Below, piece by piece: positions 1 to 64,000 of a stretch of 64,000 nucleotides of DNA. Numbering within the stretch: the stretch's first letter is position 1; each line of letters opens with the position of its first letter. The stretch lies in the NCBI GenBank assembly GCA_947501555.1, contig CANMWG010000001.1:620001-684000 (forward strand), read 5' to 3'. Origin of the DNA: an uncultured Paracoccaceae bacterium (GTDB lineage: Bacteria; Pseudomonadota; Alphaproteobacteria; Rhodobacterales; Rhodobacteraceae). The notes under the pieces are model-generated. The model saw only the letters and a program-made list of their open reading frames with translations. It had not been told where the DNA came from and made no database searches. A program made the position numbers and the translations under genes.

Positions 1-2
1 AT

Positions 3-659
3 TGGTTGGTCCCGCTGCCGGATGGCATTGATGCCCGTCAGGCGATGGCTGTGGGCACCGCTGGTTTCACTGCGATGCTGGCTGTGATGGCGTTGGAGGA
101 TCAGGGCATCAAGGATGGCCCTGTGCTGGTCACTGGCGCTGCGGGTGGTGTTGGGTCGGTGGCGACGGCTATTTTAGCGAACTTGGGTTATGAGGTGGCC
201 GCTGTGACAGGACGCCCTGAGACAGCGGATTATCTGACATCGCTGGGTGCGACGCAGGTTGTCCCCCGGGAAGAGCTGAATGAGACCACGAAGCGCCCGC
301 TTGAGGCGGAGACTTGGGGTGGCTGTGTTGACGCTGTTGGCGGCGAAATGCTGGCCCGTCTGCTGGGCCAGATGAAATACGGGGCGTCGGTCTCGGCGGT
401 TGGTCTGGCGGGGGGGGCTGGCCTGCCTGCGACAGTGATCCCGTTCCTGCTGCGCGGTGTGAATTTGCTGGGGATCGATAGCGTGATGCAGCCCTATGAA
501 AACCGGGTGAGGGCTTGGGCGCGGATCGCCAAGGACCTGCCGATGAAAAAGCTTGAGGCCATGGTGCAACCGGCCACTCTGTCCGATTTACCGGGGCTGG
601 GCCGGGATATTCTAAAGGGTCAGGTCAAAGGCCGTGTGGTCGTAGATGTGAACGCCTAA
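3..659 (+). CDS. acuI: Acrylyl-CoA reductase-like MDR oxidoreductase, 5' partial
   Basis: This is the C-terminal 218 residues of a zinc-free medium-chain dehydrogenase/reductase of the AcuI/YhdH family. The frame is open to the left edge and begins in a typical W-L-V-P-L-P stretch, so the true start is upstream of the window. The NADPH-binding Rossmann motif VTGAAGGVGSVA follows, and the tail GRVVVD is typical of the family. AcuI reduces acryloyl-CoA to propionyl-CoA and in marine roseobacters detoxifies acrylate from DMSP breakdown. The next gene is a BCCT carrier, a class that includes DMSP importers; a DMSP role here is inference. The family assignment is firm; the substrate is less so. 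Confidence 0.85.
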   Translation, partial: WLVPLPDGIDARQAMAVGTAGFTAMLAVMALEDQGIKDGPVLVTGAAGGVGSVATAILANLGYEVAAVTGRPETADYLTSLGATQVVPREELNETTKRPLEAETWGGCVDAVGGEMLARLLGQMKYGASVSAVGLAGGAGLPATVIPFLLRGVNLLGIDSVMQPYENRVRAWARIAKDLPMKKLEAMVQPATLSDLPGLGRDILKGQVKGRVVVDVNA

Positions 660-808
660 GCGGCGACGTCAAACAGGGTGGTGGCACCCTTCGCAGATTA
701 AGCGCGGGCGGCTGAATTGCCGCTCGGCCCCGAAATCTTGTGCGCTGATCAGGTTGTCGCCACTAGATATGGCATGGCTTCTTGTGCATTGCGTATGAAA
801 AAATTGTA

Positions 809-822
809 AAATTTGAACGTTT
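809..822 (+). promoter_or_regulatory. 14-bp element shared with the CFA-gene upstream region
   Basis: The sequence AAATTTGAACGTTT lies 43 bases before the BCCT start codon and recurs exactly at 4119-4132 upstream of the CFA-type gene. It contains TTGAAC, which could act as a -35 element, and the near-palindrome GAACGTTT. It may be a shared promoter element or operator. Only the exact repetition is seen; its function is inferred. Confidence 0.4.
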
Positions 823-865
823 CTGTATGCTGAGTGAATAAAAACTAAGCAACAGGGAAGCAATC

Positions 866-2548
866 ATGGCACTAAAACCTCCTTTATCGGAACTTCCGAT
901 TAAGACCGCAGATGTCGGTTTTTATCGTGGTTTCAGCGTCAATGTGACGGTCATTAGTAAGATTATCATTAGCGTCTTGGTCGTTTGGGCCATCGTTTGG
1001 CCAGAGTGGGCCGGCGAAGTTCTAGGCGCTTGGAACTCGGTCATTCTTGCAAATTTTGCCACTTGGTACATCTTTGTTGTGGCATTTTTTATCATCGTTT
1101 GTCTGGGGTTGGCGCTTTGGCCCGCTGCAGGACGATTGAACCTTGGCCAACCAGGCGAAAAGCCAGAGTTTTCAAATTTCTCATGGTTTTCGATGATGTT
1201 CGGTGCGGGTATCGGGGTCGGCATGCTGACCTGGGCCGTGGCCGAACCGATTGCGCATTTCAAGAATAACCCGGCGGTTATTCAAGGTGTGACAACAGCA
1301 CTTGATGCAAATAACGTCCGTGAAGCCTATGTCTGGTCATTCCTGCATTGGGGTCTTGGTGCTTGGGCGTGTTACGCGGTGGCAGGTCTTTCATTAGCCT
1401 TCTTTAGTTATCGCCGGGGTCTGCCGTTGACGATCCGTTCAGCGCTGACGCCGCTCTTTGGCAAATCATTGTCCGGCCCACTGGGCAATCTCATTGATAT
1501 CGTCGCTGTTGTGGCAACGATCTTGGGTGTTGCACAAACGCTTGGCTTTGGTGTGGAACAGTTCGTTGCCGGTTTAACGCGCATCGGTATTGGCGGGTTG
1601 GCCTTGGAAGATGGTACTGCGACAACGATGGGTATCATCGTAGCATTGCTTATCATTATGGGCGCATCGACCCTGTCGGCGCTGTCGGGTGTTGGTAAAG
1701 GCATCAAATGGCTGTCCAATATCAACATGACTTTGTCGATCGTTCTGTTGGGTTTCTTCATGATCTTCGGCGCAACCTGGTTTGGTGCAACGGCGTTCTT
1801 TGTTGGTATCTGGGATTATCTGATCGCATTGCCGGGTTTGAGCTTTAACGTCTACGTCTCAGACGGTGTAGAGGGCAGTGAAGCGTTCAGTTTGGCGCAG
1901 TGGCAAGGCTGGTGGCCTGTGTTCTACTGGGCCTGGTGGATTGCCTTCGCCCCATTTGTTGGCTTGTTCTTGGCGCGTATCAGCCGTGGCCGGACCATCC
2001 GTGAATTCGTCCTTGGGGCGATGATCGTTCCATCACTGATGTGCTTTGTCTGGTTCGCTTGGGCCGGGGGTACAGCCGTTGATTTAGAGCTGAACGGAAC
2101 TGCCGGAGGTCTGATCTTGGACGCGGCCAATGGTGACAAGATCTTTGCGATGACCGAATTCATGTTGTCCCCAATCAGCCAGGCATTGTCATGGGCGATG
2201 GCGGTTATGATCGTTGTCTTGTTGATGACTTTCCTCGTCACCTCGGCCGACTCGGCCGTGTTGATCGTGAACACCATCAATGCAGCGGGTGACGAAGGGC
2301 CAAAGGCCCGTCCGCATATCCTGTTCTGGGGTGCCGCCTTGGGTCTGGTTGTGGCTGGTTTGCTGATCTCAGGTGGGACCGGGGCCATTCAGACAGCGAT
2401 GGTCATCGGCGCTTTGCCGTTCTCGGTTGTTATGGTGTTGATGTGCTTTGCATTGATCAAGGCGATTTACAATGACGGTCGTAGAGAGGCCGCCGGTATG
2501 CCCACGACATCATCCGAAATGGAGGGTGTGGCCACACCAGCAGAGTAG
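866..2548 (+). CDS. BCCT family betaine/choline/DMSP-type transporter
   Basis: A 560-residue inner-membrane carrier with about twelve hydrophobic segments. The family glycine-rich segment is GAGIGVGMLTWAVAEP (near residue 115). The conserved aromatic signature around residues 350-375 reads YWAWWIAFAPFVGLFLARIS, followed by RGRTIREFV. BCCT carriers import trimethylammonium or sulfonium osmolytes such as glycine betaine, choline, carnitine or DMSP. The short hydrophilic ends lack the long C-terminal osmosensor of BetP. The start ATG follows AGGGAAGC. The upstream neighbour is an AcuI-type reductase, which makes DMSP a reasonable but unproven substrate. A strong hairpin ends the unit. Confidence 0.93.
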   Translation: MALKPPLSELPIKTADVGFYRGFSVNVTVISKIIISVLVVWAIVWPEWAGEVLGAWNSVILANFATWYIFVVAFFIIVCLGLALWPAAGRLNLGQPGEKPEFSNFSWFSMMFGAGIGVGMLTWAVAEPIAHFKNNPAVIQGVTTALDANNVREAYVWSFLHWGLGAWACYAVAGLSLAFFSYRRGLPLTIRSALTPLFGKSLSGPLGNLIDIVAVVATILGVAQTLGFGVEQFVAGLTRIGIGGLALEDGTATTMGIIVALLIIMGASTLSALSGVGKGIKWLSNINMTLSIVLLGFFMIFGATWFGATAFFVGIWDYLIALPGLSFNVYVSDGVEGSEAFSLAQWQGWWPVFYWAWWIAFAPFVGLFLARISRGRTIREFVLGAMIVPSLMCFVWFAWAGGTAVDLELNGTAGGLILDAANGDKIFAMTEFMLSPISQALSWAMAVMIVVLLMTFLVTSADSAVLIVNTINAAGDEGPKARPHILFWGAALGLVVAGLLISGGTGAIQTAMVIGALPFSVVMVLMCFALIKAIYNDGRREAAGMPTTSSEMEGVATPAE

Positions 2549-2568
2549 GCGTTCCTATATGATACCCC

Positions 2569-2605
2569 AAGGCCCCGGTGTGCTGCACATCGGGGCCTTG
2601 TTGCT
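2569..2605 (+). terminator. Terminator-like hairpin after the BCCT gene
   Basis: AAGGCCCCG (2569-2577) pairs perfectly with CGGGGCCTT (2591-2599) across a 13-base loop and is followed by the T-rich GTTGCTT. It sits 20 bases after the BCCT stop codon. Confidence 0.7.
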
Positions 2606-2680
2606 TGGGGTGTTGATCTGGCCGCAAGCGCGCTAGATCAGCCTATGAAAGTGGGCCGTCACGCCCCTTGTGGAGCATCT

Positions 2681-4096
2681 ATGAACAATTCCCCGATTTT
2701 GCTGTGGTTTCGGCGTGATCTGCGCCTGGCCGACCACGAAGCCCTGATGGCGGCTTGCGCTACGGGCAGGCCGGTTATTCCGGTTTTTATCCATGATGAT
2801 CAGGTTGCGGCCTTGGGTGCCGCACCCAAGATGCGCCTTGGTTTGGCTGCTGCCCTATTTGCCAAGTCTCTGGCCGACGTTGGCAGTCAGTTGACCTTGC
2901 GCAAAGGTCCAGCTTTAGAGGTGCTGCGCGCCTTGGTGGCGGAAACCGGGGCAGGGGCGGTCTATTGGTCTCGGCTCTACGATCCTGCCAGCAAGGCCCG
3001 TGATACCGATGTGAAAGCTGCGTTGAAAGCTGATGGGCTGGAGGCCCAGAGTTTCGCGGGCCATCTATTGTTTGAACCCTGGACGGTTGAGACGAAGACG
3101 GGTGGTTTCTACAAGGTCTATACGCCGATGTGGAAGATGGTCCGGGGCCGCGATCTGCCTGCCGCCTTGCCGGCGCCAGCGAGGATTCCAGTGCCGGATG
3201 TTTGGCCCGCGTCTGATGATCTTGAAAGTTGGCAAATGGCGGCTGCGATGCGCCGGGGTGCCGCAGGTTTGGCCAGCTATTGCACAGTGGGTGAAGCGGC
3301 TGCGCGCGACCGCCTACGGGCTTTCATCGACGACCGTGTCCGCAATTATGTCGTGAACCGCGATTTGCCGGGGGTCGACGGGACTTCGCGTCTGTCCGAG
3401 AACCTGACGTACGGTGAGATCAGCCCCCGTGTGTGTTGGCATGCAGGCTGGCAGGCGCTGCAAAGCGGGCAGGCTGATGCAGAGGTGTTCCTGAAAGAGC
3501 TGGTCTGGCGCGAGTTTGCCTATCATTTGGCCCATCACACGCCTCGGATTGTCAGTGATAACTGGAAACCGGACTGGGATGCTTTTCCGTGGAACACGGA
3601 TGAGACGGAAGACGTCACGGCTTGGAAGCAAGGCCGCACCGGGATCCGCTTTGTCGATGCCGCCATGCGCGAGATGTATGTGACCGGGACCATGCACAAC
3701 CGCGGACGGATGATCGTAGCCTCGTATCTGACCAAACATTTGCTGACCCATTGGAAGGTCGGCATGGATTGGTTTGCCGATTGCCTGATTGACTGGGACC
3801 CCTGCAGCAATGCCATGGGCTGGCAGTGGTCCGCTGGGTCCGGCCCGGACGCCACCCCTTACTTCCGTGTGTTTAACCCGGTCACGCAGCTGGATAAATT
3901 CGACAAGGACCGCGCCTATGTCGAACGTTGGATTGCTGAGGGCAAAAAGGCCCCAAGCCCCACGGCACTGTCCTACTTTGATATGATCCCGCAAGCGTGG
4001 GGGATGTCGGCGCAGGATAGTTATCCCGATCCAATTGTGCCTGCGGATATTGGCCGGACCCGCGCGCTTGCTGCATATAGCACACGCGGGTTCTAG
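2681..4096 (+). CDS. phrB: Deoxyribodipyrimidine photo-lyase (class I)
   Basis: A 471-residue FAD photolyase that reverses UV-induced cyclobutane pyrimidine dimers with light. The N-terminal antenna domain opens with LLWFRRDLRLADHEAL. The C-terminal FAD-binding domain has MHNRGRMIVASYLTKHLL and WQWSAGSGPDATPYFRVFNP, where the Trp residues belong to the electron-transfer chain. I chose ATG 2681, which has GGAG five bases upstream, rather than the in-frame ATG at 2645, which would add twelve residues not matching the family start. In Rhodobacter the photolyase and CFA-type genes are neighbours and respond to singlet oxygen; the same order here suggests a photo-oxidative stress role. Confidence 0.95.
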   Translation: MNNSPILLWFRRDLRLADHEALMAACATGRPVIPVFIHDDQVAALGAAPKMRLGLAAALFAKSLADVGSQLTLRKGPALEVLRALVAETGAGAVYWSRLYDPASKARDTDVKAALKADGLEAQSFAGHLLFEPWTVETKTGGFYKVYTPMWKMVRGRDLPAALPAPARIPVPDVWPASDDLESWQMAAAMRRGAAGLASYCTVGEAAARDRLRAFIDDRVRNYVVNRDLPGVDGTSRLSENLTYGEISPRVCWHAGWQALQSGQADAEVFLKELVWREFAYHLAHHTPRIVSDNWKPDWDAFPWNTDETEDVTAWKQGRTGIRFVDAAMREMYVTGTMHNRGRMIVASYLTKHLLTHWKVGMDWFADCLIDWDPCSNAMGWQWSAGSGPDATPYFRVFNPVTQLDKFDKDRAYVERWIAEGKKAPSPTALSYFDMIPQAWGMSAQDSYPDPIVPADIGRTRALAAYSTRGF

Positions 4097-4118
4097 CTTC
4101 CGTAAGGTCAGACAAACT

Positions 4119-4151
4119 AAATTTGAACGTTTTCCGTGACTTCGCCGTATG
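4119..4151 (+). promoter_or_regulatory. Candidate promoter of the CFA-type gene
   Basis: The 14-base element at 4119-4132 contains TTGAAC (4123-4128). Seventeen bases further on is CGTATG (4146-4151). This spacing fits an extracytoplasmic-function or heat-shock sigma promoter. GAAC and CGT motifs are typical of ECF sigma sites, but the exact sigma factor cannot be told from one site. Confidence 0.4.
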
Positions 4152-4204
4152 AAGAGTTAACTTCTTCTTAACAATACGAGGATCGTGGCCTCGTGCAGGG
4201 CGTT

Positions 4205-5431
4205 ATGAAAACGGGAATACAAATGATATTGACTAGTACTGACGGGCAGAGTGGGCTGCCGCGTTACTTTGCGCGTGTGTTCGCGCAGATCAAGGATCTC
4301 AAAAAGGGGCGTGTCGACCTTATTTTACCGGATGGGCGGCATTTTCGGGCAGAGGGGCCGGCGCCAGGCCATGTTGCTGAGGTGCATGTTCACAACCCAG
4401 ATCTGTTTGCCCGGACAATCCGCGACGGGGATAACGGATTTTCTGAGGGTTATCTGGATGGCTGGTGGACTACCCCTGATCTGATGGCTGTGATGGACCT
4501 GATCCATGATGACGCGGATCACATATATGATGGGTTTCCGGCGCAAAGGCTGGTGCGGTTTTATGAGCGGCTTCGGTTTTGGATGCAGCGCAATTCCAAG
4601 TCTCAGGCGCGCAAGAACATTAGCTATCATTATGATCTGGGCAACGAATTCTATGGCCTTTGGCTAGACGATACGATGACTTATTCGGCGGCCATTTTTG
4701 ATACCGGTCAGGAAAGTACAGAAGCTGCGCAGGCCGCCAAATATGCCAGCATGATCGATCAGATGGGCGCCACTGCCGGGGATCATGTGTTGGAGATCGG
4801 CTGCGGTTGGGGCGGTTTTGCGGAATTTGCCGCCAAAGAACGCGGGATCAAGGTCACCGGTCTGACCATCAGTCAGCAGCAGCACGACTATGCTGTGGCC
4901 CGGATCGCGAAGGCTGGGCTGTCGGATATGGTTGATATCAAGATGCAGGACTACCGGGACGAAACCGGCACTTACGATGGCATTGCCAGCATTGAGATGT
5001 TTGAGGCCGTAGGCCAAAAATATTGGCCAACTTACTTTGAAAAAGTGCGCAGCTGCCTCAAGCCGGGCAAGAACGCAACACTACAGATCATCACTGTGAA
5101 AGAAGAACGCTGGGAAGGCTACCGGCGCGGCGTCGACTTTATTCAGAAGTATATCTTCCCAGGAGGCATGCTGCCCAGCCCGAAGATACTCCGGCAAGAG
5201 ATTGAAAAGGCTGGACTAAATGTTGCGCACTCAATCGAGTTTGCCGAAAGCTATGCAATTACATTGCGTCGTTGGTATGAGACTTTTAATGAAAAGTGGG
5301 AACAGATCGCGGCACTTGGGTTTGATGCTCGCTTCAAGCGAATGTGGGATTTTTATCTGACCTCTTGTGCGGCGACCTTTGATAGCCGAAACTGCGACGT
5401 AACGCAGATCACAGTGACGCGCGCGCCATAA
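4205..5431 (+). CDS. cfa: Cyclopropane-fatty-acyl-phospholipid synthase family methyltransferase
   Basis: A SAM-dependent enzyme of about 408 residues that methylates or cyclopropanates unsaturated acyl chains in membrane lipids. The SAM-binding motif VLEIGCGWGGFAE lies near residue 200. Downstream are the family features GLTISQQQHDYA, IEMFEAVG, the bicarbonate-site region EERWEGYRRGVDFIQKYIFPGG, and a C-terminal SYAITLRRW segment. Start choice is uncertain: GTG 4193, ATG 4205 and ATG 4223 are all in frame; 4205 has AGGG upstream and 4223 has GGGA. It follows the photolyase on the same strand with its own putative promoter. Confidence 0.9.
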   Translation: MKTGIQMILTSTDGQSGLPRYFARVFAQIKDLKKGRVDLILPDGRHFRAEGPAPGHVAEVHVHNPDLFARTIRDGDNGFSEGYLDGWWTTPDLMAVMDLIHDDADHIYDGFPAQRLVRFYERLRFWMQRNSKSQARKNISYHYDLGNEFYGLWLDDTMTYSAAIFDTGQESTEAAQAAKYASMIDQMGATAGDHVLEIGCGWGGFAEFAAKERGIKVTGLTISQQQHDYAVARIAKAGLSDMVDIKMQDYRDETGTYDGIASIEMFEAVGQKYWPTYFEKVRSCLKPGKNATLQIITVKEERWEGYRRGVDFIQKYIFPGGMLPSPKILRQEIEKAGLNVAHSIEFAESYAITLRRWYETFNEKWEQIAALGFDARFKRMWDFYLTSCAATFDSRNCDVTQITVTRAP

Positions 5432-5462
5432 GGCCCCGTCCGAAGAACGAGGATATGTTTTC

Positions 5463-5903
5463 ATGCTGACAGGTGGACGTCTTGCAGGCGGCGTCGTGTT
5501 TGCGCTGCTTGGTTGGTATATCGCAGGGATTGCCGGGCCATTTTTTCCAGAAGAGCGCCCGCCAAGTTATCTGATCCCATTGTGTACGTTCATTGGACTG
5601 CTTGTGGGCTGGTCCGTCTGCGGACCGCGCACTGGCAAAGGCTATAGCAATGCCGTCAGCAACGGGCTGACAACCATCGCGGCGTTTTCCTTTTGCGTTC
5701 TGGGCGCGCTGTCGTTCCTGGCCATGATGCGCAGCGCTTTGCGCAATCGCTATGACGGGCCGATGGACGCGATTGTTGGTATGTTTGAATTGATGCTTGA
5801 GCAGGGTTTGGCCTTTTTGGATATCCCATTCCTCGCCACAATGATTATCGGTGGGATTGTCTGTGCCGTGATCGCAGAGTTCTTAGGCAGGCGGTTCTCA
5901 TAA
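5463..5903 (+). CDS. trgA: TrgA family membrane protein (tellurite resistance locus)
   Basis: A 146-residue membrane protein with about four hydrophobic segments (residues 5-25, 38-52, 70-90, 120-140). It resembles TrgA of Rhodobacter, first found in a locus contributing to high-level tellurite resistance. The biochemical role is not known. Position supports the name: the next genes are trgB and cysK in the same order as in Rhodobacter sphaeroides. The start lies 31 bases after the CFA-type stop, so co-transcription is likely. GAGGATATGTTTTC upstream offers a ribosome-binding site. Confidence 0.8.
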   Translation: MLTGGRLAGGVVFALLGWYIAGIAGPFFPEERPPSYLIPLCTFIGLLVGWSVCGPRTGKGYSNAVSNGLTTIAAFSFCVLGALSFLAMMRSALRNRYDGPMDAIVGMFELMLEQGLAFLDIPFLATMIIGGIVCAVIAEFLGRRFS

Positions 5904-5909
5904 ATCCTG

Positions 5910-7025
5910 ATGGATATTTTTGTATACGGGACATTGCAGTCGACTGCGCTCATGCAGGTCGTGGCTGGGGGCTGCATTGATGCACCGATAGCGGCCCGGC
6001 TGGCGGGCTTTGCGTTGCATGGCGTTAAGGATGATGTGGTGCCTTGCTTGCAAGCCGACCCTGACGCAGCCACGGACGGCGTGATTTTCCCAGGCCTGAA
6101 CCCGGCGCAAATGAACCGCATCGATCTTTATGAAAAGGCGTTTGGCTACCAGCTAACTGCGGTTGAGGCGGAGACTGAAGCGGGACCGCGTCCCGTTCAG
6201 GTCTATTTGCCTTCTGCCGATGCCTCAAAGGCCGAAGGTCAGTGGTATTTGACAGACTGGCAACGAGACCATGAAACCCCCGCTGTTTTGGCTGCCAAAG
6301 AGCTTTTCGCGCATGATCCGTTGCCTAATCCCGCTGCATTGCGGGCGATGTGGCCAATGATTGAAGCGCGTGCTTGGGCCAAGACCCGCGTTGTGAATGC
6401 GCCTGCAACGATCCGTTATTCGGCGCAATCGGATGATGTACAGGTTCACAAAATGCGTCCGCCCATGGGGCATTTCTTTCGCATGCAAAGCATGGATGTC
6501 ACCCATCGCCAGTTTTCCGGTGTTGAACCCGATCTGATGCAGCGCGAGGTTTTTGTGGGCGTTGATGCCGCGATTGTGCTGCCTTATGATCCGGTGCGCG
6601 ACAAGGTCTTGTTTGTGGAACAGGCCCGCATGGGCCCTGTGGTGCGCCAAGACCCCAACCCATGGGTACTTGAGGCGGTGGCAGGCATTGTCGATGCTCG
6701 CGAAACCCCTGAGATGGCCGCACATCGCGAAGCGGTGGAAGAGGCCAATGTCACCCTGCGCCATTTGGAACATGCCGGGTCTTATTATCCGTCGCCGGGT
6801 GCCTCTACCGACTATTTCTATACCTATGTTGGCTTGTGTGACTTGCCGATGATCGACAGCTACTTTGGCGGCTTGCCGGGAGAACATGAAGACCTGCGCA
6901 TTCACCCTGTTGGCTTTGATGCGGCCATCGGTCTGACGCAAAGTGGCGAGATCACGGCTGGTCCGTTGTTTCATCTGCTTTATTGGTTGGGCTGGCATCG
7001 CGACCGATTGCGCGCCATGGTTTGA
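5910..7025 (+). CDS. trgB: TrgB: gamma-glutamylcyclotransferase-like plus NUDIX hydrolase fusion
   Basis: A two-domain protein of 371 residues. The N-terminal half begins MDIFVYGTLQ, the hallmark of the AIG2/gamma-glutamylcyclotransferase-like fold. The C-terminal half (about 190-365) is a NUDIX domain of the ADP-ribose pyrophosphatase type, with a Nudix box near residues 255-277 (GIVDARE, seven residues, REAVEE). The usual Gly after the EE pair is replaced by Asn. It starts six bases after trgA, within the conserved trgA-trgB-cysK order. The likely reaction is nucleoside-diphosphate-X hydrolysis; the physiological substrate is unknown. Confidence 0.85.
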   Translation: MDIFVYGTLQSTALMQVVAGGCIDAPIAARLAGFALHGVKDDVVPCLQADPDAATDGVIFPGLNPAQMNRIDLYEKAFGYQLTAVEAETEAGPRPVQVYLPSADASKAEGQWYLTDWQRDHETPAVLAAKELFAHDPLPNPAALRAMWPMIEARAWAKTRVVNAPATIRYSAQSDDVQVHKMRPPMGHFFRMQSMDVTHRQFSGVEPDLMQREVFVGVDAAIVLPYDPVRDKVLFVEQARMGPVVRQDPNPWVLEAVAGIVDARETPEMAAHREAVEEANVTLRHLEHAGSYYPSPGASTDYFYTYVGLCDLPMIDSYFGGLPGEHEDLRIHPVGFDAAIGLTQSGEITAGPLFHLLYWLGWHRDRLRAMV

Positions 7026-7093
7026 TGGTGCAACCGCTTGATGTCCGGCAGGTGCGGTTCTACACACAGCAGGAGTAATGAAAGGCCCTTGCC

Positions 7094-8122
7094 ATGACCA
7101 TCCGATCTGACCTTGCTGATACCGTTGGAAACACCCCGCTGATCAAATTGCGTGCTGCCTCTGAGGCGACGGGCTGTACTATTCTGGGCAAGGCTGAGTT
7201 CCTTAACCCAGGGCAATCGGTCAAGGACCGCGCGGCTTTGTTCATGATCAAAGATGCCATTGCGCGTGGCGATCTGAAACCGGGTGGGACCATCGTGGAA
7301 GGAACCGCTGGGAATACCGGTATTGGGCTTGCGTTGGTTGGGGCCTCAATGGGCTTTAAGACGGTGATCGTGATCCCCGAGACCCAAAGCCAGGAAAAGA
7401 AAGACATGCTGCGCGTGGCTGGTGCAGTCTTGGTCGAAGTGCCTGCTGTACCTTATGTGAACCCCAACAACTATGTGAAATATTCGGCCCGTTTGGCTGA
7501 AGAGCTGAACAAAACAGAACCCAATGGCGCGATTTGGGCCAATCAGTTCGACAATACCGCCAACCGCCAGGCGCATGTGGAAACCACGGCGCCCGAGTTG
7601 TGGGAGCAGACAGGTGGCAAGCTGGATGGTTTCACCTGTGCTTGCGGATCTGGCGGCACGTTGGCCGGTGTGGCTCAGGTCTTGCAGCCCAAAGGCGTGA
7701 AGGTCGGGATCACTGATCCAGATGGGTCGGGCCTGTTTAAGCTTTATACCGATCAAACCCCAGAGCCAGGTAATTCCATTACCGAAGGCATTGGGCAGGG
7801 GCGTATTACCGCCAATCTGGAAGGCTTTACCCCGGATTTTGCATATAAAGTTCCGGATGCGGAGGCTTTGCCTATCGTTTTTGATTTATTGGCGGATGAA
7901 GGGCTGTGCATGGGCGGTTCCACCGGGATCAATATCGCAGGTGCTATCCGGTTAGCCCGCGAGATGGGCCCAGGGCATACGATTGCAACGATCCTGTGTG
8001 ATTATGGGACGCGCTATCAATCCAAGCTTTATAACCCTGTGTTCCTGCGCGAAAAAGGCCTGCCGGTTCCGGCGTGGCTGGAAACAGATGTGGCGGTGCC
8101 GACCGTTTTTGAAGACGCATGA
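7094..8122 (+). CDS. cysK: Cysteine synthase (O-acetylserine sulfhydrylase)
   Basis: A 342-residue fold-type II PLP enzyme that makes cysteine from O-acetylserine and sulfide. The PLP lysine sits in NPGQSVKDRAAL near residue 43. The substrate loop GTAGNTGIGLA and the phosphate-binding loop GSGGTLAG are intact. It follows trgB by 68 bases and its stop overlaps the next start by four bases (ATGA). In Rhodobacter cysK is part of the tellurite locus, where thiol supply is thought to contribute to resistance. Confidence 0.93.
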   Translation: MTIRSDLADTVGNTPLIKLRAASEATGCTILGKAEFLNPGQSVKDRAALFMIKDAIARGDLKPGGTIVEGTAGNTGIGLALVGASMGFKTVIVIPETQSQEKKDMLRVAGAVLVEVPAVPYVNPNNYVKYSARLAEELNKTEPNGAIWANQFDNTANRQAHVETTAPELWEQTGGKLDGFTCACGSGGTLAGVAQVLQPKGVKVGITDPDGSGLFKLYTDQTPEPGNSITEGIGQGRITANLEGFTPDFAYKVPDAEALPIVFDLLADEGLCMGGSTGINIAGAIRLAREMGPGHTIATILCDYGTRYQSKLYNPVFLREKGLPVPAWLETDVAVPTVFEDA

Positions 8123-10419
8123 TCATGCGCTGCATTGCTGCTGGGTTGATGACCTTGCTGCTGTGCATGATGCCAGTCTGGGCCCTGGCGCAGGACAGCG
8201 CACCGGCCGATGAAGCCGATTGGGAACGGCTGGCCACCCGTGCCGAGGCTTTGGCTGCGCGCGATGATATTTCGCAATTTGCACTGACACGGCTGCGCGC
8301 CGAGCTTGTGGTGTGGCGGGATGAATTCCTGTCGAGGGTTGATGAGAACGCGGGCCGGATCGCGACGGTTGATACGCAGATTGCAGCCCTGGGCGTGGTG
8401 CCCGAAAGCGGCGAGGAGGCTGCTGCCATTGCCGACCGTCGCGCGGCCCTCACAGCACAGCGACAAGAACTGGCCGCACCGGGATTGTTGGCGCAAGAGG
8501 CCTACGCCCGCGCCAACGGGCTGATCAGCGAGTTTGACGCGATCGTTCTGCAAAGGCAGGCCATTGCCTTGACCGAGCGCGGCCCGCTCCCGCTGAACCC
8601 GACCCATATGGTGGATGCGGCTACGACGATTTTGAACACGTTGGGTGAAATTGGCGGGGAAACGGTTGCGCTGCTTGAGCAACATATCGGGTCGGGCGCC
8701 TTCATTGCGGGGTTGCCCCGGGCGATCCTGTTCTTGCTGATTGCGGTCCTGTGTCTGGGCATGGCGCGCCGCTGGGTGACTGCTTGGCGCATGCGGATTG
8801 CCGAGGAACATCTGCGCTTCGCACCCTTCTGGTTGCTTTTGGTTTCACTGGGGCAATTTTTGATTCCAACCATCGGGCTGGTCGCCCTCTCCGAAGGGTT
8901 GACCACGTTGGATATCTTCGGGCTGCGCGGCACAACCATCATCGCTGCGCTGCCGGAAGCTGGGTTTATGGTGATCTTTGCCTGGTGGCTCAGCCGGTTG
9001 ATATTCCCAGCGGGCCAACGTGCGGGCTATCTGGGATATGATGCAAGCACCCGTGCCAAGGGCCGACGCTACGCGGTCGCATTGGGCTGGATGCTGGCGA
9101 TCTATGCGGTTGTTTCAGCAGTGTTGCAGTCGACGGATATCAGTGCGGGCGCCAGAGCCGCCACACAATGGCCGATCCTGGCGATCATGGGCGTGCTCTT
9201 ATGGCGGTTTGGCAGCGCGGTTGGCACCAAGCCGGAACCCATGGAAACCGGAACCGTTTCTGAAGGCCGCATGCGCCGTTTTGTCGGGCGTTTTTGCACT
9301 TTCGCGGCTTTGATGGGACCCGTCTTGGCTGCCCTAGGCTATGGCGGAGCAGGTCTAGCCTTGTTGATACCGGCAGTACATTCCTTGGGTCTGGCCGGGG
9401 TCGTCTGGCTGGCGCAGCGCATTTTGAACGACCTGACGGCCCCAATTCTTAAGGATGAAGAAGGCAAAGGGCTAAAAGCCTTGTTGCCCGTCTTGCTGAG
9501 CCTTGTGATCTATCTGATCAGCCTGCCCATCTTTGCGCTGCTTTGGGGTGCGGGGGTGAATGACCTGATGGAGATTTGGACCCGGTTCCGGGAAGGGTTT
9601 TCCGTGGGTGAGACGCAGATTTCACCAACGGATTTCATTACCTTTGCCGCCGTGTTTGCGTTGGGGTATCTGCTGACCCGCTTCATTCAGGCCACGCTGC
9701 GCCGGTCGGTCCTGCCGCGCACCCGTCTTGATCTGGGCGGGCAAAACGCCGTTGTGGCCGGGTTTGGCTATGTGGGCATCATCCTTGCCGCGATCATCGC
9801 GATTACCAGCGCCGGGATCGATCTGTCCAATCTGGCCATTGTCGCCGGTGCCTTGTCTGTAGGTATTGGGTTTGGCTTGCAAAACATCGTGTCGAACTTT
9901 GTGTCGGGGATCATTCTGTTGATCGAACGGCCGGTCAGCGAAGGGGATTGGATCGAAGTGGGTGGTCAAATGGGCTATGTGCGCGCGATTTCGGTCCGCT
10001 CAACCCGTATTGAGACCTTTGACCGGACCGATGTGATCGTGCCCAACGCAGATTTGGTCAGCGGTCAGGTCACCAACTGGACCCGGGGCAATCTGGTCGG
10101 CCGGGTGATTGTGCCTGTTGGCGTGGCCTATGGGTCAGATGTGGATGAGGTGACGACCATCCTGCGCCGCATCGCCGAGGCCCATCCGCTGGTCGTTATG
10201 ACGCCGCCGCCTGCCGTGCTGTTTATAGCATTTGGTGCGGATTCGCTGGACTTTGAAATTCGAGCCATCTTGCGGGACGTGAATTATGTCCTGTCAGCGA
10301 AATCCGAGATGAATTACGAGATTTCCAAACAATTCGCCGAGGCGGGTATTGAGATTCCCTTTGCACAACGTGATCTTTGGCTCCGTAATCCTGAAGCCTT
10401 AAAAGGACCTGCTACATGA
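8119..10419 (+). CDS. Mechanosensitive ion channel, DUF3772-MscS type
   Basis: A 766-residue inner-membrane protein. A signal-like N-terminus (cleavage near ALAQDS) precedes a periplasmic helical region (about 25-180) of the DUF3772 type. Some ten membrane segments follow and end in an MscS core. The pore helix is rich in Gly and Ala (VVAGALSVGIGFGLQNIVSNFVSG, about 575-600), and the beta domain reads SEGDWIEVGGQMGYVRAISVRS. Such large MscS relatives release solutes on hypo-osmotic shock. Four-base overlaps with cysK before it and alaX after it indicate translational coupling. Confidence 0.9.
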   Translation: MIMRCIAAGLMTLLLCMMPVWALAQDSAPADEADWERLATRAEALAARDDISQFALTRLRAELVVWRDEFLSRVDENAGRIATVDTQIAALGVVPESGEEAAAIADRRAALTAQRQELAAPGLLAQEAYARANGLISEFDAIVLQRQAIALTERGPLPLNPTHMVDAATTILNTLGEIGGETVALLEQHIGSGAFIAGLPRAILFLLIAVLCLGMARRWVTAWRMRIAEEHLRFAPFWLLLVSLGQFLIPTIGLVALSEGLTTLDIFGLRGTTIIAALPEAGFMVIFAWWLSRLIFPAGQRAGYLGYDASTRAKGRRYAVALGWMLAIYAVVSAVLQSTDISAGARAATQWPILAIMGVLLWRFGSAVGTKPEPMETGTVSEGRMRRFVGRFCTFAALMGPVLAALGYGGAGLALLIPAVHSLGLAGVVWLAQRILNDLTAPILKDEEGKGLKALLPVLLSLVIYLISLPIFALLWGAGVNDLMEIWTRFREGFSVGETQISPTDFITFAAVFALGYLLTRFIQATLRRSVLPRTRLDLGGQNAVVAGFGYVGIILAAIIAITSAGIDLSNLAIVAGALSVGIGFGLQNIVSNFVSGIILLIERPVSEGDWIEVGGQMGYVRAISVRSTRIETFDRTDVIVPNADLVSGQVTNWTRGNLVGRVIVPVGVAYGSDVDEVTTILRRIAEAHPLVVMTPPPAVLFIAFGADSLDFEIRAILRDVNYVLSAKSEMNYEISKQFAEAGIEIPFAQRDLWLRNPEALKGPAT

Positions 10420-11132
10420 CAACACTGCTGTTTCGGGATGACCCCTATCTGCGTGAAGCACCCGCCGAAATCAAGGCTATCACGTCGGAAGGGGCGATCA
10501 TCCTGGATCAAAGCCTATTTTATCCCACATCTGGCGGCCAACCCGGCGATGCGGGTGTTTTGACCTGGAAGGGTGGCCAGATTGATATCGCCACCACAGT
10601 GAAAGGCGAGGGCGGTGAGAACCTGTTGCTGCCTGCCGAGCCGGCCCCTTTGCCCAGCATCGGCCAGCACGTGTCGCAAAAACTGAACTGGGACCGCCGC
10701 TATCGGCATATGCGCATGCACACCGCCTTGCATTTATTGTCTGTCGTGATCCCGCTGCCCGTATCCGGTGGGGCCATTGCCCCGGACAAAAGCAGGTTGG
10801 ATTTTGATATGCCTGAGGCGCCTGAGGACAAACAGGCGCTTGAGGACGATCTGAACCGTCTTATTGCCTGCAATATGGGAGTGACCGAAGAATGGATCAC
10901 GGATGCAGAGCTGGACGCACGGCCTGATCTGGTCAAGACAATGTCTGTCCAGCCCCCGCGCGGCACCGGTCAGATCCGTCTGATCCGGATTGGGGTCGGC
11001 CAAGAGACCGCTGATTTGCAGCCTTGCGGGGGGACGCATGTGGCCAATACCTCGGAAATCGGTATCGTGCGCTTGGGTAAAATCCAAAAGAAGGGTCGGC
11101 AGAACCGGCGGGTCTATCTACATCTGGAGTAA
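10416..11132 (+). CDS. alaX: Alanyl-tRNA editing protein (AlaX family)
   Basis: A 238-residue free-standing relative of the AlaRS editing domain that hydrolyses Ser-tRNA(Ala) or Gly-tRNA(Ala). The zinc ligands are visible: HTALH (HxxxH, near residue 102) and CGGTH (CxxxH, near 204). The N-terminal SGGQPGD segment matches the second-domain glycine-rich loop of AlaX. It overlaps the mechanosensitive channel gene by four bases (ATGA). Function is confident by motif; which mischarged amino acid it edits cannot be told. Confidence 0.9.
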   Translation: MTTLLFRDDPYLREAPAEIKAITSEGAIILDQSLFYPTSGGQPGDAGVLTWKGGQIDIATTVKGEGGENLLLPAEPAPLPSIGQHVSQKLNWDRRYRHMRMHTALHLLSVVIPLPVSGGAIAPDKSRLDFDMPEAPEDKQALEDDLNRLIACNMGVTEEWITDAELDARPDLVKTMSVQPPRGTGQIRLIRIGVGQETADLQPCGGTHVANTSEIGIVRLGKIQKKGRQNRRVYLHLE

Positions 11133-11135
11133 TTT

Positions 11136-11780
11136 ATGCGACTTTCTGTGTTCCTGTGTGTGTTGGCGTCGACGTTTGCTAATCCGGTGTTTGCCCAAGA
11201 GGTGCTGGAATGCAGTAAAGAGCAAGAGCGGATTGCAAATGGCGCGTTAGGGCAGGCCAAAGACCTGACACTGAAAGCCGCTACAGCAGTTGGCGACACA
11301 GCTGAATATGGGCGCTGGTTTGGCAACTATTCTGATGAGAATGCCGAGGTCGTGCGTGAGAGCCTCAAGGCCATTATCTCGGCCATGCGCAGCGGTGCGG
11401 TGACCTTGCATTGTGAACAGCCCACCGACTATGGGTGCAACGATGGGGAATATGCGTGGGTTTACCCGCATCGCCCGTTTGAAGTGCGCCTCTGCCCGCG
11501 GTTCTTTGATTTGCCACCTCTGACAGCGTTGCAACCCGGTCAAAGGCGCAGTGACTACGGCACCCGGGAAGGGACCATGGTGCATGAGATTTCCCATTTC
11601 TTGCGGGTGGCGAATACCTATGACCATTGCTATTCCCGGCGTGAATGCCGCGAGATGGCGTTGGATGATCCGGCCCTAGCCATAGAAAATGCCGATAGTT
11701 ATCAATACTATACCGAAGATGTGACCTATTACGCCCGGCAGTTGGTAACCGGCAAGCCGCCACCCGCTGAACGGGACTAA
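11136..11780 (+). CDS. Exported M35-like zinc metallo-endopeptidase
   Basis: A 214-residue protein with a clear signal peptide (residues 1-20, ending VFAQE). The zinc motif HEISH is near residue 150, and a downstream Asp in NADSYQYY fits the aspzincin (M35, deuterolysin/peptidyl-Lys) arrangement of HExxH plus Asp. The YGRWFG segment and paired cysteines support the family. It follows alaX by three bases and ends tail to tail with the AI-2E-type gene, with stop codons overlapping. The target is unknown; it is probably periplasmic or secreted. Confidence 0.78.
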   Translation: MRLSVFLCVLASTFANPVFAQEVLECSKEQERIANGALGQAKDLTLKAATAVGDTAEYGRWFGNYSDENAEVVRESLKAIISAMRSGAVTLHCEQPTDYGCNDGEYAWVYPHRPFEVRLCPRFFDLPPLTALQPGQRRSDYGTREGTMVHEISHFLRVANTYDHCYSRRECREMALDDPALAIENADSYQYYTEDVTYYARQLVTGKPPPAERD

Positions 11781-12937
11781 CCCCGCCGCAGGTCCTGACC
11801 GAACAGATCAAGTTCGGGCGGTTGATCCAGCATCTTTTCGGATTCGGGCAGACCCTCACGTGACAGCAAGATGGCCATAGGGCGCAGGCTTGGGACGTGG
11901 CTGCAGACCACTAAGAGCATCACCATAATCGGGACGGACAAAAACATGCCCGGAATGCCCCAAACGGCGCCCCAGAACGCCAGTGACAGGATGATCCCAA
12001 ATGATGACAGGCGCAGGGCACGGCCCATAAGCATCGGGTCGATAATGCTGCCGTTCACGAATTGGATCAGGCCCGCGATAAAGAAAATCGCCAATGTCGT
12101 GGTCGGATCCTCAAGCTGTACATGTGCCACCAGCGCGATCAGAGCGGTTGCCACAATGGACCCGATGTTGGGGATAAAGTTAAGCACGAAGGTGATGATC
12201 CCGATGGATATCGCTAGCTCCAGTTGAAAGGCTTGTGCCAGAACATAGATCATGGCGCCCGTGATCGCGCTGATCAGTGTTTTGACCAGCAGGTAATAGT
12301 TTACCCGGTGGATGATTGATTGGATAATTTTGCCAATCCGTTCGGCCTGGGCCTCATCGCGCACAAAATTGACGAGTTTAGTTTGAAACCAGACCCGCTC
12401 TGCGAATAAGAAACCAACAAAAAGGATCACCAAAACAGTGGCTTGTGTGACACCGCTGGCCTGGCTCGCCGCCGTACGGACGTAGTTTGACACATCAATT
12501 GAGCGCAACGCGTTCAAGACGGCCAGCTCACCATCCTCGCCCAACCACGCAAAGAGCGAAGCAATGGCCGAGGGCGCGCGCTCGGTATATGAGAGCGTGG
12601 TCACCAGAACCGTGTTGACCTGCGCAAGCAGAACGGAGGTCAGGATCAGCAGTGCGATTGCGATCAGCACCATGGCTGCAATGCTGGCGATTGCATTGGG
12701 AATACGGAAAGGTCCGATGCGTTGTCGGGCGATAAAGCTGATCACATCGCTGGTCAGGCTGAACAGAATAATTGCTGTGGCCAATGAAATCAGAACAAAT
12801 CGGGCCTGAACCATCAAGAAAAGCACAACGGCAAACGCAATAATCAGCAGCGCACCCGTCTGCAGTCGCTGCGCGCTGATGCGCTGTTCTTTTCGGCTGG
12901 CCTTTGGGGGATCGTGCAACATTACGGGTAAACTCAT
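11777..12937 (-). CDS. AI-2E family transporter (PerM/TqsA type)
   Basis: A membrane protein of about 386 residues with seven or eight hydrophobic segments. The family C-terminal region contains FIPNIGSIVATALIALVAH and FVNGSIIDPMLMGRAL. Members export autoinducer-2 or other small solutes or act in Na+/H+ antiport; the substrate here is open. I start it at ATG 12937 (MSLPVMLHD). The reading frame stays open to 13141, but that extension is antisense to the tRNA-Ser gene and is not coding. ATG 12976 is a possible alternative start. Confidence 0.88.
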   Translation of the reverse strand: MSLPVMLHDPPKASRKEQRISAQRLQTGALLIIAFAVVLFLMVQARFVLISLATAIILFSLTSDVISFIARQRIGPFRIPNAIASIAAMVLIAIALLILTSVLLAQVNTVLVTTLSYTERAPSAIASLFAWLGEDGELAVLNALRSIDVSNYVRTAASQASGVTQATVLVILFVGFLFAERVWFQTKLVNFVRDEAQAERIGKIIQSIIHRVNYYLLVKTLISAITGAMIYVLAQAFQLELAISIGIITFVLNFIPNIGSIVATALIALVAHVQLEDPTTTLAIFFIAGLIQFVNGSIIDPMLMGRALRLSSFGIILSLAFWGAVWGIPGMFLSVPIMVMLLVVCSHVPSLRPMAILLSREGLPESEKMLDQPPELDLFGQDLRRG

Positions 12938-13050
12938 GGTCGGTTTACACAGATCATAGTGCGTTGAGCGGGGCATCGTAAACAGGTTGTAGAAACATAT
13001 GTTCGGGGGGCTTGCGTTTCCACCCGGGATGAGGCTAAACCGCGCGTCAC

Positions 13051-13140
13051 GGACAGGTGGCCGAGTGGTCGAAGGCGCACGCCTGGAAAGTGTGTAGGCG
13101 GGAGACCGTCTCCAGGGTTCGAATCCCTGTCTGTCCGCCA
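13051..13140 (+). tRNA. tRNA-Ser (GGA)
   Basis: A 90-base class II tRNA with encoded CCA. The acceptor stem GGACAGG pairs with TCTGTCC (last pair G-U). The anticodon loop CTGGAAA gives anticodon GGA, reading UCC and UCU. A long variable arm (AGGCGGGAGACCGTCT region) and the T-arm GGTTCGAATCC are present. It is followed directly by seven T residues. Confidence 0.96.
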
Positions 13141-13377
13141 TTTTTTTATTATCGTCGATGATTTCAGTTTGGCTTGGTCACCTGTGCATCTGACAAATCT
13201 ACGGTCCTATTTTCTTCAAGCTATTCAAAGTCATCGTATTGACGATCGACTGTGTTATGCGAAAATCCTGCAACCATCTTACGCTGCCTGAAATCATTGG
13301 TCTCAACGGGTTAGCGGATACATGATGTTTCCGATATTTCGTCAAACACCATAGTCTACCAATAAGGACACAAGATC

Positions 13378-14037
13378 ATGAGCCTTGCTTTCAACATTGA
13401 AAACACCAACGTCTTGCTGACCATTGAAACGGTCGTCGTTGCAGGGTGGACAGGTCGCGACGCACAAGCGGTGCAACACCATATTGATGAGCTGGCCGCA
13501 CTTGGCATCGCCCCGCCCAGCAAAGTGCCGTTGTTCTACCGGGTCGCAAATACGCTGTTGAGCCAGGACGATGTGATTGAAGTGTTGGGTGAAGGCTCGT
13601 CCGGTGAGGTGGAACCCTTGCTTATTCAAGCGGGCGGCAAGATGTATTTTGGGCTCGCCTCCGACCACACGGACCGCGATCTTGAGGTCCATTCTGTTGC
13701 GGCCTCAAAACAGGCCTGCGCCAAGCCCGTGGCGCATGAACTTTGGGATTTTGACCAAATCAAAGATCATCTGGATGACATCACGCTGAAATGTTGGATC
13801 ATCGAAAACGGGGCCGAGGTGCTTTATCAAGAAGGCACTTTGACAGGGATCCGTCCTCTGAGCACGCTTTGCGCGGAGGCCGGGTTTGCGGATGGGACCG
13901 CGATGCTTTGCGGCACATTCCCTGCAATAGGTGGCGTGCGCCCTGCTGGCCACTACCGGATGGAGGTCAGTGACCCCATCAACGCCCGGACAATGACTTT
14001 GTCCTACGCCGTCAAAACCTTGCCCATCATCGCGTAA
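13378..14037 (+). CDS. DUF2848 family protein
   Basis: A cytoplasmic protein of 219 residues with no signal or membrane segment. The overall pattern (WTGRDAQAVQHHIDELAALGI, then SDHTDRDLE and KPVAHELWDF) matches the DUF2848 family, which is related to fumarylacetoacetase-fold proteins. No enzyme activity is established. It lies convergent with, and three bases from, a TRAP permease gene. Related genes often sit beside TRAP or ABC uptake systems and hydro-lyases, so it probably acts in catabolism of the imported carboxylate. Confidence 0.75.
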   Translation: MSLAFNIENTNVLLTIETVVVAGWTGRDAQAVQHHIDELAALGIAPPSKVPLFYRVANTLLSQDDVIEVLGEGSSGEVEPLLIQAGGKMYFGLASDHTDRDLEVHSVAASKQACAKPVAHELWDFDQIKDHLDDITLKCWIIENGAEVLYQEGTLTGIRPLSTLCAEAGFADGTAMLCGTFPAIGGVRPAGHYRMEVSDPINARTMTLSYAVKTLPIIA

Positions 14038-14040
14038 CGC

Positions 14041-15324
14041 CTACTGCAGATATTCAGGCAGGAAGAGCGCGATCCCCGGAAAGGCGATCAACAAAAACGC
14101 CATTGCCAGCATAGTCAGGCAATAGGGCAGGGCGCCCAGCATCACCTCATTCAAGCTGCCGGATTTCCGCGCCCCTTGCACCACATAAAGGTTCAGCCCC
14201 ACAGGCGGTGTGATCAGCGCCATTTCGATCAGCACGATCATCAATATCCCGAACCAGATGACATCATATCCTTGCGCTATGACCAGCGGTACGATGATCG
14301 GGATTGTCACCACCATCAAAGACAGTGTTTCGATGAAGAAACCCAGGACAATATAGAGCACGACAACCACCAGAATGGTTTTCAGTGGTGTCAGGCCCAA
14401 CCCTGTCATGAAGTCCGTCAACTCGCGTCCCAATCCCGCTGATGCCAGCGTGAAGTTCAGGAATGAAGCGCCGATCACAATCAGCATGATCATTGAGGTG
14501 ATTTTGACCGTTCCCGTCAGGCTTTGCCCGAGCATCGACCAGGATACACCACCAAAGGCCAAAGCAATGATCAGTGCGCCGGCGACACCGACGGCCGCCG
14601 CTTCTGTTGGTGTTGCCCAGCCGCGGTAGATTGATCCAACGATCAGACCAAAGAGGATCAGGATCGGGATCAGGTCAATCAATGCCCGTAACATCTGCGG
14701 GAAGGGAAATGTGCGCCGCACGCCGCCCAGATCCGGGCGGATCAGGCAGATGACTGCTGTGACCGCCATAAAGGCCACGGCCAGTGCCAAACCGGGGATC
14801 AACCCCGCCAGAAAAAGCTGCGGGATCGAGGATTGCGTGAGGAACCCATAGACGATCAGGTTGATAGAGGGCGGGATCATGATGCCTAGCGTACCACCCG
14901 CGGCGATGGCCCCGGAAAATAGCTTTGGATCGTAGCCCAGCTTTTCTGCTTGCGGCATTGCCACAGTTGCGACCGTCGCCGCCGTCGCCACAGATGACCC
15001 AGAGGTCGCCGAAAACATCGTGGCGGTTGCGACATTGGCATGCACCAACCCGCCGGGTAGCCAGGACACCCAGCGATCGAGTGCGGCATAGGTGCGGGTG
15101 GCCACCCCGCTGCGCACAAGGATTTCCCCCAACAGCACAAAGAACGGGATCGCGATCAAGGTCGCCGAATTTGACGAGGACCAGACCATATTCCCAAGAC
15201 CGCGCGTCAGCGGGAAGCTGGAAAAGAAGGTATCAATCCCGAAGCCGAGCAGAAACAGCACGATACCTACGGGAATGGATAGCGCCAGCAGCCCTAACAG
15301 CCCGATTGAGACATAGGCGATCAT
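14041..15324 (-). CDS. dctM: TRAP transporter large permease (DctM)
   Basis: A 427-residue inner-membrane protein with about twelve hydrophobic segments. It has the family features GSSVATAATVATVAMPQAEKLGYD, GGTLGIMIPPSINLIVYG and ITPPVGLNLYVVQG. It forms the Na+-coupled TRAP symporter with the small subunit upstream. The start overlaps the dctQ stop by four bases. The order in transcription is DUF1445 gene, dctP, dctQ, dctM. The substrate is probably an organic acid. Confidence 0.94.
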   Translation of the reverse strand: MIAYVSIGLLGLLALSIPVGIVLFLLGFGIDTFFSSFPLTRGLGNMVWSSSNSATLIAIPFFVLLGEILVRSGVATRTYAALDRWVSWLPGGLVHANVATATMFSATSGSSVATAATVATVAMPQAEKLGYDPKLFSGAIAAGGTLGIMIPPSINLIVYGFLTQSSIPQLFLAGLIPGLALAVAFMAVTAVICLIRPDLGGVRRTFPFPQMLRALIDLIPILILFGLIVGSIYRGWATPTEAAAVGVAGALIIALAFGGVSWSMLGQSLTGTVKITSMIMLIVIGASFLNFTLASAGLGRELTDFMTGLGLTPLKTILVVVVLYIVLGFFIETLSLMVVTIPIIVPLVIAQGYDVIWFGILMIVLIEMALITPPVGLNLYVVQGARKSGSLNEVMLGALPYCLTMLAMAFLLIAFPGIALFLPEYLQ

Positions 15325-15878
15325 TGCAACGTGTCCTGTTCTGCGAAGGCGCCGATGAAACTTTCTGTCTCAGCGTGTCGCCGTTTGGCTAGAAGGCTTA
15401 GTGCGGCCAGTGTTGTCAGCGTCGACATCAGGGCGAACCAAACCCAGCCTGCAAACCACGGCAGTTGCACCCAGACAAGTGGCGTCTCAAGCGGTGTGTT
15501 TGCCCGGGACCCATTTACAATGGACCGTTCCAAAACGGGCCAGGCCTTGATGGCGATGGTAATCACCACGCCTGACATCACGATCATTGAAAAGACATCA
15601 AACAAGGCGCGTTTGAAACTACCCGTTCGGCTGCGCAGCAGGTCAATCCGCACATGTCCCAATTCGAGCAATGTGTAGGACATCCCCCAAGAGGTCGCGA
15701 GCGCCATGGCGTAGCCCGCGATTTCTTCTGTGCCGCCAAGGGACGTGCCGATCTGGCGCATGATGATATCTGTCAGCACAAATCCTGCGCAGAGCAACAG
15801 GCCAAGACCCACCAAAAGGGCGACCCCTTTGTTGATGACCCGCAAGGCCTGTATCATCTTAAGTTCCATGTCCGGCAC
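15321..15878 (-). CDS. dctQ: TRAP transporter small permease (DctQ)
   Basis: A 185-residue membrane protein with four hydrophobic segments. The DctQ signature EEIAGYAMALATSWGMSYTL is near residues 55-75 and is followed by HVRIDLL. It partners the large permease next to it. The start could be ATG 15878 or the in-frame ATG nine bases inside (MELK). It lies eleven bases after the binding-protein gene. Confidence 0.92.
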   Translation of the reverse strand: MPDMELKMIQALRVINKGVALLVGLGLLLCAGFVLTDIIMRQIGTSLGGTEEIAGYAMALATSWGMSYTLLELGHVRIDLLRSRTGSFKRALFDVFSMIVMSGVVITIAIKAWPVLERSIVNGSRANTPLETPLVWVQLPWFAGWVWFALMSTLTTLAALSLLAKRRHAETESFIGAFAEQDTLQ

Positions 15879-15889
15879 GCCCCGCTGAC

Positions 15890-16921
15890 TTAGTTAATTG
15901 TCACACCGACAACAGCGCCGACGCTTTCGTTCCAGCGTGTTGCCCAATCGCCGCCTGCACGCTCGGCCCAATCGGGCAGTACTTCGCTGGTCAGGATGTC
16001 GCGGGCGCGGTCAAAGTCTGCCTCGCTCACCTCAACTAATGTCATGGACCGCGCCTCTCCGGATGGGCAATCGCCGTTGCCTGTCAGGCAGGCGATGTCA
16101 TTGACCAAAGCGTCTTGCGCACTGGCCCAGGCAGGATCTTCAAAGCCGGTTACAACTTCGCTGCTGATCAACGCCTGCGTATCGGGACTCAGGCTGTTCC
16201 ACTTGTCCATATTGACCGCAGTGACCACTGAATCCCAACCACCCAGCGGGATGGGCAGCAGGTGGGTCGAAACTTCCCACCATCCAGCACTATAGCCAGA
16301 GCCTGCACCAGTCACCGCACAATCAACAACGCCGTTTTGCAACGCCCCCGGCACTTCAGAGAACGACACGTTCACGCCTTCTGCGCCCAAAGCCTCAAGC
16401 AATTTGGCAGTCATGCGGCCCGAGGCGCGGACCTTCAGCCCCTCCAGATCGGCGAGGTTCGTGATCTCGTGATTGCAGAAAACGACCTGTGGGGGGTACG
16501 GCGCAATGGCAAGCACATGCGCGTTAAAGCGGTCCCGATAGATATCCGCGACCATGGGGCGTGCTGCATCCACCATTGCGCGGGCGTCATCAGCCGTTAG
16601 GGCCAAAAGTGGGACATCAAGGCCTTCCAGTTCCGGCGCGTCGGCAACAGCGTAATCGGCAACGGTCATGGCCACGTCGTAGACGCCTTGGCCTAGCAAT
16701 GGATAGATGTCGCCCAGCCCAAGGCTCATCTGGTTATGCGTGGTCAGCTCGACGTTGATGTCACCGCCGGATGCTGCGGGCAGTTTTTCGCTCCAGAACG
16801 GGGCTTCATATTCATTGTGAAGCGGTAGGCTGGACCAGCTGCCGACGACGGACAGATCTTCTGCGATGGCTGGCGTCGCGATTGCTGTGCTGGCCGCCAG
16901 AAGGGATAGCAGTTTTTTCAT
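15890..16921 (-). CDS. dctP: TRAP transporter substrate-binding protein (DctP)
   Basis: A 343-residue periplasmic binding protein with signal peptide MKKLLSLLAASTAIATPAIA and cleavage before ED. The DctP signature around residues 150-180 includes LKVRASGRMTAKLLEALGAEGVN and FSEVPGALQNGVVDC, where the conserved Arg normally binds a carboxylate. I used ATG 16921; the longer open frame to 17083 runs into the upstream gene. A GAGACTG-containing leader gives a ribosome-binding site. The ligand is probably a carboxylate. Confidence 0.92.
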   Translation of the reverse strand: MKKLLSLLAASTAIATPAIAEDLSVVGSWSSLPLHNEYEAPFWSEKLPAASGGDINVELTTHNQMSLGLGDIYPLLGQGVYDVAMTVADYAVADAPELEGLDVPLLALTADDARAMVDAARPMVADIYRDRFNAHVLAIAPYPPQVVFCNHEITNLADLEGLKVRASGRMTAKLLEALGAEGVNVSFSEVPGALQNGVVDCAVTGAGSGYSAGWWEVSTHLLPIPLGGWDSVVTAVNMDKWNSLSPDTQALISSEVVTGFEDPAWASAQDALVNDIACLTGNGDCPSGEARSMTLVEVSEADFDRARDILTSEVLPDWAERAGGDWATRWNESVGAVVGVTIN

Positions 16922-16947
16922 GATTTCAGTCTCCTTGTTGGATCGAG

Positions 16948-17772
16948 TTATTGTGTTGTTATGATTGGTGTTTCGGCGTCTTCGGCGACATCGCTGATCA
17001 GCATATGGCCGGGCGCATGGGTGATGCAAAGCGGCAGGTTCGCATTCAACAGCACATTTTGCGGGGTCACACCGCAGGCCCAATAGACCGGCACTTCGCC
17101 GGGCTTTATGTCGACCGCATCACCCCAATCTGGCTGCGATAGATCGTTGATGCCGATTTGCGCAGGGTCGCCGACGGCAATGGGGGCCCCGTGGGCTTGG
17201 GGAAAGCGGCCGCTGATGTCTTTGGCCTGCGCGATCTGATGTGCGGGAATGGGCCGCATGGTCACGACCATTTGTCCGGTAAACCTGCCCGCAGGCACTA
17301 AATCGATGTTTGTGCGATACATCGATACGTTCTTGCCCGCTTCGATATGACGGACCGGAATACCATTTTTGAGGAATGCGTTTTCAAAAGTGAACGAACA
17401 GCCAAGTGCGACGGCAACCAGATCGTCTTCCCATATGTCGGTGATGTCCGTGACATCCTCGGTTGGCGTGCCAGACCGAAACACCCGGTAGCCTGAGACA
17501 TCGGTTCGGACATCGATGTCAGGCCCCAGTGTACGCAGGCATGGATCACCAGTGTCACCCACGCCAACAAGCGGACAGGGCTTAGGGTTGCGCTGACAGA
17601 AGCGCAGAAAATCCAGGGCAAAGCGCTCTGGCAGGATCGCAAGGTTGCATTGCAGTTTGCCCGCAGCCAATCCTGCGGTGTGCCCATCATATGATCCGTT
17701 CCGGATTGCCGCGCGAACGGCTGCGGCTGACCTTTGCACCAAATCAGCGTGAGAATTTAGAAGTGTTGTCAT
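16948..17772 (-). CDS. DUF1445 family putative hydro-lyase
   Basis: A 274-residue cytoplasmic protein of the DUF1445 family, whose eukaryotic relative is D-glutamate cyclase. Conserved stretches include AGLAAGKLQCNLAILPERFA near the start, DIWEDDLVAVALGCSFTFE in the middle, and VYWACGVTPQNVLL and CITHAPGHMLI near the end. The conserved Cys in ALGCSF and in WACGVTP are candidates for the active site. It lies 26 bases ahead of dctP, so the cell may import a small acid through TRAP and dehydrate or cyclise it here. The exact substrate is not known. Confidence 0.82.
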   Translation of the reverse strand: MTTLLNSHADLVQRSAAAVRAAIRNGSYDGHTAGLAAGKLQCNLAILPERFALDFLRFCQRNPKPCPLVGVGDTGDPCLRTLGPDIDVRTDVSGYRVFRSGTPTEDVTDITDIWEDDLVAVALGCSFTFENAFLKNGIPVRHIEAGKNVSMYRTNIDLVPAGRFTGQMVVTMRPIPAHQIAQAKDISGRFPQAHGAPIAVGDPAQIGINDLSQPDWGDAVDIKPGEVPVYWACGVTPQNVLLNANLPLCITHAPGHMLISDVAEDAETPIITTQ

Positions 17773-17861
17773 ATGAGCCGTCCCCGTCGCACAGGGAAAT
17801 CATCACATAGCGGGGTCATTCCATCAAATTATCATTTTAGATCAATACTGATAGATTTGGT

Positions 17862-18743
17862 TTATATTCCGATGTGTCTGTTGGCCCATTCTTCGGCCAC
17901 GCTGCGGGCAATTTCTGCGCTGTTTTCAACGAGAAAGCTGCGCGGTTCGGATAAATATGACGCGGTAAACGACAACGGTTGAGGCCGAAAACCTGGGTCA
18001 AATTCGATGATCTGGCCTGACTGGATAAACTCATGCGCCAAGCTGCGCGGGTAGGGGCCAACAGCGACGCCCGCCGCTATCATCTTGAGGCTCGCTGACA
18101 GTGATGCTGATGCATAAACCCGCAGCTTCGGTCCAACCCTGCGTGACAGTTCCGACATTAACTCGCGATAGGGGCGGGTCTGGCTTGAATATGAGATCAC
18201 CGGAATTTTGCTCAGGTCCGTCTGCGGGTTCAGCGTTGACCGGTACCAGGTCAATGCGAAGGGTGGCAACGGCACGTTTTGCACGGAGAACTCAGAGATG
18301 GGGCCCATCAACAATGCCAGATCAAGTTTACGTTCAAGCAGCTCCGACCGCAGGTTCAGCGAGATATCGACCGTCAAATCCACATTGACCCGCGGATATT
18401 GCTCGCTGAAGGATTTTAGAAAGTCAGGCAACCATGCCTGCGCGATCGTTTCGGCGGCGCCGATCCGGAAAAGGCCCTCAGTTTCAGAGGGGTTTGCAAC
18501 CCGCTGCTTTATCTCCTCTTCCACAAACAACATCTGTTCAGCGTAAGACAGCAGCAAGGTGCCATCTTTGGTCAGCACAAGATTACCTGATCCCCGTTCA
18601 AACAGGGCAACGCGCAGTTCCTGTTCCAAATTCGAAATACGGGTAGAGACCGCCGGTTGCGACAGGTTTAAGCGTTCAGCCGCCTTGCGAAAACCGCCCA
18701 GTCGGGCCACCCATAAGAAGGTTTTGATTTGATCAAAGGTCAT
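17862..18743 (-). CDS. LysR family transcriptional regulator
   Basis: A 293-residue regulator. The winged-helix domain (1-60) reads FRKAAERLNLSQPAVSTRISNLEQEL, typical of LysR. The effector domain (about 90-290) has the usual two-lobe periplasmic-binding fold. It lies 89 bases upstream of the DUF1445 gene on the same strand. A similar GATAGATT-GG string occurs before its own start (18749-18760) and before the DUF1445 gene (17848-17860). It likely controls the TRAP locus. Confidence 0.93.
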   Translation of the reverse strand: MTFDQIKTFLWVARLGGFRKAAERLNLSQPAVSTRISNLEQELRVALFERGSGNLVLTKDGTLLLSYAEQMLFVEEEIKQRVANPSETEGLFRIGAAETIAQAWLPDFLKSFSEQYPRVNVDLTVDISLNLRSELLERKLDLALLMGPISEFSVQNVPLPPFALTWYRSTLNPQTDLSKIPVISYSSQTRPYRELMSELSRRVGPKLRVYASASLSASLKMIAAGVAVGPYPRSLAHEFIQSGQIIEFDPGFRPQPLSFTASYLSEPRSFLVENSAEIARSVAEEWANRHIGI

Positions 18744-19014
18744 GGCTATTGATAGATTGGATCAGGGCTGGCGCAAAGCGATCGAATTTTTGTGCTATCG
18801 ATTCGAATTCTGATTGTGGACTGAACAGTACCAGCCATAGTGGAGGGTGACGTTTTGCAGCATTCGGTTGCTGAAAATTAACTCCCCATTTGCAGTACGC
18901 GATTTCGGCAGGCGAACGGTGGTTCGTCGAGGATCAAGTCATGGGCCTTTGCTCAAAGGGTGTTCTGCTTGCTTTAAAGCTGTGGAGCATTTCGGGGAGT
19001 TGACCGAGTGAGCC

Positions 19015-20190
19015 TTGTTACTATTTTTATCATCGTTTATTGTTATCCTAATGATTGCAGCCTGGAAAATTATACGAGAGTTGCGGCGTATAAAGACGCA
19101 GCTTGTAGGTACCATTTGGCGCCCGGTCGAGTTGGCTAGGCTGCATTTGCTTGGCCGTTCGTCAGCCATGCAAACTTCGCCCGACAGCATCGATGTCAAA
19201 GGTGCGAAAGATGTCGCTATTTTCGTTGTTTTCCAGAAGAACGGGCTTTGTGAGACAGTGTTCGACACACTCGATCATCTCATCGAAAAGGGTTTCGCCG
19301 TTGTCGTGGTGTCAAATGCACCCTTGTCGGCGGATGATCGGAAACGGTTGATAAAATACGCCGTCCACGTTCTTGAAAGACCAAATTTTGGGTATGATTT
19401 TGGTGCCTATCAGCATGTGATCCGCGCACTACCAAATATGGGGGCTGATCTTCGTTCCTTGTTGCTAATCAACGATAGCATCTGGTTCCCAACGGTCGCA
19501 AACCCCCAGCTTATCGACGATATGCGCGCGCACCCAGCGGATGTCTTGGCCGCTCAAATTTTCAATGAAACGGGGAATGCGCGACGGCAGGAGAAAGCTT
19601 GTTGCTTTGTCTTGGGCTCGTATCTGATGTTGTTTAAGCAGTCTGCACTGGCCAACGATGGCTTTAGATCGTTTTGGCAGAAATATCGGATGAGCTCGAA
19701 CAAGGAAGTTACGTTGCGTCAAGGGGAGCGTGGCTTATCTAAGGCAATGCAAGTTGCAAACCTCAAATGTGCCGGGATTTATGATCAAGCAAGGTTTAAC
19801 CAAAAGCTTGAAAGCCTTGATGAATGCCAGCTTTATCGATGCCTGAATGACCTTATTTTGCTTGATGAAAAGTCGCAACACGTGCGGTCAGACCTTCTAA
19901 TGCAAGATCGGTCCGTTGCTTGGTCCGCAACTGTGCGCGCTTTCATATCTGAAGTGGTTCGCCGCAAGAATTATATAGGGGCTGCACCGGTATTTAGCAT
20001 TGATAGCTTAGGTGTCGAAGTCATCAAGAAGAACGATGAGATGTTGTACAGACTGGCGCGTCAAGAGTTGACAAAGTGGGCATCCAAGAACCAAACGACC
20101 TGCACCAATCGCAGAGTGTTCGCTGCGCTGGCTGCATATTCCGCAAGGGACCGTGTTCCCGATTCTCTTCAAAGTAGGGGTACGCATTGA
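19015..20190 (+). CDS. RgpF-like (rhamnan synthesis F family) protein, copy 1
   Basis: A protein of up to 391 residues with an N-terminal membrane segment (3-20). The core matches the rhamnan synthesis protein F family: VVVVSNAPLSADDRKRL, ERPNFGYDFGAYQHV and LLLINDSIWFP. The family takes part in building rhamnose-containing or related cell-surface polysaccharides. The start is unclear: a stop codon at 19009-19011 leaves TTG 19015 as the first option, with ATG 19051 as the alternative. It shares its motifs with the gene at 20556. Codon and base use is more AT-rich than in the flanks, suggesting transfer. Confidence 0.82.
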   Translation: MLLFLSSFIVILMIAAWKIIRELRRIKTQLVGTIWRPVELARLHLLGRSSAMQTSPDSIDVKGAKDVAIFVVFQKNGLCETVFDTLDHLIEKGFAVVVVSNAPLSADDRKRLIKYAVHVLERPNFGYDFGAYQHVIRALPNMGADLRSLLLINDSIWFPTVANPQLIDDMRAHPADVLAAQIFNETGNARRQEKACCFVLGSYLMLFKQSALANDGFRSFWQKYRMSSNKEVTLRQGERGLSKAMQVANLKCAGIYDQARFNQKLESLDECQLYRCLNDLILLDEKSQHVRSDLLMQDRSVAWSATVRAFISEVVRRKNYIGAAPVFSIDSLGVEVIKKNDEMLYRLARQELTKWASKNQTTCTNRRVFAALAAYSARDRVPDSLQSRGTH

Positions 20191-20555
20191 TCGGGCAAGG
20201 CAGAAGCGTCTAGTGCAATCGCTGCACGGCGAATGCGAGTATCAGCCTATTGCAAGTTTCTAGGACGCGGTGACCTAACAACATGCGATCTAGCGTTAGT
20301 GCGGCCGCGTAAACTTTTTTTGGGGTGCTGTTTGCATGTGCCAGCAGAGAAGCAGTCGCCGCGTCTACTGGCAGAGACTAAATGAGCACTTTTTTGAAGA
20401 GTTTTGAAGCTTCAAATCGGCAATAACGTGCCGCATGGAATTCAATCGAAATCAGGCATGCTAGCTGGCTGGTTTCCCAGGCAAAATTTCATTAAATGCT
20501 ATTCAAGCAGCCGCGCCTTTTGAGCCGGTATGAGCACAGATGTGGGAAACACGTG
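20191..20555. other. Non-coding gap between the two RgpF-like genes
   Basis: About 365 bases without a convincing gene, terminator or repeat. An in-frame ATG at 20496 could extend the next gene leftward by twenty residues, but it lacks a close ribosome-binding site. Confidence 0.4.
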
Positions 20556-21701
20556 ATGCCAAGATGGTGGAAAATAAAACGGGAAATTCAGCGAATTGGG
20601 CATCAGTTCCGTAACCTGCCGTCCAATGTTTTTGGTACTTATTTGGGTCGGCATTACAACGATAGGATTTTGTCAAAGAAGCGCCGCGTGTTACAAGGTG
20701 AACAACCATCATCGCCGCGCCAGGCGGTCTATCTTATGTTCCCCAAACAGGGGTTCCTACCAACGCATCGCTGCGCAATCGAATACCTGAAAAGCAAGGG
20801 GTTGAGTGTTACGATAGTATCAAACTTGCCGCTAAGTGCGGAAGACGAGGCTGCGGTGCTCAAGCTTTGTCATCGGTATATTGAGCGGCCAAACTTTGGT
20901 TATGACTTTGGTGGTTATCGCGAGGCTGTTTTGACGATTGCACCTGAGTTGCCAGAGATCGAACAGCTCGTTCTGATGAACGATTCCGCGTGGTTTCCGC
21001 TCACTGATGAGTCGGACTGGCTTGATGATGTTGCTACGCTGAATGTCGATTTTGCAGGGTCTGTTTGCCATTTTGGCTTGCCGCAACCAAAGGCGGCGAA
21101 GTTTAGGGACATGACGTACGAATTCAAGACCAACCATCATCATTTTCATTATGGCTCATACGCTTTGAGCATCGGTCCCAATATCCTAAAATTCCCGGGA
21201 TTCTTGGAGTTTTGGCGGCGCCTGAGATTAGTAAACAATAAGGCTAAGACGGTCCGTTACGGTGAAACGGGCTTCACCACGTGGGTCGTAAGAAATGGGT
21301 TTACACATGGTGACACGCTTGGGGTGTCTGGGCTGGCAGATAGGCTGAACGAGCTGACAGATGAGCAGCTGATCGATGCTGCCGAACGCATCATTATATT
21401 TGATGACGTTGAAATGCGGCTTGTGCGGTACGATCCGCTTTTGGACATAAAGGCGATGCCGCGGGAGGACTTGATCCGCTTTTTAGTGACTGCAGCCGCA
21501 AGGCAGGGACCAGGTTACGTCATAGCCTATGTCACAACACTTGTGTTCGGTTATCCGTTCTTGAAGAAGTTGCCCGTCTGGCACAATCCCGAGGCTTCCG
21601 AGATAACGCTCGAAATCCTCAAGAAGCTTGACACGCCAGTGTCGCGTGCCGCTTTGGCCGAAGTGAGCGGCTCTCCGCGCCTTCCGGTCCGATCGTCATA
21701 G
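20556..21701 (+). CDS. RgpF-like (rhamnan synthesis F family) protein, copy 2
   Basis: A protein of about 381 residues, paralogous to copy 1: VTIVSNLPLSAEDEAAVLKL, ERPNFGYDFGGYREAV and LVLMNDSAWFP. The middle holds NHHHFHYGSYALSIG and GETGFTTWVV, also family features. It lacks the N-terminal membrane anchor of copy 1. I chose ATG 20556 because GGGA lies eight bases upstream. It is probably an enzyme of surface-polysaccharide assembly; donor and acceptor are unknown. Confidence 0.82.
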   Translation: MPRWWKIKREIQRIGHQFRNLPSNVFGTYLGRHYNDRILSKKRRVLQGEQPSSPRQAVYLMFPKQGFLPTHRCAIEYLKSKGLSVTIVSNLPLSAEDEAAVLKLCHRYIERPNFGYDFGGYREAVLTIAPELPEIEQLVLMNDSAWFPLTDESDWLDDVATLNVDFAGSVCHFGLPQPKAAKFRDMTYEFKTNHHHFHYGSYALSIGPNILKFPGFLEFWRRLRLVNNKAKTVRYGETGFTTWVVRNGFTHGDTLGVSGLADRLNELTDEQLIDAAERIIIFDDVEMRLVRYDPLLDIKAMPREDLIRFLVTAAARQGPGYVIAYVTTLVFGYPFLKKLPVWHNPEASEITLEILKKLDTPVSRAALAEVSGSPRLPVRSS

Positions 21702-21741
21702 ACTAGCGGTCGTTTCCAAACATTATCACAGCTATGGCTGG

Positions 21742-21945
21742 TCATTGCCTCTGAAAAATGGGCGAATGCATGAGGATAGTGCGTTTTATTTTGCGGCCTT
21801 CGACAAGCCCGTGCTGAAGATAGTGGTGGGCGGGGTCGACACCAGCCGCTTTGACGTCGGGTTTAAGTCCAAGATATACACCGGGATCAAAGTCTTTTGG
21901 GAGTACTGGCCGCAGATCAACGGGTGCTGGCTGTGTTAACTGCAC
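21742..21945 (-). CDS. 67-residue protein with an FDPxxYLxxxPDV motif
   Basis: A short frame encoding a compact motif, from FDPGVYLGLKPDV through HHYLQHGLVEGR. This motif is usually a small repeat within large glycosyltransferase or RgpF-type proteins. Here it stands alone at the end of the ABC exporter / sulfotransferase unit and overlaps the end of the sulfotransferase remnant by ten bases. It may be a genuine small protein or the remnant of a larger polysaccharide gene. Confidence 0.45.
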   Translation of the reverse strand: MQLTQPAPVDLRPVLPKDFDPGVYLGLKPDVKAAGVDPAHHYLQHGLVEGRKIKRTILMHSPIFQRQ

Positions 21946-22904
21946 TGACGTACAACCTTCATGAAAGGTACCATTATCTCCAAAGAGAATGCAATTTCTT
22001 TGATATTGGCTGGATCGCGCGCAGTGTCTCTCAATCCTTCAGATGCCGGCAAGAGAGCATTGAAATTCTTGAGGGGCTCTTGCAGATGTTCCAAGAGCAT
22101 TCTGTCAATTGCAGGAATATATGGGTCGCGCATTTTTTCAGGCTCATTCTGGAACCGCTTGATCAGCAAGCTATCCAGCACAGGGGAGCCGATGCGCGGA
22201 CTGGCCAACACAATCTGATTCGCTTGCAGGTAAGATAGTGAGGGGGTACTGCGTTTTGCGCCGGGTTTTATCAACTTGTCCAAATCTGAACTGGCGCCTA
22301 TTTCATTCAAGAAGGCCGGAATTTGGTCCTTTCGATGAATGTCATAATTTTTGATTTTTAGGCTAAAACTTGCGTCGATGATGGGAACATTATTCTCAAT
22401 ATCAAAGCCCGTATTTCGATTTGCTTCATGACCTGGGTGGTCAAACCTCGGTTATGTTCCTTTGTCTTGATAGTATGTTTCCATCCGGAAACGGTATGGT
22501 CATAGATATCACGACAAAAAACGATAAACGTTACGTCATATACTTCGGCGAGTCGTTTGAAGAACGGAATTGCACTTTTAGAGACATTTGATGAAAGTGT
22601 TTATGAGCATAAAATCAACTTTTTGTCCTGTGGCGGACAGCCCTTTTCTAACGGTCGTGTCGAAATATTTTTCGGAAATTTCAGTTAGATTTAGTGGAAG
22701 GCCATCCTTTACGGATCTAGTCTTCATTTTATGTAAAATGTTGCCAGAACAAAATCCGGATAGACTTGTTTTATCTCCCTCTAGGAACGGATAGCCTATC
22801 CCCGACTTTTCGAACGCGGCGGCGTTGAGCGACAAATGAGCCTGAATTGCCGACGATCCTGTTTTGTGTTGACCTATGTGCAAGTACATATGCCGTTTTC
22901 CCAT
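21936..22904 (-). pseudogene. Sulfotransferase-like gene broken by two compensating frameshifts
   Basis: The N-terminal part (22904 to about 22580) begins MGKRHMYLHIGQHKTGSSAI, with the PAPS-binding KTGSS loop of sulfotransferases. It then hits a stop after INTFIKCL. In another frame, 22582 to about 22445 continues SKSAIPFFKRLAEVYDVTF and CRDIYDHTVSGWKHT, including the expected Arg-containing second PAPS motif. From about 22440 the first frame resumes (NRNTGFDIENNVPIIDASF) and runs to the stop at 21936. The total span is 969 bases, exactly 323 codons. Two compensating indels, or two sequence errors, would explain this. It starts two bases after the ABC exporter stop. Confidence 0.75.
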
Positions 22905-22906
22905 TG

Positions 22907-24700
22907 TTATTCCCCGGTTTCCTTTCCACCATACTGCATGTCGTATAAGTCATTGAACTTACCTTTGGCCGCTATCAGGTCGCTGATCGTACCTTGTTCT
23001 ACAATCTGACCCGCCTCTAGATAGCATATTTTGTCGGCGTTCATGACCGTGGATAATCTATGAGCGATGACAATTGTTGTAACGCCGGACGTGATTGTTT
23101 CGAGTGCATCACGGACCAATGCTTCGGAGTGGCTGTCGAGGGCGCTTGTGGCCTCGTCAAGAAGCAAGATCGGCGCCTGACGCAGGACAGCCCTGGCAAT
23201 CGACAAACGTTGCCGCTGTCCTCCGGATAAGAACGATCCGTTCTCGCCGATCTGTGTATCGTAACCCTTGGGCAGTTTTTCGATAAACTCATGCGCATGG
23301 GCTGTCTTTGCTGCGGCGATGGCATCTTCTTCGGTGGCACCTGGGCGGGCCAGCAACAGGTTTTCCATGACTGTGGCCGTAAACAGAAAAGTGTCCTGGC
23401 CAACAAATGCGATCTTGCTGCGCAAAGATTTAAATGTCGCCGTGCGAATATCCAGCCCGTTGATCATGATCGACCCTTCAACAGGATCGTAAAGGCGCAA
23501 GAGAAGGTCAAAAAGGGTCGACTTGCCACCACCTGAAGGCCCTACGAGGGCCGTGGTTTTTCCAGCCTCGAACGTCGTGCTAATGTTTTTCAGAACGCGC
23601 TGTTTTTTGCCGTAAGAGAAGCTGACATTGCTCAACGTCACCGCATTGGGACCATCCGGCATGGCCACGGCATCGGCGCTTTCGGTCAACGTTTGTGGCG
23701 TGTCCAGAAGTTTGTACATCATTCTGACGCCGACCATGCCCCTTTCGATGACGACCCGCATGCGTGATAGTCGGTTGGCCGGTTCGTAGGACATCAGAAA
23801 CGCCGTCACAAATGACATGAGCTGGCCCGGTGTTCCAGGTGCTTGACCAAAGATGCTGACCGAGCTCAAAATAACGATAAGTCCAATCGCGACCCCCGCA
23901 ATAATATCCAGAAGCGGCATCGTCGCAGCTTCGAGCTGTGTCATGCGGTTTCGACGTTCCTCAACCTGACAGATGGCGTCGTCCATCCGATCTGTCATCT
24001 GTGCCTCGAGAGCAAACGCTTTCACCACTCTGGCGCCGGTCGATGTTTCCTGTACCACTTTGATAATCTCGGCAAGGCCGCCCATTTCTTCCGCCATGAC
24101 CTCTTGCACAAGCTTGAGGATTTTCCGGATGCCAAACAGAACGATAGGGACCACCACGAGGCAGGCAACTGATAAAAAAGGCTGTTGATAGAACATCACG
24201 CCAACTAGGCCAACCAAGGTCAGCAGGTCTTTTGCGAAGCCGCTGACGATGCTGTCAATGATACTACGTGCAGCTTGCGCACTTTGCGTGATCTTCATCA
24301 AGAGCTGAGAGGAGTGTTTATCGTTAAAGAATTCTACGCCTTGCGACAGCATCCGGTCGTACATCTGCTTCTGTTTTTGAGCGACAATCCGGTTGCCTGC
24401 CCGCGCCATCAGCACAGCTTGTGTATAGAGTGCTAGTCCGCGGAATGAAAAAATGAGCGCAATGCTGATGCCGATCAGACGGACACGACTTCGATCTTCT
24501 GGGTTGGCCAGTGTATCGATGATTTCTCCCATCATCCAGGCCGACAATGCTGTGGCAACGGCGACCAAGACCATAGCCCCAGAAGCTGCAAAATACTTCC
24601 AACGGTGTTCCCGATAGCTTTCTAACAAAAGCCGCGTGAACAAGCGGTCATCCGGCAGGCGATCTAGCCACCGCTCGTGCCAATTGTTCTTTTTGGACAT
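22907..24700 (-). CDS. ABC exporter, fused membrane and ATPase domains (MsbA-like)
   Basis: A half-transporter of about 597 residues with six membrane segments in the first 310 residues and a C-terminal ATPase. Walker A is GPSGGGKST, the signature is LSGGQRQRLSIARA, and Walker B plus D-loop is ILLLDEATSALDS. The H-loop His lies in VIAHRLSTV. It resembles lipid A / polysaccharide-lipid flippases. Its operon partner is a sulfotransferase remnant, and RgpF-like genes lie nearby, so export of a surface glycan or lipid is likely. GTG 24730 is an alternative start adding ten residues; neither start has a strong ribosome-binding site. Confidence 0.9.
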   Translation of the reverse strand: MSKKNNWHERWLDRLPDDRLFTRLLLESYREHRWKYFAASGAMVLVAVATALSAWMMGEIIDTLANPEDRSRVRLIGISIALIFSFRGLALYTQAVLMARAGNRIVAQKQKQMYDRMLSQGVEFFNDKHSSQLLMKITQSAQAARSIIDSIVSGFAKDLLTLVGLVGVMFYQQPFLSVACLVVVPIVLFGIRKILKLVQEVMAEEMGGLAEIIKVVQETSTGARVVKAFALEAQMTDRMDDAICQVEERRNRMTQLEAATMPLLDIIAGVAIGLIVILSSVSIFGQAPGTPGQLMSFVTAFLMSYEPANRLSRMRVVIERGMVGVRMMYKLLDTPQTLTESADAVAMPDGPNAVTLSNVSFSYGKKQRVLKNISTTFEAGKTTALVGPSGGGKSTLFDLLLRLYDPVEGSIMINGLDIRTATFKSLRSKIAFVGQDTFLFTATVMENLLLARPGATEEDAIAAAKTAHAHEFIEKLPKGYDTQIGENGSFLSGGQRQRLSIARAVLRQAPILLLDEATSALDSHSEALVRDALETITSGVTTIVIAHRLSTVMNADKICYLEAGQIVEQGTISDLIAAKGKFNDLYDMQYGGKETGE

Positions 24701-24730
24701 AAAACTGCTTTTTTGAGGTTTGTTACCCAC

Positions 24731-25037
24731 GATTGTCTAGCTCATTATCAGCTTTGAAAGATGAGGTCGACTTGTAAGTTCTGACACCTTCAACTGCCGC
24801 TGACAGGGCATCTCTGGTGAACTACTTGATTTGTTAGTGGTAGATGGATCGACGACGCCATCTGTAAAATTGCGTGTGTCGGCAATATTCGCCGCGTGTT
24901 TCGGGATTCGCAGGGCAAGCCAGTAAGGTGACCTAGCCGTTGACCCAACGACTCTGCAATTGACAGAGGCGGTTCATGTGGTTCTGCGATTGTTGGTTGT
25001 GCTGTTAATTTTCGCTTAATTATAAGGAGGTTAGCGG
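24731..25037. other. AT-rich intergenic region, no gene recognised
   Basis: This stretch separates the ABC exporter from the genes to the right. I find no convincing coding signal, and frames on either strand lack recognisable motifs. It probably holds the exporter promoter. Confidence 0.4.
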
Positions 25038-25139
25038 ATGTGCGTTTGGTCAAACAGATGGCATGTTTGGGGTATTGCCGTAATTTTGCCGCAGGGAAGC
25101 ATCATTTTTGCCATTTATCTCCATAATTGGTTCCGATAG
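25024..25139 (+). CDS. Candidate 33-residue small membrane protein
   Basis: A perfect AAGGAGG at 25024-25030 lies seven bases before ATG 25038. The frame runs 33 codons to TAG 25139. The predicted peptide is MCVWSNRWHVWGIAVILPQ followed by GSIIFAIYLHNWFR, a single hydrophobic segment with aromatic and charged ends. The coding part is 25038-25139; the listed span includes the ribosome-binding site. The strong site and hydrophobic content argue for a real small protein. No family is recognised. Confidence 0.4.
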
Positions 25140-25229
25140 GTTTTTAGTGTTGACGATCATCCGTTTTATGTTTTCGTAACAAAGTTGTGCAGCGCGATGA
25201 TGCGCTGATTATGTGGGTGTAAAAAAGTG

Positions 25230-25784
25230 ATGGAGATTTTTGGGCGACTTTGTGGCTTGGCTTGGCGGATGTTGCTATGTGCGGTGCCGTGTTTACCGAT
25301 CGCAGCTCAGGCCCAATCCAGTGACCCTTCCGTCATGCGCATGGTCTGTTTTGATTCCGCTGAAACAACAAATGGCGAAAGCACAGGCGGCTGGACGGTA
25401 ATCGTCACGCAGCAAAGCAGTGAATTGCACGCGGCAGAGACATTCATTCCCGATGATAGTGGTCAATATGCCGAAAAATTCCCGATGTTTGAAAATATCA
25501 CGTTTTTCATATCGGTGTTCTCTAATACGGCAGGGGTTGCGGCCTCTGATGACTTGGCTGCTTTTGCAGATGCGCTTTTGGTCAGTCCGGATGCACCACC
25601 TTGGATCATTGCAGAAGGTAACCGTGTTGGCACATTGCTTGACATTAGCTGGGGTGATTCAAACGGCTTCAAGTACGATTCCGCGGATCAGACAAAGAAT
25701 GCTTACCTTGATATTGCGTCCGCCGACGAACGAACCCCAATCTGTCAAAAACCCTTTGCCTATGTGATCCCAGGGGGTGGCTGA
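25230..25784 (+). CDS. Exported protein of unknown function
   Basis: A protein of about 184 residues with a signal peptide that ends in AQAQSS (near residue 30). The mature part is acidic, with two cysteines (VCFDS and ICQKP) that may form a disulfide. No domain is recognised. GTG 25227 directly before ATG 25230 is an alternative start. It probably resides in the periplasm. Confidence 0.6.
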   Translation: MEIFGRLCGLAWRMLLCAVPCLPIAAQAQSSDPSVMRMVCFDSAETTNGESTGGWTVIVTQQSSELHAAETFIPDDSGQYAEKFPMFENITFFISVFSNTAGVAASDDLAAFADALLVSPDAPPWIIAEGNRVGTLLDISWGDSNGFKYDSADQTKNAYLDIASADERTPICQKPFAYVIPGGG

Positions 25785-26098
25785 AGGTTACCCCAAGTAA
25801 GCTTGTGACTGCGTTTTTGCCGGTTTGAAAGGTGAGGAAAATGTCAGTGCAAGCTAGGTTTTTATATTTTTTCCAGTGAGTTAGGTGCTCTTTAGGACGC
25901 ATTCATTAGGCTCGCATGACCACCAAACACCTGACGGACTACAATTTCGCCATATTTGGCCTAACTTAAGTCAAACTGTTTGCTTAATGGAAACAGTGAA
26001 GTGACGAGTTAAATTGTTTGGTTGTTAACAAGGCGGGATCGCCGAAGCAAAAGTTCGGCTCCAGCCCTGAAGGTAAATTGGAAACCGTGAGGACTCAT
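25785..26098. other. Intergenic region before the PstS-OmpA gene
   Basis: About 310 bases without a convincing gene. The open frame into the following gene can be extended leftward to 26018, but that part lacks the signal-peptide start. The sequence is AT-rich and presumably contains the promoter. Confidence 0.4.
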
Positions 26099-27664
26099 AT
26101 GAAGACCCTAGCTTTGAAATCGGCCCTGCTTTGCTCGGCCCTATGCTGGCCCGTTGTAACGTCTGCCCAAGAAATCAATTTGAGATCCGCTGATGGTTCA
26201 ATCGATCTAACCGGTGATCTTATTGAGTATCAGGACAATATTTATGTCATCTCCTCGGCGCTCGGATCTGTGCGTGTGCCCGGCAGTCAGGTTGACTGCT
26301 TTGGTACTGGCTGCCCGGATACAGAGGTCTTGGATGATGAGGTGACTTTCTCCGGATCGGACACGATTGCTGACGGGTTGTTGCCTGTCTTGCTGGCCAG
26401 CTATGCCACGTCACTGGAATCCGAACCTGTGTTGACCGAGACAATCGGGTCCGTTGAAACGAAAACCGAATTTATCGATAACTTTGGCTTTGGTGACTTG
26501 GTTCATTCCTACCGCGTGCGGTCTTCCATTGCGTCTGACGCCTTTATGAACCTTCTGGGCAAATCCGCCGAAGTCGGTGTGGCCTCCCGTCGTATCACGG
26601 TGGAAGAAGCCCGGTCGCTGCGTGACTACGGCGCTGGCAGCATGGTCAGTGTAGAGAATGAACATATCCTTGCGGCCGACAGTATTGTTGTGATCACGCA
26701 TCCCTCCAATCCCGTAACTTCCATGACGGTTGAAGAATTGGCCGGTATCTATTCGGGCAGCATTTCAAATTGGAGCGAGCTCGGTGGCAATGATGCCCCA
26801 ATCAGTGCCGTTCATCTGGCCCGTGGATCGGGTACCAGAGGCGTCTTTGAGGAGAATATCCTGCAAGGTGCACCCGGCCAGCCTGTCAATGTTGTCGAAG
26901 CACTGGGCAGTATTGATATGTCGCGCCAGATTGACGAGAATGAAAATGCGATTGGCTATGTGTCCATCGCTTTCAAGCGCGGCGCCCAATCGGTTAGCTT
27001 GACCAATGAGTGTGGTATCGCGATGGAAGCGGATGAGTTCTCGGCCAAAACAGGCGAGTACATCCTTCAACGTCCGCTTTACTTCTATACCCGCAGCGAC
27101 ACAGTGACCGATCCAGCCAGGGACTTTTTGACCTGGGCCAAATCGCCTGAGGCCAATGCAGCTGTTGCTAAATCCGGTTTTATTGATCTTGGCATCGCAA
27201 CCCTTCCATTGGGTGATGGCACGTTGCGCGCCGAAAACCTGCGCAATGCTGGTCTGGATAGTTACGAATCCACATTCGCTGATGCTATGATTGAACAAAT
27301 GAACGGCTATGAGCGTCTTTCGTCCACCTTCCGCTTCTTCACCGGTTCCAATCGTCTGACACCGCAATCCCGTGTCGGTCTGGAAAGCTTGATCAGTTAT
27401 CTTGAGGATCAACCCTCAACCGAGATTTTGTTGGTTGGCTTTACGGATGATCAAGGGCCCTTTGATGCCAACCTTGGCGTTTCACAGGACCGGGCAGAAT
27501 TCATGGTCAGCGAAATCACAGCGGCGGCTGGCGATCGGCTGGATCACATCACCTTCGCGACAGCTGGTTACGGCGAGCTTGCTCCTGCTGCATGTAACGC
27601 AACCTCCAATGGCCGCGCGATCAACCGTCGCATCGAAGTCTGGGCCCCGGCATCTGACAGTTAA
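26099..27664 (+). CDS. PstS-like phosphate-binding domain fused to an OmpA domain
   Basis: A 521-residue exported protein. The signal peptide (1-22) ends VTSAQE. A short beta region is followed by a PstS-like binding fold (about 85-370) with TFSGSDTIADGLLPVL, a segment on anti-PstS lines GVASRRITVEEA, SISNWSELGG and ARGSGTRGVFEE; the last is the typical phosphate-loop region. The C-terminal 120 residues form an OmpA-like peptidoglycan-binding domain (FFTGSNRLTPQS, LLVGFTDDQGPFDANLGVSQDRA, NRRIEVW). A binding protein tethered to the cell wall, not an ABC partner, is suggested. ATG 26099 is chosen for the signal peptide and a GAGGA site. Confidence 0.85.
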   Translation: MKTLALKSALLCSALCWPVVTSAQEINLRSADGSIDLTGDLIEYQDNIYVISSALGSVRVPGSQVDCFGTGCPDTEVLDDEVTFSGSDTIADGLLPVLLASYATSLESEPVLTETIGSVETKTEFIDNFGFGDLVHSYRVRSSIASDAFMNLLGKSAEVGVASRRITVEEARSLRDYGAGSMVSVENEHILAADSIVVITHPSNPVTSMTVEELAGIYSGSISNWSELGGNDAPISAVHLARGSGTRGVFEENILQGAPGQPVNVVEALGSIDMSRQIDENENAIGYVSIAFKRGAQSVSLTNECGIAMEADEFSAKTGEYILQRPLYFYTRSDTVTDPARDFLTWAKSPEANAAVAKSGFIDLGIATLPLGDGTLRAENLRNAGLDSYESTFADAMIEQMNGYERLSSTFRFFTGSNRLTPQSRVGLESLISYLEDQPSTEILLVGFTDDQGPFDANLGVSQDRAEFMVSEITAAAGDRLDHITFATAGYGELAPAACNATSNGRAINRRIEVWAPASDS

Positions 27665-27731
27665 TCGCAATTGGCGCTGGTTGGCCCCCGCGTGGGCCAG
27701 CCAATCGACACCTGACATGAAAGTTAGAAAT

Positions 27732-29039
27732 ATGAAGCATTTCGTATCTACCGCGGCCCTGACGTCTGCCTTGATCGCTGGATCAACAGCCGCAAACGCA
27801 GCCGAATTGACCATCGCGACCGTAAACAACGGCCATATGATCACCATGCAGAAACTCGCGCCCGAGTTTCTGGCTGATAACCCAGCCATCACGTTGAACT
27901 GGGTGACATTCAACGAAGGCGAGCTGCGCGAGCAGGTCACAACTGACATCACTGAGGGTGGTGGTCAGTTCGACGTCATGACAATCGGCATGTATGAGGC
28001 CCCCATTTGGGGCGAACGTGGCTGGCTGACACCATTGGAGTTCAGCGCGGAATACCAGGAACAAGACCTTCTTCCAGCGATCCGTGATGGTCTGAGCTAT
28101 GATGGCAACCTTTATGCCGCACCGTTTTATGGTGAAAGCTCAATGATCATGTATCGCTCTGACCTGATGCGCAGCGCCGGTATCGATATAGGCAGCAACC
28201 CAACATGGGATGAGGTCATCGTTGCCGCTGAAGCGATGACCGATCCGGCCACGGGCACCTATGGTATCTGCCTGCGTGGCAAGCCTGGTTGGGGTGACAA
28301 CATGGCCTTCCTGACCACAATGGCCAACAGCTATGGTGCCCAACTTTTTGCCGAAGACTGGCGCCCGACCTTGGACACTGCGGAATGGAAAACTGCCGTC
28401 ACGCTTTACATTGATACGCTGACTAAATACGGGCCTCCGGGATCCGAAGGGAACTCGTTCAATGAAATCCTGTCCCTTTTCAACGAAGGCCGTTGCGGGA
28501 TGTGGATCGATGCCACCATTGCTGCCTCCTTCATCACAGACCCTGAGCAATCCCAAGTTGCCAATGATGTGGCTTTTGCCCAGGCGCCAAGTGGCGTGAC
28601 AGGCAAAGGCGCCAATTGGCTGTGGGCCTGGGCCCTTGCTGTTCCAGCCGGTTCCAACGCGCCGGATGAGGCCACGCGCTTTATCGAATGGGCCACGTCG
28701 CAGGCCTACATTGAACTGGTCGGCGAAAAACAGGGCTGGGGGCAGGTGCCTACAGGTACCCGTCAGTCGACATATCGCAACGCACAATTCCAGGAAGCGG
28801 CTTTGTTTGCCGATGCTGAGTTGAACGCAATCTTGTCTGCTGATCCGACGGATTCAACCCTGAACCCATCGCCGTACGTAGGTGTGCAGTTTGCCTCTAT
28901 CCCTGAATTCGCCGATATCGGTGGTTACATGGGCCAACAAATGACCGCCGCATTGCAAGGTGATCTGACAGTGGATGAGGCGCTTGCGAACGCGCAGGCC
29001 TACGCAGAGAACGTCATGCAGGAAGCTGGCTACTACTAA
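27732..29039 (+). CDS. Sugar/polyol ABC substrate-binding protein (SmoE-like), orphan
   Basis: A periplasmic binding protein of about 435 residues with a signal peptide ending ANAAE. The fold and motifs (GGGQFDVMTIGMYEAPIWGE, LYAAPFYGESSMIMYRSDL, FNEGRCGMWIDATIAAS) match sorbitol/mannitol binding proteins such as SmoE of Rhodobacter. No permease or ATPase gene follows. It starts 67 bases after the PstS-OmpA gene. ATG 27717 is an in-frame alternative. The partners may be encoded elsewhere, or the operon was lost. Confidence 0.88.
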   Translation: MKHFVSTAALTSALIAGSTAANAAELTIATVNNGHMITMQKLAPEFLADNPAITLNWVTFNEGELREQVTTDITEGGGQFDVMTIGMYEAPIWGERGWLTPLEFSAEYQEQDLLPAIRDGLSYDGNLYAAPFYGESSMIMYRSDLMRSAGIDIGSNPTWDEVIVAAEAMTDPATGTYGICLRGKPGWGDNMAFLTTMANSYGAQLFAEDWRPTLDTAEWKTAVTLYIDTLTKYGPPGSEGNSFNEILSLFNEGRCGMWIDATIAASFITDPEQSQVANDVAFAQAPSGVTGKGANWLWAWALAVPAGSNAPDEATRFIEWATSQAYIELVGEKQGWGQVPTGTRQSTYRNAQFQEAALFADAELNAILSADPTDSTLNPSPYVGVQFASIPEFADIGGYMGQQMTAALQGDLTVDEALANAQAYAENVMQEAGYY

Positions 29040-29048
29040 TTAACATCT

Positions 29049-29076
29049 GCACCGGCCAGAGCGTTCTGGCCGGTGC
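29049..29076 (+). terminator. Perfect 12-bp hairpin after the orphan binding-protein gene
   Basis: GCACCGGCCAGA pairs perfectly with TCTGGCCGGTGC across a four-base GCGT loop, nine bases after the stop. The T-run is poor (ATCTTCTGACTTT). It may be a terminator or an mRNA-stabilising hairpin of the kind often found between binding-protein and permease genes. Confidence 0.65.
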
Positions 29077-29226
29077 ATCTTCTGACTTTGTCGCGACCGT
29101 CTTCTGTGCCGACCAGGTTACTTTCGTGCACCAAATGGCCTTGTCTGTACTGAGGCGGCAGGTGTCACATCGGCGCTGCAGTGTGTCCATCGGATAGCGT
29201 CCCAAAACACATTTTGGCTTCAGTTG

Positions 29227-30117
29227 TCACCCGAGCTCTCGAGCCGTATCTTGCGCAATCTGCACAATGGTGCTGAGCCGCGCGGTTGGTTCGGGCCCGC
29301 GACGGGTGATTGACCAGAGGTCGTGGTAGCGGCGATGCGGCAACGCGACAATTTTCAGGTGATCGCGTCCGGAAAAAGCTTCGATCCCGCTACGAGGTAG
29401 GACAGTATAGCCGATGCCCTTGGCCACAGGCGACGGGATCTGGCCAATCTGGTTCACGAATGTCCGTCGTTTTAGGCGATCGGCCCCGGTGAACGCATCT
29501 GGGAAATTCAACGCCAAAAGATCATCCGCATAGGCGAACCCGTCGGGATGCGCGACGAAGCCGCGGTCTTCGAGGGACGCGAATGTCACCATATCATCCG
29601 CAGCATCAGCGGGCAGGACCAGGCACAGTTCTTCGCGTCCAACTGGCTGCGCGTTGAGGCGCGGGTGCTTTGAGTTTTGCCCCACGATACCCAGATCAAA
29701 TTGTCCCTCCAAAACACCGCAAGTAACGGTATCCTGCGGAGCGGCTTCCAAATGGATCAATAGCCGAGGCGCCTCTTGCATGCGCGCAAGAAGCCGTGGG
29801 TAGAGCAATTGTGCGAAACTCCCTGAACAGGCAATGCGCACTTCTCCCACCTCGGGATCATCTGCCATGATGCTTTCGCGCAGTTGTCGTTCTTCGGTCC
29901 GTCGCGACAGTCCAAGGTCTCGCAAGACTTCGCCCGCTGGCGTAAGGGTAAAGCGCTTGCCCTCTTGTGCAATCAGACTTTGCCCCAACTGTTGCTCAAG
30001 CTTGCGCAAGTGCTGTGACACACCTGGCTGTGTCATGTTCAAGCGCTCTGCTGCGCGGGTGAAATGCCCCGTTTCAGTCAGGGTGACAAAGGTTTCGAGC
30101 CATGTTGCGTTGAGCAT
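29227..30117 (-). CDS. LysR family transcriptional regulator
   Basis: A 296-residue regulator. The helix-turn-helix reads FTRAAERLNMTQPGVSQHLRKLEQQLG (residues 18-44). A two-lobed effector domain follows from about residue 90. It is divergent from the VOC-family gene, and a symmetric T-N11-A operator lies between them. It probably controls that gene and itself. The ligand is unknown. Confidence 0.93.
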   Translation of the reverse strand: MLNATWLETFVTLTETGHFTRAAERLNMTQPGVSQHLRKLEQQLGQSLIAQEGKRFTLTPAGEVLRDLGLSRRTEERQLRESIMADDPEVGEVRIACSGSFAQLLYPRLLARMQEAPRLLIHLEAAPQDTVTCGVLEGQFDLGIVGQNSKHPRLNAQPVGREELCLVLPADAADDMVTFASLEDRGFVAHPDGFAYADDLLALNFPDAFTGADRLKRRTFVNQIGQIPSPVAKGIGYTVLPRSGIEAFSGRDHLKIVALPHRRYHDLWSITRRGPEPTARLSTIVQIAQDTARELG

Positions 30118-30131
30118 GTTGATTTCGAAAA

Positions 30132-30158
30132 ATTATAATAACCATCTTTTATGATAAT
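30132..30158. promoter_or_regulatory. LysR-type operator (T-N11-A) between divergent genes
   Basis: ATTATAAT (30132-30139) and ATGATAAT (30151-30158) form an inverted repeat with seven of eight positions complementary and an eleven-base spacer. T 30139 and A 30151 give the classical T-N11-A spacing. It lies 15 bases from the LysR start and 61 from the VOC start. Confidence 0.65.
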
Positions 30159-30218
30159 TTCATATTCGCAGCGGTCATGTCTATCCCTTCTGTACATCAG
30201 CAAAAAAGGACAGTTCGG

Positions 30219-30719
30219 ATGACCCCGACACCACGCACATTCTCTCATATCGGAATTTCCGTTCCTGACCTGGACGCCGCCGTCAAATTCTACGCCGAAG
30301 TCATGGGATTCTATGTGATTATGACGCCAAGCGAGGTGACCGAAGACTACAGCGCCATTGGCGTCATGTGTACCGACGTCTTTGGCCCCGGGTGGGACAG
30401 CCTTCGTATCGCGCATCTCTCAACCGCCGACGGGATCGGCATCGAACTGTTTGAGTTTAAAGGAAATGAAGCGCCAGACGACAATTTCGCCTACCGGCGC
30501 CACGGAACATTTCACTTCGCGATACAAGACCCCAACCTTGAAGACCTGCTTGAAAAGATCATCGCCGCTGGCGGAAAGCAACGGATGCCCGTCCGCGAAT
30601 ATTTTCCCAACGAGAAACCCTTCCGCATGGTCTACGTCGAGGACCCGTTCGGCGTTATCTTCGAGCTTTATAGCCACAGCTACGAGCTAACCTATTCCGC
30701 TGGCGCCTATTCATTATGA
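30219..30719 (+). CDS. VOC family (glyoxalase/dioxygenase fold) protein
   Basis: A 166-residue protein with the paired beta-alpha-beta-beta-beta modules of the vicinal-oxygen-chelate fold. Likely metal ligands are His in FSHIGISVPD, Glu in IELFEF, His in TFHFAI and Glu in VIFELYSH. ATG 30219 is chosen because AAAAGGA lies eight bases upstream; the frame is open to 30177. Members include lactoylglutathione lyase and ring-cleaving dioxygenases; the reaction here is unknown. The divergent LysR regulator suggests substrate-induced expression. Confidence 0.87.
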   Translation: MTPTPRTFSHIGISVPDLDAAVKFYAEVMGFYVIMTPSEVTEDYSAIGVMCTDVFGPGWDSLRIAHLSTADGIGIELFEFKGNEAPDDNFAYRRHGTFHFAIQDPNLEDLLEKIIAAGGKQRMPVREYFPNEKPFRMVYVEDPFGVIFELYSHSYELTYSAGAYSL

Positions 30720-30890
30720 ATGCATCGATGGCTTTTAATGTTACAGATTTTGCGCAGAAAGCTATAAAGTGGCAATTGCTGGGAAAGGCTTGCGGGGGGT
30801 GAGCCTTTCGCATGAACTCGTAGTCTTTTCGACAGAATTCCAGTGGTCTTACGTTAAACTGGGAGAATAGCACTGAATAGGAGCAACGTC

Positions 30891-31532
30891 ATGAAAACCT
30901 CGATCCTCGCCCTGTCCTTGACAACCACCCTGGCCGGATATGCCCAAGCTGAGACATTTTCGGCAGATGTCTGGGCCGATAATTGGTTTTCGCTTGCGGT
31001 CAACGGCACGCAGGTCGCCGAAGACAGCGTGCCAATCACAACTGAACGGTCTTTTAACGCAGAAAGCTTCTCATTTGATGCAGAACGGCCCTTTGTCCTT
31101 GCCTTGAAGGCGATGGATTTCAAAGAGAATGACAGCGGCCTGGAATATATCGGGACTGGTCGCCAGCAGATGGGGGATGGCGGGGTAATCTTGCAGGTGG
31201 AAGACAGCAGCGGACAGACAGTTGTAGTGACCGATGACGCGTGGCAGTGCCTTGTGATCCACGAAGCGCCGCTGGATAAATCCTGCGAGAGCGCCAGCAA
31301 TCCTGTGGCGGGCGAGGGGGCGTGTGCCTTTGAGGTGACCGAGGAACCGGCAAATTGGGGCAGCATTGATTTTGATGCTTCTGCGTGGCCTGCCGCCACC
31401 GTCCATAGCGAAAGCGCGGTTGATCCAAAAATGGGATATGACCAGATCACCTGGGATAATGCTGGGCAGCTCATCTGGGGCCCCGATTTGGAGACCAACA
31501 ACACGGTTCTTTGCCGGGTTGTCGTGGAATAG
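30891..31532 (+). CDS. Exported beta-rich protein of unknown function
   Basis: A 213-residue protein with signal peptide MKTSILALSLTTTLAGYAQA. The mature part is rich in Trp and acidic residues and has the rhythm of a galactose-binding-like beta sandwich (WADNWFSLAVNG, LALKAMDFKE, ASAWPAATV). Four cysteines may form disulfides. No enzyme motif is seen. It ends well before the guanidine riboswitch and is probably independent. Confidence 0.6.
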   Translation: MKTSILALSLTTTLAGYAQAETFSADVWADNWFSLAVNGTQVAEDSVPITTERSFNAESFSFDAERPFVLALKAMDFKENDSGLEYIGTGRQQMGDGGVILQVEDSSGQTVVVTDDAWQCLVIHEAPLDKSCESASNPVAGEGACAFEVTEEPANWGSIDFDASAWPAATVHSESAVDPKMGYDQITWDNAGQLIWGPDLETNNTVLCRVVVE

Positions 31533-31907
31533 AGCTATGCGCAAAGCCACAAATGATTGAACGTTGGAACCGCGGCTTATTGCGCGTGCAGTCAAGCGGG
31601 CAAATCATTCGGTTGGCGTAGGACGCAGATGCCCCCTGCAAGACATTGGATGAGGCGTTGCAGGTAAGTTTCAACCCGAAGAGACAATGCAGTGAATAGG
31701 CCAAGTTTTGCGGGGTGGTGCCATTGACCACCACCAGCGTATGGTTGGTGTCCTTCTCCCAAAACCGAAGCGGGTGGTCCAAAAGGTGCCGTTTTTCCTA
31801 TCATGCGCTAGAATTGCGGTGAAATATTGGGCGATCTATATCGCGGCGTTTATGATGAACCAACTTTGCCTTTGCCTCGCGCAAAAATTACTCTTCGCTT
31901 AAGTGGC
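31533..31907. other. Intergenic region upstream of the guanidine riboswitch
   Basis: About 375 bases with no credible gene on either strand. It should contain the promoter of the riboswitch transcript; I cannot single out a convincing -35/-10 pair. Confidence 0.4.
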
Positions 31908-32013
31908 AGGATGTCTAGGGTTCCGCCTTTCGTTTAAGGGTCAGGTCCGAGAGATATCGCTGTCCGGCAAAAGACCGGATAGTACACGGCGGGGCAAAAT
32001 CCCGGGAGGCTAC
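31908..32013 (+). promoter_or_regulatory. Guanidine-I (ykkC) riboswitch
   Basis: The conserved ykkC-yxkD core is easy to read: CTAGGGTTCCG (31915-31925), then TCAGGTCCGAGAG (31941-31953), a variable stem TGTCCGG...CCGGAT, and ACACGGCGGGGCAAAATCCC GGGAGG (31984-32009, written in two parts). These blocks, in this order, are the hallmark of the guanidine-I aptamer, which turns genes on when guanidinium binds. It lies about 75 bases before the start of a guanidine uptake and hydrolysis operon. The expression platform is not obvious; no strong T-run follows, so control may be translational. Confidence 0.93.
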
Positions 32014-32088
32014 TGCGCAGGTTTGACCCGCGCTCCGCTATGCCCTCCACGCGGTCATTCCATTTGTGAAACAACGATGGGACCGAAG

Positions 32089-33135
32089 ATGAAAAATCTT
32101 TTGACAATGACAGCGATGGCCCTTTGCCTCGCATCCGCCACGACAGCTCAGGAAAAAACTGAATTCCGGGTCGCCTGGTCGATCTATGTGGGCTGGATGC
32201 CCTGGGGTTATCTGGAAGACAGCGGCATCATGGACAAATGGGCCGATCAATACGGCATCGATGTCGAGATTGTGCAGATCAACGACTATGTCGAATCCAT
32301 CAACCAATATACAGCCGGTGCCTTTGATGGTGTAACAGCCACCAACATGGATACGTTATCTATTCCATCGGGCGGCGGTGTGGATACCACTGCGTTGATC
32401 GTTGGCGATTATTCTAACGGCAATGATGCGGTGATCATCAAAGGTGAGGGTGATCTGGCAAGTCTTGCAGGCAAACCTGTGAACCTGGTGGAATTGTCTG
32501 TGTCGCATTACTTATTGGCCCGCGCCTTAGACAGTGTGAGCTTGGCTGAGAAGGACCTGGCGGGGGTCATCAATACCTCTGACGCTGATATGATTGCAGC
32601 CTTTGCCGCCGACGATGTTGAGGCGGTGGTGACCTGGAACCCGCTGGTATCCTCCATTCTGGAAGATCCCGCTGCGAGCAAGCTGTTCGATAGTGCCGAT
32701 ATCCCTGGTGAGATCATCGACCTGATGGTTGTGAATACGGAAACCCTAGAGGCCAATCCCGATTTCGGTAAAGCTTTGGTCGGCGCATGGTATGAGGTCA
32801 TGGGGCTGATGGCCGCTGGCGACGAAGAGGTGCTGACGGCGATGGCCGAAGCCTCTGGCACCGATTTGGCCGGATATCAGGCGCAGCTGGCCTCGACCGA
32901 GATGTTCTTTACCCCGGCAGAGGCGGTGACCTTCACATCGGGGGCGGAATTGCCCGCAACGATGGTCAACGTCGCTGAGTTCCTGTTTGACAAGGGCATC
33001 TTGGGCGAGGGCGCCCCATCGGCGGATTTCGTTGGTGTGGAATATCCCGACGGGTCAATCACGGGTGACGAAAGCAACGTCACATTCCGCTTTGATACGA
33101 CCTACATGCAAATGGCCGCCGACGGTGCGCTGTAA
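32089..33135 (+). CDS. Guanidine ABC transporter substrate-binding protein
   Basis: A 348-residue periplasmic binding protein with signal peptide MKNLLTMTAMALCLASATTA. It belongs to the NitT/TauT-like group often annotated as a urea or urea-carboxylase-associated transporter (VGWMPWGYLEDSGIMDKWAD, ITS-like VTATNMDTL, SVSHYLLARAL). Relatives sit in guanidine-riboswitch operons, so guanidinium is the likely ligand. ATG 32089 is chosen for the signal peptide; ATG 32077 is an alternative. Confidence 0.87.
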   Translation: MKNLLTMTAMALCLASATTAQEKTEFRVAWSIYVGWMPWGYLEDSGIMDKWADQYGIDVEIVQINDYVESINQYTAGAFDGVTATNMDTLSIPSGGGVDTTALIVGDYSNGNDAVIIKGEGDLASLAGKPVNLVELSVSHYLLARALDSVSLAEKDLAGVINTSDADMIAAFAADDVEAVVTWNPLVSSILEDPAASKLFDSADIPGEIIDLMVVNTETLEANPDFGKALVGAWYEVMGLMAAGDEEVLTAMAEASGTDLAGYQAQLASTEMFFTPAEAVTFTSGAELPATMVNVAEFLFDKGILGEGAPSADFVGVEYPDGSITGDESNVTFRFDTTYMQMAADGAL

Positions 33136-33143
33136 GTGAAAGG

Positions 33144-33166
33144 CCTGCCGCCGTTTGCGCGGCAGG
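33144..33166 (+). other. Hairpin between binding-protein and permease genes
   Basis: CCTGCCGC pairs with GCGGCAGG across a short loop just after the binding-protein stop. There is no T-run. Such hairpins often protect the binding-protein mRNA and adjust expression relative to the permease. Confidence 0.6.
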
Positions 33167-33176
33167 TGATCCCCCC

Positions 33177-33989
33177 ATGCGATTGATCAATATCAAACCG
33201 AACCGGCCGCTTGCTGTGTTTTTGACTTTGCTGCCATTCGCGTTGGTGTTTATTGCCTATGCGGTAGGCTCTGACATTCGTCTGGCCGCAAACCCGTCTG
33301 ACAAGCTGCTGCCTGCCCCCAGCACAATTTGGGACACAGCCGTGCGGCTCACCACAGAAGGGGACCGCAGGAGCGGGCGCATCTTGTTTTGGTATGATAC
33401 CTGGGCCAGCCTGAAACGCCTCGGCTTGGGCATTGGAATCTCGGCCAGTGTTGGGCTGCTTATCGGCTTGATGATCGGGCTGTTGCCACTGGTCCGCAGT
33501 TTTCTGGCACAGTTTGTCGCCGTTCTGTCGATGATCCCCCCGCTGGCTTTGCTGCCCATCCTGTTCATTGTCTTCGGCTTGGGCGAACTGTCAAAGGTCG
33601 TACTGATCGTCATCGGCACCTTGCCCTTTATCATTCGCGACCTATCCCAACGCACACTTGAGGTGCCGCAGGAATTACTGGTCAAAGCGCAGACATTGGG
33701 GGCCTCAAGCTGGGTCATCACCCTGCGGGTGGCCTTGCCCCAAGTGATGCCGCGCTTGATCCAAGCGGTCCGTTTGTCCCTTGGCCCTGCGTGGCTGTTC
33801 CTAATTGCCGCCGAGGCGATCGCCGCTGATCTTGGCCTGGGCTACCGCATCTTTCTGGTCCGGCGCTATCTGGCGATGGATGTAATCCTGACCTACGTCA
33901 TTTGGATTACGATCCTTGCATTCGTGATGGATTGGGCCTTGCGCCGTCTGTCGCGCTGGATGTTCCCCTGGGCGGAGGAGGGGCTATGA
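33177..33989 (+). CDS. Guanidine ABC transporter permease
   Basis: A 270-residue permease with about six membrane segments. The EAA loop, which contacts the ATPase, is near residues 160-180 (EVPQELLVKAQTLGASSW). It resembles NitT/TauT-family permeases. The stop overlaps the ATPase start by four bases (ATGA). Confidence 0.9.
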   Translation: MRLINIKPNRPLAVFLTLLPFALVFIAYAVGSDIRLAANPSDKLLPAPSTIWDTAVRLTTEGDRRSGRILFWYDTWASLKRLGLGIGISASVGLLIGLMIGLLPLVRSFLAQFVAVLSMIPPLALLPILFIVFGLGELSKVVLIVIGTLPFIIRDLSQRTLEVPQELLVKAQTLGASSWVITLRVALPQVMPRLIQAVRLSLGPAWLFLIAAEAIAADLGLGYRIFLVRRYLAMDVILTYVIWITILAFVMDWALRRLSRWMFPWAEEGL

Positions 33990-34756
33990 GTTTTGTCACC
34001 GTCACAGACGTTTTCCAGTCCTACGGCTCCCGGCCCATTATTGAGCGGGTCAATGTCAGCGTTGATGAAGGCGAGTTCATTTCGATTGTGGGCGCCTCAG
34101 GCTGTGGAAAATCCACGTTTCTGCGCCTGCTTTTGGCGCAAGAACGACCGACACGGGGCGAAGTCCGTGTGGCTGATGCCACACCTGCGAAAGAACCGGG
34201 CTTGGACCGCGGTGTTGTTTTTCAACGCTATTCGGTCTTCCCACATATGACCGTGCGTGAAAACGTTGTGGCGGGTGAAAGCCTGCGGCGCGGCTGGGGG
34301 CGGTTTTTCGGCGCTGATCTAAAGGCGGCTCGGGGCAGGGCGGACGAAACACTGACCCGCTGCGGGTTGGACCATGTGGCGGATCAATACCCTGCAACCT
34401 TGTCAGGTGGCATGCAGCAACGGCTGGCCATTGGGCAGGCGCTGGCCGCAAAACCGCGTATTTTGCTGCTAGACGAACCCTTTGGCGCGCTTGACCCCGG
34501 CACCCGGCTGGCCATGCATGACTTCCTGCTTGATCTGCGGGCCGAGACGGGCATGACCGTCTTTATGGTCACCCATGATCTTGAAGAGGCGTTCAAGCTT
34601 GGCGACCGCGTTTTGGTTTTCGACAAACCGCGCTGGGACCCGCAAGATCCCTGCCTGAATGGCGCCACAATCACCTACGACTTTGATGCCCGCGATGGCG
34701 GCATCCCTTTCCAAACACTCAAGGAGGACACCCATGTTTTGCATGAAAACGGATAG
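33986..34756 (+). CDS. Guanidine ABC transporter ATP-binding protein
   Basis: A 256-residue ATPase. Walker A is GASGCGKST, the signature is LSGGMQQRLAIGQAL, and Walker B is ILLLDEPFGALDP; the H-loop His is in MVTHDLEEA. ATG 33986 is chosen because it overlaps the permease stop (ATGA) and follows GGAGGAGGGG. The 3' end overlaps the hydrolase gene by 23 bases, so translation is coupled. Confidence 0.92.
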   Translation: MSFVTVTDVFQSYGSRPIIERVNVSVDEGEFISIVGASGCGKSTFLRLLLAQERPTRGEVRVADATPAKEPGLDRGVVFQRYSVFPHMTVRENVVAGESLRRGWGRFFGADLKAARGRADETLTRCGLDHVADQYPATLSGGMQQRLAIGQALAAKPRILLLDEPFGALDPGTRLAMHDFLLDLRAETGMTVFMVTHDLEEAFKLGDRVLVFDKPRWDPQDPCLNGATITYDFDARDGGIPFQTLKEDTHVLHENG

Positions 34757-35978
34757 ATCACGATCTCATAACCCGGTCGATCACCGGCACGATGAACGGC
34801 GCTATCACCACCCCGATCTGACCAAACTGCGCGGCTGGAAGGCGATGCAGGACGAAGCCGATCTGCCGGGTAGCGGCTGGGCAGAAGAGCGTAAATGGGC
34901 GCTGCGCATGGGGCTTACGGGCGCTGACAGCATCGAAGACAAGTCCATCCCCACATTCGCGCGCGGCGAGCTGCCGCATTACGCGGGTATCAATACGTTT
35001 CTCAAGGCCCCTTACGCCGAAGACGTGACCGAGGTGGGTGATTACGATGCGACCGTTCTTGGTATCCCGTTCGACGGTGGTACGACTTACCGTGCAGGCA
35101 CCCGTTTTGGTCCGCAAGGCGTGCGTAAGATCAGCGCGCTTTATACCCCCTACAACTACGAAATGGCGGTCGATCTGCGCGAACAGATGACGCTATGTGA
35201 TGCAGGCGATGTCTTTACGATACCTGCGAATATCGAAAAGACCTTTGACCAGATCAGCCGGGCCGTGAACCATGTGGCCTCGTCAGGGTCACTGCCGATC
35301 ATGATCGGCGGGGATCACTCCATTGGGTTCCCCTGCGTGCGTGGGATCGCGGAATGTACCTCGAAAAAAATCGGGATCATTCACTTTGACCGACATGCGG
35401 ATATTCAGGAAAAAGACCTGGATGAGCGTATGCACACAACCCCTTGGTTCCACGCGACAAACATGGAAAACGTACCGGCCAAAAACCTTGTGCAAGTGGG
35501 CATCGGTGGCTGGCAAGTGCCCCGCGACGCGGTGAAGGTGGCGCGCGACCGCGAAACCAACATCATCACCATGGGTGACATGGAAAAGATGGGCATCGAC
35601 AAAACTGCCGAAATGGCGCTCGAAATGGCGTGGGACGGTGTCGACATGGTCTATCTGTCGTTCGACATCGACAGCATCGATTGTGGCTTTGTCCCCGGCA
35701 CGGGCTGGCCCGAACCCGGTGGGTTCCTGCCGCGCGAAGCCCTTGGTCTGGTCTCGAAAGTCGCGGCCGAAGGCATCTGCGGGATGGAACTGGTTGAGGT
35801 CGCACCACCCTATGATCAATCCGAAATCACCGCCCTCATGGGGACACGCGTGATCGTCGACGTCCTGGGATCGCTCGTTGCATCAGGCAAAATGGGCGCA
35901 CACAAACGCCACATGGATAAGCCGGTTAAAATCCCACACGGTGAATTTGAAGGAAAGCGGTGGTCCAATGCCACATGA
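34734..35978 (+). CDS. gdmH: Ni-dependent guanidine hydrolase (arginase/agmatinase fold)
   Basis: A 414-residue ureohydrolase-fold enzyme. The metal ligands are in GGDHS (His195), FDRHAD (Asp219, His221, Asp223) and SFDIDSID (Asp311, Asp313). The sequences FDRHADIQEKDLDERMHTT and PGTGWPEPGG match the GdmH type rather than agmatinase; GdmH from Synechocystis uses two nickel ions to split guanidine to urea and ammonium. The N-terminal extension (1-100) is also a GdmH feature. AAGGAGG (34721-34727) fixes the start at 34734, inside the ATPase gene. The riboswitch, importer and fold together make guanidine a strong substrate call. Confidence 0.9.
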   Translation: MFCMKTDRSRSHNPVDHRHDERRYHHPDLTKLRGWKAMQDEADLPGSGWAEERKWALRMGLTGADSIEDKSIPTFARGELPHYAGINTFLKAPYAEDVTEVGDYDATVLGIPFDGGTTYRAGTRFGPQGVRKISALYTPYNYEMAVDLREQMTLCDAGDVFTIPANIEKTFDQISRAVNHVASSGSLPIMIGGDHSIGFPCVRGIAECTSKKIGIIHFDRHADIQEKDLDERMHTTPWFHATNMENVPAKNLVQVGIGGWQVPRDAVKVARDRETNIITMGDMEKMGIDKTAEMALEMAWDGVDMVYLSFDIDSIDCGFVPGTGWPEPGGFLPREALGLVSKVAAEGICGMELVEVAPPYDQSEITALMGTRVIVDVLGSLVASGKMGAHKRHMDKPVKIPHGEFEGKRWSNAT

Positions 35979-36399
35979 TATCGTGAACGGCCATATCGGC
36001 CATAACCACCACCACCCCGACCATTTGCACAGCCATATGCCCGATGCCGACAAGGCCGAAGAGCTTTTGGTGCTGACGACGCAATTCATCGACGGTTTCG
36101 TCGCGGCCAAAGACAAGATGGCCTATCTGCGGATTGCCGGTGTGCCTTTGGAAGTCGATAGCCAAGACGGCGGGCCGCCTATGAAACTGGTGGATGTGAC
36201 ACTGACCACCGAATGGCAAGTCGGCACGGCAAGCCCATCCTTTGGCTCACGCGAGCTGAGTTATCTGCCTTATCCGGGCGACATGGTGACCGAACGCACG
36301 AACATGGGGTTTGTTTATGTCTCACTGGACGCCAAACATGTGACAGATCTGCGTAGCTTTCTACAAAATCACCCGGCTGCAGCGAAGGATCACGCATGA
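35968..36399 (+). CDS. Histidine-rich protein, candidate nickel-supply factor for GdmH
   Basis: A 143-residue protein that overlaps gdmH by eleven bases. Nine of the first 23 residues are His (GHIGHNHHHPDHLHSH core), like the metal-binding tails of HypB, UreE and SlyD. The remaining domain (about 28-143) starts with AEELLVLTTQFIDGFVAAKDKMAYLRI, is predicted mixed alpha/beta, and has no family I recognise and no signal peptide. The HypA/HypB-like chaperones that serve GdmH in cyanobacteria are missing from this operon. A nickel store or delivery role is inferred from composition and position only. Confidence 0.7.
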   Translation: MPHDIVNGHIGHNHHHPDHLHSHMPDADKAEELLVLTTQFIDGFVAAKDKMAYLRIAGVPLEVDSQDGGPPMKLVDVTLTTEWQVGTASPSFGSRELSYLPYPGDMVTERTNMGFVYVSLDAKHVTDLRSFLQNHPAAAKDHA

Positions 36400-36563
36400 G
36401 ACTGATCATCTTCGCCGCGGCCCTTATCGCCGCAACGCCATCCTATGCGCATCACGAGGTCGTTGCTGCTGCCTCACTCGCGCCTGTCGCCTGGGGATTG
36501 GCGACGATTACGGTTGCAGGTTTTGCGGCCTGGCGCAGGCGGTTAAAGTTGCGGGGCAAATGA
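36396..36563 (+). CDS. 55-residue membrane peptide at the end of the guanidine operon
   Basis: ATG 36396 overlaps the preceding stop (ATGA) and the frame runs 55 codons to TGA 36563. Residues 1-18 (MRLIIFAAALIAATPSYA) look like a cleavable signal, leaving a mature N-terminus His-His-Glu. Residues 25-46 form a second hydrophobic segment, ending in WRRRLKLRGK. The layout suggests a tiny periplasm-facing membrane protein with a His pair that could bind nickel. Small His-starting proteins occur in nickel uptake systems, but no homology is claimed. Confidence 0.6.
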   Translation: MRLIIFAAALIAATPSYAHHEVVAAASLAPVAWGLATITVAGFAAWRRRLKLRGK

Positions 36564-37018
36564 TGGCACCTGGCAGTTCCAATTGAAACCGATCCCCGCA
36601 GGCTGTCACAGGGCCTTAGCCGGTGTACGCTCCAAGGCTTCAACACAAGCGAATGGCTGGGGCCTAGAATCTCCGCGCAGGAGGTTTGCTTTTTGCTTGA
36701 ATCTGCTTGGCAAACATCCGCCAAAATGCAAAAAGGGGCCGGACAATTCGTCCTGTTGGGGTGAATTGTATCGTTTTTGGAACCAAGCTTCATGAGGTTG
36801 AACGGGGATAGGCGGAATTTTATACATATTTTTCAGTTTATTAGATAGAATTTTCCTAAAAACGCCAAACGAACCAAAAAAGCACCAAACATGCCAATCT
36901 CCCGCCCTAATCTGCAGGGTATAAAAGGCTCATCCAAGGCGGGCTTGAAAAAGTGACTATCTTCTGAAGGCCCGGCAAGATCTCGAAAACACAAGATAAA
37001 CCCTGAGGAGGGACTACA
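36564..37018. other. Intergenic region before the Flp-like pilin
   Basis: About 455 bases with no credible gene. The right part (36820-36900) is AT-rich with repeated CCAAA strings and likely holds the pilin promoter. No clear terminator for the guanidine operon was found. Confidence 0.45.
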
Positions 37019-37201
37019 ATGCTTAACTTTATCAAAAACTTCCGCAACGACGAAGACGGTGCTGTCACAGTTGACTTCGTTGTTCTGACAGCTGCAATCG
37101 TTCTGCTCGGCCTGGCCGTTGGCGCAGCGATCAGCCAAGGTGCAACAGATCTGGCCAACGACATCGAAGATGAACTGGGCTCAATCGATATCGGCAACTA
37201 A
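37019..37201 (+). CDS. Flp/Fap-like small pilin (type IVb)
   Basis: A 60-residue protein: a short charged leader (MLNFIKNFRNDEDGA), then a hydrophobic helix VTVDFVVLTAAIVLLGLAVGAA, then an acidic tail. This matches short Flp-type pilins of roseobacters, with processing probably near the GA-VTVDF junction. AGGAGGG (37004-37010) precedes the start. No tad assembly genes are in the window, so it is a solitary pilin gene with its own terminator. Confidence 0.72.
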   Translation: MLNFIKNFRNDEDGAVTVDFVVLTAAIVLLGLAVGAAISQGATDLANDIEDELGSIDIGN

Positions 37202-37256
37202 GCTTGAAGAGTGTTTGGGTTGTTGGTTTTCTGACGATCCATCCATGAAAAATAAG

Positions 37257-37290
37257 ATCGCGTAGCACATTTGCTACGCGATTTTTTTTT
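37257..37290 (+). terminator. Rho-independent terminator after the pilin gene
   Basis: ATCGCGTAGC pairs perfectly with GCTACGCGAT across a six-base loop and is followed by nine T residues. This is the cleanest terminator in the window. Confidence 0.93.
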
Positions 37291-37420
37291 GTTGTTCTCA
37301 GCCAGCATGAGAAATACATTTGCCAGATCAACGTTGCGGATTTTGGTCTTGTTCTGGCAATCCAGTGGTCGCATGAGTGACATTGGCGACAATATGGCGC
37401 CAAATTCCTTCATGTCTCTT

Positions 37421-38737
37421 CTACATCTTCTCTGGCGCTTTTTTGGCGCCTTCCTGTTTGCCACAGGGATGCCAATGGCTAGCATTGACGAGCTTTGCAG
37501 CGCCTATGGCGGCTTCACTATGGGTCGCATCTTCGGGTGAAATTCCAAGATGGCGCGTTCGGATGGCTGTCCAGTTGCCGTTCTGCGCGCCACCACCAGC
37601 AGTATAGATGACCGAGGGCGTCGAGCCACCACGCGCTCTTATCTCGGCATAACAGCGGGCCTCGATCCGGGCCATGGCTTCAAGCATTCCCTGCAAGTAG
37701 GCCGCATCCCTTTCTGGGCGGGGGTGCATGACCGGTTGTAGATTGGGATCGTTGATCGGGAAACGTTCGCCGGGTTCACACAAGGGGTAAAACCCCAGGT
37801 CAAGGGGGTCTTCAGGATTAATCTGGTCACTCAATTCCTGCAGTTCTTCATCGGTAAAGTGCTGTTTTAGGACAGCACCGCCCGTATTCGAGGCACCACC
37901 GACAAGCCAAAGGTTGCCAAGGCGGTGCGAATAAAGGCCGACGTTTGGATCGTCAATTCGGGTGGCACTTAGAAGCTTGATGGCAAGTGTGGACCCTAGC
38001 GAGGTGACAGCGACGCCTTCCTTGATCGGGGCGCTGGCCAGAAACGCTGCGATGCTGTCGGTGGTACCCGCGTGGATTATGGCATTGGAGGAAAGTTGAA
38101 AATGCGCAGCCATTTGGGCTGAGATTGGTGCAATTGGCGCGCCGGGGTCATGTACCTTGGGCAGCAGGGTAGGGTCGAGCACGCAATCAATCCAATCAGG
38201 CCAGCATTCGGTTTCGGGATCGAATCCGGTTTTGAGCACGTTGTTGTAGTCGGAGTGCCCGCCGTGGCCCATGAGCTTGCCGGCGATGAAGTCCGCCTGA
38301 TGTTGCAAATGCAACGGCGGGCTCTGGGCCAAAGAAACAAGGCGCATGGCCCGGGCGAGGGCGGAGTTGCTACCCTTGGCGATGTGATCGCCTGGGACGC
38401 AAGCAGCGATTTGTTCGGCTTCGGGCTCGAAACCTTTTGAGTTGTACATCAGCGCCGGACTTACAGGGGTCAATGTCCTATCGGTGAGCACCATTGAGCC
38501 AGATGTGCCGTCAACGGCGATCTTAGTAATGTCGAGCGGGTCCGCCCCCATGTCGCGAAGGGCATTCACCTGAGCGGTCAGGCAGGTTTTGACGGCGGTC
38601 CACCAGTCGTTGGCGTCTATGTTGGTTGGATTCTGTGTCGGATGTGCTGCACGGGCCATACTGACAAGCGTTTCACCCTCTAGAACCGCAGTGCGCACGC
38701 CAGATGTGCCAATATCAATGCCGAGCACAAGGGTCAT
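37421..38737 (-). CDS. FGGY family carbohydrate kinase
   Basis: A 438-residue kinase of the ASKHA fold. The first phosphate loop is GIDIGTSGVRTAV, the catalytic-base region is IAVDGTSGSM, and the second domain has GTTDSIAAFLAS and GGGAQNGNW. It phosphorylates a sugar or ketose; xylulose, ribulose and polyol kinases are all in the family. It overlaps the class II aldolase gene by four bases and is last in the GntR-controlled left arm. Confidence 0.88.
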   Translation of the reverse strand: MTLVLGIDIGTSGVRTAVLEGETLVSMARAAHPTQNPTNIDANDWWTAVKTCLTAQVNALRDMGADPLDITKIAVDGTSGSMVLTDRTLTPVSPALMYNSKGFEPEAEQIAACVPGDHIAKGSNSALARAMRLVSLAQSPPLHLQHQADFIAGKLMGHGGHSDYNNVLKTGFDPETECWPDWIDCVLDPTLLPKVHDPGAPIAPISAQMAAHFQLSSNAIIHAGTTDSIAAFLASAPIKEGVAVTSLGSTLAIKLLSATRIDDPNVGLYSHRLGNLWLVGGASNTGGAVLKQHFTDEELQELSDQINPEDPLDLGFYPLCEPGERFPINDPNLQPVMHPRPERDAAYLQGMLEAMARIEARCYAEIRARGGSTPSVIYTAGGGAQNGNWTAIRTRHLGISPEDATHSEAAIGAAKLVNASHWHPCGKQEGAKKAPEKM

Positions 38738-39705
38738 GCGCGGGCGGCCAGAGCTTGGCGGTATTTTTCTGCGTCCCAGTTTAGCAGTTCTGCTTCAGCA
38801 TCCGGGCCAATTGGGTCTACCGTCCAACCATCTTGCAACCGTGAAAGAACGTCAGAGATGCAACGCAGCATGGCAAGCTGTGTAAGGGTTGCATCCGTTC
38901 TGACCAGCACGCCTTGGCCCTTTTTAAGAACAGCAGGCGGGTTAGCGTCATGATCCTGAGTTGGTAGGCAGGGCCCAAGGAACACCACGTGATCTGGATA
39001 GTAAGTGCCGGATTTTGCGCGTTCAAAGGCTCTCTCGTCTTGGGCAAGCCAGTTGACGTCGGACCAAACGAAACCGTCCGGGGCAGGGTCTATTGGTGGA
39101 TTTGCTTTTATTGACATGGGTGACAGGGAGAGCCGGTCTTCAACTTCAGCAATCAGCGATCTGACCTCTTGCACGCTATCCCCGGTGCAAATTAGGCCGT
39201 GATTTTGCAGGATCACAACCTGCGTATGGGGTTCGATGCGGGCAAGGATCTGTCGCGTCAGGGGAAGGCCAGGTTTGGCGTAGGGCACGAATGCGAAATT
39301 TAACCCGGAAAGCTTTTCCGCAGCTTCAGCACGACCTTCGGGGCTGATTGCATGGGTGATTGTTGCAACTGAATGGGTGTGCGCCACAACACGATGTTCC
39401 ATAGCGGCATGGAACGTTGTTTCAATTGACGGGCGCAGCCCGTTGGACCGATCAAGCACGGTGTCTATGCATGACCCGTCACCAGCTTTTCCCTGTGCTT
39501 CCAACACCGCAGCATCGCGATCAACGGCTACAAAGATGTTCTTTTCTTCTGCTTCGGCCAGTGCGGTGCCAGAGGCCTTGATATACATTACAGGGCCTTC
39601 TTTGATGGACGTGTTGCCGCCGGGCCCTTGCACCTGTAGCGGGTCGCTTCCTAACATGGCAGACAGGGCGCGAAATTCTGGGGTGACGAGATTTGGAAGT
39701 CGCAT
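38734..39705 (-). CDS. Class II aldolase/adducin family protein (left arm)
   Basis: A 323-residue protein whose first two thirds form a zinc-dependent class II aldolase / AraD fold. The glycine-rich phosphate loop is GPGGNTSIK, zinc ligands include HTHS, and ILQNHGLI is typical. Members are aldolases or pentulose-phosphate 4-epimerases. The C-terminal 100 residues are extra. The stop overlaps the kinase start (ATGA), suggesting it acts on that kinase's product. Confidence 0.86.
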   Translation of the reverse strand: MRLPNLVTPEFRALSAMLGSDPLQVQGPGGNTSIKEGPVMYIKASGTALAEAEEKNIFVAVDRDAAVLEAQGKAGDGSCIDTVLDRSNGLRPSIETTFHAAMEHRVVAHTHSVATITHAISPEGRAEAAEKLSGLNFAFVPYAKPGLPLTRQILARIEPHTQVVILQNHGLICTGDSVQEVRSLIAEVEDRLSLSPMSIKANPPIDPAPDGFVWSDVNWLAQDERAFERAKSGTYYPDHVVFLGPCLPTQDHDANPPAVLKKGQGVLVRTDATLTQLAMLRCISDVLSRLQDGWTVDPIGPDAEAELLNWDAEKYRQALAARA

Positions 39706-40532
39706 CAGCGTAATCCTTTGATCCGATAGGTAGGTGGGTCACAATTTTTTTCGGCCGCTATCTCCGCGACGATCAAATCACCGCTGCCGTTTGCAAAACG
39801 GTCGGCATACAGGCCACCTTCGATCAGAAGACTATCCCAACCTGCCTTTTGGGCGCCTGCAATGTCGTGTTCCATGCTGTCGCCAACCATAAGGTAACGA
39901 CCTGCGCCAAAAACATTTTCAAGCCCCCGAAAAACCGGATGGTGTGGTTTGCCGTAAAAGACCGTGTGCCCGCCAAGTACCCCATAAGCATGGGCCAGTG
40001 CACCAGGTGAAATCACGAGGCCGTCCGCGCGAGGGCTTTGGCGATCAGGGTTTGAACAATACATCGGCAGACTGCCCGCATGCCATCCTTTGAGTTTCGG
40101 GGCCCAATCCACCAGATTTGTATCATCGGGAAGGCCCATCATCAAAATGGCGTCTGCCTGTCGCACATCCGTGACAAGCGTGATCTCTAACCCTTCTGCC
40201 CAATCAGCAGCGTCGCCTTCAGCGCGTTCGACAGCAAATAAAGTTTTGGCATCGATATGGCCCTGCTTCACATCCTGCCAGAGTGCTTCACCACTGGTCA
40301 TTACCACATCAAAGGCGTCTTTGGGAAACCCCATCCCGCAGATCCGGGCGGCATTGGGTGCCGACCGCTTGCCGGAGTTGGACAAGACTGCGGTCTTGCC
40401 TGAAAGCGCGCTGATTGCTTCAATCGCACTGGGGTAGGGCGTTGTTCCGTTGTGAAGAACACCCCACTGGTCAAAGACGATAACATCGTACTGGGATGCA
40501 ATCGCCTTTATTGTTTCAATCTGCTGGGTCAC
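39705..40532 (-). CDS. HAD family hydrolase (TIGR01459, NagD-like)
   Basis: A 275-residue HAD phosphatase. Motif I reads VFDQWGVLHNG: the nucleophile Asp is present but the usual second Asp is replaced by Trp, as is normal for this subgroup. Motif II is in LSNSGKR, and motif IV is GDSMEHDIAGAQKAGW. The cap resembles NagD. It sits between the MBL and aldolase genes, so it likely removes phosphate from a pathway intermediate. Confidence 0.88.
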   Translation of the reverse strand: MTQQIETIKAIASQYDVIVFDQWGVLHNGTTPYPSAIEAISALSGKTAVLSNSGKRSAPNAARICGMGFPKDAFDVVMTSGEALWQDVKQGHIDAKTLFAVERAEGDAADWAEGLEITLVTDVRQADAILMMGLPDDTNLVDWAPKLKGWHAGSLPMYCSNPDRQSPRADGLVISPGALAHAYGVLGGHTVFYGKPHHPVFRGLENVFGAGRYLMVGDSMEHDIAGAQKAGWDSLLIEGGLYADRFANGSGDLIVAEIAAEKNCDPPTYRIKGLR

Positions 40533-40537
40533 CGGAT

Positions 40538-41470
40538 TTAGTATTCTGCCATGTCTTTCGGATCGACCAGGCTGGCAATATAGGTTTCCGCCTCTTCCGG
40601 GGTCATCTTTGCTGCGGCCTTTTCAATAGTGCCTGCAGGCATATCGCCAAAGTAGAATTTGTAGCCGGGAATTACCTGACGGCGCTTGCGGATTGGCATG
40701 CCTGCGTATGGGAATACATCAGACCGCGCGTTGGCCTGCTCATCGTGGCACGGCAGGACATAGTCGGCGCGCTTGTCGATCTCTTCGACGGATTTCCAGC
40801 CCTCGTAAGAGTTGACGAAGCGGGCAGGCACCCAGTAGCGCCATTGCTCAGACGGGTTGGGCTCAAGGTTGCGCTCAACAAAGATCGCATCTCCGACAAC
40901 GCAAATGTCGCCGGCAGAGGTCGTCACAGACACAGCCATGTGGCCGACAGAATGACCGGGGGTGTCGAACATGGTGATGCCCGGCAAAACTTCTGTCTCG
41001 CCTGCAACTGCTTCGAACACACAGCCCGCATAGGCCTGTTCGACACCGATGTTCGCCTCGTAAGTGCGATAGTAAAGCGGCAGCGGGTTGTAAGCCATTT
41101 CGATCTCGGCCTTGGGGGCAATGTAACGGGCGTTCTTGAACTTTTTCATGTTCTGCACGTGATCCCAGTGCAGGTGCGTGAAGACAATTGCATCAATTTC
41201 ATCAGGGTGAACGCCAAGCTTTTGTTCAAGGTGTTCATGGACTTGAAGGCAGCCACGTTTTTGGCATTTGTGATGCCACTTTGTGGCGCGCTCTTCGTCG
41301 GGCAGGCCTGTGTCGATGAGGATCTTGTGTGTGCCCGTATCAACATAATGGCAGTAAACAGGGTTCCAATATTTCTTGCCAGCCGGGCCCTTCCAAAAAA
41401 TGTATGTGCCCAGGTCTGCTTCGAGCCAACCAGTATTGATGGGATAAATCTTGGTTTCCGCGACGCCCAT
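40538..41470 (-). CDS. MBL-fold hydrolase (lactonase-like)
   Basis: A 310-residue metallo-beta-lactamase-fold enzyme. The metal motif THLHWDH is near residues 98-104, and GHSVGHMAV and the C-terminal PCHDEQ give further ligands. It resembles N-acyl-homoserine-lactonase-like proteins, but here it may open a sugar lactone. AGGAGGA lies eight bases before ATG 41470. It is the first gene of the left arm, with a GntR-type site just upstream. Confidence 0.86.
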   Translation of the reverse strand: MGVAETKIYPINTGWLEADLGTYIFWKGPAGKKYWNPVYCHYVDTGTHKILIDTGLPDEERATKWHHKCQKRGCLQVHEHLEQKLGVHPDEIDAIVFTHLHWDHVQNMKKFKNARYIAPKAEIEMAYNPLPLYYRTYEANIGVEQAYAGCVFEAVAGETEVLPGITMFDTPGHSVGHMAVSVTTSAGDICVVGDAIFVERNLEPNPSEQWRYWVPARFVNSYEGWKSVEEIDKRADYVLPCHDEQANARSDVFPYAGMPIRKRRQVIPGYKFYFGDMPAGTIEKAAAKMTPEEAETYIASLVDPKDMAEY

Positions 41471-41497
41471 TGCAGCTGTCCTCCTGTGCGAATCTAC

Positions 41498-41510
41498 TTT
41501 GCATACAAAA
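41498..41510. promoter_or_regulatory. GntR-type operator upstream of the MBL gene
   Basis: TTTGCATACAAAA followed by ATAG matches the palindrome at 42269-42282, which also continues into ATAG, with a T-to-C change in the centre. It lies 28 bases before the MBL start, where it could overlap a promoter on the minus strand. Confidence 0.55.
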
Positions 41511-41557
41511 ATAGAATTACGCGTACAAAGGCAAGGAGTAATGCACAAGAATAGCGT

Positions 41558-42193
41558 CTAATTTACCTTCAGTGTCTGAACAAAGCTCGCTGTCATGTGG
41601 GAACGCATACCATTGGACGCAGTTGTCGAATCCTCACTGAAGATATTCTCGATAAGATCACGGTGGCTTTCGGCTGAATCGATCAGGTCTTGCGCGGTTG
41701 CAAACTTTTTGGCCCTGAATGGTCCGGTGCGACGGCGAAACTCTGTCGCGATTTCAGCCATATAAGGATTCCCGGTCGCTTTATATATGGCCATGTGAAA
41801 GGCTTCGTTGGCTCGAAGATATCCCGCGCGGTCACCAGATTGGGCTGCCGCAAGGCATTCTGATTGCGCATGCTCGATCTCGGCACGAGATAATAAATTA
41901 AGACGTTGAGATGCAATCCTTGCACATGCGGCCTCAATCTCATGCATCGCCTCAAAAATTTGCGAAAGTTCTTCACGGCTGTATTCTGCGACAAATACGC
42001 CTCTCTTCTCACCGGCCACAAGGATGCCTTGGGCAGTTAGGCGATTGAGTGCTTCACGGATTGGCGTGCGGGAGACCCCAAAGCGCTCCGCCAATCTCGC
42101 CTCGTCCAATCGCACACCCGGTGTGAGCTCTCCGACGCTAATTTCTTCGGTCAGCACCATTTCAATGCGTTGAACTGTAGAGGGGGTCGTCAT
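41558..42193 (-). CDS. GntR family regulator (FadR subfamily, FCD domain)
   Basis: A 211-residue repressor-type regulator. The winged-helix domain (5-70) has RLDEARLAERFGVSRTPIREAL, diagnostic of GntR. The all-helical FCD domain (80-200) carries likely metal or ligand residues (HEIEAAC, RANEAFHMAIY). ATG 42193 is chosen because AGGA lies eight bases upstream. It sits between the two divergent arms of the sugar locus and probably controls both. Confidence 0.93.
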   Translation of the reverse strand: MTTPSTVQRIEMVLTEEISVGELTPGVRLDEARLAERFGVSRTPIREALNRLTAQGILVAGEKRGVFVAEYSREELSQIFEAMHEIEAACARIASQRLNLLSRAEIEHAQSECLAAAQSGDRAGYLRANEAFHMAIYKATGNPYMAEIATEFRRRTGPFRAKKFATAQDLIDSAESHRDLIENIFSEDSTTASNGMRSHMTASFVQTLKVN

Positions 42194-42268
42194 GTTGTCA
42201 TTCCTAGTTTGCATAGCTTCATGTACCGTAGTCTTGCGCTATTGGCAATTTTGCATATTTACTTTTTG

Positions 42269-42282
42269 TTTTGTATACAAAA
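42269..42282. promoter_or_regulatory. Perfect 14-bp palindrome, GntR operator
   Basis: TTTTGTATACAAAA is a perfect palindrome 31 bases before the ABC ATPase start. GT..AC spacing fits FadR-subfamily operators. TTTGCATA half-sites occur nearby at 42208-42215 and 42250-42257. Confidence 0.7.
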
Positions 42283-42312
42283 TAGTGGCCAGCAATAGAA
42301 AAAGAGGATTCG

Positions 42313-43401
42313 ATGCCCCAAATTAGACTGGAAGGCCTGGTTAAGCGGTATGGTGCTGTTCAAGTGCTACACGACATTGATCTGGAGATGGCCGACAACG
42401 AGTTTACTGTTTTGGTCGGTCCGTCAGGCTGCGGGAAATCGACCACGCTGCGGATGATCGCAGGTCTTGAGGACGTGTCAGATGGCGAAATTTATGTCGA
42501 CGACGTCCCCGTGAGCCATTTGGAGCCGAAAGATCGCGACCTTGCGATGGTTTTTCAGGACTATGCACTCTACCCGCATATGGACGTAGCGCAAAATATC
42601 TCATTCGCGCTGCGATTGGCTAAACGTCCAAAAACTGAAATTGATAAAAAGGTTCGCGAAGTTGCCGAAATGGTTGGCCTGACCGATTTTTTGGGACGCA
42701 AGCCCGGCGCTTTATCTGGTGGCCAACGTCAGCGGGTTGCTATGGCGCGCGCACTGGCCAAAGACAGCGGAATCTTTCTGTTTGATGAACCGCTATCAAA
42801 CCTTGACGCGAAGTTGCGCGGGCAGATGCGAGCCGAGCTGGCGATGATGAGCCAGCGTGTCGAAAAGAACATGATTTATGTAACCCACGATCAGATCGAG
42901 GCAATGACGCTTGCGGACAGAATAGTGGTTATGCACGGCGGATACATCCAACAACAGGGTGCGCCGGAAGACCTGTTCAAGCGGCCGGCCAACAAGTTTG
43001 TTGCGGGGTTTCTTGGTATGCCACCGATGAATTTCCTGAACTGCGAGATCGAGGCGCGGGGCAGCGACACGTTTGTCATAGGTGACGGCTTTGCGCTTCG
43101 GTTGCAGGGGGAGATTGCAAAAAAGGCTGCAGGCCACACCAATAAGGACCTGAGCCTTGGGGTGCGGCCCTCTGACTTGTTGTTTGCAGAAAGCGCGAAA
43201 CCAGAAGACTCGCTCACCTTGGACGTCAAGGTGTCGGAGTATATCGGCGCACAATCCGTGCTGTTGTGTGCCTGTGGCAGCGCCAGCGTCACCGTCGAAG
43301 TAAATTCTGAAACGCCAATGGCCTTGGGAGAGACATTGGTATTCGAGGTGAACCCTGCTCGGGTGCACCTGTTCGATCGCACGAGTGAAATCGCGCTTTA
43401 G
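42313..43401 (+). CDS. Sugar ABC transporter ATP-binding protein (UgpC/MalK-like)
   Basis: A 362-residue ATPase with Walker A GPSGCGKST, signature LSGGQRQRVAMARAL, Walker B IFLFDEPLSNLD and H-loop VTHDQIEAM. A C-terminal TOBE/MalK-type regulatory domain (about 235-360) is present. It begins the right arm of the locus, after an AGAGGA ribosome site. It powers the importer encoded by the next three genes. Confidence 0.94.
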   Translation: MPQIRLEGLVKRYGAVQVLHDIDLEMADNEFTVLVGPSGCGKSTTLRMIAGLEDVSDGEIYVDDVPVSHLEPKDRDLAMVFQDYALYPHMDVAQNISFALRLAKRPKTEIDKKVREVAEMVGLTDFLGRKPGALSGGQRQRVAMARALAKDSGIFLFDEPLSNLDAKLRGQMRAELAMMSQRVEKNMIYVTHDQIEAMTLADRIVVMHGGYIQQQGAPEDLFKRPANKFVAGFLGMPPMNFLNCEIEARGSDTFVIGDGFALRLQGEIAKKAAGHTNKDLSLGVRPSDLLFAESAKPEDSLTLDVKVSEYIGAQSVLLCACGSASVTVEVNSETPMALGETLVFEVNPARVHLFDRTSEIAL

Positions 43402-43427
43402 ACGATACGAGCATAAGGGAGGAAACC

Positions 43428-44747
43428 ATGCTTAAAACAATGACTTACGCGTCCTTTGGCGCGGCGCTGATGGCCACAACTGCCATTGCGAACCCATATT
43501 CCGAATATGAAGGCACGACCCTCGTGGTGAATTTTCCAGCACATCCGCATTATGATGCTGTGATGCAGATCCTGCCGGAATTCACGGCTCAGACCGGCAT
43601 CGAAGTTGAAGTCGACCAATTGCCATATCTGGCCATGCGCGAACGTCAAACACTCGAACTCGGCCAGGATGAAGGTGAATACGACCTGGTAGCCTACGTG
43701 GTGTTCTCAAAAGCCGACTATGTTTACGCAGACCAACTGGAAAATCTTGCGAAGTACTTCATGAACCCAAATCTGGCTGATCCGTCTTATGACGCTGACG
43801 ATCTGATTGACGGCTATGTGTACAACATCGGTTTCGCCGGTGGGAGTCGTGGTTATCTTGAGGGCAAGACGGGGTCGCTGTTCGGCATTCCTTATGGGTC
43901 TGAGACGTCTGTCCTGGGTTACCGCACGGACATCTTCGAAAAGCACGGCCTTGAAGTGCCTGAGACCTATGAAGAGATGCTCGAACTTGCCTGCCAAATT
44001 CCTGCATTGGAGCCTGGCATGGGTGGTCTTGCGTCTCGTGCGGCCTCTGGCCACCACGCCGCCCACGCTTTCTTGCTGCACCTGAACCCGTTGGGCGGCG
44101 CCATCTTTGATGACAACTGGGAGCCCGTGATGAACAGCGCCGAAGGCGTTGCGGCAGCTGAGGCGCTCAAGCAGATCGTGGAGTGCGGGCCTGAAGGCGC
44201 TGTGAACTTCGGCTTTGGTGAAGCTCTGGGATCGTTCTTGAACGGTGATACGGCGATGTATTTGGACACAACGGTTGTGGCGGGTCAGGTCAATGATCCG
44301 GAACGCAGCCAGGTTGTTGGGAATGTCGGTTGGGCACTTCATCCGATGGGCACCGAGCGCGCATCTCAGACCGGTGGTTTTGGCATCGGCATCCCAAGCA
44401 ACGCCGAAAACAAGGAAGCAGCCTTCCTGTTGATGCAGTGGCTTACGTCTCGTGAGGGCGACAAGCTGGTGGCTCTGGCTGGCGGCAACCCTTCGCGGTT
44501 CTCTACACATGCCGACCCAGATGTGAACGCGGCTTTCCCGCATATGGCGACTTTTGGTGAGGCGCTTCAGTATGCTGACCCTGACTGGCGTCCTATTATC
44601 CCTACATGGGGCCGGATCAACGCTGATCTTGGGACAACGCTCAGCGAAGTTTTGACCCAAGAACTGGACATCCAAGAGGCGCTGGACGGTGTGGCAGAGC
44701 GTGCGCGTGCGGCGATGGACGAAGCTGGGTACTATAGCTGGCAGTAA
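43428..44747 (+). CDS. Sugar ABC transporter substrate-binding protein
   Basis: A 439-residue binding protein of the extracellular solute-binding family 1. The signal peptide ends TAIANPYS. The core has GQDEGEYDLVAYVV, GIPYGSETSVLGYRTDIF and TAMYLDTTVVAGQ. It is one of the most strongly conserved types for oligosaccharide or polyol import. A hairpin after the stop separates it from the permeases. Confidence 0.92.
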   Translation: MLKTMTYASFGAALMATTAIANPYSEYEGTTLVVNFPAHPHYDAVMQILPEFTAQTGIEVEVDQLPYLAMRERQTLELGQDEGEYDLVAYVVFSKADYVYADQLENLAKYFMNPNLADPSYDADDLIDGYVYNIGFAGGSRGYLEGKTGSLFGIPYGSETSVLGYRTDIFEKHGLEVPETYEEMLELACQIPALEPGMGGLASRAASGHHAAHAFLLHLNPLGGAIFDDNWEPVMNSAEGVAAAEALKQIVECGPEGAVNFGFGEALGSFLNGDTAMYLDTTVVAGQVNDPERSQVVGNVGWALHPMGTERASQTGGFGIGIPSNAENKEAAFLLMQWLTSREGDKLVALAGGNPSRFSTHADPDVNAAFPHMATFGEALQYADPDWRPIIPTWGRINADLGTTLSEVLTQELDIQEALDGVAERARAAMDEAGYYSWQ

Positions 44748-44769
44748 GTTGTCTCTTTTCAGAACATGT

Positions 44770-44791
44770 GCGGCGCCCAATCGGGTGCCGC
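44770..44791 (+). other. Intra-operon hairpin after the binding-protein gene
   Basis: GCGGCGCCC pairs with GGGTGCCGC (one G-U) across an AATC loop. It is followed by a weak T-rich run (GCTTTCTTCTCTT). It may attenuate transcription into the permeases or stabilise the upstream mRNA. Confidence 0.6.
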
Positions 44792-44833
44792 GCTTTCTTC
44801 TCTTAATTTTGCCTTATATAACAAGGGTCAGAC

Positions 44834-45799
44834 ATGTCAGATATGACCGTCGCTAAAGGTATGAACCAGCGTCGCCCTGCAAAACGCAAGGCTGTTAGCC
44901 TTGCCAACCGGTTGTCGCCTTACGCCTTTGTTGGGCCCGCGATCATCGTTCTCTTCATCGCATTGATCATCCCGCTGGGCTATATGATTTACGGATCAAT
45001 GCTGGATTGGACAGCCAGTCAATCCATCGAGGAGGCCGACTTTATCGGGCTCAAGAATTATACAGACCTTTGGAATGACCCACGGTTCATGAAGAGCGTA
45101 AGCGTCACCTTGCGCTTTGCGTTCATTGTTGTCGTGGTTGAGCTGATTGTCGGTGTTGGTCTGGCGCTTTTGCTGGATAGGGACATCAAAGGGATGACCT
45201 TTCTGCGGACAATGTTCATCTTACCAATGATGATTGCACCTGTTGTTGTGGGCCTGATGTGGCGCTTTATGTACCATCCTTCAGATGGCACGTTTAATCG
45301 GTTTCTAGAGAAAATAGGTTTGCCATCCGTTGATTGGTTAGGTGAACACGCGCTTATGTCGGTGATCATTGCTGATATTTGGCAGTGGACCCCCTTCATC
45401 TTCATTCTTGCATTGGCTGCCCTGCAATCCCTGCCACGCTCGACACTAGAAGCGGCGCGCATCGACGGCGCCAGCCCTTGGCAGCAGATCATTTACATCA
45501 AATTGCCACTGATGATGCCGGTCCTGATCGTCACCGCTTTGCTGCGCCTGATTGATGCCTTCAAAGTGCTTGAGGTGATCCTTGTGCTAACGGACGGTGG
45601 CCCCGGGCAAGAGACGCAAATCCTGTCGCATCGGATCAACGAGACGATGACCGAAGTCCGCCATTTGGGTGAGGCCGCCGCCATGGCCAACTACCTTCTC
45701 ATTCTACTGATGGCGCTGACCCTCGGTATGCTCGGCTTCAATCGCTGGCAGGAGAACCGAACCGCCCGCATTCGGGCCGCTGCGGAAGAGGACGTATAG
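44834..45799 (+). CDS. Sugar ABC transporter permease 1
   Basis: A 321-residue permease of the MalF type with six membrane segments. The EAA loop is near residues 205-225 (STLEAARIDGASPWQQIIYIKLPL). It pairs with the next permease, whose start is two bases after this stop. Confidence 0.92.
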   Translation: MSDMTVAKGMNQRRPAKRKAVSLANRLSPYAFVGPAIIVLFIALIIPLGYMIYGSMLDWTASQSIEEADFIGLKNYTDLWNDPRFMKSVSVTLRFAFIVVVVELIVGVGLALLLDRDIKGMTFLRTMFILPMMIAPVVVGLMWRFMYHPSDGTFNRFLEKIGLPSVDWLGEHALMSVIIADIWQWTPFIFILALAALQSLPRSTLEAARIDGASPWQQIIYIKLPLMMPVLIVTALLRLIDAFKVLEVILVLTDGGPGQETQILSHRINETMTEVRHLGEAAAMANYLLILLMALTLGMLGFNRWQENRTARIRAAAEEDV

Positions 45800-45800
45800 T

Positions 45801-46736
45801 ATGAGCCACGCCACACAAAAACAAAACCCGGCGTTCTACGCGGTCATTGCCCTGCTGGTCTTTATGTCTGTAGGGCCTGTTCTGCTGATGTTCGTAAATT
45901 CCTTCAAACTTGACGTCGATATTCTGTCAGGCACCAGCGGCCTTTTGTTTTTTCCGACGATCCAGAACTACGAGACCGCGCTATGCGATATTCTTTGGTA
46001 TGAGCCCGATCACCTTCGGTTCTGTCAGCTCAAATTTGGCGGTGCCTTCGTCAACTCGCTGACTATCGCTATCATATCGACAATTCTGACGTTGGTAATC
46101 GGGGCGATGGCCGCCTATGGCCTCGTGCGGTTTCGGTTCCTAGGGCGGGATACGGTTTCGACAACCACGCTACTGGTCCGGATGGTGCCACCTGCCGTCT
46201 TGCTCGTTCCCGTCTTTGGGCTTTGGAACAACCAGTTCTGTCTGGATCAGAACGGCCTTCTGGGTGGATGGATCAAGGACATCTTCGGCGGGCGGGGCGA
46301 TCCTTGTCTTGCTGGCACCCATTCCGGGATTATCCTGATATATGTGGCGATGAACCTGCCCTTTGTGATCTGGATTTTACAAAGCTTCATCGTGCAGGTG
46401 CCGCGCTCCTTAGAGGAAGCGGCCCGTGTTGATGGTGCCGGTCCGTTTCAGGTTTTCTTTATGGTCGTGCTTCCCTTGATAAAACCCGGTCTGGCAGCGG
46501 CGGCGATATTTACTTTCCGTATTGCCTGGAACGAATATCTGCTGGCCTCGGCCCTGTCTGATCGCGACACAAAGACCGTTCCGATCCTGATCGTCAACAA
46601 TATGTCAGAGTTCAACGTGGAATGGGGGGTAATCATGGCCACTGGCATGTTGCTCGCGATCCCACCGATCATTTTTACTTTGCTGGCAAGCCGTCAGATC
46701 ATCACGGGCATGACCGCCGGCGCTGTGAAAGGCTAA
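45801..46736 (+). CDS. Sugar ABC transporter permease 2
   Basis: A 311-residue permease of the MalG type with six membrane segments. The EAA loop is near residues 205-225 (SLEEAARVDGAGPFQVFFMV). An unusual Cys-rich periplasmic loop (CDILWYEPDHLRFCQLKF) sits between the first two segments. The Tm-1-like gene starts four bases after its stop. Confidence 0.92.
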   Translation: MSHATQKQNPAFYAVIALLVFMSVGPVLLMFVNSFKLDVDILSGTSGLLFFPTIQNYETALCDILWYEPDHLRFCQLKFGGAFVNSLTIAIISTILTLVIGAMAAYGLVRFRFLGRDTVSTTTLLVRMVPPAVLLVPVFGLWNNQFCLDQNGLLGGWIKDIFGGRGDPCLAGTHSGIILIYVAMNLPFVIWILQSFIVQVPRSLEEAARVDGAGPFQVFFMVVLPLIKPGLAAAAIFTFRIAWNEYLLASALSDRDTKTVPILIVNNMSEFNVEWGVIMATGMLLAIPPIIFTLLASRQIITGMTAGAVKG

Positions 46737-46739
46737 ACG

Positions 46740-47876
46740 ATGTCCAAGGTGTTGGTCCTGGTGACCATGGCGACAAAATTGGAAGAGGCGCAGTTCCTCG
46801 TTGCTGCATTGGTCGCTGCCGGGGTTGAGCCACAGGTGGTTGATACCTCGCTTCGTACAGGCGGTGAAGTGCTGGGCGGTGAGGGCAAGTGCATTGCGAT
46901 GTCCGACGCGGCAAAGCGCGCCCTCATGCAGGTGAACGAAGGCCGCAAAAACGGTGCAGAGGTCGTTGTCGGCATTGGCGGTGGCACAGGCGGTGAAATC
47001 GCGCTGCAAGTGATGCGCGATTTGCCTGTGACTTACCCCAAAGTGCTATGCACGACCTTGCCGTTTGACCCGCGCTTTGCTGTGGCGGACAACTCGATTG
47101 TCTTGGTGCCGTCTCCGGCGGATATTATGGGCCTTAACGGGATGTTGCGCGAATGCCTTGAAAATACTGCTTTAATGACTGCAGGCCTATGCAAGAAAAA
47201 GCGTAAGGGTGAACTGATTGACATCGAACCTTCTGTCGGGATTACGGCGCTTGGCGCAACCGATGGCGCGATCCGCCCCCTCGTGGATGCGCTAAAGGGG
47301 CAGGGGCGGGAATGCACTGTGTTTCATTCCAACGGGTTCGGCGGCGCGGCTTTTGCGCGCTTTGCCCGGAAGGGTGCGCTTGATGCAATCGTTGATCTGA
47401 CGCCTCATGAATTGACGCGGATCCATCTGGCGGGGGCCCATGTCCCGATGCCCGATCGTTTTAGTGCAGGTGGCCATCTGCCGCGGATCGTTTTGCCCGG
47501 TGCGATCAACTTTATTGGCCTTGGTCAAAAAAACCTGATGCCGGCGCGGTATTTCGAACGACCGCATTATGAACACTCTTCCTTGTTCACCCATGTGAAA
47601 CTGACGGAAGAAGAAATGGTCCTTGTGTCTGCAAAGTTGGCCCATGAACTTAATACGCTAAGCGGTCCTTGTGCCGTGATCATTCCAATGGGCGGCTTTT
47701 CGCACCACGATCGCCCTGGCGGTGCGATAGAGGATCACAGTTTGCGCGAAACATGCGCCGCAACCCTCGAAGCGAATCTCAACAACGATATCCCTGTGAC
47801 CCGGATTGAGGCGCATCTTTTTGCGCCAGAGGTGACACAGGCCATTACATCGACCCTAACCGCATTGCCCGCCTGA
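46740..47876 (+). CDS. Tm-1-like ATP-binding domain protein (UPF0261)
   Basis: A 378-residue cytoplasmic protein of the UPF0261 / Tm-1-like family. The N-terminal Rossmann-like part has a glycine-rich loop GIGGGTGGEIALQ (near residue 80). The second half contains HSNGFGGAAFARF and IPMGGFSHHDRPGG, conserved in the family. Tm-1 itself is a plant viral-resistance protein; the bacterial role is unknown, but relatives lie in carbohydrate loci. Unlike many relatives, no TIM-barrel partner gene is adjacent. Confidence 0.86.
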   Translation: MSKVLVLVTMATKLEEAQFLVAALVAAGVEPQVVDTSLRTGGEVLGGEGKCIAMSDAAKRALMQVNEGRKNGAEVVVGIGGGTGGEIALQVMRDLPVTYPKVLCTTLPFDPRFAVADNSIVLVPSPADIMGLNGMLRECLENTALMTAGLCKKKRKGELIDIEPSVGITALGATDGAIRPLVDALKGQGRECTVFHSNGFGGAAFARFARKGALDAIVDLTPHELTRIHLAGAHVPMPDRFSAGGHLPRIVLPGAINFIGLGQKNLMPARYFERPHYEHSSLFTHVKLTEEEMVLVSAKLAHELNTLSGPCAVIIPMGGFSHHDRPGGAIEDHSLRETCAATLEANLNNDIPVTRIEAHLFAPEVTQAITSTLTALPA

Positions 47877-47886
47877 GAGGACTGCC

Positions 47887-48540
47887 ATGGACGACCTGAT
47901 CCAAAAGAAAGATGCGTTGATCGCAACCGCTAAGCGCTGCTTTGACCTGCGCTTGCAAACCAATGCCGGCGGAAATCTGTCGGTTCGCCTCGACAGCGTC
48001 GATGCGATTGTCATCAAGCCCTCTGGTGTTGGCTTTAATGAATGTACGCGGGAAAACCTTCAGGTGGTGCATCTAGACGGCACATTAGAGCCATCAGACC
48101 ATAAGCCGTCAAAAGATCTAGACTTCCACCTCGATCTTTATCGCATCCGGGATGACATCAAAGCAGTTGTGCATTGCCACAGCCCGTGGGCCACGGGCTA
48201 TGCCAGTGCGGGCATCGAAATTCCGTGCCTGACCGTTCAAACGATCGAAAAGATTGGTCGGATGCCCTTAATTCCGCTCTCGCCTCAAGGTGGTCCTCAG
48301 ACCGATAAGGAGATAAGCCCGGTGTTCCAAGACCGACATGTGGTTGCCGCCGTATTAGCCAACCACGGCACCATTGGCGTTGGAACGACGCTGTTGAAGG
48401 CACAGTATCTGGCCGAAATCATCGAAGAAACAGCACATATCGCCTTTGTCCGCGACACGTTAATGGCGGCGCATGGCAAGACCGCCGCTGACCTGCCTCA
48501 ATATGGAACTGCCGCCGATGCGCGTGCTGCAGCAGTGTGA
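47887..48540 (+). CDS. Class II aldolase family protein (right arm)
   Basis: A 217-residue protein of the fuculose-phosphate aldolase / AraD family. The phosphate loop is TNAGGNLSVR, zinc ligands include HCHS, and ANHGTIGVG is the typical third site. It differs from the left-arm member in length and lacks its C-terminal extension. It may be an aldolase, epimerase or decarboxylase. It is four bases from the transaldolase gene. Confidence 0.88.
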   Translation: MDDLIQKKDALIATAKRCFDLRLQTNAGGNLSVRLDSVDAIVIKPSGVGFNECTRENLQVVHLDGTLEPSDHKPSKDLDFHLDLYRIRDDIKAVVHCHSPWATGYASAGIEIPCLTVQTIEKIGRMPLIPLSPQGGPQTDKEISPVFQDRHVVAAVLANHGTIGVGTTLLKAQYLAEIIEETAHIAFVRDTLMAAHGKTAADLPQYGTAADARAAAV

Positions 48541-48543
48541 CAC

Positions 48544-49479
48544 ATGACCAGCGTTCTTGATCAACTGCGGAGCATGACGACGGTCGTCGCTGATACAGCT
48601 GAGCTTGATGCCGTGCGCAAATTCCAACCGGTCGACTGCACAACAAACCCGTCTTTGGTGTTGAAGGCCTTTGAAAACGCGGAATCCAAAGCGGTGCTGA
48701 ATGCCGCAATCGCGCAAGGTCGCGCAAAGGGGCATGGGAACGAGGCAATCGCTGCACACCTTCCGATCGAATTGGGTGTTGCGCTGTCCAAATTGATCCC
48801 TGGCCGCATTTCAACGGAAGTCGAGGCAAACCTGTCGTTCGATAAAGAGGCCTCCGTAAAGCGGGCGCTAGAGATCGTCGAAGCCTATGACAAACGGGGA
48901 GTGGGGACAGACCGCATCCTGATCAAACTTGCGGCGACCTGGGAAGGTGTGCGTGCGGCTGACGTTCTTCAGAGACAAGGGATTGATTGCAATCTGACGC
49001 TAGTTTTCTCACTGACGCAGGCCATTGCCTGCGCTGACGCGGGCGCGTTCCTGCTCTCCCCTTTCGTTGGCCGGATGACAGATTGGTTCAAAAAGGCCCA
49101 AGGTGTTGACGAATTCAAGGCGAGGCATGACCCAGGTGTCCTGTCAGTCAAAATGATTTACGACTATTACAAATCCAACGGCATCGACACGATCATCATG
49201 GGGGCGTCCTTTCGCAACGTTGATCAGATCAAGGCGCTGTCAGGCTGCGATAACTTGACCATCTCGCCCGCTTTGCTGAAGCAGCTTGGCTCAGAAACCG
49301 CCGATCTGCCCCGGGCCCTATCGCCAGAAACGGCAGCGCCAGCGGCCACACAGACCATTCACGCGACCACATTCCGCTGGAACACCGCGACTGACCCAAT
49401 GACGAATGAATTATTGGCAAACGGTATCCGCGGTTTCGATCAGGATTTCAAAAAGATGTTGTCCATTTTGGAAAATTGA
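48544..49479 (+). CDS. tal: Transaldolase (TalB-like)
   Basis: A 311-residue TIM-barrel transaldolase. The Schiff-base lysine is Lys128 in RILIKLAATWEG; Asp17 (VVADT) and Glu92 (STEVEAN) fit the catalytic triad of E. coli TalB. TTNPSL is the phosphate-site region. It moves a dihydroxyacetone unit between sugar phosphates. Placed last in the right arm, it may feed pathway products into the pentose-phosphate pool. Confidence 0.93.
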   Translation: MTSVLDQLRSMTTVVADTAELDAVRKFQPVDCTTNPSLVLKAFENAESKAVLNAAIAQGRAKGHGNEAIAAHLPIELGVALSKLIPGRISTEVEANLSFDKEASVKRALEIVEAYDKRGVGTDRILIKLAATWEGVRAADVLQRQGIDCNLTLVFSLTQAIACADAGAFLLSPFVGRMTDWFKKAQGVDEFKARHDPGVLSVKMIYDYYKSNGIDTIIMGASFRNVDQIKALSGCDNLTISPALLKQLGSETADLPRALSPETAAPAATQTIHATTFRWNTATDPMTNELLANGIRGFDQDFKKMLSILEN

Positions 49480-49714
49480 AACCGCGGATGTCAAAGTACG
49501 CAAGCGCGGTAAAGGTTCGATTGGTGGTGTGCCAGGACCCGTTGAAACCAGCCCGCTCAACTGACCTTATCGTAGGTTTGGCCAATCCCAGCAGGGTCAA
49601 CGCGCACTTCGCAAAAAACGACATACGAAAAACCTGATCGTTCAAGCCAAATACGACCGTAACACCGCTCCTTCGCGCCCTGACAATACCGGGGCTGCCG
49701 TTTTGCCAAATGCG

Positions 49715-50092
49715 TCAATCCCATCTTTGAGTGACGGAAACATTGATAACAGTTCCGCCCGCGCTGCAGCTTCGACGCCCGACCTGATTGCCGTTTACAT
49801 CAAGCGCGTGCAGCACAATGATCGATTCGGATTCAACCCCATTGCCGTTTGCCACAAGGCTGCCACCATCCAACACGGTATGGCTCCCGGACTGATCATC
49901 GTCGAAAGTATCGGGATCACCTCCGGTATCATCAACCGTGATTTGCTGGGCCGCCCCAGCGGAATATTCGAAGATTGTTCCGTCTGGCGTGCTTGAGTTG
50001 TTGATGATCGGATCGCCGGGGGTCCCACTTGGGGACCGGGCCGTGATTGTCAGGCTTTCGTTGTCAAAGGCGAGGAACGTGCGGGCTACCAT
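49715..50092 (-). CDS. Short Hint-protein-like N-terminal fragment
   Basis: A 125-residue frame rich in Asp, Thr, Ser and Gly (TPGDPIINNSSTPDGTIF, QQITVDDTGGDPDTFDDD). It resembles the N-terminal beta region of roseobacter Hint-domain surface proteins, but the Hint domain is absent and the frame ends soon after NGNQVG in a low-similarity tail. It is likely a truncated or decayed gene. It has no signal peptide and only a weak ribosome-binding site. Confidence 0.45.
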   Translation of the reverse strand: MVARTFLAFDNESLTITARSPSGTPGDPIINNSSTPDGTIFEYSAGAAQQITVDDTGGDPDTFDDDQSGSHTVLDGGSLVANGNGVESESIIVLHALDVNGNQVGRRSCSAGGTVINVSVTQRWD

Positions 50093-50198
50093 TTTTGTTT
50101 TTAAGGTCCATTTTGGCTACTTTAACCCGTCATTAATGCTCATTGCGTGATGATTCTGACAATGTGGATACGCTGAAAAGGATATCCGCTGATATCTC

Positions 50199-51044
50199 TT
50201 AGCGACCCGGAATAACACCGCGCTTCACGCCCTTGTTATCCCAGTCATCTAAGGCTGCCATTGCGTCTTCGGCTGTCTCTACGAACCGGAAGAGCTTTAG
50301 ATCATCCGCCGAGATTGTGCCCGCATCCGCAAGTGCGTCCCAGTTGATGATCGTTTCCCAAAATGACTTTCCGAACAGCAAAAACGGTACCTGCTCCATT
50401 CGTCCAGTCTGGATCAACGTCAGGGCTTCAAACATCTCATCTAAGGTGCCAAAGCCCCCCGGGAAGACACAGACTGCGGACGCCCGCATCAGGAAGTGCA
50501 TCTTCCGAATCGCAAAATAGTGGAAGTTAAAGCACAACTCTGGCGTCACATAAGCGTTTGGCGCTTGTTCATGCGGCAGCACGATGTTCAGCCCGATGGA
50601 CCGCCCGCCTGCCTCTTCAGCCCCACGGTTGCCAGCCTCCATGACACCGGGGCCGCCGCCGGTGACGATCACATCCTCGGTCCCGCCTGTGGCCATCGAC
50701 TTGGTTGTCATCATCTGCGCAAACCTGCGTGCCTCATCATAATATTTGCTGAGGTCCGCTAGCGTTTGCGTGCGCGCGCTGTCTTTCTTCGCAGGCTCAG
50801 GGATTCGCGCACCACCGAACAAGACGATGGTTGAGCTGACCCCGGCCTCATCCATCAGCATTTCGGGTTTGAGGAGCTCGAGTTGCAGCCGGACAGGCCG
50901 CAATTCCTCGCGACACATGAAATCCTCATCCGCGAAGGCCAGCGCATAGGATGGCGCGCGTGTTTGCGGGGTGTCGGGAACTTGTTTGACCTCTTCCCGG
51001 TCCTGGTGGCTATCGCGGAAAGGGTGGTGGCGGTTGTCGTGCAT
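50199..51044 (-). CDS. LOG family protein (cytokinin-type phosphoribohydrolase fold)
   Basis: A protein of 281 residues. The LOG/lysine-decarboxylase-like Rossmann motifs are GGGPGVMEAGNRGA and PGGFGTLDEMFE. Members cleave nucleoside 5'-monophosphates to free base and ribose 5-phosphate. ATG 51044 is chosen; the frame is open to 51206 but that part overlaps the divergent gene. The N-terminal 80 residues precede the conserved domain. It is divergent from the thioredoxin-fold gene. Confidence 0.88.
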   Translation of the reverse strand: MHDNRHHPFRDSHQDREEVKQVPDTPQTRAPSYALAFADEDFMCREELRPVRLQLELLKPEMLMDEAGVSSTIVLFGGARIPEPAKKDSARTQTLADLSKYYDEARRFAQMMTTKSMATGGTEDVIVTGGGPGVMEAGNRGAEEAGGRSIGLNIVLPHEQAPNAYVTPELCFNFHYFAIRKMHFLMRASAVCVFPGGFGTLDEMFEALTLIQTGRMEQVPFLLFGKSFWETIINWDALADAGTISADDLKLFRFVETAEDAMAALDDWDNKGVKRGVIPGR

Positions 51045-51132
51045 AAAAATCGTCCTGTATTGCTTAGCGCAAACTTGCCTGAGTACGTCCAAGATGCAAT
51101 GCAAATGCGTGTAACCGTCGAAAGGAACGCTG

Positions 51133-51678
51133 ATGCTCTTGAATACACCGGTTTGCGATTTTGGCGCCTCCGCACCCGATTTCGCGCTGCCAACCCCAGA
51201 TGGCACGGTTCATTCGCGCGATAGTGTGATGGGTGAAAAGGGTCTGTTGATTGCTTTCATCTGCAACCATTGTCCCTATGTAATCGCGATCATTGACCGG
51301 CTGGTCGCCGATCTAGAGGCGTTGCGCGCCCAAGGGATCGGCGCGGCCTGTATCATGAGCAATGATTGGCAAAGCTATCCCGCCGATAGCCCGGAAATGA
51401 TGACACAGTTTGCCGCCAAACACGGGCTGACCGTTCCTTATCTGGTGGATGCTGACCAGTCCGTTGCCCGCGCCTATGATGCGGTTTGTACGCCGGACTT
51501 CTTTGGCTTTGATGCAAAAGGTAGCTTGCAATACCGGGGCCGTCTCGATGATGCAGGGATGAAAGACCCCGCTTCACGCACCCCAGAATTACGAGAGGCC
51601 ATGACTGCTGTTGCCCAATTCGGAGAGGGCCCCAAGGTCCAACATCCGTCTATGGGCTGTTCGTTGAAGTGGCGATAG
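51133..51678 (+). CDS. Thioredoxin/peroxiredoxin-like protein
   Basis: A 181-residue thioredoxin-fold protein of the AhpC/TSA-redoxin group. The active site is FICNHCPYV (CxxC). The N-terminal extension GASAPDFALPTPDG is typical of TlpA/redoxins. No signal peptide is present, so it is probably cytoplasmic. The last residues contain another Cys (SMGCSLKW). The role is probably thiol redox or peroxide handling. Confidence 0.86.
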   Translation: MLLNTPVCDFGASAPDFALPTPDGTVHSRDSVMGEKGLLIAFICNHCPYVIAIIDRLVADLEALRAQGIGAACIMSNDWQSYPADSPEMMTQFAAKHGLTVPYLVDADQSVARAYDAVCTPDFFGFDAKGSLQYRGRLDDAGMKDPASRTPELREAMTAVAQFGEGPKVQHPSMGCSLKWR

Positions 51679-51781
51679 CGATCAAGATGCCTGGACGTTG
51701 GCAACAAGCTCCGCGTTAATTTTGCCATCCTTGAGTTCTGTCTTGTGAACGGCTTTGCGTACCAATGGTCTAGATACTCAA

Positions 51782-52543
51782 CTACGCCTTAACAGCCGTT
51801 TTCTCAATTGCAGCGCAAGCCAATGCCTGGCCAGTTTCGGCGATCCAAGCGGCATGTTTTTTACTCTCTTCAACTGTGTCAACGGTCTGAAAAATTCGCA
51901 TGCCCCGCGGAAATTGCAACGTGATCGCCAAAAATTTCATGTACCCGCGTCTGAAAACATATCTGTCGTGCTCGTGGGCTGCCACTGCCGCCAATTCTGA
52001 GAATCTATGACATTCTAGATCACGTAGGCCGCCCAATATGTAACCCTTTTGCGCTGTGATTTCATCCTTCGCTGCATCGAATGTGAGGACATGATATGGT
52101 TGGAATGCCGAAATAAGAAGGGGAAATACCACAGCAGTTCCAATGAATACTGGCACGACATATGCGGCGAGAGAAAGGGTGTCGGTTTTAGCGAAACTGC
52201 CGTCATCTATGTATACGAAAAAGATAAAGATGAAGCCCATCACAATTGGCAAGATTGCAGAGATAGCTATGGCCATCTTCAACTGTCGTTTTTCGGTCAG
52301 CACTAATTTGACATTGCTCCATTCTTGGACATGGAGCTTATGAGAGGCTGCAACGCTTGGAAAAATAAGACAGACCTCGCCATCGATGATCCGCGTTTTA
52401 ACGTCTTTCAAGTTCTGGCTCCCTTGCTCACTTACCTTTGAAATGGGCACAATCAGTCTTGATTTCAATGTATACTTCACATTAGGCACAAAGGGTTTTG
52501 ACACATCCGCTTTGGGCGCTTCGCCCGATGTCGCAGCGACCAA
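51782..52543 (-). CDS. Membrane protein of unknown function
   Basis: A frame of up to 253 residues with two hydrophobic segments (about 90-112 and 125-148) separated by a short loop. The N- and C-terminal parts are soluble, with YVFRRGYMKFLAITLQFPRG in the C-terminal part. No family is recognised. The start is uncertain: the longest form needs TTG 52543, and internal GTG codons are possible. Codon use is more AT-rich than in neighbouring dapD. Confidence 0.55.
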   Translation of the reverse strand: MVAATSGEAPKADVSKPFVPNVKYTLKSRLIVPISKVSEQGSQNLKDVKTRIIDGEVCLIFPSVAASHKLHVQEWSNVKLVLTEKRQLKMAIAISAILPIVMGFIFIFFVYIDDGSFAKTDTLSLAAYVVPVFIGTAVVFPLLISAFQPYHVLTFDAAKDEITAQKGYILGGLRDLECHRFSELAAVAAHEHDRYVFRRGYMKFLAITLQFPRGMRIFQTVDTVEESKKHAAWIAETGQALACAAIEKTAVKA

Positions 52544-52671
52544 GCGTAAGGGTCAACTTCGTCTGACGTTCCACGTATTTAGCTTGCGGCATTCCACTTC
52601 CCACTTTGAGCCGTTGATTGATCCCGGCCTCCGGGCTAGATACCGCCAAACGCATTGATCCGGAGAGACAG

Positions 52672-53499
52672 ATGTCAAACGCTGCCCTAGAAACTGCCAT
52701 CGAAGCCGCATGGGAGGCGCGTGATACGATCACCCCGACCACGACAGGCGAAACCCGTGAAGCGATCGAAGACACGCTCAACGCCCTCGACAGCGGCAGC
52801 TTGCGCGTGGCCGAAAAACAAGCTGACGGCAGCTGGCATGTGAACCAATGGGCCAAAAAGGCCGTGCTGCTGGGCTTCCGGATCAAGGATATGGAACAGC
52901 AGGACGGCGGCCCGCAGGGCAGCGGCTGGTGGGACAAGGTCGACAGCAAGTTCAAAGGCTGGGGCGACAACCAGTGGCGTGCCGCTGGGTTCCGCGCGGT
53001 GCCCAACGCCGTCGTGCGCAAATCCGCCTTCATCGCCCCCGGTGTGGTGCTGATGCCGTCTTTCGTGAACCTTGGGGCCTATGTGGACGAAGGCACCATG
53101 GTTGACACATGGGCAACCGTGGGCAGCTGCGCGCAGATTGGTAAGAACGTGCATTTGTCCGGCGGTGTGGGTATCGGTGGGGTCCTGGAACCGATGCAGG
53201 CAGGGCCCACCATCATCGAAGACAATTGCTTTATCGGCGCACGCTCTGAGGTGGTCGAAGGCTGCATCGTCCGCGAAGGGTCTGTGCTGGGCATGGGCGT
53301 GTTCATCGGTCAATCCACCAAGATCGTGGATCGGGACACCGGCGAAGTCATGTATGGCGAAGTGCCCCCCTATTCGGTGGTTGTGGCGGGCTCCATGCCC
53401 TCAAAGAACAACGTGAACCTCTATTGCGCCGTGATCGTCAAACGCGTCGATGAAAAGACCCGGTCCAAAACGGGCATCAACGAATTGTTGCGTGACTAA
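52672..53499 (+). CDS. dapD: 2,3,4,5-tetrahydropyridine-2,6-dicarboxylate N-succinyltransferase
   Basis: A 275-residue enzyme of the succinylase branch of lysine and meso-diaminopimelate synthesis; it transfers succinyl from succinyl-CoA. The N-terminal helical part is followed by left-handed beta-helix hexapeptide repeats (about 100-230), e.g. [20 protein letters not shown] and [17 protein letters not shown] lies before ATG 52672; the frame to 52618 is open but lacks a site. Confidence 0.96.
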
Positions 53500-53784
53500 G
53501 TGATCCTCAGCCGGATCCTCGCGCGCAAACGCATTGCGGCGGGCGTGCGCCCGTCGTTCAAAGCGGCGTGGCTGCCGGTGGCTGTGGATGTGGTCATGAT
53601 TTCGCTTCTCTTGGCGGCCATGTTTCTGCCGGCGGTGTCGGCCACACTGATTATGGAACTGACGCTGTTCTGGCGGATCTTGGTGCTGATGATCGTCATC
53701 TACGCGCCGCTGCAGATCGTGATAATCGTCTCAACCATCTGGGCAGTCCGGTCGCGTTGGGAAGAAAAAACCCCACCTGACTGA
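53500..53784 (+). CDS. Small membrane protein downstream of dapD
   Basis: A 94-residue protein that starts with GTG directly after the dapD stop codon, so translation is probably coupled. Two membrane segments (residues 25-50 and 57-82) follow a basic N-terminus (RILARKRIAAGVR). No family is recognised. Confidence 0.6.
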   Translation: MILSRILARKRIAAGVRPSFKAAWLPVAVDVVMISLLLAAMFLPAVSATLIMELTLFWRILVLMIVIYAPLQIVIIVSTIWAVRSRWEEKTPPD

Positions 53785-53892
53785 GGCTCGGCAAGGCGGT
53801 GATGCCCGGCGTTTTCGCAGTCAGTGAGGGGGGCGATATTGACACCACTGGCTATTCCGCTCATCCAATACCGATGTGTCACGGGGACCAAA

Positions 53893-54225
53893 ATGGCTGA
53901 GAAGAAGTCCAAACAAAAAGTATTTACCTTGCTGGTCGAAGTTGGTCGGAACGCGGGCGACGGCCTGCCGGATGAGGCCACGGGTGCGGCGCTGATGTGC
54001 TATGCATCCGGCGTTGATGAGGCCGAAGCCGTCCGCGAAACCGTTGCGATCTTGAAGCAAGCAGATCTGGCCCCGCTGGATGTGTCTGGCTACGGCACCT
54101 TGGACGAGCGGCTGGCCGAGGGGCATGATATCTCGGAAGATGAGCAGGCCTTGATGGACCGGGCGCTGGAAGAAAACAGCGTGATCGTGGCGCAGATGAC
54201 GCCGTTTTTTGATAAGGTGGGTTAA
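53893..54225 (+). CDS. Conserved small cytoplasmic protein, unknown function
   Basis: A 110-residue acidic protein, MAEKKSKQKVFTLLVEVGR at its start, then helical (GLPDEATGAALMCYASG, DEAEAVRETVAILKQA). There is no signal or membrane segment. ATG 53893 is chosen because GGGGA lies upstream and the basic start fits; the frame is open to 53824. No function is known. Confidence 0.6.
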   Translation: MAEKKSKQKVFTLLVEVGRNAGDGLPDEATGAALMCYASGVDEAEAVRETVAILKQADLAPLDVSGYGTLDERLAEGHDISEDEQALMDRALEENSVIVAQMTPFFDKVG

Positions 54226-54749
54226 GCGGATACGTGACGAACGGCCGCTCCGTCCCATTGCAGTCCTTGACCATCACCTCAAGATGCTGCGGTGCGATAC
54301 GTCATTTCGGTCATTCGTATCGGTCATTCGCACATCGCGCAGCATTTTGTCTGCTTGATCGGTTATGTGCGGCCGATGCAGGAGCTACCTACAGAGCCCT
54401 CTCACCTGTTGATCGGCATGCTGCTGGACGGCGCAAGCGAAAGACGTGATTCGCCATAAGTTGGCGAAAATAAGGCGATTTTTAGGCAATTTGAAACTAC
54501 TTTCCGCCTGCGACAAAATTGTTCTTTCAGCCTGTCCTTTTGTCTAAAATTTGGTAAATGACGCGATGGCGGAAAATTTCCCCCTCGCATGAATCACCTC
54601 TATCCGGCACGAAAAACTTACGCGCGCAAACTTTCGGAAGTTTGCTGTGATTGAATCCCGGTCGAGATCGGCCAGCCTGATGTCTGCTTTGAAACTGTTG
54701 AGTTTTTTGCACGTTGGTAAGGGTATATAGTTGTGAAGGGTATAGAGCT
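54226..54749. other. Intergenic region before the large envelope protein
   Basis: About 520 bases with no convincing gene. The right half (54440-54600) is AT-rich and likely holds the promoter of the large gene. No terminator or repeat stands out. Confidence 0.45.
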
Positions 54750-57700
54750 GTGAAGAAGACTACGTTTTGGGCTAAAGCTAATCTTGGGTCGATGGCACTT
54801 GGGTTAACGCTGGTGACAACGCCACAATATGCGCTAGCGCAGGCCGTTTCAGGTGCGCCGACAAACCCCATGGTAAACTGTACCTGGAATTGGGACTATT
54901 GGTTGATTGAAGACGGCTATGTCGCAAACCAAATCCCGACGAATTATAATCCGGCAAAGGATTTTCTGACAACACCCGCGAATACGCCCGCTATCTTCAA
55001 TTTTGCGACAACCAGTCTTGGGACGAACCAGTGGTATAGCCCCTCTGTTGCTGGTGTCAGTGTGGGTATACTCGACGATGGTGATTTCCCAACAGAGTCG
55101 ACCTCGCCTGCTGATTCCGAGCGTTTCTCTGGTGTTGGCTATTTTATCGGCGAACCAGGCTCCACGAAAACAATTACATTTTCGGATAGTAATCGGAATG
55201 ATGGGCATGTGTTTGCTGTCTTTAACTCTGACGACGAACAGATTGCCCGTTTTCCTGGGCGCGATCAGGGTCCTGGTTCCGAAACGGTCCCTGCTTACTA
55301 CGCAGGCCCTCCCGGCGGGACGTCAGCAGCGTTTCAGGCCGATGGCGGTATCGACGTTGGAACATCATGGAACCTCGATTTTTCTTTCACCGTCCCAACG
55401 GATGGCGAGTATTACATTCACTACATCGCGACAGATGAAAATAACCTGATCGGATTTGCAACAAATAACGCCTGTCAGCTTCCCGAACTGACGACGACAC
55501 AATCGGCTGATATCTCGGACACCATCAATGATGATGGCACGGTTGATGTCACCTATACCGTCACCGTGAGAAACTCTGGTGAGCTGGACTTCGACGATGT
55601 TGATCTGACAGCACTTCTTGCAGATGCCGCCCAGTTGGGCACCAATCTGTCCGACGTGACCGTTGACAGCGCATCGGCGGGCACAGCGAATGGTGGTTTT
55701 GACGGGACTTCTGCGAATGATGACCTGATTACAGGCACCACACCGCTGGACACAGGAGAGACGCTGACAGTTACCTACACCGTACAGATTGATGCGGATG
55801 CAGCGGGCACGCTGCCCACCTCTGTGACGGCCACGGGTACTTTGCCCAATGGTGATACCGTAGCTGACGTGTCTGACAACGATCCGGACGCAGCAAACGA
55901 AGGCACCGACGGTGTCGAGATTGATGCAACTGAAACCAATGGCAGCAATACGACGGTTGTGGCATTGCCAACAACGCCAACCGCTGCGAACGATACTGCG
56001 CCGCCAGCAGCAGCCGGAACAGATGTTGTCGTTAACGTCTTAAGCAATGACACTGACTTGGGCACCGATGCGGCGGGGGACGATGTCCCGCTTGATCCTG
56101 AAACTGTCTCGCTTGTGGTGCCCGCGGGCACAGACCTTGCCAATGTCACGACCGTTGACGGAGACGTCACGCAGTTGGTGGTACCTGACGAAGGCACATG
56201 GACCGTGAACCCATCGACGGGCGCGATTACCTTCGCACCGGAAGACGGGTTTATCGGCGATCCAACGCCCGTGGACTACACCGTTGAAGACGACAACGGG
56301 AATAAGTCCAACGAGGCAACGGTTACCGTGACCTATACAGATCCTGACCCATCCATCGAACTCGTTCAGACTGTGACAGGTATTGAGGATACCAATAACG
56401 ACGGTATCTTTGGGAACGCTGGCGATACGATCCTTTATGAGTACACTGCAGAAAACACCGGTGATACTGGTCTTGCTGATCTGGAAATTGATGACAACGG
56501 GCTGAGTGACTTGAACGCGACTGGCGTGACATTCGACGATACTGGTATCGAAGATATCACACTTGCAGTAGGTGAAGGCCCTATTGTGGTTGCGACAGCT
56601 GAATACATCATTCAGAGCGGCGACACTGGCGATCTTGAGACGCAGCCGACGATTACATCAACTGCTGTTGCCGTTGATGACACGGGTGCTGTCGTTCTTA
56701 ATGGTGGCGACACGGTGCCGCTGTTTGACGAAAACGACGATCAACTTGACCCCGTGACGGACGATAGTGACACTGGGTCCGAACCTGCAATTCCACAAGG
56801 CGGTGCAAACGGATCAACGGTTGTGCCAACAGCCGTTGGCACACCATCCACCACGGATACCGATGGGACTGCGGGCAACGATGGGGATGAGGCGACAGTG
56901 GTCACGTTGCCTAGCATCGCGCCAGAGATCTCGGTTGAGACCTCAAATGGCGATGTCGCTATTGCGGATGGCGGGACCGACACGCAGCCACAATCTGCAG
57001 CGGGTGTAGAACAGACCATCACTTATACCATCACCAATGATGGTTTCGGCACGCTGACGCTTGAAGAGCCAACGGTAGAGGCCGGATCAACCACCAATAT
57101 CACCGATGGTGATGCTGGTGTAACCTTTGGCGCGCTCAGTGCCACATCTCTGGAACCGGGTGAAACCGCCACATTCACAGTCACTTACACCCCCGAGGTG
57201 GATGGTGGCTATGACTTTGACATCGTTGTACCAAACGATGATGCGCAGGATGCTGTGGACGAAAGCGACTATAACATTGCTGTGGAAGGTAGCTCTGAAG
57301 GGGCGCCTGAAATCGATGTGACATCATCTGTCAGCGGCGCAATGCCTGATGGTGGCGATGACGATGTTGGGGAACCAATTGCCGGCGACGAGCAGACGAT
57401 TACCTATACGGTCACGAACGACGGCACGGACACGCTGACGTTGGAGAACCCGACAATCTCGGGTGAGACAAATCTGGATGGTCCGGTGATTGTGGGGAAT
57501 CCTGATGTTCTGGTCCTAGAGCCGGGCGAGACAACCACGTTTACGGTGACGTTCACACCGCTTGCGGAAGGCGAATTTGGATTTGATATCGAACTGCCAA
57601 ATGACGACGCAGATGAAGCACCATACGATATTGCGGTGATCGGTTCTGCGTCGGTATTTGATCAAGAAGCGCTGGAGCGTGTGCTGTCAGAGGATCTGCA

Positions 57701-59078
57701 AAACACAACCGAGCTGATCTCACGCAGTGCGTCGGACATCTCGCGTCGTGCAGCAGATCGTCTGTCGGGGCATGCCTGTGGGCAGCAGATCAGCGACAAA
57801 CTGAATGATCAGCCGATCCGCTTTGCTAATGACAAGTTCTTCATTGATGAAGCTAACCAGCGCATCATTGATGAGATCGCACATCTTCTTAATCAGTGTG
57901 TGTCTGCAAACTTTATCATTGCCGGTCACACCGATTCCGATGAAAGCGATGCCTATAACCTTGTCCTAAGCCAAAATCGTGTGGATGCCGTTCTGGATGC
58001 ATTGGTCGCCCGCGGTATTAGCGTAGATCGCCTGCGGGCGCAGGGCTTCGGTGAATCCCGTCCAATCGCGACAAATGCCACCGAAGAAGGCCAAGCATTG
58101 AACCGCCGGGTTGAGTTTATTCTGGTGGAGGGCGACGATATCGCTGCAGGCACTGGACGTTGTGGCGAAGACAGCCAGACCGTCCGCACACTGGATGGTG
58201 CTGCCGACAATGCTGGCGGCAGTCTGACGGGCCGCTATGGCTCTGAAGGGTACAACTGCGTCACTGGCGCCTATCAGACGCTTTGGGCTGATCTCAGCGT
58301 GATCCACACAGAGGACGCCAGCACAACAGGCCGGCTTAGCTTTGGTGGGTCCCGTGATCGTCAGGCCAATGGCCGTCTGTTTGGTCAGTTCATCGAGGGC
58401 TATGTGTCGAAGACCGATGTTGTCGATGAGGACGTCACAGGTGAAATCACAGGTGTTGGCGTACATGCGGGCCTTTACGGTGCAAACCGGTCCGAAGGTG
58501 GATTGCTGCTGAGCTACTATGGCAGTGCTGCGATCGGGCGTCACTTCTTCGACGTTATCGCCGGAACTGAAGTTGATGGTCACTACACCTACGGTGGCCT
58601 GTTCATCGGTGGTGCCGTGGGCGGTGAGCGTGTGTATGAGGCCCTGACAGTAGCACCGCGTGTTGGTATTGATCTGGCCTATTCGGTTGCACTCGGGTCT
58701 GAGATCTCAATCGATGATGTTGATCTGGACATTGATCCTGGTCGTTATGGTCGGTTGTTTGTCGAAGCTGACCTGATCCGTGCGGTTCGGAGCGGTGAGT
58801 TGGAGCTGACACCACGTCTGTTCTGCGCAATCTCGGGCGACGAAGATGGCGACTGTGGCTATGGTGCTTCGCTATCGTATGCGACGCTTGCAGACGATGC
58901 ACTGGCAGTTTGGGATGTGACTGTGGATTATGACCGGATTGGTGATACCCACACGAGCTCGATCAACCTGGCGCACACGACACCAGTCTTCAACGAAGCG
59001 GGCGTCAGCCGGTCATCTATCGGTGCCAATGTTGACGGGTCGATGAATGCGGCTCAAACGGTCGAGTTCACGTGGTAG
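54750..59078 (+). CDS. Large envelope protein: Ig-like repeats, internal OmpA domain, C-terminal beta-barrel
   Basis: A 1442-residue exported protein starting at GTG 54750 (KKTTFWAKANLGS, signal ending ALAQA). Residues to about 230 form a beta-rich region. Then come DUF11-type and cadherin-like repeats (DISDTINDDGTVDVTYTV; VVVNVLSNDTD; GIEDTNNDGIFGNAGDT) and two anchor-D-like repeats (APEISVE and APEIDVT). An OmpA-type domain (about 1010-1130) has GHTDSDESDAYNLVLSQNRV and NRRVEFILVEGDD. The last 275 residues are beta-barrel-like and end in VEFTW, a C-terminal aromatic sorting signal. An OmpA domain lying before, not after, the barrel is unusual. Adhesin or surface-scaffold roles are inferred. 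Confidence 0.82.
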   Translation: MKKTTFWAKANLGSMALGLTLVTTPQYALAQAVSGAPTNPMVNCTWNWDYWLIEDGYVANQIPTNYNPAKDFLTTPANTPAIFNFATTSLGTNQWYSPSVAGVSVGILDDGDFPTESTSPADSERFSGVGYFIGEPGSTKTITFSDSNRNDGHVFAVFNSDDEQIARFPGRDQGPGSETVPAYYAGPPGGTSAAFQADGGIDVGTSWNLDFSFTVPTDGEYYIHYIATDENNLIGFATNNACQLPELTTTQSADISDTINDDGTVDVTYTVTVRNSGELDFDDVDLTALLADAAQLGTNLSDVTVDSASAGTANGGFDGTSANDDLITGTTPLDTGETLTVTYTVQIDADAAGTLPTSVTATGTLPNGDTVADVSDNDPDAANEGTDGVEIDATETNGSNTTVVALPTTPTAANDTAPPAAAGTDVVVNVLSNDTDLGTDAAGDDVPLDPETVSLVVPAGTDLANVTTVDGDVTQLVVPDEGTWTVNPSTGAITFAPEDGFIGDPTPVDYTVEDDNGNKSNEATVTVTYTDPDPSIELVQTVTGIEDTNNDGIFGNAGDTILYEYTAENTGDTGLADLEIDDNGLSDLNATGVTFDDTGIEDITLAVGEGPIVVATAEYIIQSGDTGDLETQPTITSTAVAVDDTGAVVLNGGDTVPLFDENDDQLDPVTDDSDTGSEPAIPQGGANGSTVVPTAVGTPSTTDTDGTAGNDGDEATVVTLPSIAPEISVETSNGDVAIADGGTDTQPQSAAGVEQTITYTITNDGFGTLTLEEPTVEAGSTTNITDGDAGVTFGALSATSLEPGETATFTVTYTPEVDGGYDFDIVVPNDDAQDAVDESDYNIAVEGSSEGAPEIDVTSSVSGAMPDGGDDDVGEPIAGDEQTITYTVTNDGTDTLTLENPTISGETNLDGPVIVGNPDVLVLEPGETTTFTVTFTPLAEGEFGFDIELPNDDADEAPYDIAVIGSASVFDQEALERVLSEDLQNTTELISRSASDISRRAADRLSGHACGQQISDKLNDQPIRFANDKFFIDEANQRIIDEIAHLLNQCVSANFIIAGHTDSDESDAYNLVLSQNRVDAVLDALVARGISVDRLRAQGFGESRPIATNATEEGQALNRRVEFILVEGDDIAAGTGRCGEDSQTVRTLDGAADNAGGSLTGRYGSEGYNCVTGAYQTLWADLSVIHTEDASTTGRLSFGGSRDRQANGRLFGQFIEGYVSKTDVVDEDVTGEITGVGVHAGLYGANRSEGGLLLSYYGSAAIGRHFFDVIAGTEVDGHYTYGGLFIGGAVGGERVYEALTVAPRVGIDLAYSVALGSEISIDDVDLDIDPGRYGRLFVEADLIRAVRSGELELTPRLFCAISGDEDGDCGYGASLSYATLADDALAVWDVTVDYDRIGDTHTSSINLAHTTPVFNEAGVSRSSIGANVDGSMNAAQTVEFTW

Positions 59079-59582
59079 GCGGCTCGGGTCAGGACGAATT
59101 GCCAGTAAATGACTGGTTGCGGCGATGGTGGACAAGAAGACCTTTGGCCTTATGGCAGATGTCGGCTTTCTGGGATTACTTACCCTAGCTTAACATCTGC
59201 CGCGAAGGTCTTCTTTTCGCACTCTCCACGGGCTGCTTTTAACAGTGAGCCCAAAATGAGCAGAAATCGCAATGGCCGGAAGCGCTTCGATATTTGAAGT
59301 CTTGGCTCCTCCGGTCACCACTAACGTGGCGCTTTAAGCGGCAACAGGGATGTATGCCGAGTTATTGAAGCAACGTCATCAGCTTTGAACGTACACTTAG
59401 GTTGGCTCATTCCGAAAATAATTCGGGAATGTGCATTCATACTAAGCTGGGCCGTCTAGCCGGCCCTGTTGCTCACCTGTTGGAAATACAGGCTGAGATA
59501 ACAAAGTAACTGCGTACCATCGTCCGCAATTGTTCTTGCCTAAGTTTAGCCAGATGTCCTAAGTCATTGTTTTAGAACATAT
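59079..59582. other. Intergenic region with a long imperfect inverted repeat
   Basis: About 500 bases between the large envelope gene and the tRNA. Except for the inverted repeat listed separately, I find no gene. A short hairpin CCGAAAATAATTCGG is at 59412-59426. Confidence 0.45.
59134..59215 (+). repeat. Long imperfect inverted repeat, possible terminator or MITE relic
   Basis: AAGAAGACCTT...GGCAGATGT (59134-59162) pairs with ACATCTGCC...AAGGTCTTCTT (59193-59215): two perfect helices of nine and eleven pairs, an internal asymmetric loop and a 30-base hairpin loop. TTTTCGC follows. It could terminate the upstream gene, but its size suggests a small mobile relic or structured RNA. Confidence 0.6.
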
Positions 59583-59672
59583 TGGCGGAGAGACAGGGAT
59601 TCGAACCCTGGGTAGGCTTGCACCCACAACGGTTTTCGAGACCGCCCCGTTCGACCACTCCGGCACCTCTCC
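59583..59672 (-). tRNA. tRNA-Ser (CGA)
   Basis: A 90-base class II tRNA with encoded CCA. The acceptor stem starts GGAGAGG and ends CTCTCC-GCCA. The anticodon loop CTCGAAA gives anticodon CGA for codon UCG. A long variable arm is present, and the T-arm reads GGTTCGAATCC. Confidence 0.96.
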
Positions 59673-59813
59673 GCGGGGATCGCTGCCTCCTAATGCGCCC
59701 TATAGGACGGTGCAAGTCCTAATCGCGCCTGCTGACAAATCCGTCACCTGCGCTTGGAAATCCAAACCACCATGCCTATCACTATGCAAAAGCAACCGTT
59801 GGAAGGATCCACC

Positions 59814-60650
59814 ATGCTTCGCCACTTCATACCTGCGGCCACCCTCACTTGGGCTGTTTTGAGCTTTCCAGCCTTCGCACAAGACAGCGACGTGGCAAAG
59901 ATTGATACGCTCTTTGAGGCATTGGGCCTGCCAGAGATGCTGTCGATCATGCAAGAGGAAGGGCAGACGTATGGGATGACCATCGCACAGGACATGTTCC
60001 CAAGTGGTGACAGTGAAAGCTGGGCCGCAGCAGTGGCGCAAATCTATGATCCAGAAATGATGTACGAAGAGGTACGGGGCGCATTTGGCGAAGCGCTCGA
60101 AGGCGATGATATCGACGCGATGCTGGCTTTTTATACCTCTGCACCCGGCGAGACCATCATTGAGCTTGAAGTCAGCGCCCGCCGGGCGTTGCTTGATGAT
60201 GCGGTTGAGGCAGCCAGCAAGGACAACGCGGCGATTGCAATCAACGACAACACGCCGCGATTTCAATTGGTGCAGGAATTCGTGGAAACCAACGACCTGA
60301 TCGAATCCAACGTGGTTGGGGCACTCAATTCGAACTATGCGTTTTATATGGGGTTAGTCGATGGCGGGGCAGGGCTGCCCGGTGTCACATCTGAGACCGC
60401 GATCCAAGATGTCTGGGCGCAGGAACCAGAGATCCGGTCAAACACCAGCGAATGGGTCTATTCCTTTCTGTTGATGGCCTACCAGCCGTTATCGGACGCA
60501 GATATGCAAACCTATATCGCCTTTTCAGAAACCGAGGCCGGGCAGGACATCAACGGGGCTTTGTTTGATGCATTCAATGGGATGTTTGATGATATCTCTC
60601 GCGCGCTTGGGCTTGCGGCGTCCCGGTTCATGATCAGCCAAGAACTTTAG
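59814..60650 (+). CDS. Exported DUF2059-like protein
   Basis: A 278-residue protein with signal peptide MLRHFIPAATLTWAVLSFPA and cleavage near AFAQD. The mature part is helical and acidic, with two DUF2059-like segments (EALEGDDIDAMLAFYTSAPG and LSDADMQTYIAFSETEAG). The family function is unknown. GGAAGGA lies before ATG 59814; the frame is open to 59754. Confidence 0.72.
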   Translation: MLRHFIPAATLTWAVLSFPAFAQDSDVAKIDTLFEALGLPEMLSIMQEEGQTYGMTIAQDMFPSGDSESWAAAVAQIYDPEMMYEEVRGAFGEALEGDDIDAMLAFYTSAPGETIIELEVSARRALLDDAVEAASKDNAAIAINDNTPRFQLVQEFVETNDLIESNVVGALNSNYAFYMGLVDGGAGLPGVTSETAIQDVWAQEPEIRSNTSEWVYSFLLMAYQPLSDADMQTYIAFSETEAGQDINGALFDAFNGMFDDISRALGLAASRFMISQEL

Positions 60651-60723
60651 CTGCAAAGGCCGCTTGGCTTTCCGGATCACTGCGGTATTCTAACGTTCAG
60701 CATCGCTGAAAAGGAACACACTT

Positions 60724-61128
60724 TTGTCTCGACTACCGATATTTGCCGCAGCACTTTGTCTGTTGGCCGCTTGTGAGCAAACCCCCGCAAATGTGGCCCA
60801 ACCGGATCTCCCACTTGATGATCCACGTCAGGCTGCACTTGTTGTCAGCGAATGCGCGATCTATTTCGCGGCTGTACAAAAGCTCGAAAGCGAAGGCCGC
60901 AGCGCGAACGGCAACCCAACCAGCGACTGCCCGGAAGAGGCACGGGGCCGGGCGGCGGACATCAATCCACGCGTGAGCGTTCCACCAGTCAGCGAAGGCT
61001 ATCCCACGACGCTCTACAACCGGATGATTGCCCGCGGCGTTCCGACTGATCTGGCGGATGACATCTCAAAATCCCAAGCATTCTGGAACCTTGTGGCACA
61101 GCGGGATTCGGCATTGGCGACCTTTTAG
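60724..61128 (+). CDS. Putative lipoprotein
   Basis: A 134-residue protein from TTG 60724 with a short signal and a lipobox LLAAC (Cys17). The mature part is small, with two further Cys (SECAIYF and SDCPEE). AAAGGAAC lies upstream. No family is recognised. Confidence 0.6.
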   Translation: MSRLPIFAAALCLLAACEQTPANVAQPDLPLDDPRQAALVVSECAIYFAAVQKLESEGRSANGNPTSDCPEEARGRAADINPRVSVPPVSEGYPTTLYNRMIARGVPTDLADDISKSQAFWNLVAQRDSALATF

Positions 61129-61319
61129 GGGCGGTTTTTGCCCTTGCCCCCACGGCCTCTGCCAGCATGTAGATGAAAATAGGGGCTGTCTTTGTCCCCA
61201 AAGCCCTGAAGGTGTCCGTCGCTGGTCAATAAGGCTTTTTCAATACCGCGCTGGCTGAGAGCCATTCAGAGCAAGTTGATATTGTCTGCTAGCCAAACCA
61301 AACCTCAACAAGACCTGCG

Positions 61320-61351
61320 CTGCGCCTCATATTTTGGGGCGCAGGGCTTTT
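61320..61351 (-). terminator. Hairpin between convergent lipoprotein genes
   Basis: CTGCGCC (61320-61326) pairs with GGCGCAG (61338-61344), followed by GGCTTTTA on the plus strand. It lies between convergent genes and may end transcription from either side. Confidence 0.5.
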
Positions 61352-61355
61352 ACGC

Positions 61356-61703
61356 TTAGCCACCATAGACCATCAGCGCGACTACCAGAGCGCCGGGGTT
61401 TTGCACGTAAAGCCCCATATCCGATTGCAGCTGAATAATCCGCGTGGGCCGGTCGGCTTCCGGGACACCCGCCGCATCCATGGCTTCGGTCAATACGGGC
61501 CCGCCGCCTGCGTCAATGTCATCCAGGATGGCGTCATAGTTCGTTTTCACGATAACTTCGACACGACCGCGGCGTTGGTTGTAGGCGGTATTTCCGACAA
61601 CTGTTGACAGACCCGAGAGCGGCAGCAGCACGGGGTTGCCAATGTGATTGGCCTCTTGTGCACAAGCAGATAGAACAATGAGGGCGGTAATAGACAAACG
61701 CAT
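61356..61703 (-). CDS. Small putative lipoprotein
   Basis: A 115-residue protein with a short signal and lipobox VLSAC (Cys14). The mature part has QRRGRVEVIVKTNYDAILDDI and ends in a hydrophobic patch (GALVVALMVYGG). ATG 61703 is chosen for the lipobox signal; the frame is open to 61829. No family is recognised. Confidence 0.6.
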   Translation of the reverse strand: MRLSITALIVLSACAQEANHIGNPVLLPLSGLSTVVGNTAYNQRRGRVEVIVKTNYDAILDDIDAGGGPVLTEAMDAAGVPEADRPTRIIQLQSDMGLYVQNPGALVVALMVYGG

Positions 61704-61880
61704 GGGCTTTACGACCTTCTTTTGGGTTGACTTATAAGGGCATTGGTCACATAAGCCGCCATCTCTGCAAGTGACTTGCGGGGGCACATGCGAAAACACG
61801 CCCAAGGGCGCGCTGTCCACAGGTACCAAACGCCGGTTGATCCCGGGGCCTCAGAGACGCGAAAGACAAAGGAATAACAT

Positions 61881-62564
61881 ATGTTTGCGGTTCTCAAAAC
61901 CGGCGGCAAGCAGTACAAAGTTGCCTCAGGCGACGTTCTGCGCGTCGAAAAGCTGGCAGCAAAAGCTGGCGACAAAATTCAATTCAACGAGATTCTGATG
62001 GTCGGATCCACCGTGGGCACACCAACTGTCGAAGGCGCAGGCGTTCAGGCTGAGGTCATCGATCAGATCAAAGGCGAAAAGACGATCAACTTCGTCAAGC
62101 GTCGTCGGAAGCATTCATCTGCCCGCAAAAAAGGCCACCGTCAGCAACTGACGCTGGTCCGTATTGCGGACATCCTTGAAAAGGGCGCGGATAAGTCCGG
62201 CGTGATGGCTGCTGTATCCGGCGCAGGCGTGACGATGGACGTCACACCCAAGGCGAACCCAAAGGCAAAAGCGGCCCCGAAAAAGGCAGCAGCACCGAAA
62301 GCTGAAAAACCCAAGGCAGAGCCAAAAGCCGAAAAGCCAAAGGCAGCCCCAAAGGCTGACGCTGGTGCAGACGACCTGAAGAAGCTGTCAGGTGTTGGCC
62401 CCGCATTGGAAAAGAAGCTGCTTGAGGCAGGCGTCACAACATTCGCCCAAATCGCAGCATGGACCGAAGACGATGTAGCTGCTATGGACGAGAAACTGTC
62501 GTTCAAAGGCCGGATCGAACGTGAAGGCTGGATCGCGCAAGCGGTTGAGCTGGCAAAAGGCTAA
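61881..62564 (+). CDS. rplU: 50S ribosomal protein L21 with C-terminal HhH extension
   Basis: A 227-residue protein, about twice the usual L21 length. Residues 1-103 are canonical L21 ([30 protein letters not shown]). A low-complexity Lys/Ala/Pro/Glu linker spans about 120-160. The last 64 residues form a helix-hairpin-helix domain ([19 protein letters not shown]). Such extensions are known in Rhodobacterales. It is followed by rpmA after eleven bases. Confidence 0.96.
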
Positions 62565-62575
62565 GGAGAGACCAA

Positions 62576-62845
62576 ATGGCACATAAAAAAGCAGGCGGTT
62601 CATCCCGTAACGGGCGCGACTCAGCTGGTCGTCGCCTTGGTGTAAAGAAATTCGGCGGCGAAGCTGTCATTCCCGGCAACATCATCATGCGTCAGCGTGG
62701 CACAAAGATGTGGCCAGGCACCGGCGTTGGCATGGGCAAAGATCACACAATCTTTGCAACTGTTGATGGCGCTGTGAAATTCCACAAGGGCCTTAAAGGC
62801 CGTACATTTATTTCGGTTCTCCCAGTGGCGGAGGCCGCTGAATAA
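62576..62845 (+). CDS. rpmA: 50S ribosomal protein L27
   Basis: An 89-residue L27: [20 protein letters not shown] at the start, then LGVKKFGGE. The N-terminal tail reaches the peptidyl-transferase centre. GGAGAG lies before the start. It is second gene of the rplU-rpmA operon and ends in a strong terminator. Confidence 0.98.
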
Positions 62846-62872
62846 GCCGAAAATCTCAGGTAACGCGTTTGA

Positions 62873-62902
62873 GGGGATCGGTGAACACCGGTCCCCTTTT
62901 TT
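62873..62902 (+). terminator. Rho-independent terminator after rpmA
   Basis: GGGGATCGGTG pairs with CACCGGTCCCC (one T-G) across a tight loop, followed by TTTTTT. Confidence 0.88.
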
Positions 62903-62974
62903 ATTCATAGTTTCGCCACCATGTTGAATTAGAGGGTGGCACGAGACGCCAATTGTTTTCGAGGAGGGAAGGCA

Positions 62975-63517
62975 ATGAAACACGAGGAAATCACTGTGCA
63001 GGAAACCATCACGGCAGACCGTTTTATGCTGCGGCCGTGTCGGAAGTCCGATGCCGGGTTGATAGCCATGTATGCCAGTGATGATCGCGTGGCGCGGGGC
63101 ACCCGTGCGATGCCGCATCCGCTTCCTCCGGGCAGTGTTGAGGCGATGATTGAACGTGCAACCCAGCCGAAACGGACGGAAGATGTCTGGGTCATTGACG
63201 GCTCTGCCCATGGGCATGCCGAGGCGCTTGGTCTCATCAGCCTTGAACGTATGGACCGGGCCCAGTCCGAGATTTTCTATTGGATTGCGCCCGCGTTCTG
63301 GAACACCGGTTTTGCGACCGAAGCTGTGCGCTCATTGATTGCGGCCAATCCGCACCAATCTGACCGGATCTTTGCTGAGGTGTTTCAAGACAACCCAGGC
63401 TCGGCCCGCGTGCTGACGAACTGCGGCTTTGACTACCTTGGCGACGCCGAGGCATTCTCGGTCGCGCGTGCAGCTACGGTACCTACATGGACCTACACCC
63501 TCAAAATAGTGCAATGA
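62975..63517 (+). CDS. GNAT family N-acetyltransferase
   Basis: A 180-residue acetyltransferase of the RimJ/RimL type. FMLRPCRKSDAGLIAMYASD is the first strand-helix; the acetyl-CoA loop region is near residues 110-130 (IAPAFWNTGFATEAVRSLI), followed by NPGSARVLTNCGFDYLG. GGAGGGAAGG lies upstream of ATG 62975. It overlaps a second GNAT gene by four bases. The substrate is unknown. Confidence 0.9.
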   Translation: MKHEEITVQETITADRFMLRPCRKSDAGLIAMYASDDRVARGTRAMPHPLPPGSVEAMIERATQPKRTEDVWVIDGSAHGHAEALGLISLERMDRAQSEIFYWIAPAFWNTGFATEAVRSLIAANPHQSDRIFAEVFQDNPGSARVLTNCGFDYLGDAEAFSVARAATVPTWTYTLKIVQ

Positions 63518-64000
63518 CCCTCCCGACATTGCAGACCGACAGGCTGACCCTGCGCGCCCCGGCACAACGGGATGCGCGGGTAATTGCAAAGGCGTTGAAC
63601 AACTTCGCCATCAGCAAATGGCTGACGATGGTCCCGTTTCCCTATGGGTTCACAGATGCGGAATGGTTCATTAATGAAAATTTGAAGGGCCGGTTCAAAG
63701 CGCGTCTTATCTGGCAGGGCGATACCTTTGTTGGGACCGTCGGTTTGGACGATGAATTGGGGTACTGGCTGGCCGAAGACGCTTGGGGCAAAGGCTACGC
63801 CACCGAGGCTGCAAAAGCTGTTGTCGATGATTACTTCGCAACGACGGATGGCAATGTGATCAAATCAAGCCATTTCACCGAAAATGCAGCATCGCAGAAC
63901 GTTCTGACGAAACTGGGCTTTGTTGATGTTGGCGGGCATGTGCATTTCTCAAAAGCACGTAACGCAGATGTCCCCGGGCGCAGTATGGAGCTGACACGCA
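63514..64000 (+). CDS. GNAT family N-acetyltransferase, 3' partial
   Basis: ATG 63514 overlaps the preceding stop (ATGA) and the frame stays open to the right edge (162 codons). It starts MTLPTLQTDRLTLRAPAQRD, with the acetyl-CoA region WLAEDAWGKGYATEAAKAVV and NAASQNVLTKLGFVDVG. It is paralogous to the gene before it. In Rhodobacterales such GNAT genes often lie between rpmA and obgE, so obgE may follow. Confidence 0.88.
   Translation, partial: MTLPTLQTDRLTLRAPAQRDARVIAKALNNFAISKWLTMVPFPYGFTDAEWFINENLKGRFKARLIWQGDTFVGTVGLDDELGYWLAEDAWGKGYATEAAKAVVDDYFATTDGNVIKSSHFTENAASQNVLTKLGFVDVGGHVHFSKARNADVPGRSMELTR

Follow-up and report, generated by a model that had tools for sequence, protein, structure and literature searches.

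A histidine-rich protein encoded with guanidine hydrolase in Alphaproteobacteria as a candidate nickel-delivery protein

The guanidine operon and its histidine-rich gene product

The window, that is the whole stretch of 64,000 nucleotides that was analysed, contains an operon in which a guanidine-I riboswitch is followed by genes for an ABC importer, for the guanidine hydrolase GdmH and for two small proteins. The first of these small proteins, termed here the partner, is the subject of this report. The features of the operon are listed below with the evidence for their assignment.

31904 to 32010, + strand: guanidine-I riboswitch aptamer (Rfam RF00442, 81.5 bits, gathering threshold 63)
32083 to 33135, + strand: ABC importer substrate-binding protein, probable guanidine importer (NCBIfam TIGR03427, 521.3 bits)
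33177 to 33989, + strand: ABC importer permease (Pfam PF00528)
33986 to 34756, + strand: ABC importer ATPase (Pfam PF00005)
34734 to 35978, + strand: gdmH, Ni-dependent guanidine hydrolase (phmmer E 3.1e-163 to 7esr/7oi1; Pfam Arginase)
34806 to 34817, + strand: HHPD motif in the N-terminal extension of GdmH, residues 25-28 (sequence; possible role in docking or hand-off)
35968 to 36399, + strand: partner gene, encoding a His-rich tail (residues 1-24) and a core domain (residues 25-143) (open reading frame, relatives, structural model)
36396 to 36563, + strand: open reading frame of 55 codons with a signal-peptide-like start, the sequence AHHEVV, one hydrophobic segment and a basic end

Guanidine is the probable substrate of the importer as judged from the operon context. 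The riboswitch was also found at 9 of 9 related loci and at 7 of 10 distant loci. The enzyme is identified as GdmH by the near full-length match to solved GdmH structures together with the guanidine riboswitch control. Residues 36-388 aligned with 7esr/7oi1 and residues 37-392 with 9fek (phmmer E 6.4e-160). Although the chains of all three entries are titled 'probable/putative agmatinase 2', 7oi1 is the GdmH of Synechocystis and 9fek the guanidinase of Nitrospira inopinata, as given in the covered part of PMC11410670. GdmH is reported to be Ni2+-dependent, and that of cyanobacteria to require two proteins for Ni2+ delivery as well (PMC12186494 and PMC12930504, covered in part). Right behind the operon lies an open reading frame of 60 codons (37019-37201) resembling a Flp-type pilin by eye, followed by a sub-threshold match to the Rfam trpB motif (35.1 of 59 bits).

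The partner gene encodes 143 residues between an ATG start, which falls within gdmH 11 nt from its end, and a TGA stop. Histidine occupies positions 3, 9, 12, 14, 15, 16, 19, 21 and 23. A prior sequence-only reading of this DNA had described an unrecognised protein with nine His in its first 23 residues and a gene overlapping gdmH, a description that was confirmed in each respect, the overlap measuring 11 nt and the protein belonging to no Pfam or NCBIfam family and matching no PDB fold. The window partner matched 0 Pfam families at E <= 10 and no family of NCBIfam or PHROGs, while comparison with PDB sequences gave only weak matches, the best with E 0.11 and an alignment beginning in the His-rich part. 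The best Pfam match when all 81 aligned members were searched was 'viral movement protein' (E 0.013, 13 members), which was too weak to be counted. Homologues are 54-91% identical. Over 90 core codons compared with four relatives dN was 0.05-0.15, and dS was 1.09-1.51 in the three of the four for which it was computable. This conservation and the low dN/dS rule out a chance open reading frame, and the codon comparisons show that the gene is under purifying selection.

A profile scan of genome contigs gave 221 confirmed stretches encoding relatives, the best 80 of which were examined. The start MPHD was present in 74 of these best 80 of 221, with the start codons assigned by a script giving preference to MPHD wherever present. 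Starts departing from an X-His-acid pattern were MAPH (three), MPPD (one) and MAGA (one) among the same best 80, and also that of the protein at locus L158; more distant members begin with MHDD, MHGG or MHRG. Up to a HLHSH motif, 5-27 His were counted per protein (best 80 of 221). Cys is absent from the window partner, and any Cys was found in 6 of the best 80 of 221 relatives. Conservation is higher in the core domain than in the tail, the length and His content of which vary freely. The tail is nearly gone in genome G419 (one His) and in G441 and G618 (few His) with the core retained, and the His run was therefore dropped as the defining feature of the family. In the partner at L007 (1414-1896, - strand) the C-terminus is His-rich as well, which suggests that either terminus of the protein can carry the His reservoir.

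The structural model of the partner had a mean pLDDT of 79.3, with ten-residue blocks across residues 31-140 at 69-97 and the lowest values at about 81-110. Helices are predicted at residues 25-46, 50-57, 128-133 and 136-142, with five strands in between. A Foldseek search with the model returned nothing at E <= 0.001; the best match, a COMMD-like protein, had E 0.51 and was not accepted as a relative.

Co-occurrence of the partner with gdmH

Among the best 80 of the 221 stretches, which belong to Rhodobacterales and other Alphaproteobacteria where the titles name a group, gdmH is located directly upstream of the partner gene in 79 and the remaining one starts at a contig edge. The two genes overlap in 58 of these 79 loci, 11 nt being the commonest length of overlap (44 of 79), and are nowhere separated by more than 377 nt. 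In a sample of the window's family (295 genomes), with a GdmH threshold of E <= 1e-80, the partner was matched in 45 and GdmH in 44, all of which are within the 45 (hypergeometric p 7e-52, a value that ignores relatedness). Both genes are on one contig in 43 of the 44; in the other (G098) they lie at the ends of two contigs. In the class sample of 385 genomes the partner profile and GdmH each matched in 13, with both in 11 and the genes adjacent where read. In the phylum sample of 398 genomes, 7 genomes encode GdmH; each of them belongs to the window's class, and the partner was present in 7 of 7. The partner of Sinorhizobium fredii is 24% identical to that of the window by BLAST, and a profile comparison of the two gave a homology probability of 97.6%.

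The two class genomes with GdmH alone (G357 and G372) encode more distant enzymes that are 51 and 55% identical on realignment, and the partner profile had no match anywhere in either assembly; the completeness of G357 is 68%, and its gene extends to the edge of the sequence that was read. Both enzymes (L150 and L151) contain a His-containing insert in mid-protein, HESV..H..SH.HDVG, and possibly represent a separate substrate or metal solution. No clean case was found for a free-standing role of the partner without gdmH. The 45th family genome (G159, L045) has a match of 26 residues in a gene with a broken frame, followed by a lookalike of the third open reading frame. The two class genomes with the partner alone are G418 (L152), which retains the C-terminal half only, and G655 (L153), in which the first ~141 residues of the importer substrate-binding protein are joined to the partner core, a junction that could be an assembly fault. 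In none of the three was gdmH found, and from their sequences all three cases look like operon remains.

Relatives of gdmH on plasmids of Actinobacteria (L161-L164) have no partner alongside, and neither HypA nor HypB is encoded beside them in the two annotated records. At L161, on a plasmid of Rubrobacter indicoceani, the gdmH relative is followed by genes for a sodium:solute symporter, formamidase and urease, which represents another operon design for guanidine nitrogen. Of the 163 gdmH loci read, 157 have an HHP[DNS] motif close to the N-terminus of GdmH, a count that includes some genomes twice and excludes loci truncated ahead of that region. The six loci without it (L150, L151 and L161-L164) are the six at which no partner was found, although common descent alone could explain this correlation, the six enzymes being distant. 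Overall, the partner is very probably a dedicated accessory protein of GdmH.

Nickel accessory genes and alternative roles

Scans with Pfam and NCBIfam families revealed no HypA or HypB gene in the window's operon, in agreement with the sequence-only reading, which had further named homologues elsewhere in the genome as a possible substitute. None was found there at the cut-offs: HypA had no match at E <= 0.001, and the best protein for the HypB model reached 74.5 bits, below the cut-off of 121.2, and proved to be UreG (304.6 bits), encoded beside urease alpha and UreE. Of the 43 other family genomes with gdmH, 12 have HypA above the cut-off, and the identical 12 (of 44) have HypB, leaving 32 of 44 in which both were below it. 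In one of the 12, G266, the only one read, HypA and HypB belong to a [NiFe]-hydrogenase cluster ~46 kb from gdmH. Of 13 gdmH genomes that are more distant, 4 have HypA above the cut-off (one of them partial), 3 have HypB and 9 have neither. Across both samples, 41 of 57 gdmH genomes have neither protein at the cut-off and 57 of 57 have the partner. The suggestion that the protein replaces the HypA/HypB-like GhaA and GhaB fits the presence of the partner in 44 of 44 gdmH genomes of the family and beyond, and the lack of both chaperones at the cut-offs in most of these genomes.

The gene following that of the partner in S. fredii encodes HupE (Pfam PF04955, 157.1 bits), and in G821 a HupE 40% identical to it occupies the same place. 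In 35 of the best 80 of 221 loci (L046-L125) the partner gene is instead followed by one for a protein of 50-66 residues that begins like a signal peptide, carries His just behind this at the probable mature end and contains a single hydrophobic segment, as called with an ad hoc pattern rather than a trained predictor. The small gene overlaps that of the partner by 4 nt (ATGA) in 34 of the 35, and the 55-codon open reading frame of the window likewise overlaps by 4 nt. The window's small protein matched no Pfam family, and hence not PF04955 (HupE/UreJ). By eye these small proteins resemble the N-terminal end of HupE, which is the protein encoded in that place in S. fredii.

The overlapping genes and the near-perfect co-occurrence would also suit an assembly partner, subunit or regulator of GdmH for which metal binding is incidental, as would a conserved core without a metal-protein relative and members almost without His. 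However, the recombinant GdmH of Nitrospira forms a homohexamer in the absence of any such protein, according to the covered part of PMC11410670. In addition, the His expansion is found in nearly all members and HupE is encoded next in S. fredii and G821, and such a role is considered unlikely. It is quite unlikely that the partner is a nickel buffer or store, the tail of which merely keeps Ni2+ near the site of GdmH synthesis while loading is spontaneous or accomplished by others. Hpn and the His tails of HypB hold nickel, and a store would be consistent with the freely varying tail length and His count and with the second, C-terminal His stretch at L007. Yet the core is the better conserved part, members almost devoid of His are retained beside gdmH, and a store gives no reason for the tie to one enzyme gene.

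A UreG-sized match to the HypB model below the cut-off (62-85 bits) was present in 43 of 44 and 13 of 13 gdmH genomes, with UreG identity checked for that of the window, and UreG and UreE could share in the nickel supply of GdmH. With these urease chaperones and the third small gene also present, the partner may act together with others rather than as the single-protein nickel loader that the sequence-only reading put forward. That UreE and UreG provide the nickel and the partner is just an adaptor bringing GdmH to them is nevertheless very unlikely: the wide occurrence of these matches, their location ~3 kb (G389) and ~6 kb (G618) away from gdmH and the formation of urea as the product of GdmH (PMC12186494, in the part covered) are in its favor, whereas urease genes are absent from the window's gdmH operon and G098 (84% complete) has no UreG-sized match.

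Proposed nickel delivery and comparison with known systems

Delivery of nickel is the best reading of the partner's role because of the His expansion, the linkage to HupE, the nickel requirement of GdmH and the missing HypA and HypB. The gene is linked both to a nickel enzyme (79 of the best 80 of 221 loci) and to nickel transport (HupE in S. fredii and G821). We consider it probable that the partner is a nickel-delivery protein dedicated to GdmH, belonging to an apparently undescribed family and having the operon role of GhaA and GhaB. Weighing against nickel loading are the near loss of the tail in G419, G441 and G618, the N-termini that depart from the pattern, the presence of HypA and HypB in 12 of 44 genomes and a core without a fold match to a metal protein. 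A linked loader is not needed everywhere, since the Actinobacterial relatives are without the partner and N. inopinata is without a known loader in the covered part of PMC11410670.

In the proposed mechanism, guanidine would induce the importer, the enzyme and the partner together, and the His-rich N-terminal tail of the partner would gather Ni2+ from the cellular nickel pool, aided in its supply by HupE or the third small protein where present. The initiator Met is removed before Pro; if this rule holds here, MPHD would be processed to Pro-His-Asp, the likeness of which to the HypA site is a lead. Ni2+ would then move to the processed N-terminus, to a site made up of Pro-His-Asp or, in the rhizobial branch, Met-His-x, which may be laid out like the Met-His-Glu site of HypA. 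The core domain would dock on nascent or apo GdmH, perhaps at the N-terminal HHPD motif, and the partner would hand over Ni2+ without a nucleotide hydrolase of its own. The most far-reaching form of this proposal, an independently evolved, GTPase-free metallation by a single protein with a HypA-like X-His-acid site, its own His reservoir, docking at HHPD/HHPN on GdmH as sole client and nickel import by a mini-HupE-like peptide, is speculative and appears doubtful.

For guanidinases without HypA/HypB-like helpers the nickel source is stated to be unclear in comammox, for which no nickel loader was found (PMC11410670, in the part covered). The partner family is a concrete candidate for the nickel loader of alphaproteobacterial guanidine users, many of which are marine, and would, if the reading is correct, enlarge the small set of known nickel delivery proteins by an unrelated family. 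The partner could also mark likely true GdmH among proteins annotated as 'agmatinase', and might improve production of fully loaded guanidinase. No such partner is described in the literature covered, outside of which lie the GdmH paper of Funck et al. 2022 and PMC12704784.

The family, undescribed as far as searched, is best read as falling with the known enzyme-specific metal-delivery proteins. CooJ, UreE, Hpn and SlyD are likewise small nickel proteins with His-rich stretches. The partner has no Pfam or NCBIfam relation to CooJ, Hpn or SlyD, from which it is set apart by family scans rather than direct comparison, and no match to the UreE of the window's genome (comparison probability 0.4%). 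No match was obtained to the HypA profile (Pfam PF01155; profile comparison probability 0.3%), and the two CXXC zinc motifs of HypA are lacking. HypA binds nickel via Met-His-Glu (PMC7055735, in the part covered), to which the Met-Pro-His-Asp or Met-His-Asp of the partner is alike in layout alone, and that only if Met is removed. Comparison with a HypB aligned His-rich stretches only (probability 16.8%), and the partner has no Pfam or NCBIfam match to the P-loop GTPases HypB and UreG.

Genes for hypA and hypB are often found in operons with GdmH analogues (PMC8390497, covered in part). The operon of the related nickel enzyme MefH includes hypA, hypB and, downstream, hupE, and MefH activity depends on co-expression of HypA and HypB (PMC11399263, covered in part). 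MefH/DmgH is a Ni-dependent ureohydrolase accompanied by nickel genes including hupE, in which the gdmH locus of S. fredii also ends, but hypA and hypB are present there whereas here an unrelated gene that follows the one for the enzyme would do their job. A close parallel in operon type is that of Synechocystis, where a guanidine riboswitch, ABC importer and enzyme are combined with GhaA and GhaB, for which nickel delivery has been proposed (PMC12930504 and PMC12186494, in the parts covered). GhaA and GhaB, known here from papers only, are a pair with one member each from the HypA and HypB families, whereas the operon described here encodes in their stead a single Cys-free protein without detectable similarity to either HypA or HypB.
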